Of a DNA stretch of 31,034 nucleotides, positions 1 to 31,034 are shown one piece after another (position 1 is the stretch's first letter; the number at the start of each line of letters is the position of its first letter). The DNA comes from a virus: IMG/VR virus record IMGVR_UViG_3300009430_000005, positions 1 through 31,034 of that record; one strand, given 5' to 3'. The notes under the pieces were generated by a model. It was given only the letters and a program-made list of their open reading frames with translations, did not search any database and had not been told where the DNA came from. The translations under genes were made by a program, and so were the position numbers.

Positions 1-124
1 ATATTTTATTTTCAAAATCTTTAATGATGTCAATTTCGGTAGATGTATTAACACCTACCGAACTACTTCTTCCACCTCCTTTTGATAATTCTGCTTTAAC
101 TTTTCTTGTTACAATTTGTGTCAT
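1..124 (-). CDS. Tail-associated protein, N-terminal part only
   Basis: The first 41 codons of a gene running off the left edge are visible. Its ATG (122-124) overlaps the TGA of the preceding tail gene as ATGA, so the two are probably translationally coupled. The visible part is basic at the N terminus, then Gly/Ser rich (SKGGGRSSSVGV), with no recognisable domain. Its place directly after the tape measure and tail-tip genes suggests another tail-tip, baseplate-like or fibre component. That is an inference from gene order only; the function cannot be read from the fragment. Confidence 0.7.
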   Translation of the reverse strand, partial: MTQIVTRKVKAELSKGGGRSSSVGVNTSTEIDIIKDFENKI

Positions 125-2154
125 AATTCTGTCATTACACAGGTAAACGTCTCATTTACATAATCAATTTCGCCTCCCGTTACTATGAATTTTCTGTTAT
201 ACATAAAATTATCAGATAGCCTAGTTATAGGAGTTATATCTGATGAATCTTTTATTACCTGCGTAAGCTTGATTTTGGTACCACCGTACCTTTTGATTAT
301 CCTTCTAATTAAAGCTTCTTCCAACCTTACATTCTTTCCTTCAATTGCGGAGAAAACATTATCTGTAACATAAGTATTGTCAAGTATGAGTTTACTCCAG
401 CATTCTCCATCCTCGTTATGTGTGTGCATTTTAAGCTCGATCTCATCGCATTCGTTAATGTACTTGTCATTAACGACATTCTCGTATATTCTATCGCCAT
501 CCTCGTAATCGTTTCGCCGTGGTGCGTATGATACTTTTAAATCCTTAATGATTAAGCCATACGGTATATTTTGCATGCTTATTCTGGAATAGTCAGGTGG
601 GTATAGATCGATTGTAAGCTTTCCTGTCATATCCTTTATGGGTATTATATTGCCTAAAATATCAAATTCGTCATTAAGTGTTCTTTCATTTTTAAAGGGC
701 ATATACTCCGCATTGATATCTGATAAGTCATAAGATAATAATGTTCTTGCCTCACTATCTACCCACTTATTTCCATCCCACCACTTATCACCTATTCTCA
801 CACTTAATTCAAGTGCATTAAGTATTCCTGCCTCCATTGATAACCAAGGAGCCTTATCACCAATTGGAGATATATTTTTATCTGAGAGAGGCTTAATTGA
901 TCCCGAAATACCTATTACCGCATTGCTATACACTAACGGATCTATCTCTATATGATATATTGGATAATCAGGCGTTAATACCCATGTCACGACATTTTGC
1001 TGTAGAGAGCTTCTTAATCTTATGTGTATACCCTCAGTGTATGAGTATCTGTCAATGTCGGGTTCGTACAACCCATTCTCTAGTTTTAGGCCATAGTTAC
1101 AGAATTCTATTGGCATCGCACCGAATAATCCTAATACCTCAGATTTGTCTTTGTAGTCCAACAAATTTATTTTTTCTGTTGTATTGAATGGGAAGCTGTG
1201 AATGTAAGCTATGCATCTATCATTCCGATGCAGATAGTTAACCCTCGATGATTTGTCATACTTGTCATCATGATACAAGTTAGAGTACAATTGCGTAGTC
1301 TTGTCTTTGTCATTGAATGCATCTTTAACTTGATAGTTAACAGCTTTAACTATCGCTTTATTGTATCCGGGTATAATATCTAATGTATGGTTGCTCCCTC
1401 TGTATCCTATATCAGAGATCTTAATAATGTTAGGATACTCCACAACTACGCTATCTGTCATATCAGAGTTATATACTGCATAACTCAACTCTGTATCAAC
1501 ATCAACAAAATATATACTTCCACCATATTCCACGCACGTTAATCCATATATCTTGCATATCTCCTCTATTATCTCCTTATATGTCATCTTATCACCATTT
1601 TCACCAACGAAATTGTTGTTTGATATCTGTACATCTAACATTATATTGCGCTCAGCGTTATAGTACGTCAATGGTATATATACCTTATTATATATGCTAT
1701 TAGATTCATTAATGGCTGTTTTGATAAGATCTTTCATCGAAACAAACGCACTATTGACCTTTTCATATGAGATATAGGCAAGCGTAGACAATCCGCTCAA
1801 GCATTCAATTTCAAGTTCAAAAATACTGCTAGAATAGTCTTGAGTGTATAACTCAGGCTTAATAAAGCCACACCATCTAACTGTGCCGTTTTTCTTAAAT
1901 GTCACCCTATATTCTTGATAACTAGTTGCAAAAAGGCTCTGTAAGCTGTCACCTCCTACAACTCTAATTGTAGCATCAGAAAAACGTATAGGAGTATACA
2001 TAAACTCTTCGTCGTCTATTTTAACAACGAAGGGGTTGCTTCCTGCTGTAAGCTCAGTAGTTGTCCCAACATAATCTTCTTTTTCAATTTCTACTACACA
2101 TGGAATATTGCTAATATCCGCAAATGGAACTGTATATATCAATCCGTAACTCAT
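121..2154 (-). CDS. Putative tail-tip (hub-like) structural protein
   Basis: A 677-residue protein directly downstream of the tape measure gene, where siphophages encode distal-tail and hub proteins. It has no signal peptide or membrane segment. The first 130 residues are beta-rich (GSNPFVVKIDDEEF, WCGFIKPELY) and resemble the distal-tail-like start of tail proteins in Bacteroides phages. The rest is rich in Tyr, Asp and Ile, as expected of a beta-structured virion protein. It overlaps the tape measure stop by 4 bp (ATGA) and the next tail gene by 4 bp. No catalytic motif is apparent. Role inferred from position and general character; it could instead be a minor tail or adsorption protein. 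Confidence 0.6.
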   Translation of the reverse strand: MSYGLIYTVPFADISNIPCVVEIEKEDYVGTTTELTAGSNPFVVKIDDEEFMYTPIRFSDATIRVVGGDSLQSLFATSYQEYRVTFKKNGTVRWCGFIKPELYTQDYSSSIFELEIECLSGLSTLAYISYEKVNSAFVSMKDLIKTAINESNSIYNKVYIPLTYYNAERNIMLDVQISNNNFVGENGDKMTYKEIIEEICKIYGLTCVEYGGSIYFVDVDTELSYAVYNSDMTDSVVVEYPNIIKISDIGYRGSNHTLDIIPGYNKAIVKAVNYQVKDAFNDKDKTTQLYSNLYHDDKYDKSSRVNYLHRNDRCIAYIHSFPFNTTEKINLLDYKDKSEVLGLFGAMPIEFCNYGLKLENGLYEPDIDRYSYTEGIHIRLRSSLQQNVVTWVLTPDYPIYHIEIDPLVYSNAVIGISGSIKPLSDKNISPIGDKAPWLSMEAGILNALELSVRIGDKWWDGNKWVDSEARTLLSYDLSDINAEYMPFKNERTLNDEFDILGNIIPIKDMTGKLTIDLYPPDYSRISMQNIPYGLIIKDLKVSYAPRRNDYEDGDRIYENVVNDKYINECDEIELKMHTHNEDGECWSKLILDNTYVTDNVFSAIEGKNVRLEEALIRRIIKRYGGTKIKLTQVIKDSSDITPITRLSDNFMYNRKFIVTGGEIDYVNETFTCVMTEL

Positions 2155-5100
2155 AATTTCTTATTGTTTATTTTCATGTAATTTTTAAGAGATAAATATA
2201 TATCTGCACCTCTAACTCTATCGAAACCGATGTTTACACCTACAGATCCTGATTTGCTTAGATTACCAGAGTCAATAGCTTCGAATAGCCTAGATTGCTG
2301 AGACATATTGAGGATCATTTCTCCTTTATTAAGTCTTGCAAGCCCTTTGTCTCCGTGTGAAGTTCCACCCATAAAAATACCTCCCGTTTGAAATTTAGGT
2401 ATAGCTGCAGCTGCTATCATCGCTTCCATAGCAGCAATTTGAGCTGCGGCCAATCCAACTCCAACAAATGGTATTGAGGCATAAGCAGCAGTGCTTTCAG
2501 CAGCCATAGTTGTTTTTGCAGCAGTCGTCATTGCTGCATTAGAGGCTATTGATGTAGCTGTCTGCGCCGCTAATGCAGTTGCAGATGCAGCGGTTTGAGT
2601 TGCAGCATTAGCAACTTTCGTTCCTGTTGTAACAGTATCAATAGCCGCTTCTACCTGCTTCGCTTTAGCTAGTTTTTCTGTTATTGCAGTAATGTTTTTA
2701 ATTAGCTCTACAACAGATAGGAAAGAGTCTACAACGGTCGTCATACTATTCCATAGTGCCATGATTTTCTCCCATCCGGATGAATCAACATTATTCATCA
2801 CATCTTTAAGGTTCTGGAACGCATTAACAACCCTGTCGGAACTACCTGCAATATCTTTAATGCCAGAATACAAACCGCTATTTAGCTCTTTTGTGAAATC
2901 TTTAACATCCTGCTTAATTTGTGCAATTTTAAGCTTGTCTTCAAGAGATGGGACATTTGCCATAGCGTTAGCTAACTCGTCAGATAATGCCTGCCCTAAT
3001 TCTTTTGCTCTTTCCTTATATGCATCAGCTAATTCTTTTGCTTTGTTAAGATTTTCATCCGCAATATCTACAGCTGTTTTTTTGTAGTCAAAAGTAGCGT
3101 CACGTGTCTTTTGCTTGATAGGTGATTGCAATATAGAAGCATTAAGTTTCATTGCTGTGATAAAGCCTAAAGCCTCATCACCTATGCCTTTAATTCCTGC
3201 TGCGCTTTTACCAGCTTCAACGGATAACTCTAGGATTTTTTTATTAAGTTCTTCTCTCGAGTAATATCCTTTTGCAAATTGTTGTTGTGCTATTGATGCA
3301 CTCTCGTTATAGTCTTTCTGTACTTTGTCTAATTCGACTAATCCTTTTGCGAGATCTTTGTTTTTAACCGCATTCTCAGCTGCTAATTTTAGGTTTTTAA
3401 AGTACTCACTTTCGAGTACTTTCTTGTCACCGGAGGCTTTTGCCTCTGAATACATATTGATATTGAGTTCGCCTAAAGCCTGATTGTATTCGTTTTGGGT
3501 TTTTAACCCTAGCTCTAAATCGGTATTGAGTTGAGATAATTTCTCAGCATATGATTCCTGCTGCTTTTGCAGTTCTGTTTTTTTCTTTGTTGCATCCCCT
3601 CCACCACCGGTTATGGGAGTTTGATTGCTAACAACTTCTTTTGCAATTCTTCCCTTTGCATCTTTTAATATGTTAGCATATTCTATGAATGAATTAAGAT
3701 CATTCCTCAGTCCATTCTCCGTAAAACCATTACCAAAAGAGACTCCGAATTTTGCGCTAAACCTAGATTCCTTAACGTTGTCACCTCTAGCTATCGCCCA
3801 TTCAGGTGCTAATTCAGCAATGGTTCTACCGTTATATGTCTTTTTCCCTAATTTAGATGTTTCAGATTGAGCCTGAGCTGCTTCCTGAGCTGCTAATTCT
3901 GCTCTCGCCGAACTTTCTAGGAGTTTTATTCTTTCAGAAATTACTTTATTTACATCCTGGTTAACAGTTAAAGAAGTACCCAGAATTCCGTTAATTTCTG
4001 ATAGTATTGTTTTCTTTGTTGAAAGAGAATTATTAATTTTATTGTATTCAGATTGCAAAGCAGATAACCTAGCAGATTCTTGCGATACATCCGGAGAATT
4101 GATCCGATCTTTGTAGTCTTTAAATATGTTATCTATTCTCTTGCTTTCTTGGTATACACTGTACATTTTTGCAACTAAAGCTCCGATAATAGCAATTATA
4201 GCGGTTGGTATAGCGGAAATTAACGCTGCCTTAACGGACGCCATAGCACGTGTGAATGCAACCTTAATTGATGCGCTTGCTCTTTGAGCCTCCCATGCCG
4301 TTCTGTCAAAAGCTATTCCAGCATCCCTAGCTGCTGCCATTGCCGACCTACGAGCGGCTACCTCTGCGGATTTTATAGCACCGATAATTTTTGTAACAAG
4401 CTTACTTGTTATTAATACCAATAACCCTGCAACTAAATATGTTACTATTGTTCGTATATTATTAGCACCATATTTCACAATTTGTGTCAAAGCATCAATT
4501 AGCTTTTTGTATTTTTCGGCAGCCCCCGATCCAGTTACAAATTCTGTAAATGTATTCTTGAGACGATTTATAGATGTTTCCAAATTATCTGTGCTGACAT
4601 TTGGTATTATTTCATTCAGAGCATCCGCAAACTTAGGAAGAACTTCGTTACTTAATAGCTTTCCATCTTTAAGTAACTTATCTAATTGAGATATTGGAAC
4701 GCCCGCAGCTTTAGCCATTGCAGCCATAGCCACCGGTAACCGCTCTCCAAGTTGCCTTCTTAATTCTTCTGAGCTAATTTTTCCCTTAGACATCATCTGT
4801 TGCACAGCCATAAACATAAGGTTAGCGTCCTCGCTACTCATACCGTACGCTGTTGCAGCACGTGAGAGCGATTCAAATATTTTCTTTTGATCATCCATCG
4901 CAACACCTGTAGCGGATGCAGATGCAGAGAATTTCGCAAAGTTAGAAGTCAGAGAATTAATTTCCAACCCGTATTTCTTTGCCAAATCAGTTAGAAACTT
5001 TTGGCTATCAGCAAATATGGCCGTACTCGCAGATACGTTTTTTAGTGCCGTTATAGCACGGCTGGTTTCCCTCGCTGTTTGTATCATTCTAGACACAAAA

Positions 5101-5252
5101 CCTTCTAAACCTAGTCCACCAGCACCCAGTGCGGCCGCAAATGTCAAGAACTGCATTTGCATGGATCTTATAGAGCTTTTAACCGTATTCGTGCCTTTCT
5201 TAAAATTGTCGGTTAACAGATTAATCGCTATCGAAAAACTTAATTTCCCCAT
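2151..5252 (-). CDS. Phage tail tape measure protein
   Basis: The longest gene of the window (1033 residues), placed between the major tail and tail-tip genes, sets tail length and acts in DNA ejection. Residues about 70-235 match the N-terminal tape-measure domain (TIGR02675 type), including MSKGKISSEELRRQLGERLP and VPISQLDKLLKDG. Two hydrophobic segments follow (about 270-285 and 345-365). Long Lys/Glu/Ala-rich helical regions come next, then an Ala/Thr-rich stretch (about 860-960) and the Gly-containing tail usual in this family. It starts 13 bp before the stop of the upstream chaperone-like gene and overlaps the tail-tip gene by 4 bp. Family call is firm; exact domain limits are approximate. 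Confidence 0.92.
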   Translation of the reverse strand: MGKLSFSIAINLLTDNFKKGTNTVKSSIRSMQMQFLTFAAALGAGGLGLEGFVSRMIQTARETSRAITALKNVSASTAIFADSQKFLTDLAKKYGLEINSLTSNFAKFSASASATGVAMDDQKKIFESLSRAATAYGMSSEDANLMFMAVQQMMSKGKISSEELRRQLGERLPVAMAAMAKAAGVPISQLDKLLKDGKLLSNEVLPKFADALNEIIPNVSTDNLETSINRLKNTFTEFVTGSGAAEKYKKLIDALTQIVKYGANNIRTIVTYLVAGLLVLITSKLVTKIIGAIKSAEVAARRSAMAAARDAGIAFDRTAWEAQRASASIKVAFTRAMASVKAALISAIPTAIIAIIGALVAKMYSVYQESKRIDNIFKDYKDRINSPDVSQESARLSALQSEYNKINNSLSTKKTILSEINGILGTSLTVNQDVNKVISERIKLLESSARAELAAQEAAQAQSETSKLGKKTYNGRTIAELAPEWAIARGDNVKESRFSAKFGVSFGNGFTENGLRNDLNSFIEYANILKDAKGRIAKEVVSNQTPITGGGGDATKKKTELQKQQESYAEKLSQLNTDLELGLKTQNEYNQALGELNINMYSEAKASGDKKVLESEYFKNLKLAAENAVKNKDLAKGLVELDKVQKDYNESASIAQQQFAKGYYSREELNKKILELSVEAGKSAAGIKGIGDEALGFITAMKLNASILQSPIKQKTRDATFDYKKTAVDIADENLNKAKELADAYKERAKELGQALSDELANAMANVPSLEDKLKIAQIKQDVKDFTKELNSGLYSGIKDIAGSSDRVVNAFQNLKDVMNNVDSSGWEKIMALWNSMTTVVDSFLSVVELIKNITAITEKLAKAKQVEAAIDTVTTGTKVANAATQTAASATALAAQTATSIASNAAMTTAAKTTMAAESTAAYASIPFVGVGLAAAQIAAMEAMIAAAAIPKFQTGGIFMGGTSHGDKGLARLNKGEMILNMSQQSRLFEAIDSGNLSKSGSVGVNIGFDRVRGADIYLSLKNYMKINNKKL

Positions 5253-5914
5253 AAATCAGATTTTTTAATTTTCATTGCTTGTTCAAAGAGCTCAATACTT
5301 TTTGTAGTATTTTCTTCATTTTCCTTACGGATTGATTCTTCTTCCCATGGGAAGGTGATTAGATCTTGTGCAGTCTTCATTTTTTTACCATCAACATGAG
5401 GCAAAATACTAAAGTAGGTCCATAGCCTTGATGCTTCCATAGATTCCTTTTTTTTATTTTCGAAGGCTTCTATAAGCATAGGCAAATCACATAATTCTAG
5501 CTCGTTATAAGCATAGTTAGCATCAATGCCGTTAATAATCAAAGTTGCTATTATATTACCTACCATTTCCGGATCGCAATCAGATTGCTTTCCTTCTTTT
5601 TGATATTGATTTAGTAATTTTGATTGCATTTCTAATTCTTTGATAATCGGTTCAGCCGTTTTCTCGTCAATCGCCATAGAAAAAACCTCTAACGTATATC
5701 TCGATGCATCAGGCGATAGGAGGTACAGCAATGCATTGACATCGTCCTTGTCGGAATAGTCTATCAAGGCGAATGATTTATTTCTCAATTGTTCCCATCG
5801 GATAATTGTTTTAATAGTTAAATGGCCAACTAATTGTTCCTTTTTGATTTTTTCTTTTGGAGAATAATACCACCACAATAGAAGAAGCATTAATAAAATT
5901 AGAATTGCAATCAT
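5240..5914 (-). CDS. Membrane-anchored protein in the tail-assembly chaperone position
   Basis: A 224-residue protein between the major tail and tape measure genes, the slot of the gpG/gpGT-type chaperones. I chose the ATG at 5914; a longer GTG reading from 5950 would start inside the terminator stem. The N terminus is one very hydrophobic segment (MIAILILLMLLLLWWYY), then Lys-rich. The middle (IRWEQLRNKSF, KDDVNALLYLL) looks like a gpG-type chaperone, and the end (SRLWTYFSILPHV, DLITFPWEEE) like the part normally added by the gpGT frameshift. So both halves may sit in one frame. A membrane segment is unusual for a chaperone. It overlaps the tape measure start by 13 bp. Chaperone role is inferred. 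Confidence 0.55.
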   Translation of the reverse strand: MIAILILLMLLLLWWYYSPKEKIKKEQLVGHLTIKTIIRWEQLRNKSFALIDYSDKDDVNALLYLLSPDASRYTLEVFSMAIDEKTAEPIIKELEMQSKLLNQYQKEGKQSDCDPEMVGNIIATLIINGIDANYAYNELELCDLPMLIEAFENKKKESMEASRLWTYFSILPHVDGKKMKTAQDLITFPWEEESIRKENEENTTKSIELFEQAMKIKKSDLWGN

Positions 5915-5932
5915 ACTTTTTTTAAATAAAAA

Positions 5933-5953
5933 AGAGCGGGCGACGCCCACCCT
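5933..5953 (-). terminator. Intrinsic terminator/attenuator after the major tail protein
   Basis: On the minus strand AGGGTGGGC and GCCCGCTCT pair as a 9-bp stem (two G-U pairs) around a 3-base loop, followed at once by a U-rich tract (plus-strand A run 5922-5933). It lies between the stop of the major tail gene (5980) and the ATG at 5914. It probably lowers expression of the downstream tail genes relative to the abundant tail-tube protein, or protects the 3' end of that mRNA. Confidence 0.8.
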
Positions 5954-5979
5954 TTTGGTTAATTTTAATTTTTAAAAAC

Positions 5980-6459
5980 TCAAGCAGTTACAGGTGCAAC
6001 CGGGGTGAGAGCTCCGACACCTTTGAATGATGCTGAACACGATACTATAGTTCCATTATCACTCTTTATTTCGAGTGACGTAATGATAACTTTTCCGGTG
6101 TAGTTTTTCTTTGTTACGTCTTTGGTGAATGTTCCCCCATAGTTGTCTTTGTCAGATGAAGTAGCATCCCCAAAAAAGAACTCTAGCGGTTCTCCAGCTA
6201 TTTGTTTATCAACCAAAGTGTCGTAACTCAACGCACCTTCCTTCCTAGTAACTAGCGATTCGCAAGAAATTGTAAATGATTTCTTGCCTGCTAACGAGGC
6301 CGACCAATCGCCCATCATTTTATTTGATGTGTCGATTTCTTCGGTGGACAAATTGAGTGTTGAACTCGTTTCAAAAGCTACCGGAAGATCTCCGATGAAT
6401 AAGTGTAGATTACCTTTTAGGATGTCTACGCTGCTGTCTAATTTTACTCCTGTTGGCAT
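5980..6459 (-). CDS. Major tail tube protein (TP901-1-like)
   Basis: A 159-residue protein that would polymerise into the tail tube. The pattern is that of the TP901-1/Phage_tail_2 major tail family: an early segment (LHLFIGDLPVAFETSSTLNL), a short motif before a Trp (NKMMGDWSASLAGKKSFTI) and a C-terminal strand (IITSLEIKSDNGTIVSCSAS). Length is normal. It follows the tail-terminator gene and is followed by a strong hairpin plus U-tract, fitting a highly expressed structural gene. The C-terminal ALTPVAPVTA tail is short and flexible, with no added immunoglobulin-like domain. Confidence 0.82.
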   Translation of the reverse strand: MPTGVKLDSSVDILKGNLHLFIGDLPVAFETSSTLNLSTEEIDTSNKMMGDWSASLAGKKSFTISCESLVTRKEGALSYDTLVDKQIAGEPLEFFFGDATSSDKDNYGGTFTKDVTKKNYTGKVIITSLEIKSDNGTIVSCSASFKGVGALTPVAPVTA

Positions 6460-6466
6460 AATTTTT

Positions 6467-6838
6467 TTACCATTTAATTAAAAATTCAATGACTTTAATA
6501 TATTTTTTATCCTTAATACCTTCTTCTGAATCAGATACTGATATATCCATATTGCTCCATTTTCCAGACAAAATCTCAACTATCAACCATGCAATTTCAT
6601 TCACAGTGTCAGAATTATCAGACACCACACCGAATGCTACATTCATGCTGTACTCATATACACCCATTTTGTTGTCTAATGACGACAGACCGTATTTCTC
6701 ATAGTACACGCAATCCCCATCGGTGTTTTCTGTTATGATTACGGGGGATATTTTATCAGACACTAGGTTTCGTATCCTATCGTCTGAGATCAATGATCTA
6801 CGCAATTGATTTGTTACTTCGTAATCTGCCAATTTCAT
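6467..6838 (-). CDS. Tail terminator / tail completion protein (DUF3168-like)
   Basis: A 123-residue protein in the tail-terminator slot, between the gp10-like gene and the major tail protein. The order of elements fits the gpU/DUF3168 group: N-terminal helix (YEVTNQLRRSL), a strand with paired Tyr (DCVYYEKYG), a strand (YEYSMNVAFGVVS) and a helix (VNEIAWLIVEIL). Such proteins cap the tail tube and join it to the head. Its ATG overlaps the stop of the gp10-like gene as ATGA. Sequence similarity in this family is low, so the call rests partly on synteny. Confidence 0.65.
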   Translation of the reverse strand: MKLADYEVTNQLRRSLISDDRIRNLVSDKISPVIITENTDGDCVYYEKYGLSSLDNKMGVYEYSMNVAFGVVSDNSDTVNEIAWLIVEILSGKWSNMDISVSDSEEGIKDKKYIKVIEFLIKW

Positions 6839-7311
6839 AACTTTTGTTTTATTTTTTCCACAAAACGATATATACCTAACAATACTTCATTATTCGCCTG
6901 CTTCATATCTTGGTCTCGAGTTTTAGTCCAGAAAAAATTACCTCTCGCGGCTCCTGAACTTCCACCAGCATATCGTTTTTTTCTATTTTTGCTTTTTTGA
7001 CGACGCATAGCTGTTCCGTCATTAACTAGGTGTGCGTGATTACCGCCTCTTTTACCTCTCGTAAATCCTGTAAGTACGCCAGGCTTATTCTTCTTAACTC
7101 TTACATACATAGATCTCTCTAGGTTTCCCGTTTTACCTAGAGGATCCTTCATGCTAATTCTCAGACGGGCTAACCCGCCTTGTTTTATTATTTCTCCACC
7201 TCTAGATAAGCCGCTTTTAATTGCTGCATCCTTATCTATGTCATTAGATAATCCAGCTGTGAGTTTGTCAAGTAAAGCCTTATTTGTAATATTTACACTT
7301 AATTCACTCAT
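6835..7311 (-). CDS. HK97 gp10-like head-tail joining protein
   Basis: A 158-residue basic protein with the hallmark layout of the HK97 gp10 family. It has an N-terminal helical part, then a segment where a Gly/Lys-rich strand leads to NHAHLVNDGT, and a basic Gly-rich loop (residues about 105-125) ending in NFFWTKTRDQ. The family forms part of the neck between connector and tail. It overlaps the upstream head-closure gene by 8 bp and the downstream tail-terminator gene by 4 bp. Confidence 0.8.
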   Translation of the reverse strand: MSELSVNITNKALLDKLTAGLSNDIDKDAAIKSGLSRGGEIIKQGGLARLRISMKDPLGKTGNLERSMYVRVKKNKPGVLTGFTRGKRGGNHAHLVNDGTAMRRQKSKNRKKRYAGGSSGAARGNFFWTKTRDQDMKQANNEVLLGIYRFVEKIKQKL

Positions 7312-7627
7312 TTATCTTTGACATTGTTATTAGATAGCTATTGTCTTGTAATTGTCTGTCAAGCAGTATAATGCTATACATCTTACCATTATATTTAATT
7401 CTGTTGTTTTCGTTAATAAGAGAATTATATCTTACTTGTATTACTACTGTGTTTGATATAAATTCCTCATTAGCATTAATACCATCGCCCATTGATGCAG
7501 AGAGCTTCCTTCTCGAACATCTTGTTTTTAAAGATGACGTATATTCCTTTTTTGAAAAACCCGAGTTTGATTTTTCCTCTCTCAACTCCAGAAATTCTAC
7601 AAATTCTCTCAATAGACCTGCTCTCAT
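7304..7627 (-). CDS. Head closure protein (SPP1 gp16-like)
   Basis: A 107-residue protein between the gp6-like connector and the gp10-like protein. It has the family pattern: an N-terminal strand (LREFVEFLELREEKSN), a middle with the motif TVVIQVRYNSLINENNRI, and a C-terminal YNGKMYSIILLDRQLQDNSY. The family is a small beta-barrel ring that closes the head and docks the tail. Overlaps both neighbours (ATGA-type with the connector gene). Confidence 0.8.
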   Translation of the reverse strand: MRAGLLREFVEFLELREEKSNSGFSKKEYTSSLKTRCSRRKLSASMGDGINANEEFISNTVVIQVRYNSLINENNRIKYNGKMYSIILLDRQLQDNSYLITMSKINE

Positions 7628-7920
7628 CTGTACTTAATATATGGTTGAAGTAAATAATCTAACGTATATGGGACAGGAACGGGATTGGCGAATGCTACAG
7701 GTTCTCTATTTGCATATAACCCTGCCGCAACTATCTTAATAGCGTGTTTGATAGATGGATTAAGTTTGTTGTCGTCAACAAGCTCTTCTAATGGCCGTTG
7801 AAGCGTTCTTTCCACGCTTGATTGAGCAACTATAATTAGATCGTTGAGATATAAGTCGTCAACATCATGATCTATTATAAGATGTGCTTTAAGTTCATCA
7901 ATAGTTATATACTGTTCCAT
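7624..7920 (-). CDS. Head-tail connector protein (gp6-like)
   Basis: A 98-residue, mostly helical protein. It begins with MEQYITIDELKAHL and continues DDLYLNDLIIVAQSSVERTL, the classic start of the Phage_gp6/QLRG connector family, and ends with a helix (IKHAIKIVAAGLYANREP). It forms the ring under the portal to which the head-closure protein binds. Its ATG lies 17 bases downstream of the hairpin that follows the major capsid gene, so it may be expressed much less than the capsid protein. Confidence 0.85.
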   Translation of the reverse strand: MEQYITIDELKAHLIIDHDVDDLYLNDLIIVAQSSVERTLQRPLEELVDDNKLNPSIKHAIKIVAAGLYANREPVAFANPVPVPYTLDYLLQPYIKYR

Positions 7921-7937
7921 ATTATTTCTTTAAATAA

Positions 7938-7958
7938 GGGCGGGCAATGCACCCGCCC
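7938..7958 (-). terminator. GC-rich hairpin after the major capsid gene
   Basis: GGGCGGG (7938-7944) and CCCGCCC (7952-7958) form a perfect 7-bp GC stem with a 7-base loop. On the minus strand it is followed by TTATTTAAAG, a weak U-tract. It sits in the 66-bp gap between capsid stop and connector start. Likely an attenuator or mRNA 3'-end stabiliser that raises capsid output over the neck proteins. Confidence 0.7.
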
Positions 7959-7986
7959 AAAACAAAAACCTATTGAAAACAATAAA

Positions 7987-9147
7987 CTATGCAGTTGCTC
8001 TTTTTAGGATTCCGAAAGCTTCCGTTCTGCAAGGGAGCATATCGAAATCAGTGTTTAACACAAAATACACAACGTTCTTTTTAGATCCTGTATAAGGATC
8101 TACAACCATGTGCATTTTACCAAATTGGCCTACTAGCTCGTAAGAGAAAATTCCAAAACCTAGAACATTTTCTCCGACATACTCAGTGATAAACACGGGG
8201 TATCCGTTAATTTTTCCATTTTCCAACACCATTAATCCGCTTCCTGCATCTTTAGGAGTAGCCTCTAATTCCGCATAGGTAGACGCTGAACACACAAACG
8301 CCGCTGTACCATCGAACTCAACACCTGTTTTCAAAACAGCTCCTTTAAGTTCCATTACGTCTTTCCATGTAATTGATGATCCTGCAGCAACAGATACAGA
8401 TGGAGTTGCATATGCTTTGACAAAACATCCGTCAGATGCAGTAGATGTTATTTTAGTCATGCTGAACATCCACTTATTTAGTAAGCGTTGTAACCCCATA
8501 ACTATTTGGGTTCTTACTATATCGATCAGAGCTGAGTTACTCTGATCGATTGCTCGGTTAGAAACAGGTATTGCAAGTGATACACGCTTAGGACTAGGTT
8601 TGATTTTTGAAATATCAATAGTTGTATCTGCTACCTGTGCGTTTTCCTCCTCGATAGTAGCTTCAATCCCCGCTACAACCGGCAAAACCCAATCTCCAAC
8701 AATACCATACTGCATTTTACATCCCACTTTGTCGAGAATTAGACCCTTCTCAAGTGGCTTGATGATGTCACCAATTGTTAGCGGTACTAATGCCTCTGCT
8801 GATGCAGAATCCTGAATAGAACTAGCGCGTGTCATAGGAATCTCAATAGCCGATCCGTTTACCATGTTTTGCATAGCCTCTGGAACGGAACGTTTATTTA
8901 CCATTGCATAAACCGCTTCCGCAAAAACGGTTTCACTACGCTCTAATGCCGTATTTTGAGGCTCATTGCTTTGCATTCTTTCGATTCTTAATTGAAGAAT
9001 CTCTTTCTCTTGAATTAAAGCATCTCTTTCTACCTTTTCCTCTTCTGTTAGTCCTCTTTTTTCAGAGGTAAGCAAGTCTGCCACTTCGGAAAATCTAGTA
9101 TTGATCTCTGCAATTCTAGATCTCATTTTTCTAATTTCTTTTCTCAT
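7987..9147 (-). CDS. Major capsid protein, HK97 fold
   Basis: A 386-residue protein with the two parts expected of an HK97-type capsid precursor. An N-terminal charged coiled coil (residues 1-65) corresponds to the delta scaffold removed by the protease. The capsid domain follows, with motifs such as PLTIGDIIKPLEKG, PKRVSLAIPVSNRAID and a C-terminal FGILKRATA. The protease gene lies immediately upstream and overlaps by 4 bp (ATGA), as usual. A strong hairpin follows the gene. Capsid self-assembly role is well established for the family; chemical cross-linking cannot be judged here. Confidence 0.93.
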   Translation of the reverse strand: MRKEIRKMRSRIAEINTRFSEVADLLTSEKRGLTEEEKVERDALIQEKEILQLRIERMQSNEPQNTALERSETVFAEAVYAMVNKRSVPEAMQNMVNGSAIEIPMTRASSIQDSASAEALVPLTIGDIIKPLEKGLILDKVGCKMQYGIVGDWVLPVVAGIEATIEEENAQVADTTIDISKIKPSPKRVSLAIPVSNRAIDQSNSALIDIVRTQIVMGLQRLLNKWMFSMTKITSTASDGCFVKAYATPSVSVAAGSSITWKDVMELKGAVLKTGVEFDGTAAFVCSASTYAELEATPKDAGSGLMVLENGKINGYPVFITEYVGENVLGFGIFSYELVGQFGKMHMVVDPYTGSKKNVVYFVLNTDFDMLPCRTEAFGILKRATA

Positions 9148-9746
9148 TTTGTTAAATTACGTAATTGTTCAATATCTAATTTATAGCTCTCGTCATTGTG
9201 CTCATAATATCCATCAAGGCTTCTAACCTCAACAGATGTATCCATGTATGCAGGATCCGACACAACAGAAATGTCAAACATGCGATCGACAACCTTAACG
9301 GATCGATGTAAAATTCCATCCGAACGCATTTTGTAAGAAACATTTTTCTTTTCATCTGTCAAATACGCAAAGGATGATCCGAACAAATCTCCTCTCTTAA
9401 TCATTTCCACTGCATATTCCCCATCTGGAGTGTTTGGAGCGTCAAATCGATACATAACCCCTTTTTCGTCAACAGAAAGTGTGAGCGAACCTTCTCCATT
9501 GTAAGACCTTGCTATCATTCTTTGTCTGTTGTGCTCAAGCAATGCCTTAATATCGCATTTCCGAAGCATTTCTTCTGTTACCGCTCCAGGTTCTATGACT
9601 TCAATAAATCTTCGCCTAGTCATAGGATCGTACATTACTACACTTTCAACGCCAAAAACGACAGCGTACCCGCTAATCGTCCTTTCGTTAGATAATTTAG
9701 GGGATGCAGACCCGCTAAAACTTCTTATTTCGTATTTATCGTTCAT
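9144..9746 (-). CDS. Prohead maturation protease (HK97/U35 type)
   Basis: Cleaves the capsid scaffold during head maturation. The family pattern is clear: ISGYAVVFGV near the start, EVIEPGAV, then catalytic His about 72 in LLEHNRQRMIARS and catalytic Ser about 125 in DLFGSSFAY, followed by DISVVSDPAY. I use the ATG at 9746 (MNDKYEIRSF, 200 residues). A GTG 21 bases upstream would extend it by 7 residues but lies inside a conserved hairpin element (9761-9788). It overlaps the capsid gene by 4 bp, a normal protease-capsid pair. Confidence 0.9.
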   Translation of the reverse strand: MNDKYEIRSFSGSASPKLSNERTISGYAVVFGVESVVMYDPMTRRRFIEVIEPGAVTEEMLRKCDIKALLEHNRQRMIARSYNGEGSLTLSVDEKGVMYRFDAPNTPDGEYAVEMIKRGDLFGSSFAYLTDEKKNVSYKMRSDGILHRSVKVVDRMFDISVVSDPAYMDTSVEVRSLDGYYEHNDESYKLDIEQLRNLTK

Positions 9747-9760
9747 AATGCTGTTTTTAT

Positions 9761-9788
9761 ATCCCACATAACTGCGTATGTGGTACCA
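9761..9788 (-). promoter_or_regulatory. 28-bp hairpin element upstream of the protease (copy 1)
   Basis: Fills the gap between portal stop and protease start. It contains CACATA (9765-9770) pairing with TATGTG (9777-9782) around ACTGCG, overlapping the palindrome TGGTACCA (9781-9788). A second copy, identical at 26 of 28 positions, lies at 13061-13088 upstream of the small terminase. Copy 1 ends 14 bases before the ATG and copy 2 ends 15 bases before its ATG. Function unknown: translational leader, RNA processing site or late promoter element. Confidence 0.6.
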
Positions 9789-9790
9789 TT

Positions 9791-11017
9791 TTATTTTTTT
9801 TCTTTCAATAAATTTTCTACGGTTTTGACATTCGCGCTAATCATAGGTGTATCTCCGCCGTCAACGGGTTTCATTCCTCTTCTTATTCTGTATTCATTAA
9901 TAGTGTATTGTCCGTATTGAATGAATTTTTCCATATATCCGGATGAAGCCGTCAAATCCGATTGGTAAAAAGACTCAAGGTCGAATTCAATCTTATACTT
10001 GCTTGCCACTTCTCGAGGAATGAGCTTCACAAAAAATTCATTTTCTATCTGCCTTAGCAGCGGCTGAAGTGTATCCGTCATGAATTGTACTTGCCCCATT
10101 TCCGAAGCTTTATAATTCTGAGATTGGCCTGCAAAACACTTATCCGGATGAACGCCATAGAAGCGGCAAATATCAAGCACGCTAAATTTTTTCATCTCGA
10201 GCAATTGGATGTCAGCTGGCGACATTGACAGCTGATTAAATGACATTGCGCCAGGCACACTAAAAATCCGTTTACCGGATTTAAGTTCGTTTTCCACACG
10301 ATCACTAACTGTCTTCAACTGCTCATCTTGAGCCTCGCCAAAACCACGAACTCTTGACGCGTCACCACTTATAAATCCCGAATAAGTGGAACCCGGCTGA
10401 AATACATCACCCGATTTAGCATCAGCTGCGGCGGTAATTCCCATAACGGTGCATGCATACCTAATAGTGCTTTCTCCTGTATATCCTCCATCAAGCGAAA
10501 GATTTCTAAGATGTATTATTTCGTCGCATTCTAGCGTTTCATATATATTGTTAATAGTGTCGTTAACAATATATATGTTAAGAACCTTGTCATAACTAAC
10601 AGAGTTTGGGGTTAACAGAGTCAGTCTATAAAGTTCTCCTAATCTGTATTCAGGATATATGTACGCATTTCCCTGGTTGAGCACTTGTATCATCGCATTG
10701 CGCATCATTTCGAATGCTGTTTGCCGAACGTTTGGAGCTATATTTAGAAGGTAATTAATATTTGATTCTTCATCAACCCCATAATATCGGCCCATTTTCC
10801 TTTTAACCTGAATAGGAAGTGCTGCGATACTTCCACTAAGTATAGATGTACACCTATACACTGCAGCCAACTTCATGGCCATAGTATCAGAGGTAACTGA
10901 CACATTATTAGTTGGGATATTAACCGTGACATCAGGGGAGACAACAGAATCGAAATAACCTCTTTCTATTGGTTTTTCCGGAACTCGCTTCCTTTTCCAA
11001 AAATTTAATTTTTTCAT
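9791..11017 (-). CDS. Portal protein, HK97 family
   Basis: A 408-residue phage portal (PF04860 type), which forms the ring at the head vertex for DNA entry and exit. Diagnostic stretches include SDTMAMKLAAVYRCTSILSG near residue 45, GNAYIYPEY, a wing/stem region (SYDKVLNIYIVND) and the conserved FSVLDICRFYGVHPDKC followed by MGQVQFMTDTLQPLLRQIE. Normal length. The ATG overlaps the large terminase stop (ATGA). The unstructured Lys-rich C terminus is typical. Confidence 0.93.
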   Translation of the reverse strand: MKKLNFWKRKRVPEKPIERGYFDSVVSPDVTVNIPTNNVSVTSDTMAMKLAAVYRCTSILSGSIAALPIQVKRKMGRYYGVDEESNINYLLNIAPNVRQTAFEMMRNAMIQVLNQGNAYIYPEYRLGELYRLTLLTPNSVSYDKVLNIYIVNDTINNIYETLECDEIIHLRNLSLDGGYTGESTIRYACTVMGITAAADAKSGDVFQPGSTYSGFISGDASRVRGFGEAQDEQLKTVSDRVENELKSGKRIFSVPGAMSFNQLSMSPADIQLLEMKKFSVLDICRFYGVHPDKCFAGQSQNYKASEMGQVQFMTDTLQPLLRQIENEFFVKLIPREVASKYKIEFDLESFYQSDLTASSGYMEKFIQYGQYTINEYRIRRGMKPVDGGDTPMISANVKTVENLLKEKK

Positions 11018-12714
11018 CGCTCGTAATTATTAAATAAATAAAAATTCATTATCGTTGCAATTGCACCATCTATCTTTTCGTACTGACTACGCTTGATGGG
11101 CTTTTTATTCTCCATCTTATCTTCATCCATAACCGCATTCCCGAAACAGTAAGCTGTAATAGGGTTAGGATCGAATGTAGCTTTCCCTGTTCTTGCAGCA
11201 AGCTCAAAAGATTCAACCGGAGATGTAAATGTTCCGTAAGTTTGCTTAACCGGTACTAATACACTTTGCGCTCCAGATGCTGCCATCATATTTACAAATT
11301 CCAACGATTTGTAGGGGTCGTACCCAAGTTGAAGGATACAAATTCTTTTATTCATTTCAAGTATATCATTTGCGATGTACCGGTAGTCTATCACATCTCC
11401 AGGCAAAATCTTTAAATATCCCTGTTGTGCCCACTTTTGGTATAGTTCTTTATTAGGATGATCTTTAATGGCTCCTTCTGGGAAATAATAATCAATATAC
11501 GAATGAAAGGATCTCAAGACTTCGCTATACATAGTATAGGATACAGCGGAAAAGTCATCACATACCGAAAGGTCCACTGATACCATTGCATCCGGCCTAC
11601 CCGTTATTTTACTCATATCAATGCTCTTGTACATGCTCTCAATTTCGGTGGCAGTAAACCATGCTTTATTAGAGTTTTGGACGAACATGTTAAGAAGCTT
11701 TGTACGAAATGTAAGCATATCATCAGCCGTCATTAGAGCTTTTTTATATTCTAACTCGTAGTAGTCGTTTTGTATTGTTATTCCAATATGCGGCTGAACT
11801 TTATACCATGTGTGTGGATCACTTTCCTCATCATCTACATCTGGCTCGAATATATGAGCAAAAACACTGTCATTCTCTACTTCTCCACGCAACACTGCTT
11901 TGTAGGATTTAAGCAAATCCCTAAATGGGCTATCTAGCTTATCAGATGCTGTGGTTATAATTATAGTTAGCGGGTTAACCCTTGCACCCATCGATGACGT
12001 AAGTACATTCTTGAGATCGGCACTCACGGCTTGTGAAAATTCATCAAGGATTACCGTACTCGCATTTAAACCATCTAACTTATCGGCATTACTTGCTAAG
12101 CATCTTGCAAAAGATGTTTTTCCTTTTCTTCTATTATAAACCTGCTCCCTATTTATCCTAAAATTTCTAAACTTATGATCGATGCTTTTCAGAATATTCT
12201 TTATTTCTGAAAAACATATTTGCGCTTGATTATAATTATTAGCAGCCACATAAGCTTGTGCATTGCTATCGCCAAACAACAAATCATATATAGCAAGTGA
12301 AGCTACCGAAGTTGTTTTAGAAAATTTTCGAGGAACAAATAATAAAGCGTCACGACACAATCTTTTTTCTTTGTCTTTATAAAATCCTAGAATATTAGCG
12401 AATTGAAACACTTGTACCGGTGTTAGTTTATATCTTGTTTTTCCTTTTACTCCGGAAAACTTTAGTCGCTCATAGAAGGTTATAAACTTCTTAACTTCGT
12501 TAGGTTTAAATATGTACTTGTCAAGAAGGTAGAAGAAACGTTTAACGGATAGCAATTCATACAAGTTGTGATCATTCGGATTATCAATTACAGAATATAG
12601 ATAATTGACTAATCGTTTATCCGTATTCTGTAATTGATAACTTGGAACATCTATACATTTGAGATACTTCGAAGTTTCATTCTTAAACAAAATCAGCTCA
12701 TTCTTTTCCAGCAT
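11014..12714 (-). CDS. terL: Terminase large subunit (ATPase-nuclease packaging motor)
   Basis: Packages phage DNA into the prohead. In the ATG-started form (566 residues) the Walker A-like loop is PRKFSKTT at about 128-135, Walker B is VILDEF at about 221-226, and the C-terminal RNase H-like nuclease begins with SVDLSVCDDFSA near 379. This is the Terminase_1/HK97 gp2 type. I chose the ATG at 12714 because GGGAGG lies 7 bases upstream, an unusually good ribosome site for this order; an upstream ATG at 12750 is possible. It overlaps the small subunit by 17 bp and the portal by 4 bp. Confidence 0.93.
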   Translation of the reverse strand: MLEKNELILFKNETSKYLKCIDVPSYQLQNTDKRLVNYLYSVIDNPNDHNLYELLSVKRFFYLLDKYIFKPNEVKKFITFYERLKFSGVKGKTRYKLTPVQVFQFANILGFYKDKEKRLCRDALLFVPRKFSKTTSVASLAIYDLLFGDSNAQAYVAANNYNQAQICFSEIKNILKSIDHKFRNFRINREQVYNRRKGKTSFARCLASNADKLDGLNASTVILDEFSQAVSADLKNVLTSSMGARVNPLTIIITTASDKLDSPFRDLLKSYKAVLRGEVENDSVFAHIFEPDVDDEESDPHTWYKVQPHIGITIQNDYYELEYKKALMTADDMLTFRTKLLNMFVQNSNKAWFTATEIESMYKSIDMSKITGRPDAMVSVDLSVCDDFSAVSYTMYSEVLRSFHSYIDYYFPEGAIKDHPNKELYQKWAQQGYLKILPGDVIDYRYIANDILEMNKRICILQLGYDPYKSLEFVNMMAASGAQSVLVPVKQTYGTFTSPVESFELAARTGKATFDPNPITAYCFGNAVMDEDKMENKKPIKRSQYEKIDGAIATIMNFYLFNNYER

Positions 12715-13045
12715 TTTCAACCTCCCTAATAAGCTGGTCAACCTCGTCATCGTCTGATCCAGACTCGATAGTCGCTCTAGTCAATCTTAATTCGCGAAGT
12801 GCCTTGCGTGTCTGTTCAGCCATATCTAGCATTATTGAAAATTCCGGATTGACAACTTTATACTCGTTCCCTTCCCGACTTCTACGAGTTGAACACAACG
12901 GCAAATCGGCTACCTCTTCCCTTGCTTTGAGGTAACATGCGTAACTCCCTGCAGCTAGAGCTATAGATACATCCATTGCTCTAGTATAAGTGCCCTGCTC
13001 CTTCATTGCGCGCTTTAGTTTTTGTTCTATCGACTTATATTCCAT
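12698..13045 (-). CDS. terS: Terminase small subunit (P27-like)
   Basis: A 115-residue, helical, charged protein immediately before the large terminase. The pattern fits the P27 family: N-terminal helices (IEQKLKRAMKEQGTYTRAMD, VSIALAAGSYACYLKAREEV), a middle ending VVNPEFSIMLDMAEQTRKAL and a helix (RELRLTRATIESG). It recognises the packaging site and loads the large subunit. The 28-bp hairpin element (13061-13088) lies 15 bases before the ATG, and iterated TTTAACAT motifs lie 115-175 bases upstream; these may be its DNA targets. Confidence 0.8.
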   Translation of the reverse strand: MEYKSIEQKLKRAMKEQGTYTRAMDVSIALAAGSYACYLKAREEVADLPLCSTRRSREGNEYKVVNPEFSIMLDMAEQTRKALRELRLTRATIESGSDDDEVDQLIREVENAGKE

Positions 13046-13060
13046 ACCTCATTTTTATAT

Positions 13061-13088
13061 ATCTCACATAACTGCGGATGTGGTACCA
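13061..13088 (-). promoter_or_regulatory. 28-bp hairpin element upstream of the small terminase (copy 2)
   Basis: Second copy of the element at 9761-9788, differing at two positions. CACAT (13065-13069) pairs with ATGTG (13078-13082), and TGGTACCA follows at 13081-13088. One of the two differences shortens the stem to 5 bp. The spacing to the start codon (15 bases) matches that of copy 1 (14 bases). Confidence 0.6.
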
Positions 13089-13290
13089 ACAACCCCCCAG
13101 AGGCTTAATTTATTCCGTGTATATAAAAGGGGGTAGGTGTGGGTTACAGAGGTCATGGGGGATGTTAAAAAAAACCCTCCCCCTTTAACATTTTTAACAT
13201 TTGAAGGTTTTTTAACAATATTAAAATATCATAAAGTTATGCTGTGTTTATTAGCAAACATCATTTATTTGTTTATTCAATGACGTTTTG
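13089..13290. other. Non-coding stretch upstream of terminase genes with iterated TTTAACAT motifs
   Basis: No gene seen. It holds GC-rich tracts (ACCCCCC near 13092, AGGGGG near 13128, TGGGGG near 13156, CCCTCCCCC near 13175). TTTAACAT-type sites lie at 13162-13169 (inverted), 13184-13191, 13193-13200 and, as TTTAACAA, 13211-13218. The inverted pair forms an 8-bp hairpin. In HK97-like phages the cos or pac region lies between the HNH and small terminase genes, so this is a candidate packaging site; that is inference. Confidence 0.35.
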
Positions 13291-13620
13291 CTAAAGATAT
13301 TTATCTGAAAATGCTTTTACAGCTTTTTTATTTGACTTTTTGATATTATCTTTTGAATGGCTTTTCATGTCTATATGTATAGAGACATGACATTGATGAC
13401 ATACACTCATCAAGTTATCGTAAGAATACATAAGATGCTCCATTGCCTGTTGAGCATATACAGACTCAACAGGCTTGATATGATGAACTTCACTCGCTAA
13501 TGAGCTTCTACCTTCTCTCTCACACACTTCACACAGAGGGTTATTCATTAGCTTTGTCAACCTTAACTCTCTCCACCGGTTGGTTTGTATGAGCTTAATG
13601 TATGTTGGATTCCGGCTCAT
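13291..13620 (-). CDS. HNH endonuclease
   Basis: A 109-residue small HNH nuclease. Zinc-binding Cys pairs are C30-x2-C33 (CEVC) and C74-x2-C77 (CHQC). The catalytic HNH residues are HHI at 46-48, Asn 69 in DNL, and His 82 in VSIH. In HK97-type phages a nuclease of this kind sits next to the terminases and assists DNA cleavage for packaging, so the position is meaningful rather than a stray homing enzyme. It overlaps the preceding RHH-like gene by 26 bp. Confidence 0.88.
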   Translation of the reverse strand: MSRNPTYIKLIQTNRWRELRLTKLMNNPLCEVCEREGRSSLASEVHHIKPVESVYAQQAMEHLMYSYDNLMSVCHQCHVSIHIDMKSHSKDNIKKSNKKAVKAFSDKYL

Positions 13621-13876
13621 CGTTTACGCTTTTAATATCTAATGCTCTTTTGTGCTCTCCATACGGTGGAGTAGGCGACAGCCCATCAAACATCTCGTCT
13701 ATCTCATTAGGTACAGATTTCCCTTTTCTGTCTGCAGCATCTAGGAAGCAGCTTATTATAGCCTTGTTTAGCTCGTATAAGCTTCTAAAGCCATAAGTAT
13801 GGCTTATCTTAAGTAATGAGTCATAAGTTGATTTATCTACTTTGGTCGTTATTATCTTATTTATTCTTTTGCCCAT
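13595..13876 (-). CDS. Small RHH-like DNA-binding protein
   Basis: A 93-residue protein I do not recognise with certainty. The first 50 residues (INKIITTKVDKSTYDSLLKI, then a helix through NKAIISCFLDAAD) look like a ribbon-helix-helix fold: a short strand, then two helices. The C-terminal 40 residues are polar and low in structure. It is the first gene after a strong terminator (13905-13931) and heads the terminase block, so it might regulate late genes or assist packaging. It overlaps the HNH gene by 26 bp. Confidence 0.5.
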   Translation of the reverse strand: MGKRINKIITTKVDKSTYDSLLKISHTYGFRSLYELNKAIISCFLDAADRKGKSVPNEIDEMFDGLSPTPPYGEHKRALDIKSVNDEPESNIH

Positions 13877-13904
13877 TTTTATTCAATTTGGTTAAAAACA
13901 AAAA

Positions 13905-13931
13905 GTGCCCGAATCTTTTCAGACCGGGCAC
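13905..13931 (-). terminator. Intrinsic terminator between early and late genes
   Basis: GTGCCCG (13905-13911) and CGGGCAC (13925-13931) form a perfect 7-bp stem with a 13-base loop. On the minus strand it is followed by TTTTTGTTTTT, a clear intrinsic terminator. It follows the YopX-like gene and precedes the RHH-like gene by about 28 bases, so it divides the early/accessory operon from the packaging genes. Confidence 0.85.
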
Positions 13932-13975
13932 AAAAAAGTGGTAACTCAAATACTTTACCGCTATACTAATTATTT

Positions 13976-14347
13976 TTATAATAAATCATAATCATCATAT
14001 ATATTTCCAATAACATATAATGTGTCACATCCACGTGACCCGAAATTGTGTCTAACGTTACGCATACGCAGCCCGATATTTGCCCATTCAACTACATCTA
14101 TACACTCAATTCCGCTTGGATTTAACCGCTTTACTATATCTCCCTCGTAAATTTCTTTTCCGTTATTGTCTGTTAATCCGGAAAATTGACCTACAGTATC
14201 TAACATAACCCTGATAGGTTGGCATCCGTCTGTCTTGATATAATAGCATCTACCTTTACCGTCGCATAACTCGAATTCAGAATAATATCCGTAAATCCAT
14301 TCGCCGTTAAGTGTTTTTCCCCTGAATTTTATTTTTCTCATATCCAA
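13976..14347 (-). CDS. YopX family protein
   Basis: A 123-residue protein with the signature of the YopX family (PF09643), common in phages and of unknown function. The start RKIKFRGKTLNGEWIYGYY is followed by VGQFSGLTDNNGKEIYEGDI and an ending YVIGNIYDDYDLL. An alternative ATG two codons in is equally possible. It overlaps the preceding small gene by about 40 bp and is the last gene before the terminator at 13905-13931. Confidence 0.88.
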   Translation of the reverse strand: MDMRKIKFRGKTLNGEWIYGYYSEFELCDGKGRCYYIKTDGCQPIRVMLDTVGQFSGLTDNNGKEIYEGDIVKRLNPSGIECIDVVEWANIGLRMRNVRHNFGSRGCDTLYVIGNIYDDYDLL

Positions 14348-14609
14348 TATCTTTAATAATTTTATTAAATTCTTTTTTGGTCATATTATTAGGCATAAAA
14401 CGATCAATTACTTCTTGAAATGGCCTCAAGTAATGCTCGATGGTATCTTTTGCTTCTCGCTCAGCTTCTTCTCTATTTCTTCCGTAACGACCCATTTGAA
14501 CATCATTGACATAATCCTCAAAAGTCATGTTGTAGTGAGTTATAGTGTCTACAACTGAGCTGAAACGACAATATAAACCGTTAGGTTGTTTTGATATAAA
14601 TGATCCCAT
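14307..14609 (-). CDS. Conserved phage protein of unknown function
   Basis: A 100-residue protein starting MGSFISKQPNGLYCRFSSVV, a start I associate with a conserved small family in Bacteroides phages and mobile elements. I chose this ATG because it lies 4 bases after the upstream gene's stop; an ATG 30 bases upstream would overlap that gene. The body has THYNMTFEDYVNDVQMGRYG and a Glu/Arg-rich helix. No known activity. It overlaps YopX by 41 bp. Confidence 0.6.
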   Translation of the reverse strand: MGSFISKQPNGLYCRFSSVVDTITHYNMTFEDYVNDVQMGRYGRNREEAEREAKDTIEHYLRPFQEVIDRFMPNNMTKKEFNKIIKDIGYEKNKIQGKNT

Positions 14610-14613
14610 TGAT

Positions 14614-15036
14614 TTACTTTTTATTTTGTAAAATTTCATGTATCAAGCTATCTCTTTGAACAATGTCTTGTCGTAATGCCTCTATACATTTACGATGTTC
14701 AAAACATATAAAACTCATTACGACAAGCAATATTATCGCGAATAAAGCAACTAGATCTCTTATGGGGATATTCTTAAAACATTTGGTTTCATACCTCTCA
14801 ATAAAATCAGAGGCATTTATAATATTAGCTTTACTTTCTATTGCTAGATCTCTACTTAACGTAAGTCCTATTTTAGGGCATATACAATCGCTATGGACAT
14901 TCAGCGGTTTTTCTTTGTAAGTTTTTCCATCATGCCATCTATATCCTAATTTATTCAAACATCTTGCAACTCTTTTTTTATCTTTCATGGTGGGACAGTA
15001 TATAACTTCCGCTCCATTGATATTATAAGTTTTCAT
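14614..15036 (-). CDS. Hypothetical protein with one membrane segment
   Basis: A 140-residue protein of unknown function. The N-terminal half (INGAEVIYCPTMKDKKRVAR, CLNKLGYRWHDGKTY) looks like a small soluble domain. A clear membrane helix follows at about 98-115 (LVALFAIILLVVMSFICF), then a short charged helix ending HEILQNKK. This suggests an N-in anchored protein with a small tail on the other side. Sits in a run of small accessory genes. Confidence 0.6.
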   Translation of the reverse strand: MKTYNINGAEVIYCPTMKDKKRVARCLNKLGYRWHDGKTYKEKPLNVHSDCICPKIGLTLSRDLAIESKANIINASDFIERYETKCFKNIPIRDLVALFAIILLVVMSFICFEHRKCIEALRQDIVQRDSLIHEILQNKK

Positions 15037-15050
15037 AATTATTTAGATTA

Positions 15051-15284
15051 TCACCATTCTACTCGTATTGATTCAAAACCCATTAGATCAGTATGCTTTG
15101 ATATTTTATATCCATATTTCAGCAAGTACGTTATAGTGTCTTGATGCATATTTACAAACAATGACATGGTTTTACCACAACCTGCATCATCAAGTATTAT
15201 TTTCATTACCTGATTAACTGTTAGCTGATTTTTTTCAGATATACATCTTGCCTCAGATGCTGATAAAAATTTATTTTCTTCCAT
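15051..15284 (-). CDS. Hypothetical small protein
   Basis: A 77-residue soluble protein of unknown function. The ATG at 15284 (MEENKFLSASEARCISEKN) is preferred over a TTG at 15314. It overlaps the stop of the upstream membrane-protein gene by 14 bp. Helix-rich N terminus; the rest (VNQVMKIILDDAGCGKTMSL) contains GCGKT, which resembles a P-loop by chance but lacks the rest of an NTPase and is too short. No function assigned. Confidence 0.5.
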   Translation of the reverse strand: MEENKFLSASEARCISEKNQLTVNQVMKIILDDAGCGKTMSLFVNMHQDTITYLLKYGYKISKHTDLMGFESIRVEW

Positions 15285-15546
15285 GATATTCCTGATTAGC
15301 TTGAAGTTCTTCAATTATCGCAGCAAATCCCGATTTATTCACTTTACGTTTTACCCTTGAATAATAAAACATTTTTAATATCACAACGAAAAGAGCTATA
15401 ATTAATACTATTGCGAATGGAATAAAAAGCGGAGATAACACCCACCACCAAGACCAATCAATATAATGCGTTAGTTTTAGCACTATAAATACTATGGCTA
15501 ACAATCCACAGAAACCGATTCCACCACTTTTGGAACTATTATTCAT
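15271..15546 (-). CDS. Small two-helix membrane protein (Fragile-X-F-like)
   Basis: A 91-residue protein with two membrane segments: GFCGLLAIVFIVLKL (about 11-25) and WWWVLSPLFIPFAIVLIIAL (about 33-52, continuing hydrophobic to 60). The Trp-rich turn IDWSWWWVLSPL is typical of phage proteins annotated as transmembrane Fragile-X-F. The basic C terminus would lie in the cytoplasm. Holin activity is not supported by position; function unknown. Confidence 0.65.
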   Translation of the reverse strand: MNNSSKSGGIGFCGLLAIVFIVLKLTHYIDWSWWWVLSPLFIPFAIVLIIALFVVILKMFYYSRVKRKVNKSGFAAIIEELQANQEYHGRK

Positions 15547-15605
15547 TGTTGAGTACGCTTACCTATACAGCATTAGGTTTTATTTTTATTTAAAAAAAAT
15601 CTTAT

Positions 15606-15851
15606 TTAATGGTTTCTCAGGAATACTAATAATTCTTTTGTTTGCTTAAGAGTTAAACCTTTTCCTGTATTGATAGCAACCTCTAATACATTAGTTGCTT
15701 CATTAAGGTTATCAATAATGAATCCGCTACCGTTACATTGCTTGCACTTTATGGTAGATTGAATACCTCGTTCGTAACTTTCGATCTGGCTATATCTGTA
15801 ATATTGCTTATTAACAATATGACCACTACCGTTGCACTCGTTGCATTTCAT
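15606..15851 (-). CDS. Small DnaJ-type zinc-finger protein
   Basis: An 81-residue protein with two CxxCxGxG motifs, CNECNGSG at the N terminus and CKQCNGSG near residue 35, which together make one DnaJ-like zinc centre. The C-terminal half is a Leu/Thr-rich helical segment. There is no J domain, so it is not a chaperone by itself. Such stand-alone zinc modules are common in phage accessory regions. Function unknown. Confidence 0.65.
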   Translation of the reverse strand: MKCNECNGSGHIVNKQYYRYSQIESYERGIQSTIKCKQCNGSGFIIDNLNEATNVLEVAINTGKGLTLKQTKELLVFLRNH

Positions 15852-15879
15852 TTATATTTAGTTTTTACTCAAATTCTAA

Positions 15880-16023
15880 CTATGACACAGTGATGTCTGT
15901 TATTTTTCCCTCTAATAAATAAAATTCAATAAGAGTACTATTCTCGTCTAGAGATTCTCTTACATCTTGTACTGTTGTACAGTCGGATGCTTCAATCGTT
16001 AATGTAACTTCAAATGTTTTCAT
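15880..16023 (-). CDS. Small hypothetical protein (47 aa)
   Basis: A short gene with a good ribosome site (AAGGAG about 6 bases before the ATG). The product has alternating polar/hydrophobic residues (MKTFEVTLTIEASD, then TLIEFYLLEGKITDITV), suggesting a small beta-alpha-beta fold. Function unknown. The clear ribosome site and its fit between neighbours argue that it is real. Confidence 0.6.
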   Translation of the reverse strand: MKTFEVTLTIEASDCTTVQDVRESLDENSTLIEFYLLEGKITDITVS

Positions 16024-16043
16024 ATTAGCTCCTTTCTATTTAG

Positions 16044-16214
16044 TTAAGAGTTTATTTCTCGTTCAAACTCATCATATCCCTCACATTCAAGGAAGGCATT
16101 GAGGGTTTTTTCCTTTAACTCATCAATCTTAATTCTGTGAGTTTCTACCTTTGCGATAAGAGCAGCTTGCAGGCTCTCTATCTGGTCTTTCAAAACTTCT
16201 ATCTCATTCATCAT
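16044..16214 (-). CDS. Small coiled-coil-like protein (56 aa)
   Basis: Starts with tandem ATGs; the first overlaps the stop of the upstream Cys-rich gene as ATGA. The product is one long amphipathic helix (EIEVLKDQIESLQAALIAKV, RIKIDELKEKTLNAF) with heptad-like Leu/Ile spacing and an acidic end. Probably a small oligomeric helix. Function unknown. Confidence 0.6.
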   Translation of the reverse strand: MMNEIEVLKDQIESLQAALIAKVETHRIKIDELKEKTLNAFLECEGYDEFEREINS

Positions 16215-16429
16215 TCATTTGTTTTGATAGTTATATTGTCATCTCCATCTATCTCATAGCATTCTGGGCAATAGCATTTACTATCTTCGATTAACCAATA
16301 GTCGTCCTGTGCTTCTTCCTTTACTGAGTCTTCATCATTCCAAAGAGTGAAACCGGAATATTCGTTCATATATACTTTTTCGCACACATCACATTGTATT
16401 CCGTATGCCGTTTCTTTAAATATTGCCAT
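16211..16429 (-). CDS. Small Cys-rich (zinc-binding-like) protein
   Basis: A 72-residue acidic protein with CDVC near residue 13 and CYCPEC near residue 52, spaced as a treble-clef or rubredoxin-like zinc site. The region between is acidic and aromatic (FTLWNDEDSVKEEAQDDYWL). GAAAGGAAC lies a few bases before the ATG. Function unknown; related small zinc proteins are frequent in phage early regions. Confidence 0.6.
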   Translation of the reverse strand: MAIFKETAYGIQCDVCEKVYMNEYSGFTLWNDEDSVKEEAQDDYWLIEDSKCYCPECYEIDGDDNITIKTNE

Positions 16430-16444
16430 AATGTTCCTTTCTAT

Positions 16445-16708
16445 TTAGTTTTGAATTATTTTTATTGATAAGACACTTTCCAAATATGTTATTCCATTAG
16501 CGGTAAGATGATAAATTACATTATTACCAACAGCTATTTTAGTTGCGTACCCATAGAACACTAGCTCATCCCAATCATTATCAGATGTTGAAACTACATA
16601 TCTATTTCGATAAGCCATGTACTTATTTTTTTTGATGCTTTTACGACTAAACCCAATAGCATGTAGCATCATTTCTATTTGGAAAATGGATAATTTAATA
16701 TTGCTCAT
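16445..16708 (-). CDS. Hypothetical small protein
   Basis: An 87-residue protein, unrecognised. The layout (IFQIEMMLHAIGFSRKSI, then VIYHLTANGITYLESVL) has the feel of a small winged-helix or restriction-control-like fold: a helix, a basic stretch, a strand pair around YGYATKIAVGNN, and a final helix. No motif is decisive. Separated from the next gene by 15 bases. Confidence 0.45.
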   Translation of the reverse strand: MSNIKLSIFQIEMMLHAIGFSRKSIKKNKYMAYRNRYVVSTSDNDWDELVFYGYATKIAVGNNVIYHLTANGITYLESVLSIKIIQN

Positions 16709-16726
16709 ATATTCATTTTTAAATTA

Positions 16727-16846
16727 TTACACTATTAGCCATACTATCACTCCTATGCTACACAATAGCATTATGGCGAGGAAAGCAACTACACCTGCAA
16801 GTGTTGCGCACAGTTCCTCTAGCTCCCTCTTTTTGTATTCTTCCAT
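16727..16846 (-). CDS. Single-pass membrane peptide (39 aa)
   Basis: A short gene between the PcfJ-like gene and the 87-residue gene. The charged start MEEYKKRELEEL is followed by one membrane helix (about 14-37, AGVVAFLAIMLLCSIGVI). The charge pattern puts the N terminus in the cytoplasm. Function unknown. Reality is supported by its placement in an otherwise gapless operon. Confidence 0.5.
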   Translation of the reverse strand: MEEYKKRELEELCATLAGVVAFLAIMLLCSIGVIVWLIV

Positions 16847-16857
16847 AAATTAAGTTA

Positions 16858-18183
16858 TTAAGCCGACATACGTTGGCGTATCAAATTCATGTTCTTTTTA
16901 ACGATATTCAAAATGCGATCGTGATATTTTGAAGTCTTGTTGCATACGGCTCTCGATTGGATGATCTCAAATGTTTTAAGCGAAACTTCGATCGTCTCAA
17001 GCCTATTGCCTTCAGCATCTCTAGCTGATAGTATAAGACAGTTTGTAACTCCGTAATACCGATTACTGAACACGCAATGGTGCATTGCTTTTGCCTCAAG
17101 GTAAAATTGCGTGATGGACTCAAGCGGATGTATAGTGATATCACCCTCTTTGATTTCGATTCCGAAGAATTTCATCTTTTCACGATAGAATTTCATTATA
17201 TCTTCTTTTTTTCTGATAGCTGCTTTTACTGCAGCCACTCGATCACGCTCAACTCGTAGTCTAGCTTCGATCTTTTGCTTCTTCTTCATCAACTTGTCAT
17301 GCTCTTTATTTAGGTCCTTAGGACAAACGTAATGAGCATTTCGCAAATCTTTATCAAAATAGGAAAGCAGATCAATGTAATCCTCCCAAATGCTCGCATC
17401 TTTGATTATGTAGCCATTGCGGTTGCAGATATTGAAAGATGGTTTATACTTGATTTGATAAGATCCTTGTTTCGTAAGATATTGAAGCATTGAAATTTGC
17501 TTCGTTTTAAGGCATAACTCATAATCATTACTTCCTTGCAATAATCTCTTTATTAGTCTACCAGGATTACATCCGTGTAAACTACTCTTAAGCCCGTATT
17601 TTCGCAATATTGGAATCAGATTAGGATTAGGGTGCAAAACTCCGTGAATCGAATAGCTATCTCCGTGATAATAAGAAGAACCGTACTCATTCTTAATACT
17701 TAAAGGTTCACTGTGTATCCATCCGCAAGAACCCATATTCATAGGCTTAGCCATTATTGTGCGCTTTCCATCTTCACTGATCCACTCTTGAACCACTTCC
17801 GAAAAGAAGTAATGAAGATAAGCATCTTCCTTGCGAGCAACCCTCATGCAATACACATGACGTAATACTTGATAACCTCCGCATGTGGTGGCAACAGTCA
17901 TGTAGTTCACCTCTTCATTCTTTTTCTTACGGCTAACTTTTACCTCTAGCTTGCTGTGGCAATATGGGCACACGGTTGTATCTCCTAATACTGTAACAGA
18001 TAATTCGCTGTTATCTGTATTTATCCACGTATGAGCGCAATCTGAGCACCAAAGTTCATCTTTACATTTGAATGCTTCATGAGAAAAGACGTGAGTCTTT
18101 GCCCATTCTTCTTGCTTGGATAATGGAGGCAGCTTACTACTTAATTCAGCTACCTCTCTTTCTCTTTTATTGCGTGGCTTCAT
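16858..18183 (-). CDS. PcfJ-like protein
   Basis: A 441-residue protein whose C-terminal third carries the PcfJ motif: SITQFYLEAKAMHHCVFSNR, YYGVTNCLILSARD and ETIEVSLKTFEIIQSRAVCN. The N-terminal part has a zinc-like pattern of Cys pairs (CKDELWCSDC, then CPYC). PcfJ was named from the conjugative plasmid pCF10, but homologues are common in phages and mobile elements. It lies 3 genes from a PcfK-like gene, its usual partner. The exact activity is not established. A central Lys/Arg-rich helix (about 295-345) may bind nucleic acid. Confidence 0.85.
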   Translation of the reverse strand: MKPRNKREREVAELSSKLPPLSKQEEWAKTHVFSHEAFKCKDELWCSDCAHTWINTDNSELSVTVLGDTTVCPYCHSKLEVKVSRKKKNEEVNYMTVATTCGGYQVLRHVYCMRVARKEDAYLHYFFSEVVQEWISEDGKRTIMAKPMNMGSCGWIHSEPLSIKNEYGSSYYHGDSYSIHGVLHPNPNLIPILRKYGLKSSLHGCNPGRLIKRLLQGSNDYELCLKTKQISMLQYLTKQGSYQIKYKPSFNICNRNGYIIKDASIWEDYIDLLSYFDKDLRNAHYVCPKDLNKEHDKLMKKKQKIEARLRVERDRVAAVKAAIRKKEDIMKFYREKMKFFGIEIKEGDITIHPLESITQFYLEAKAMHHCVFSNRYYGVTNCLILSARDAEGNRLETIEVSLKTFEIIQSRAVCNKTSKYHDRILNIVKKNMNLIRQRMSA

Positions 18184-18876
18184 TTATTTTAACAATTCAA
18201 ATTCGTAAACAATAACATACGGATTTCTTTCCCATGTTCCTTTTCCGCTTATCTTATCGATAAGAGTTGCAAAGGCTTCTTTTGGTGTATTAAAGCTATC
18301 GCAACCAATTCTTCTCCAATGGCCCAATCCACTAACGCAATACCTTCGTGTGCCATCATACTCGAATTGTCTAGTATTCAATTGAACTCCTTCTCTCATG
18401 CAATCCTCGTCGCTGATGTTTTGCAGTCTTTGAAGAAATGCATTGGTTATTTTTATTTTGTGTGGCATTAAGTCTGCATGAACAAACATTTTGTTATTCC
18501 ATCCTGCTTTTAGATCATCGAAATCATACCATATTCCTTCGTATTCAACGGAGTTTCCGGAAGCTTTGAAGCCACCGAAAAATGATTTATAGCTTTGTGC
18601 AATAGCAACAACTTCTCCTTCCCTATAAGACAATTTATTTAATTTAGTATGTTCGCTACCATCTATTTTTTGCCAACAAAATGAACCAAAATTAGGTGCA
18701 TTTAGTGCCAAGTCTTCGTATGATTCATAATCACCTTCATTTTCTGTTATTGGAAAAGCTATTTCCCAATCTAATGAAGGTCTGTCATACTTACATATTC
18801 TTCTAGTCATGGTTTTCCTACCATCCAATACAGCTTGAGTTAAGCTGTATCTGTCATTAAACATTATCTTTTTCAT
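18184..18876 (-). CDS. ASCH/PUA-like domain protein
   Basis: A 230-residue protein of the phage ASCH-type group. The start MFNDRYSLTQAVLDGRKTMT, YREGEVVAIAQSY, NKMFVHADLMPHKIKIT, ISDEDCMREGV and the closing GKGTWERNPYVIVYEFEL are the conserved blocks. ASCH domains have an RNA-binding, PUA-like fold; the phage members have no proven role. It sits 3 bp from the PcfK gene and directly abuts PcfJ, a grouping that recurs in Bacteroides phages. Confidence 0.75.
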   Translation of the reverse strand: MKKIMFNDRYSLTQAVLDGRKTMTRRICKYDRPSLDWEIAFPITENEGDYESYEDLALNAPNFGSFCWQKIDGSEHTKLNKLSYREGEVVAIAQSYKSFFGGFKASGNSVEYEGIWYDFDDLKAGWNNKMFVHADLMPHKIKITNAFLQRLQNISDEDCMREGVQLNTRQFEYDGTRRYCVSGLGHWRRIGCDSFNTPKEAFATLIDKISGKGTWERNPYVIVYEFELLK

Positions 18877-18879
18877 ATC

Positions 18880-19323
18880 TTAAAATTCGAATAACGATGG
18901 TTGAACTTCTTCTTGCTGTGCTGCTTTCTCTCTCTTCTTCTCGAGCTTCTTTTTGCGCTCTTCCTCTAGCCTCTTTTGCTCGATTGCTTCGTAAGTACGC
19001 ATAGCTCTTTCCTTAGCAGCAGCTTTTTCTTCTTCTGTTAGATCAACTTTAGCGGCAGGGGCGGAAGTAGATACACGTGCATTACTAACGACCTTAACCT
19101 TTATATCGTCCTCATCATAATAGTGCACAGCTAATCCGTACACCTCTTCATCCGTCATAGCAACCGCATTTCCGCGCTTCTTAGCCTCGCTTAAAATGTA
19201 ATTGCAGCATTCATCGAGACTCTTGTTTTCTTTCGCGTAAGTCTTAGCGAATAGCTCATCATTTGATGCTCTATCGTCAAGGTATGACTTGATAGAGTTA
19301 ATAAAAGAATTGTTATTACTCAT
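18880..19323 (-). CDS. PcfK-like protein
   Basis: A 147-residue protein of the PcfK family. The N-terminal helical domain (FINSIKSYLDDRASNDELFA, SLDECCNYILSEAKKRG) leads to EEVYGLAVHYYDEDDIKVK, followed by a Lys/Glu-rich tail (about 95-140) ending in PSLFEF. The final QPSLFEF resembles a sliding-clamp binding motif (QxxLFxF) and could tether the protein to the beta clamp; that is inference from a short motif. Its ATG overlaps the stop of a tiny membrane peptide (ATGA). Confidence 0.8.
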   Translation of the reverse strand: MSNNNSFINSIKSYLDDRASNDELFAKTYAKENKSLDECCNYILSEAKKRGNAVAMTDEEVYGLAVHYYDEDDIKVKVVSNARVSTSAPAAKVDLTEEEKAAAKERAMRTYEAIEQKRLEEERKKKLEKKREKAAQQEEVQPSLFEF

Positions 19324-19412
19324 AGATATAGAATTGAATAGATTAAAAAATAAAATGCAGCAATTACTAGTATCAAGAATAGCAACGCTGCAAGCTCTTT
19401 AATGAGTTTCAT
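19320..19412 (-). CDS. Tiny membrane peptide (30 aa)
   Basis: MKLIKELAALLFLILVIAAF followed by about 10 more hydrophobic residues: one membrane helix with a short basic start. It overlaps both neighbours by 4 bp in ATGA style (Cys-rich gene upstream, PcfK downstream), strong evidence of a translated coupled frame. Function unknown. Confidence 0.5.
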   Translation of the reverse strand: MKLIKELAALLFLILVIAAFYFLIYSILYL

Positions 19413-19570
19413 TTTCTCTTTTTAAAATGGTTACATAATCTCCCGTACTTGTCACACGTGCACACCCTTCGCTTTAGCACCTTACAAAAAGCACCCATGC
19501 CGATAATATCGAATGAGTGCGCACATTCTTTGCAAAATACTACAGGATTTATTTCTTCTTTCTTTGCCAT
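19409..19570 (-). CDS. Small Cys-rich protein (53 aa)
   Basis: A short gene whose ATG overlaps the stop of the DnaC-like gene (TAATG) and whose TGA overlaps the next ATG. The product has CKEC (13-16), then Cys 29, CTC (37-39) and Cys 46 with adjacent His residues, a likely zinc knuckle, and a basic C terminus (FKKRK). Probably nucleic-acid binding; function unknown. Confidence 0.55.
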   Translation of the reverse strand: MAKKEEINPVVFCKECAHSFDIIGMGAFCKVLKRRVCTCDKYGRLCNHFKKRK

Positions 19571-20151
19571 TATTTTCTGAGGCTCTCTCCTTTAAATTTA
19601 ACTCGCCTAGTGATGGCTATCAATCGGTCCATGGTACGCTCACCATACTTCTCGGCTATCTCATCTTGTGATAGATTTGTTGTTATGATTAATAGCTTTC
19701 CTTTTTTCTCAGCTTCATCAACAATTTCGCAGAAAGCCATACGTTTTTCGCCATATTTCACGCTTACTCCTTCCGTGCCAACGTCATCTATATAAATTAA
19801 ATGATGTTGCTTTATATAGTCTGTATTGGCATTCATTTGCTGTGCATCACAACATTCAACTATCTTGCGATGATAGTGGTTAATTAACAAAGGGATTATT
19901 TTCCAGCATATCATAGATTTACCACGCCCGCAATTGCCATAGCACAACAGGCCTTTCCCTTTGTTATCCGTTAGCCATTCTGCAACATCATCATATTCTT
20001 TCAACCAACTAGCGTTAGGTTGGTGATAATTCAACCCGCGCCACAGCAAATCCTTTGCGTCAGGTATTGCTATATGTACAGCATCGGGCATCGGGTTATA
20101 ACCGGTTGATTTCAACGATTCAATCGCTTCTTTAAAATTTATCTGTTCCAT
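19570..20151 (-). CDS. DnaC-like helicase loader ATPase
   Basis: A 193-residue AAA+ ATPase. Walker A is GNCGRGKS (72-79) and Walker B is LIYIDDVG (118-125); sensor-1-like ITTNLS and the arginine-finger region ERTMDRLIAITRRVKFKGES follow. This is the DnaC/IstB-like layout, but with a short N-terminal helicase-binding part. It would load the host replicative helicase at the phage origin. It overlaps the preceding replication gene by 13 bp, which probably supplies origin recognition. Confidence 0.85.
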   Translation of the reverse strand: MEQINFKEAIESLKSTGYNPMPDAVHIAIPDAKDLLWRGLNYHQPNASWLKEYDDVAEWLTDNKGKGLLCYGNCGRGKSMICWKIIPLLINHYHRKIVECCDAQQMNANTDYIKQHHLIYIDDVGTEGVSVKYGEKRMAFCEIVDEAEKKGKLLIITTNLSQDEIAEKYGERTMDRLIAITRRVKFKGESLRK

Positions 20152-20798
20152 TTGTCCTCATTGTCATATTTGCTAGGGGAATTGTTTTTAAGCACTATCC
20201 CCAATTCATTTTTTGGTTTTTTATCCCTAGAGGCCCAATTATTAAGCCTTCTAGGTAGCTCCCAAGTCTTTTCAAGCTCATATTTCATTTTTGTTCCGGA
20301 TTTATTAAGTTCGGACCAATAATTAAAAAAAGCTCTTATCATATCTCTACCGTATAGATCCAAGTATGGAATAAGAGATTTTCCAAATTCATCTCTTCTT
20401 TCTAGTGCAGCAGCTTTAGCTGCGTCCTTTTTCTTTCCATCTACTTTAGTAGATGTTTCTTTATTATCATTATCATTATCATTATCATTAAGCACCCCAA
20501 ATAACCCACTGGGCTCTTTGGGGTCATCTGGGGTCGGCTGGGTTTCTTCCTTGTTTCCTCGTCCACCCTTCAATCCATTCTTTCGGTTTCTTTCTACAAT
20601 CTTATGATATTTTTCTTCGTCAATATCCATTTGGTTTTTGAAAAAGCTAAATGCCATCTGTATGTCGATGTCTACCTCAATACTATGATTTATCTGATAT
20701 TCAAATAGCGCGCGGAATAATTTACCGAGTTGTTTGTCGGATAATGATTTGACAGGCTCATAATAAGATTTGTAGAGAACGAAGCTGTCTTTTGCCAT
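20139..20798 (-). CDS. DUF6291-like replication-module protein
   Basis: A 219-residue protein. The N-terminal domain (SFVLYKSYYEPVKSLSDKQL, GKLFRALFEYQINH) and FFKNQMDIDEEKYHKIVERN fit the DUF6291 group found before helicase loaders. An Asn-Asp repeat linker (about 101-110) is encoded by four tandem TTATCA hexamers (20464-20487). The C-terminal part (IRAFFNYWSELNKSGTKMKY, RRLNNWASRD) resembles the DNA-binding end of phage initiation proteins. An initiator role with the downstream DnaC-like loader is inferred from order. Confidence 0.65.
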   Translation of the reverse strand: MAKDSFVLYKSYYEPVKSLSDKQLGKLFRALFEYQINHSIEVDIDIQMAFSFFKNQMDIDEEKYHKIVERNRKNGLKGGRGNKEETQPTPDDPKEPSGLFGVLNDNDNDNDNKETSTKVDGKKKDAAKAAALERRDEFGKSLIPYLDLYGRDMIRAFFNYWSELNKSGTKMKYELEKTWELPRRLNNWASRDKKPKNELGIVLKNNSPSKYDNEDKWNR

Positions 20799-20803
20799 AA
20801 CTT

Positions 20804-20866
20804 TTATTTTTTGTAAAAAATCACTTTTCCATCTGGAGTTGCTGTAGCAACCTTTATGTATGTCAT
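20804..20866 (-). CDS. Possible 20-residue peptide
   Basis: A minimal frame (MTYIKVATATPDGKVIFYKK) whose ATG overlaps the NinG-like stop as ATGA and which ends 5 bases before the next ATG region. It may be a real micropeptide or simply a coupling cistron that carries ribosomes to the replication gene. Too short for a firm call. Confidence 0.3.
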   Translation of the reverse strand: MTYIKVATATPDGKVIFYKK

Positions 20867-21333
20867 AATTGTTTTTCTTTTTTAAGGTTATCTATCTGCT
20901 GCTGGTAGTACTTGATAAGTTCTTCTAGCTCAAATCTGGTCCATTTTTTAAATTGCGAAGCTTTCCATTCTAGCTTATCGACTCTCATTTTACCTATCTT
21001 AGCAATTAAATTAGCTCTGTATCCAATTAGGTGATCAGCAGAAAAACGGTTACACGAATGGCACTCTGCATGGCAATTATCTTCATCATACCTAACACTC
21101 ATGTGCTTTCTAGAATGAAAATGTCCACAATCAAATTGATCAAACGTTTTAAATCTCCCGCACGAAATACATCTAATCATTCCATTAGTCATTGTATCTC
21201 TAAGCCTAATATATAGGCTAAAAACGGTATCTAATTTCTTTTTAAGATCCGTCTGTTTTTTTACTGTCACTCCATCCTTTTCGAAAAGTGGTATTTTCTT
21301 TTCTTTCTTCTTTCTTTTTATATAGTATGACAT
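20863..21333 (-). CDS. NinG/Rap-like recombination protein
   Basis: A 156-residue protein with the NinG zinc signature: CISC (55-58), CGHFHSR (69-75), then CHAECHSC (87-94) followed by NRFSADHLIGYRANL. In lambda, NinG (Rap) is a Holliday-junction nuclease that acts with phage recombination functions. I chose the ATG at 21333 (MSYYIKRKKK); the TTG upstream lies in the terminator. Gene neighbours with annealing and exonuclease functions support a recombination role. Confidence 0.85.
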   Translation of the reverse strand: MSYYIKRKKKEKKIPLFEKDGVTVKKQTDLKKKLDTVFSLYIRLRDTMTNGMIRCISCGRFKTFDQFDCGHFHSRKHMSVRYDEDNCHAECHSCNRFSADHLIGYRANLIAKIGKMRVDKLEWKASQFKKWTRFELEELIKYYQQQIDNLKKEKQL

Positions 21334-21350
21334 TTTATTAGGTTTAAAAA

Positions 21351-21368
21351 AGGGCAAATTAATGCCCT
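21351..21368 (-). terminator. Intrinsic terminator after DUF4494 gene
   Basis: AGGGCA (21351-21356) pairs with TGCCCT (21363-21368) around AATTAA. On the minus strand the stem is followed by TTTTTT. It lies between the DUF4494 stop (21373) and the NinG ATG (21333), so expression of the replication genes beyond depends on read-through. Confidence 0.75.
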
Positions 21369-21372
21369 GGTA

Positions 21373-21975
21373 TTATTCTTCTTTCGGTGTAACTTTGGTG
21401 TCTTTGCCTGTCTTATCTATTATAACCTGCTTCCCTCCTATATTCATGACAGTTTTACAGCCATTAGGAAGCGATTGTAGAAAGTTGCGAACAATAGGAG
21501 CATTAGCCTTATCGTTAATTACATCCTCTGAGGATTCTGCAATATACGGATACACATCCACTAATGCAGTTTCTGCTATCGAACCTATTTGGTAGTCGGC
21601 CATTGTACCTTTCATTCCTTCATCCAACTTCTTAACAGCGTCACGAAGGTCTGCTGCCTGAACAAGTACTTGTGTAGATGTTTTCTTTTCAGCTCCGCTT
21701 TTCTCATCTAACGTGATGAAGATCAGTTTACATTTAAACCAACGATCGGCAGCATCCTCTTCACTAGAAAACAATTCGCTGTAATTTGCGCGTTTAATGT
21801 CTGATACTGTAAATTCACCAGAGATAAAAGGAGTCATTTCTTCGATGATGCGTGCTTCTGCTTCTGTGAAGCTTAGAGCATCCACTAAATAAGGTTCTGT
21901 TACCTTCTTTTGCATTCCGTTCTCCATTACTTTCTCGTAACGGATTTTGCATTCAAACCATGTGTGCATTGACAT
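21373..21975 (-). CDS. DUF4494 family protein
   Basis: A 200-residue protein beginning MSMHTWFECKIRYEKVMENG, then VTEPYLVDALSFTEAEARII, FKCKLIFITLDEKSGAEKKT and QVLVQAADLRDAVKKLDEGM: the conserved blocks of DUF4494, found in Bacteroidetes phages and genomes. No activity known. The ATG at 21975 was chosen because the upstream extension is Lys/Gln rich and overlaps the preceding small gene. The long Asp/Lys-rich tail (about 150-200) is family-typical. Confidence 0.8.
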   Translation of the reverse strand: MSMHTWFECKIRYEKVMENGMQKKVTEPYLVDALSFTEAEARIIEEMTPFISGEFTVSDIKRANYSELFSSEEDAADRWFKCKLIFITLDEKSGAEKKTSTQVLVQAADLRDAVKKLDEGMKGTMADYQIGSIAETALVDVYPYIAESSEDVINDKANAPIVRNFLQSLPNGCKTVMNIGGKQVIIDKTGKDTKVTPKEE

Positions 21976-21986
21976 AATTGTTATAT

Positions 21987-22142
21987 TTACTTTGTTCTTA
22001 ATTTCTTTTTTAACTTTTTGCTGAGATTTCTGCATTGCCTAGCCTTATCTAATTCGCAAGGCTTCTTGCAATACTTGTCAATCAATTCTGCACTCTTATC
22101 AAGGAGCCGAATAAGGCTGTGTATATCTGTATTGCATATCAT
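21987..22142 (-). CDS. Small basic protein (51 aa)
   Basis: The ATG overlaps the TGA of the FtsK-nuclease gene (ATGA). The product starts MICNTDIHSLIRLLDKSAEL and ends in a very basic helix (LSKKLKKKLRTK) with three Cys residues before it. Probably nucleic-acid binding; function unknown. A longer reading from 22223 overlaps the large upstream gene and is rejected. Confidence 0.5.
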   Translation of the reverse strand: MICNTDIHSLIRLLDKSAELIDKYCKKPCELDKARQCRNLSKKLKKKLRTK

Positions 22143-24145
22143 ATTTGCTTTATATAAAATCCTTGAAATCTTACTAAATCTAAATATTCCGGTGATCTCA
22201 TCAGTCCATCTCCCATTCCGCACAGGGATTCGGCTCCAGATTCATCTATCACAACTTTAGAATCTATTTCTTTTGGAACCCTAAAGCATATTTGCACCGG
22301 AAAGTTAACTTTAGCATCACCCGTTATTACTTTAGTGGAAGCTCTTTGCGTGGCTGCAACTATTCTATATCCAAGGGAACGCCCTTTTTGAAGTAGCATT
22401 TTAAGATTTTCTTCTAACGTCTTTTCTCCATTGAGTTGCTTAGATGTTTTGGCACTAGATACAGCGTCTGCAAACTCATCAAAAACTATCAGTTTCTTTC
22501 TTTTTAAACCGCCTTTTCTTGCGGAAATCTGCATCTCAGATACTAGTTCTCTCATTACGTATTCTATTTCTTCAATTTCGTTATATACCTTTGCACCTTG
22601 CAACCCCACAAATTCGTACTTAGGATCAAATATGACTATATCTTTAATACCGGCTTTAATTGCGTATTGGATAGTGGAAAGTATACATACGGATTTGCCG
22701 GAACCCGTAGCTCCACATATAAGCATATGTGGCGTGGAATGGTTATCCATATCCCAATGCACACAATGTTTGTAATTATCTAAGCCGATTGGTATTTTAC
22801 ACCCTTTAAGATATTTGGGATCATACAATAGATCTTCCGTTCTTTTTTTTGCCGATTCTATCGGCAGATAACTCTTTCCTTCGTAAACGGTTAGGTTATT
22901 TCCGATACGGACAGAATTGACATTAAGTGCATTGGCAATATCTAACCTGTATTTATAAATATTAGATATTGAAACTCCAGCACTAATCTCTAGCAAGTAA
23001 GTGTCAGAAGAATATCCGGAAATCTCATGTGCCACATTAGTAATGATGCCAAATGCACGCAATACGTGCTCTATTTTTTCTTTGTTGTCCATGTTTTTGT
23101 TAGTGAAATCGTACTCAATGAAGTTTTGAGCACTTTGTTTGAATTTTATTATTACATTAGGGTTAACAGATACTATAGAGGAATCTTTTATTTTTTTATG
23201 CCTTTTCCTTATAAGGTCTTTTTTTGATTCATCTATATTAAAATCATCTACATCAGAAATAAGCGTCTTGCACCAAAAATCGTAGAGTTCGGCTCTATCT
23301 ACATAATTATCTGTATCATTAATCATGTAGATATAGTCCGGATCAGATACGGCCTCTAACATTTTCTTAAGCGGCTCGTAAAGTAAAGCTTCATATAATT
23401 TCCTATTCGAGTCGTTTATTTCAACTACGATCTTATGTAGTTGCTCTGATCCATCTTTGTTTTTGGATGATTTATTCTCGACAAACCATACTTCATTAAC
23501 TTTTCTGTTATATTTAGACTCAAAAAGGTTTACGTATGTTATGGCTTGCTTACCAATGACAAATGCAGCTTCTTCTTCATCAGTATATGACGATTTTGTT
23601 TTGTGATCAATGATCACAACTTTATCATCTTTAGTTTCTATTACAAGATCTATAACTCCATTACATGGTAGAGGTATGTCCACCCCGTTAATGGTAAGCC
23701 AAGATGTTATTTTACATTCAACGCCTATTATATTTCTTATCTCTTCAATGTATTTTTCTTTTTCATTGTAGAAATTACTAATAAGAATATTAGATAGCTT
23801 GATAGCTTTAATTTTGCATTCTTCTATTGTTGGTGTGGTTTTTTGCACTTTCCAATCACACACAGCTACTTCATCTATATATTGGAATGCAATGTTTTGC
23901 AGATCTATAATATCTATATTTTTTTTGATATTATTGAAATAAAATCTTAATGCTTCATGGTAGGCGTTTCCAGAAATAGAGGTTGCTGATCTTTTACCTT
24001 TTTCGTTGTATATTTCTTCTTTTTCGAAGACTTTCTCATTTCGTGAAAACGTTGACACTTTAGAAAAACTCCAAGAACTTATAAGAAAATTACTTAAAAG
24101 TTCTTCAATTTCTTCTGGAGAATAAAGCTCGTAAGTACTACTCAT
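22139..24145 (-). CDS. RecB-like PD-(D/E)XK nuclease fused to an FtsK-type DNA motor
   Basis: A 668-residue fusion. Residues about 20-270 carry RecB/Cas4-family nuclease motifs: His 63 (GNAYHEAL), Asp 166 (GVIDLV), Asp 180-x-Lys 182 (VVIIDHKT) and the QxxxY motif at Gln 200/Tyr 204. Residues about 360-430 resemble the FtsK beta region (YLLEISAGVSISNIYKYRLD). Walker A is GATGSGKS (478-485), Walker B is LIVFDEFAD (552-560), and AATQR follows at 597-601. The first part would degrade or trim DNA; the second would translocate along it. It overlaps the annealing-like gene by 4 bp, so it is probably the exonuclease partner of a two-gene recombination system. All catalytic residues appear intact. Confidence 0.85.
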   Translation of the reverse strand: MSSTYELYSPEEIEELLSNFLISSWSFSKVSTFSRNEKVFEKEEIYNEKGKRSATSISGNAYHEALRFYFNNIKKNIDIIDLQNIAFQYIDEVAVCDWKVQKTTPTIEECKIKAIKLSNILISNFYNEKEKYIEEIRNIIGVECKITSWLTINGVDIPLPCNGVIDLVIETKDDKVVIIDHKTKSSYTDEEEAAFVIGKQAITYVNLFESKYNRKVNEVWFVENKSSKNKDGSEQLHKIVVEINDSNRKLYEALLYEPLKKMLEAVSDPDYIYMINDTDNYVDRAELYDFWCKTLISDVDDFNIDESKKDLIRKRHKKIKDSSIVSVNPNVIIKFKQSAQNFIEYDFTNKNMDNKEKIEHVLRAFGIITNVAHEISGYSSDTYLLEISAGVSISNIYKYRLDIANALNVNSVRIGNNLTVYEGKSYLPIESAKKRTEDLLYDPKYLKGCKIPIGLDNYKHCVHWDMDNHSTPHMLICGATGSGKSVCILSTIQYAIKAGIKDIVIFDPKYEFVGLQGAKVYNEIEEIEYVMRELVSEMQISARKGGLKRKKLIVFDEFADAVSSAKTSKQLNGEKTLEENLKMLLQKGRSLGYRIVAATQRASTKVITGDAKVNFPVQICFRVPKEIDSKVVIDESGAESLCGMGDGLMRSPEYLDLVRFQGFYIKQI

Positions 24146-24954
24146 GGCAAATCGATTTTATTATTTTTACTTTTAATGACTGTTTTTTTTCGATCTACAG
24201 AATCCTTCTTTTTTTCAGATGCAGTAGATGATGTCAAGTCACTAACTGTTGTATCTTTATCTCTAAGAGATTGTAATATACCGCACATAATATATATGTG
24301 TTCAGCATTAATTTGGCTATTGGACTGCTTACCAATGATCTTAAGTATAGATTGCTCATCTATATTGTAATCATTCGCAAATGCAGTTAATATGGCATCA
24401 CGCTTATTAATTAGCTTTGCATGGTCGGTCAAATCTCCTGTGATAAGCTGCTTTGCAGCATTAATTACGCTGTCAATAATGGGACGTGGAATAACAGCAA
24501 AAACTGAATTTCTGTAAGCTATTGCGTTGGATGCATTTCCGGTAGTAGTAATTATATCATCACTATATCTATTGCCTCTGTAGTCAACAATAGGCATTCT
24601 CACCTCAAAAGCAGATGCAACATTAGCTTCTAAATCCCAGCATGTGCCACGACTGATAATCTGTTTATCAGTAATTCGTACAACCTTAGCATCTGTTCTC
24701 ATATTACCCCAATTGCTAACTATTATCTTAGCAAGATGGACAGATGGACCGCTAATATATTTCCCGCTTTTAACAAGCGCATAACTGCAACTCCTTGCGA
24801 CATCTTCATTCATCGTTGCCATCGTAATAGAGTTATTAATAGATCTAGTTATATCTCTTGGATATTTTTTAGCTGTAGATACCTGGGCATCTATATTTGC
24901 ACCTTCTATTATATCTTGAGCATTTACCTCAAGTATTTCATATTTATCACTCAT
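24142..24954 (-). CDS. Putative single-strand annealing protein
   Basis: A 270-residue protein of a phage family characterised by MNEDVARSCSYALVKSGKYI, SGPSVHLAKIIVSNWGNMRT and YSDDIITTTGNASNAIAYRN. Such proteins sit beside phage exonucleases, and I take it to be an annealing recombinase of the RecT/Erf functional class; I cannot name the family with certainty. The ATG at 24954 is preferred over a TTG 24 bases upstream. The C-terminal 40 residues are basic and disordered. The 4-bp overlap with the nuclease-motor gene suggests they work together. Confidence 0.6.
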   Translation of the reverse strand: MSDKYEILEVNAQDIIEGANIDAQVSTAKKYPRDITRSINNSITMATMNEDVARSCSYALVKSGKYISGPSVHLAKIIVSNWGNMRTDAKVVRITDKQIISRGTCWDLEANVASAFEVRMPIVDYRGNRYSDDIITTTGNASNAIAYRNSVFAVIPRPIIDSVINAAKQLITGDLTDHAKLINKRDAILTAFANDYNIDEQSILKIIGKQSNSQINAEHIYIMCGILQSLRDKDTTVSDLTSSTASEKKKDSVDRKKTVIKSKNNKIDLP

Positions 24955-25123
24955 ATCTTTCAGTTTTTCGCTCTTCAATTCTGTAGAGCCTAACCCTAAT
25001 TCTTCTTATTTCTCTCTTAGCTTCTTCCGATGAAGCTTTTTTTTCCAAATAATCAGCGAGGCTGTAGTTTACGAAATCAAGCTTTTTAGCCTGTTCTATA
25101 AGATTTTTATCTTTATCATTCAT
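24947..25123 (-). CDS. Small charged helical protein (58 aa)
   Basis: Starts MNDKDKNLIEQAKKLDFVNY and ends in a strongly basic helix (KREIRRIRVRLYRIEERKTE). Unrecognised. It is the first gene after the leader terminator (25141-25163) and overlaps the annealing-protein gene by 8 bp. A start further up (25159) would read through the terminator stem and is unlikely. Possibly a nucleic-acid-binding helper of the recombination genes. Confidence 0.55.
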   Translation of the reverse strand: MNDKDKNLIEQAKKLDFVNYSLADYLEKKASSEEAKREIRRIRVRLYRIEERKTERYE

Positions 25124-25140
25124 AATTTTTAAATAAAAAA

Positions 25141-25163
25141 CGGCATGGTGATAATCCATGCCG
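25141..25163 (-). terminator. Strong intrinsic terminator in the early-operon leader
   Basis: CGGCATGG (25141-25148) and CCATGCCG (25156-25163) form a perfect 8-bp stem with a 7-base loop. On the minus strand it is followed by TTTTTTATTT. It stands between the lipoprotein gene and the recombination genes, 17 bases before a start codon, so most lytic genes lie behind it. Confidence 0.85.
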
Positions 25164-25197
25164 CTAGTAGTTGATAAAAAAATAATTAACTGAATAG

Positions 25198-25230
25198 GAG
25201 GACTTTCACCTCACGCTGTCCTTTTCAGCG
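25198..25230 (-). other. Two tandem hairpins ahead of the leader terminator
   Basis: GAGG (25198-25201) pairs with CCTC (25209-25212), and CGCTG (25214-25218) pairs with CAGCG (25226-25230). Together with the terminator they make three consecutive hairpins within 90 bases of untranslated leader (25124-25240). This looks like a regulatory leader, for example an attenuator or antitermination site. No known riboswitch is recognised. Confidence 0.4.
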
Positions 25231-25240
25231 GTTTTGTTGG

Positions 25241-25411
25241 TTAATAATATTTATTTAAAGATTCTTCAATAAAAACAAGCATAGAAAGAAAAACCATAAC
25301 TACTGATGATACTAACTCAATAGTAGTTGGCTCGTCACATGACGAAATAGATAATGCGCAAATAATTGACGCAACGGCCAATGCCTTTTTTATAAACTTA
25401 ATTGTTTTCAT
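25241..25411 (-). CDS. Small lipoprotein with a second membrane segment (56 aa)
   Basis: MKTIKFIKKALAVASIICAL followed by SISSCDEP: a basic start, hydrophobic core and lipobox (SISS-Cys 25), so signal peptidase II would cleave before Cys 25. The Asp after the Cys and an acidic residue nearby fit Bacteroidetes lipoproteins. A second hydrophobic stretch (LVSSVVMVFLSMLVFI, about 33-48) follows. A lipoprotein in the early lytic operon may act in superinfection exclusion; that is inference from size and position. A frame this short could be missed by gene callers. Confidence 0.55.
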   Translation of the reverse strand: MKTIKFIKKALAVASIICALSISSCDEPTTIELVSSVVMVFLSMLVFIEESLNKYY

Positions 25412-25717
25412 ATATATTTTTTTTTAGATTAAACTTTTAAAAAATGCACCCTATACTCACGTACTGAATGCATGTCTAATATGTACATGTAGCAACACTT
25501 TCTCATCGGTGAGTATCAAACCCGTACCCCAAAAGAGTTATTGCTTGTAATAATCATGATGTAATAATGTGGGATGATTGGGAGTCCAACCCAATACATA
25601 GATACTTGTTCACATTTGTGCAAGTCCGTTTTTGCGTGTAACCACATCCCGTATGTTAATTGCGCTATCTTCGCAAACCGCGCAATTAAAAATCAAAACT
25701 GTGTAAAAGAAATAGCT

Positions 25718-25760
25718 CCCTGTATCTCATCAAAGAGTAGGCTTTAAACCGTACAGGGAT
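25718..25760. repeat. 43-bp direct repeat, copy 1
   Basis: Identical over 43 bases to 26347-26389, in the same orientation, 629 bp apart. Each copy has ends that pair (CCCTGTA and TACAGGG), and inner short stems CTC/GAG and GG/CC around CTTTAAA. Flanks on either side differ. In copy 1 the stem extends to 8 bp. Confidence 0.85.
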
Positions 25761-25774
25761 ATATTGTACTCGTT

Positions 25775-25885
25775 AGCGTAGCATCCGCCTATCTATGCTA
25801 TGCTTACTGATTTAGACATTTTCGGACTAACAAGTTTTGATAAAAATATCTGTTAAGCGTTCTCCGCATTCCTGCTATGCTTAAC
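25775..25885. repeat. Two related palindromic hairpins (REP-like)
   Basis: The hairpin at 25775-25804 (10-bp stem, 10-base loop) and that at 25852-25885 (9-bp stem, 16-base loop) share AGCGT on the left arm, TCCGC in the loop and GCTATGCTTA on the right arm. They therefore look like diverged copies of one element, like bacterial REP units. Whether the element is dispersed in the genome cannot be judged here. Confidence 0.45.
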
Positions 25886-25890
25886 CATAT

Positions 25891-26249
25891 TTGTGCAGCA
25901 CATGTCGCTTTTTATTAAGTTATTAATTACCTTAATATGTGGAACGGCGAATGATACCCCCCCATCCACTAGGATATAAATTAAATAAATTTATAATATT
26001 ATATAAAGCAAATTCCTCGATTTGCCGACGAAAGTCTAACTGTTTATTTTTACAACGATACGGCATTACCATTAACCACAGCATTATATCGTTGTCAAGT
26101 TTAGCCTATTCACGTAGTCCGTTTTCAGCAGAGGATAACTTGCAACCTCTATTTTCCATCATGTCAAAGAACTAACCAAATGTACCCCGTCAGTTTCTCG
26201 CTCACTGCTGCCGTTCAATCCGTCTACGGGGTTTATTGTGTCATGCGTG
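25891..26249. other. Gene-poor stretch with further inverted repeats
   Basis: No confident gene. Inverted repeats continue: CACAT/ATGTG (25899/25937) enclosing ATTAAG/CTTAAT; ACAACGATA/TATCGTTGT (26052-26060/26087-26095); AGAGG/CCTCT near 26130-26150; ACCCCGT/ACGGGGT (26184-26190/26226-26232). A minus-strand frame at 25932-26084 (50 residues, LDFRRQIEEFALYNIINLFN) runs through a run of seven G and is a weak gene candidate. A tandem GTCATGCGT pair lies near 26240-26257. Confidence 0.4.
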
Positions 26250-26408
26250 TCATGCGTACCTTGCAAGTCCTTGCACTTCGCATAGTGCATCATAATCCAT
26301 ATCATCATCGAATTCTTCAAAGACTTCATGTAATTCTGATTCAAGGCCCTGTATCTCATCAAAGAGTAGGCTTTAAACCGTACAGGGATTGTCGCTATAT
26401 CGTTGCAT
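26250..26408 (-). pseudogene. Small acidic ORF interrupted by an in-frame TAA
   Basis: A frame of 53 codons, open apart from a TAA at codon 12 (26373-26375). It begins MQRYSDNPCTV, its ATG overlapping the end of the winged-helix gene by 14 bases, and after the TAA continues SLLFDEIQGLESELHEVFEE then FDDDMDYDALCEVQGLARYA. The second part is strongly acidic and protein-like. The TAA lies inside the 43-bp repeat, whose other copy also has it. This may be a gene killed by one substitution (AAA to TAA), or a frame that restarts downstream. A competing frame (starting MRYRAL) looks less like protein. Confidence 0.4.
26347..26389. repeat. 43-bp direct repeat, copy 2
   Basis: Exact copy of 25718-25760. 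This one lies over the interrupted acidic frame and just downstream of the winged-helix gene. Terminal arms CCCTGTA and TACAGGG pair over 7 bp. Confidence 0.85.
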
Positions 26409-26592
26409 GCTTGATTACATCCCAAGCGTTGCAGTACCATCTACCATTCTGCCTTTTACTCTTTTTCTCATATCGTATCATCCCTTTTCCTATAAGATCA
26501 GTAAGCCTTTTTAATCCTCCAACTATGTCGGCCGCTTCTGTTCTACTGAATGTTTTGTCATTCAAGACGATTTTAAGAATATCCTCATTCAT
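26395..26592 (-). CDS. Small winged-helix/HTH-like regulator, first gene of the lytic operon
   Basis: A 65-residue basic protein. FSRTEAADIVGGLKRLTDLI looks like a helix-turn-helix or winged-helix core; GKGMIRYEKKSKRQNGRWYC is the wing-like basic strand pair, and NAWDVIKHA closes it. This resembles small excisionase- or Cro-like proteins found divergent from repressors in Bacteroides phages. I chose the inner ATG (26592); an ATG at 26631 lies within a hairpin. It is the first gene after the candidate leftward promoter and has a structured 5' leader. Confidence 0.6.
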   Translation of the reverse strand: MNEDILKIVLNDKTFSRTEAADIVGGLKRLTDLIGKGMIRYEKKSKRQNGRWYCNAWDVIKHATI

Positions 26593-26631
26593 AGCTCTTA
26601 TACAATTAAAGCTCAATCCTTTCGCGGGCAT

Positions 26632-26701
26632 TGTGGGAGTCCCGCTACTTGGAATGAGCTACTTATTTTTTTTCTTAATTATCGTATCTACAACTCCCAC
26701 A
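26632..26701 (-). promoter_or_regulatory. Structured 5' leader of the winged-helix gene
   Basis: TGTGGGAGT (26632-26640) and ACTCCCACA (26693-26701) are perfect 9-bp arms. On the minus strand the second arm also lies in the loop of a GCGGG/CCCGC hairpin (26624-26645), so the two structures may compete or form a pseudoknot. It lies 40-110 bases before the start codon. A regulatory leader is plausible; ligand or factor unknown. Confidence 0.4.
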
Positions 26702-26725
26702 TCGCAGATATTTAGTGTTAATATT

Positions 26726-26756
26726 TTGTTTATATAAAAATGGTTTTCTATCTTTG
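26726..26756 (+). promoter_or_regulatory. Bacteroides-type promoter toward the repressor
   Basis: TTG at 26726-26728 (-33 box, in TTTTG) and TATCTTTG at 26749-26756 (-7 box, consensus TAnnTTTG) with 20 bases between. It points right toward the repressor ATG at 26933, giving a leader of about 170 bases. Transcription from it would run against the leftward promoter at 26841-26848. Confidence 0.6.
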
Positions 26757-26787
26757 CCGTTGATGTTATGGCTTTATAAATAAGAAA

Positions 26788-26805
26788 TTCGATACTCTTA
26801 TCGAA
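26788..26805. promoter_or_regulatory. Candidate operator palindrome O1
   Basis: TTCGATA-CTCT-TATCGAA: perfect 7-bp inverted repeat with a 4-base spacer, midway between the two face-to-face promoters. Size and symmetry suit a dimeric HTH protein such as the neighbouring repressor or the winged-helix regulator. Confidence 0.5.
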
Positions 26806-26840
26806 CGGCCATTTTTATATCCTTTTTTAATTAACAATGG

Positions 26841-26867
26841 CAAAGATATGTCGCTTTATCGACATAT
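26841..26867 (-). promoter_or_regulatory. Leftward lytic promoter -7 box with overlapping operator O2
   Basis: On the minus strand TATCTTTG (26848-26841) matches the Bacteroides -7 box; no good -33 box is seen. Overlapping it upstream is ATATGTCG-CTTTAT-CGACATAT (26846-26867), a perfect 8-bp inverted repeat. A repressor bound there would block this promoter, and the poor -33 box suggests it may need an activator. Confidence 0.5.
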
Positions 26868-26932
26868 AGAATTTTTTAAATAAAAAAATAACGGTTTGTC
26901 GCCAATTTAAATTCATTCTAAATAGTAAAGTT

Positions 26933-27646
26933 ATGGAACAATCTATCAATCAAAGAGTTAAACAGATTTGTGATTATTACTTTTCTGGGAATACTTCTGC
27001 TATGGCTAGAGAGGTTTTAGTCAAACAGTCAACTATTAGAGACATAATAGGTACAAAGCAAAGTAAACCAAGCTTTGAAACTCTTAAGGCTATTGTCGAT
27101 TGTCCGTCAATTAAAGTTAGCGCAGATTGGTTATTGCAAGGAGTAGGGAATATTTTTGATAAGTCAAAAGGACATTTTATATTTGAATTTGACGATGATA
27201 AATGCGCGAACGTAATGCATATTGAAGAACCCGAAAAAGATTATGTCAGAGGAAGACCTTATTATGATGTTGATTTTTTAGGTGGTTTTGATTTATTATG
27301 CAACGATCAAACGATAATCCCCTCTTATAATATAGATTTTCAGCCATTCAACAAAAAAGATGTTTTTTGGTGCAATATTTCTGGAAAATCTATGGAACCG
27401 GAGATAAGCAGTGGGGATATAATAGCACTAAAAGAAGTCCAAGATTGGAATGACTATATATCATATGGCGAAATATATGCAATCGTCACAAACAATGAGC
27501 TAAGAACCGTAAAAAGAGTCCGTAAAGGATCCGATGAAGAACACTTTCTTTTAGTACCATCAAATAAAGATTATGATGCACAGGAAATAGAAAAGAAAAT
27601 GATTTTAAAAATATTCTCAGTATTAGGTAGCATGAAAAAATTCTAG
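26933..27646 (+). CDS. Phage repressor, HTH plus S24/LexA-type autoprotease
   Basis: A 237-residue lysogeny repressor. Residues about 5-70 are an XRE-like HTH (SAMAREVLVKQSTIRDIIGT, PSFETLKAIV, SADWLLQGVG). The C-terminal S24 domain has the catalytic Ser 153 in ISGKSMEPEISSGD and Lys 194 in ELRTVKRV; the likely cleavage site is the GG pair at 117-118 (DVDFLGGFD). It should hold the leftward operon off and self-cleave when RecA is activated by DNA damage. A secreted-protein gene follows 7 bp after its stop and is probably co-transcribed. Confidence 0.9.
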   Translation: MEQSINQRVKQICDYYFSGNTSAMAREVLVKQSTIRDIIGTKQSKPSFETLKAIVDCPSIKVSADWLLQGVGNIFDKSKGHFIFEFDDDKCANVMHIEEPEKDYVRGRPYYDVDFLGGFDLLCNDQTIIPSYNIDFQPFNKKDVFWCNISGKSMEPEISSGDIIALKEVQDWNDYISYGEIYAIVTNNELRTVKRVRKGSDEEHFLLVPSNKDYDAQEIEKKMILKIFSVLGSMKKF

Positions 27647-27653
27647 AGAAAAA

Positions 27654-28118
27654 ATGAAAAAGACATTATTAGTATTATTGCTGGTTTTAACAACAAGTAT
27701 TAACGCACAAAATCCACCCGTTAAATTTACTAAATTTAAACTGAGCTGGTTCAACGTACTCGGATTTACCGGAGGCGGAGACGGGCAAACTCTTAAGCTG
27801 AAATTTAAAAACAAATCTGGGAAACAGATAAAATACATTAATGTAAAATACTATGCTATCAATTCGGTTAACGATATAACTGCAGACAAATTCAATAGAA
27901 GCAAATTTGTTGTTAATTGCACAGGGCCATTTAACGATGGAGATACAAAGAGTTTACAAGTAGACATTGCATTGTTTCACCCAAACTTATTAATTGCATA
28001 TCCTTATGAAGTGGATATTGACTACATGGACGGAGAGTGCATAGAGGCAGAAATAACAGAAAGTAATATTTCTAATTTTTTTCCAAACATTAAATATATT
28101 AAGATAGGGAATATATAA
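27654..28118 (+). CDS. Secreted protein co-transcribed with the repressor (moron candidate)
   Basis: A 154-residue protein with a type I signal peptide (MKKTLLVLLLVLTTSINAQ, cleavage about residue 18-19). The mature part is beta-rich (KFTKFKLSWFNVLGF, LKLKFKNKSGKQIKYINVKY) and resembles small extracellular or periplasmic beta-sandwich proteins, but I do not recognise the family. Its start lies 7 bp after the repressor stop on the same strand, so it should be expressed in the lysogen, the position of lysogenic-conversion genes. It is the last prophage gene before the attachment site. Confidence 0.65.
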   Translation: MKKTLLVLLLVLTTSINAQNPPVKFTKFKLSWFNVLGFTGGGDGQTLKLKFKNKSGKQIKYINVKYYAINSVNDITADKFNRSKFVVNCTGPFNDGDTKSLQVDIALFHPNLLIAYPYEVDIDYMDGECIEAEITESNISNFFPNIKYIKIGNI

Positions 28119-28125
28119 TACTAAT

Positions 28126-28145
28126 ATGTTTGTCGAATGTTTGTC
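28126..28145. repeat. Tandem ATGTTTGTC pair near the attachment site
   Basis: ATGTTTGTC at 28126-28134 and again at 28137-28145, an 11-base period (about one helical turn), 65-85 bases from the tRNA half. The placement suits integrase or excisionase arm sites, but nothing beyond placement supports this. Confidence 0.35.
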
Positions 28146-28211
28146 TTATTAATTTTTTAAAATCTTATAAATAACTGAATTACAAACAATTACAAAGCTT
28201 TAGGTTATGCA

Positions 28212-28253
28212 TTCGTAACGCGTAGGTCTCCAGTTCAAGTCTGGATAGCGGCT
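28212..28253 (+). other. 3' half of tRNA-Thr(CGT): prophage attachment site
   Basis: From the anticodon loop onward every tRNA segment is present with exact spacing: loop TTCGTAA with anticodon CGT (28214-28216), 3' anticodon stem CGCGT, variable AGGTC, T stem TCCAG/CTGGA around TTCAAGT, acceptor strand TAGCGGC and discriminator T. Upstream there is no D arm or 5' acceptor strand, and the 5' anticodon strand only partly pairs (ATGCA). This is the displaced 3' half left by integration into a tRNA gene; phage lies left, host right. The intact tRNA should lie at the other end of the prophage. Confidence 0.8.
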
Positions 28254-29120
28254 CAACTACATAACTCATTCTAAAAGAGTAAATTACAGAGCCAATAAAG
28301 CGTTATTGTTAGTGTTTTTTTGAATAAAAAAAAGACAAAAACACCCACTTTTGGGGTAAAGTATTTATCTGAAACTTCCTCAATAGCTGCCTAAAAGTCA
28401 TCAATAACTTACCCAAAAATTATCCAAAAATTGACCTCATAAATATCAACAATATTGTAACTATAGGTTTGGTAGCCGTAAAAAATAAAATTCTATAAAC
28501 AATCAGCATAGAATCAACATCAACCTATTTCGCAAGTCTGAGACTATATATTCAACCACTCATAATTAGATTTTAGAGAGTAAAGATAATTAAGGAGGAC
28601 GTATGTCAATGCAGAGCTTTATTCTTGCAAACATCCATCTATTTTTTCAAAAATACATTTTATCTATTAAAATTATTGAATAAGAGCGGAAGTAAACAAG
28701 TTAATCTTTCGCCAGATGAAGCCTCTTATACCTACAACGTCAATTTAAATGTTAACGACGTATAATTAAGCTCATTTTTATCCATTTATTATATACAGGA
28801 AGTTTGCAATTTTAGATACCTTTGCAATAGAAATATTGAAACATTATAGTAAAAATTACGAGTGAAAGAAATGTGTTAGGAAAATGGTGTAATTATCACC
28901 AAACTCGCAGAAAATAAAATGGCACAAGGAAATCTCTCTAAGATGTTAAGCATAAATCCGCACAATTTAAACACCTTACAAAGTTTCTGAGATTCTAAAT
29001 GTAAATACCATTTATTTATTAAAAAAATAGAACTTACCTGCACTAAGTATGGAGTTAAGTTTTAATTAACTGAATAATATATATTTATATCTTTATGTTT
29101 AACTAAAAAATAATACTACT
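28254..29120. other. Gene-poor stretch right of the attachment site
   Basis: No confident gene in about 870 bp. It contains TTACCCAAAAATT-type repeats near 28410-28430 and an inverted relative at about 28345-28358, and a 26-codon frame (28603-28683) behind a strong AAGGAGG. A protein-like remnant (QVNLSPDEASYTYNVNLNVN) ends near 28766 without a start. A TACCTTTG box lies at 28817-28824. It looks like eroded mobile-element DNA. Confidence 0.4.
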
Positions 29121-29615
29121 ATGTTAAAACCATTAGAACAGTTTATTTGTGACGAATGTGGACAAGTGATAAATTCCCCTAAAGAAGGCTATGTGGAATG
29201 GGAAAGCGGAATTGATAAAAACGGGAAAATGTTTGCTCGTGGATTTAGAATCATACATTCATCACAAGCATCACCTATGGAAAAAATAAATGGAAAAGGT
29301 TGCTTTAAGTATGATGAAAGTCCCTACCGTAGTGACATTGATTTAGATTACTTTCAAAAAACAGTACACCAAAAATTATTTTCTCTGCTTGATTTAGGAT
29401 TCATGCATGACAAAAATCAAGAAGTAGGATGCCAGATTTCTGATTTTAGAGAGTTTGTCGATTTCTTTAAAAGACTTACAATTCCCTACTACGAAGAAGC
29501 AAGGCAATACTTCCAAGAGGCAATTGAAGATTGTGAGATTTCAGACGAAAACGAAATATATCTTTTCACTGAAGAAAATTTAAAGAGAATAGTTCAGAGA
29601 TACGATAAGTATTAG
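29121..29615 (+). CDS. Hypothetical protein with N-terminal CxxC
   Basis: A 164-residue soluble protein outside the prophage boundary. The start LEQFICDECGQVINSPKEGY has one CxxC pair, perhaps half a zinc site, followed by VEWESGIDKNGKMFARGFRI and a His-Ser-Ser segment. The C-terminal half is helical and acidic (YYEEARQYFQEAIEDCEISD). I do not recognise it. A clear terminator follows directly, so it is probably a single-gene transcript; TATCTTTA about 30 bases before the ATG may be its -7 box. Confidence 0.6.
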   Translation: MLKPLEQFICDECGQVINSPKEGYVEWESGIDKNGKMFARGFRIIHSSQASPMEKINGKGCFKYDESPYRSDIDLDYFQKTVHQKLFSLLDLGFMHDKNQEVGCQISDFREFVDFFKRLTIPYYEEARQYFQEAIEDCEISDENEIYLFTEENLKRIVQRYDKY

Positions 29616-29621
29616 TAAAGC

Positions 29622-29651
29622 AAAGCCGTGTTCCTCTTGGTTCACGGCTTT
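29622..29651 (+). terminator. Intrinsic terminator of the 164-residue gene
   Basis: AAAGCCGTG (29622-29630) and CACGGCTTT (29643-29651) form a perfect 9-bp stem with a 12-base loop, followed by CATTTTG. It begins 7 bases after the stop codon. Confidence 0.8.
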
Positions 29652-29823
29652 CATTTTGAATATAATTGCTCATTGAACTATAAAGTCGCAGACTACAATT
29701 ATGCTACAAATCATCTTATGAATGAGTTACTTTAAATTTGCTACCTGTGAAAGGAAAGTATAATTTCATAATTGGTGTAGCAACATAACTCTCATTTTAC
29801 AGCCAACACTCTTTAGTTTGCTC

Positions 29824-30006
29824 CTATCTTTTCACAAGCTCTACATGTGTCATATCTGCTTTCCGATTGATTTCTTCTATGATTGGTTCTGTAAAGAAAG
29901 CATTAGCTCTATCTTCAGCAGCGATGCGCTCTGAAGTTCCTTCTTTACCGAATTCAGCATCTAATTGCGCATCAACATCAAACATTTTTAGTTCATCTTC
30001 GTTCAT
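29824..30006 (-). pseudogene. Truncated HigA-like (XRE) antitoxin
   Basis: Sixty residues matching the N-terminal part of XRE-family antitoxins of the HigA type: an acidic start (MNEDELKMFDVDAQLDAEFG), KEGTSERIAAEDRANAFFTE and the first HTH helix leading to THVELVKR, where a TAG ends the frame. In intact members the HTH continues (usually AKRIG and a recognition helix). The DNA-binding helix is therefore missing and no toxin gene is adjacent, so I read this as a remnant. Confidence 0.55.
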
Positions 30007-30245
30007 AATCTTCTCTCTTTAAATTTTAGTTTTATAAATCTCTCTATCGAGTGTTTTTTCTGACTATTTATCTGAAGCTCCTTTAAATAATAAAACAATT
30101 TCCCCCTAATCAATACACAAGAAAGCCCAAGAATCGCTTTTTAATATTCAATGTACCGGAAGCCATATGCAAGCCATATTCAAGGAAAATAAAAGACAAA
30201 TATTAGATTAATAAAAGGCAGGGGCTACATCTTTTTATTTATAAT

Positions 30246-30626
30246 CTACTCCTTCTGCATAGTATCACTTTTTATTGGGCGATTTGGTATCAAAACAGAA
30301 ACGATACTACATACTAATATGAAAATCCAGAAATTCAATGTGTTAGAATGAAAGCTATAACTTATAATTAAACCAAACAAAGCGATGACTACCTCAAAAT
30401 ATGAAAATATAGATCTCGATGTTAAATTCAAAACAAAACTTCGCTTATCTTTTACTATTGACAGAACACTGTTTGCCACCCCAATAACTCCACACAAAAT
30501 CATCAATACTGATACTATATAAAATACGATATCAATCGTTTCATATATGGGTAGTAAGGCAAGTTGGAAAAGGAGAAGACTAAACATAACAGAGGATAAG
30601 TCTTTTTTGAAATCTATTTTTTTCAT
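30246..30626 (-). CDS. Small integral membrane protein
   Basis: A 126-residue protein with four likely membrane helices: about 12-28 (VMFSLLLFQLALLPIY), 32-55 (IVFYIVSVLMILCGVIGVAN), 75-92 (FEVVIALFGLIISYSF) and 97-113 (FWIFILVCSIVSVLI). Short charged loops; basic N terminus. No family recognised. Transcribed toward the antitoxin remnant, divergent from mltG. Host or island gene. Confidence 0.6.
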   Translation of the reverse strand: MKKIDFKKDLSSVMFSLLLFQLALLPIYETIDIVFYIVSVLMILCGVIGVANSVLSIVKDKRSFVLNLTSRSIFSYFEVVIALFGLIISYSFHSNTLNFWIFILVCSIVSVLIPNRPIKSDTMQKE

Positions 30627-30869
30627 AAGCTTAATGATTAGAATTTATTGGTTTAATTCGATAATCAACAAACCATATACGTTTGGCGATAAAGCCTGAT
30701 TATCATGCGCTAAATGTAGTAATCTTTTTTATGTAATGGAACTATATTGCATTAATATTTAATTTAAAATTCTTTTTGTACATCACCCTGCCCCATCCTA
30801 CCGACTCAAAAAAAGAAAATTGAATGAACAATTTGCATTCCTAATAAATCATATTATTTATTTTCTTCC

Positions 30870-30877
30870 TATCTTTG
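30870..30877 (+). promoter_or_regulatory. Probable -7 box of the mltG promoter
   Basis: TATCTTTG, a match to the Bacteroides -7 consensus, lies 26 bases before the mltG ATG. The -33 region lacks a clear TTG. ACAGGAGAAA precedes the ATG as a ribosome site. Confidence 0.45.
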
Positions 30878-30902
30878 GAAAATTTTTTAAAAACAGGAGA
30901 AA

Positions 30903-31034
30903 ATGAATAAAAAGAACAAAAAAATACAGCGATATATCTTGACCGGTTTGATCGCATTGTGCCTTATCGGAGGATCGGCATTCTATTACTTATTTTTTTA
31001 TCCGCAGTTTCATCCAACTAAAAACAGCTATGTA
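30903..31034 (+). CDS. mltG: Endolytic transglycosylase MltG, N-terminal part only
   Basis: The first 44 codons of a gene cut by the right edge. A basic start (MNKKNKKIQRYI) leads into one membrane helix (about 12-30, LTGLIALCLIGGSAFYYLFF), then YPQFHPTKNSYV, the characteristic beginning of the periplasmic part of Bacteroidetes MltG (YceG family). MltG cuts nascent glycan strands to end peptidoglycan chains and is a chromosomal housekeeping gene, confirming that host DNA has been reached. The catalytic domain lies outside the window. Confidence 0.75.
   Translation, partial: MNKKNKKIQRYILTGLIALCLIGGSAFYYLFFYPQFHPTKNSYV

Follow-up and report, generated by a model that had tools for sequence, protein, structure and literature searches.

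A nuclease–motor fusion encoded directly after a predicted annealer

The stretch of DNA analysed here (the window; 31,034 nucleotides, positions 1 to 31,034 of IMG/VR record IMGVR_UViG_3300009430_000005) carries genes for a CI-like repressor, tape measure, capsid, portal and terminase, and therefore represents a temperate tailed phage. On its minus strand, a predicted annealer gene (24142–24954, ATG start, with TTG 24978 as an alternative start) comes first and is followed by a gene (22139–24145) for a single 668-residue polypeptide in which a RecB-type PD-(D/E)XK nuclease is joined to an FtsK alpha/beta motor. The two genes are translationally coupled, with the annealer stop and the fusion start overlapping as ATGA (24142–24145, minus strand). 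Next come, also on the minus strand, genes for a DUF4494 protein (21373–22035), an accessory downstream neighbour, and for a NinG/Rap Holliday-junction endonuclease (20863–21357; PF05766, E 1.6e-29; phrog_5034) that belongs to the same recombination cluster, and then one for a DnaC-like loader. The early region of the phage also encodes PcfJ-like (16858–18183) and PcfK-like (18880–19323) proteins; these names usually denote components of conjugative elements.

Pfam matches on the fusion, all above gathering scores, were PDDEXK_1 at residues 24–245 (E 3.9e-8), FtsK_alpha at 348–430 (3.5e-7) and FtsK_SpoIIIE at 456–539 (2.4e-8). A sequence-only reading of the window had described RecB/Cas4 motifs and an FtsK motor in the same frame, and both were borne out with their numbering exact. 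In the nuclease domain (residues 1–300, 23246–24145, minus strand), these are His63 (about 23957–23959), Asp166 (about 23650), Asp180-x-Lys182 (23600–23608) and Gln200-x3-Tyr204 (23534–23548); in the motor (residues 350–668, 22142–23098, minus strand), Walker A spans residues 478–485 (GATGSGKS, 22691–22714) and Walker B residues 552–560 (..FDEFAD), of which residues 552–557 (LIVFDE) lie at 22475–22492.

An AlphaFold2 model of the fusion from 39 sequences had a mean pLDDT of 87.5. The earlier reading depended on residues 1–300 folding as a PD-(D/E)XK enzyme, and they are modelled with that fold: residues 12–294 matched the AdnA nuclease domain (9np6, Z 16.7), Cas4-like ACE1 was among the Foldseek matches, and the fold is accompanied by the H..D..DxK..QxxxY motifs typical of RecB-type nucleases. 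The four-cysteine Fe-S set of Cas4/AddB is absent, merely two partly conserved cysteine columns (110 and 161) being found, and the Pfam matches, PDDEXK_1 and FtsK, do not place the protein in the YqaJ, lambda Exo or RecE families. In a sequence search of solved structures, the nuclease profile had no match. In the motor half, residues 351–668 superposed on the E. coli FtsK motor (2ius) with Z 32.9 (305 residues at 2.6 Å) and on HerA with Z about 20, with the conserved Walker A and B residues of an FtsK/SpoIIIE alpha/beta motor. Nothing follows the beta domain in the protein, and neither the KOPS-reading gamma domain nor the N-terminal membrane (4TM) domain of FtsK gave a Pfam match at E ≤ 1. 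With a pTM of 0.50 and residues 324–347 poorly predicted, the model is no guide to how the two halves are placed relative to each other.

In some viruses DNA is packaged by FtsK/HerA motors, and the motor region here matches phage FtsK/SpoIIIE-like families in PHROGs such as phrog_1358. The motor might thus serve packaging, segregation or branch migration, with the nuclease trimming ends and neither having to do with annealing. We regard this as very improbable, for the window itself encodes a terminase large subunit and a portal, and the slot and partner evidence described below favours recombination.

The fusion is a conserved family of Bacteroidota phages and prophages

Scans of viral and genome contigs yielded 103 distinct full-length members, at 43–63% identity in their best segments (the window itself excluded). 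Both active sites are essentially invariant across these homologues: Asp166, Asp180, Lys182, Gln200, Gly478, Lys484 and Glu557 are kept in 103/103, His63 and Tyr204 in 102/103, and Asp556 in 101/103. Where hosts are named, almost all members come from Bacteroidota prophages or phages (Dysgonomonas, Chitinophaga, Prevotella, Muribaculaceae, Flavobacterium, Tenacibaculum, Chryseobacterium and Pedobacter), and one is from Puniceicoccaceae. In the latter (L076), Asp stands in place of His63 and the match is reported to contain an in-frame TGA; this member may be decaying or diverged. Another member (L188:3784-6684) carries an in-frame intein with a homing-endonuclease-like region exactly inside Walker A (GATG/CLSAD...VHN/SGKS); the Walker A of an essential ATPase is a typical intein target.

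It had been recognised from the sequence that two halves normally encoded apart, and joined here in isolation, would weaken the idea of a functional fusion. Joining turned out to be the rule, as separate profiles for each half identified 185 ORFs with both. An isolated fusion or a frameshift artefact is ruled out by these 185 ORFs. No natural split was found in the fetched loci, in which a lone nuclease relative occurred only at a contig end and the disrupted fusion ORFs were contig-end truncations and one frameshift (L038/L184); these loci were mostly sampled with patterns of the fused protein, which a distant split form could escape. In 395 Bacteroidota genomes, the nuclease profile detected just the fused copy and two weak partial matches, and no split form. 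The fusion is rare, being present in 1/395 of these genomes, namely the query genome; the nuclease domain had no match among 50,697 deposited phage records, and no record of known phages and plasmids covered 80% of the fusion.

The fusion takes the position of the YqaJ exonuclease

Exonuclease and annealer genes are adjacent in SynExo systems, and so they are here: an annealer-slot ORF lies directly upstream of the fusion in 96/103 loci, usually with a 4-bp overlap (ATGA), 33 pairs lacking this overlap. No non-annealer neighbour is universal, the commonest next one being DUF4494 (23/103 fusion loci). In one fusion locus (L164:4001-6118), no annealer could be recognised in the roughly 4 kb upstream; this locus has an SSB-like gene of its own whose product ends in NDLPF.

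Relatives of the window annealer and of the RecT and Sak4 partners were fetched, and those in loci lacking the fusion were checked downstream. A YqaJ exonuclease was encoded within 150 nt in 31/44, 47/59 and 17/47 of these loci, respectively, with one representative assigned by Pfam (PF09588, E 2.5e-19) and the others by clustering with it. YqaJ holds the slot where the fusion is missing, and the fusion therefore replaces the usual phage exonuclease.

Unrelated annealers are exchanged beside the fusion

The window annealer was assigned in PHROGs to phrog_3657 (E 1.1e-40), a family listed as of unknown function; it matched no Pfam family, and its profile had no meaningful sequence match among solved structures. 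Its structural model (mean pLDDT 80.4) ranked human RAD52 first (Z 7.9), followed by Sak of phage 80a (6.6) and Mgm101 (6.5), and gave Z 5.5 with Red-beta, all Z scores being below 8 and without a sequence match. We predict from this model that phrog_3657 is a single-strand annealing family with a Rad52 fold. The neighbour had earlier been called annealing-like, which agrees with RAD52, Sak and Mgm101 heading this structural ranking and with its location in the annealer slot in all comparisons; phrog_3657 thereby gains a predicted function as an annealer.

When the 96 adjacent upstream proteins were clustered with their last 40 residues cut off, nine sequence clusters emerged: phrog_3657, which includes the window annealer (32 members); RecT with Bet-like (16); Sak4-like (15); a second RecT-like cluster (11); an unnamed family (10); Erf (6); Rad52 (4); and two singletons. 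Comparison of slot occupants with annealer families gave matches to RecT (E 3.7e-44), Erf (2e-18), Rad52 (7e-7), Sak4-like and RecT/Bet-like families. Profile comparison between the annealer families revealed no convincing sequence link, and of three weak inter-family local alignments two fall in or beside the tail region discussed below. Judged by sequence, at least seven mutually unrelated annealer types occupy the slot beside the fusion. Mapped on the fusion tree, several branches of which are weakly supported, the annealer cluster changes at least 32 times (about 32), compared to about 56 with shuffled labels. Members of the unnamed family (alignment A5; L047, L150, L168, L171, L174, L180, L182 and others) share a conserved GNQFNI...Y.TKEG pattern, and no scanned member matched a Pfam family; this is probably an undescribed annealer.

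Annealers paired with the fusion share a short C-terminal tail

The window annealer ends in SVDRKKTVIKSKNNKIDLP-COOH (24145–24201, minus strand), which we propose to be a docking tag. The penultimate residue is Leu or Met in 95/96 adjacent annealers and 74/96 end in [LM]P-COOH, the others mostly in LL, LM, LK or LA. In most partners of the phrog_3657, both RecT-type and unnamed families, the [LM]P follows a Lys-rich stretch that resembles KKxx[LM][KR], whereas in Sak4, Erf and Rad52 partners the terminal [LM]P mostly occurs without this stretch. For relatives in six families (phrog_3657, RecT, Sak4, the unnamed family, Erf and the second RecT-like), [LM]P was found in 36/45 proteins encoded beside the fusion and in 0/379 encoded without it, the latter including 46 loci in which the sequence downstream ends too soon to rule out a fusion farther along. 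With phrog_3657, RecT and Sak4 alone, the corresponding counts were 28/34 and 0/181 (Fisher p 1e-29, kinship not accounted for). Other genes in fusion loci encode this ending in 6/1183 cases, two of the six being annealers with another gene inserted between them and the fusion.

Because ATGA in many pairs forces the last annealer codon to end in A, and upstream Lys/Asn-rich codons could favour initiation, the tail might be thought a by-product of the overlap or of initiation signals for the downstream gene. We give this next to no chance. The [LM]P ending occurs in 0/125 other ATGA-overlapping genes of fusion loci, yet in 19/33 annealer–fusion pairs without this overlap, and its codons vary (CCA, CCG, CCC or CCT for Pro and all six for Leu), so that neither overlap nor initiation signals can explain it. 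Moreover, the tail persists where another gene is inserted before the fusion (KMEMP in L156, PPQMP in L172 and SPTLM in L067).

A second explanation is that the target of the tail is a host protein, with mimicry of the SSB tip DDLPF as one possible means, and that the fusion merely co-occurs with the tail. Endings such as IDLP and NEMP do resemble the SSB tip minus Phe, one RecT ends in NNLPFDLPS (L040/L189), and SSB-like proteins in some fusion loci end in DDLPF. Binding to a host protein is nonetheless unlikely, given that the terminal Phe of SSB is missing from the tails and that none of the 379 fusion-less relatives is tailed, those paired with YqaJ included, although they would encounter comparable host proteins. 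We infer from these sequence patterns that the tail is a convergent C-terminal docking tag which would load any annealer onto the motor–nuclease. Covariation of the last tail residue with fusion columns gave, before correction for the tree, suggestive columns at 45, 99, 222 and 312–320; the independent pairs available for comparison numbered only 8.

A proposed self-propelled exonuclease with a tail-docked annealer

We consider it probable that the fusion provides the exonuclease in a two-gene, SynExo-type phage recombination system, and that it is self-propelled and has its annealer docked through the tail. The architecture of the fusion, its conservation, the exonuclease slot, the coupling, the exchange of annealers and the tail association were all observed, and support this. 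According to this model, the fusion would assemble into a hexamer or ring whose FtsK-type motor moves double-stranded DNA past the RecB-type nuclease domains of the same protein. These would degrade the DNA from its end to expose a single strand, and the annealer, translated just before the fusion, would coat and pair the strand that survives. The short C-terminal tail, [Leu/Met]-Pro (sometimes Leu-Leu, -Met, -Lys or -Ala) and usually preceded by a Lys-rich stretch, would hold the annealer on the machine where DNA exits, with the fusion as the putative receptor. As docking would need the tail alone, unrelated annealers that carry it would be exchangeable. That the protein feeds single strands to its neighbour had been suggested from sequence; the context (YqaJ slot, coupling and fusion-specific tail) supports this well, with translocation and nuclease activity standing as predicted properties. 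The earlier reading had noted neither the exchange of annealer families nor their common tail. Since HerA–NurA, the closest analogue known to work, degrades both strands in T. kodakarensis (PMC12977600), survival of a single strand is not guaranteed, and strand choice is the weakest step of the model.

We further lean, with less assurance, towards the fusion being a plug-in platform, in which a docking site reads the C-terminal [LM]P tag and any tagged annealer becomes a partner. In the same reading, and held with equal reserve, seven or more families unrelated to one another (RecT, Bet-like, Erf, Rad52, Sak4 and new families among them) would have gained the tag convergently, as a record of exchange.

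The other role suggested from sequence, cutting of foreign DNA, did not gain support, as PADLOC returned generic motor and nuclease matches only. More broadly, the fusion could degrade host or competing DNA, or act in defence or counter-defence as HerA–nuclease systems do, with the annealer incidental. Bacterial HerA-type motors with nucleases constitute anti-phage systems (PMC11291478), the archaeal cleavage of both strands cited above would suit such a role, and the motor is weakly similar to the PADLOC entries HerA, SspH and mad8. This role is quite unlikely in view of the constant pairing with annealers of many families, the occupation of the YqaJ exonuclease position, the restriction of the tail to annealers beside the fusion, and the location of the gene in a phage replication and recombination cluster with NinG and a DnaC-like loader.

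The recombination system that we favour resembles lambda Red (lambda exonuclease and Red-beta), RecE/RecT and YqaJ/RecT in that the genes for exonuclease and annealer lie side by side and occupy the same slot; in lambda, the C-terminus of the annealer is reported to bind the exonuclease (PMC8303780). It differs from all three in that its exonuclease is a RecB-type nuclease joined to an ATP-driven FtsK motor, and in that the docking element is apparently a short tail common to unrelated annealers rather than a folded domain. HerA–NurA likewise couples an FtsK/HerA-superfamily ring translocase to a nuclease acting on DNA ends, but does so with separate genes and a NurA nuclease, whereas the fusion is one polypeptide with a PD-(D/E)XK nuclease and an FtsK-type motor, occurs in phages, and comes with a dedicated annealer. 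It lacks the separately encoded, NurA-fold nuclease that would make it a HerA–NurA system. With AddAB, AdnAB and RecBCD it shares a RecB-family nuclease domain tethered to an end-resection motor, which in those enzymes is an SF1 helicase and here a predicted FtsK-family double-stranded DNA ring translocase, with no four-cysteine Fe-S pattern. Unrelated SSAP families of Firmicutes also have a C-terminal element in common, an HTH-like folded domain with homology to the Red-beta CTD (PMC8093625), in contrast to the tail that we describe, which is short and linear and goes with a single nuclease partner.

In the open-access literature, we found no description of the motor–nuclease fusion; the exonuclease–annealer pair is already known, and neither a family of motorised exonucleases nor the convergent tail was found described there. 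If correct, our model would provide the first phage exonuclease–annealer pair driven by a ring motor that we could find, and a simple rule for the compatibility of annealers with an exonuclease, a known obstacle in moving recombination systems between bacteria; double-strand recombination that relies on an exonuclease partner works poorly between species (PMC8093625). Genome engineering in Bacteroidota could then profit from a tag that is a few residues long and can be transferred.

Other recurring tails were observed in annealers from loci lacking the fusion (L240, L241 and L271, as well as L517, L525, L611–L613 and L618), with endings such as ELPLN, GELPL and KLPLA, or KKQQSLL and KSLL, and these may mark docking to other exonucleases.
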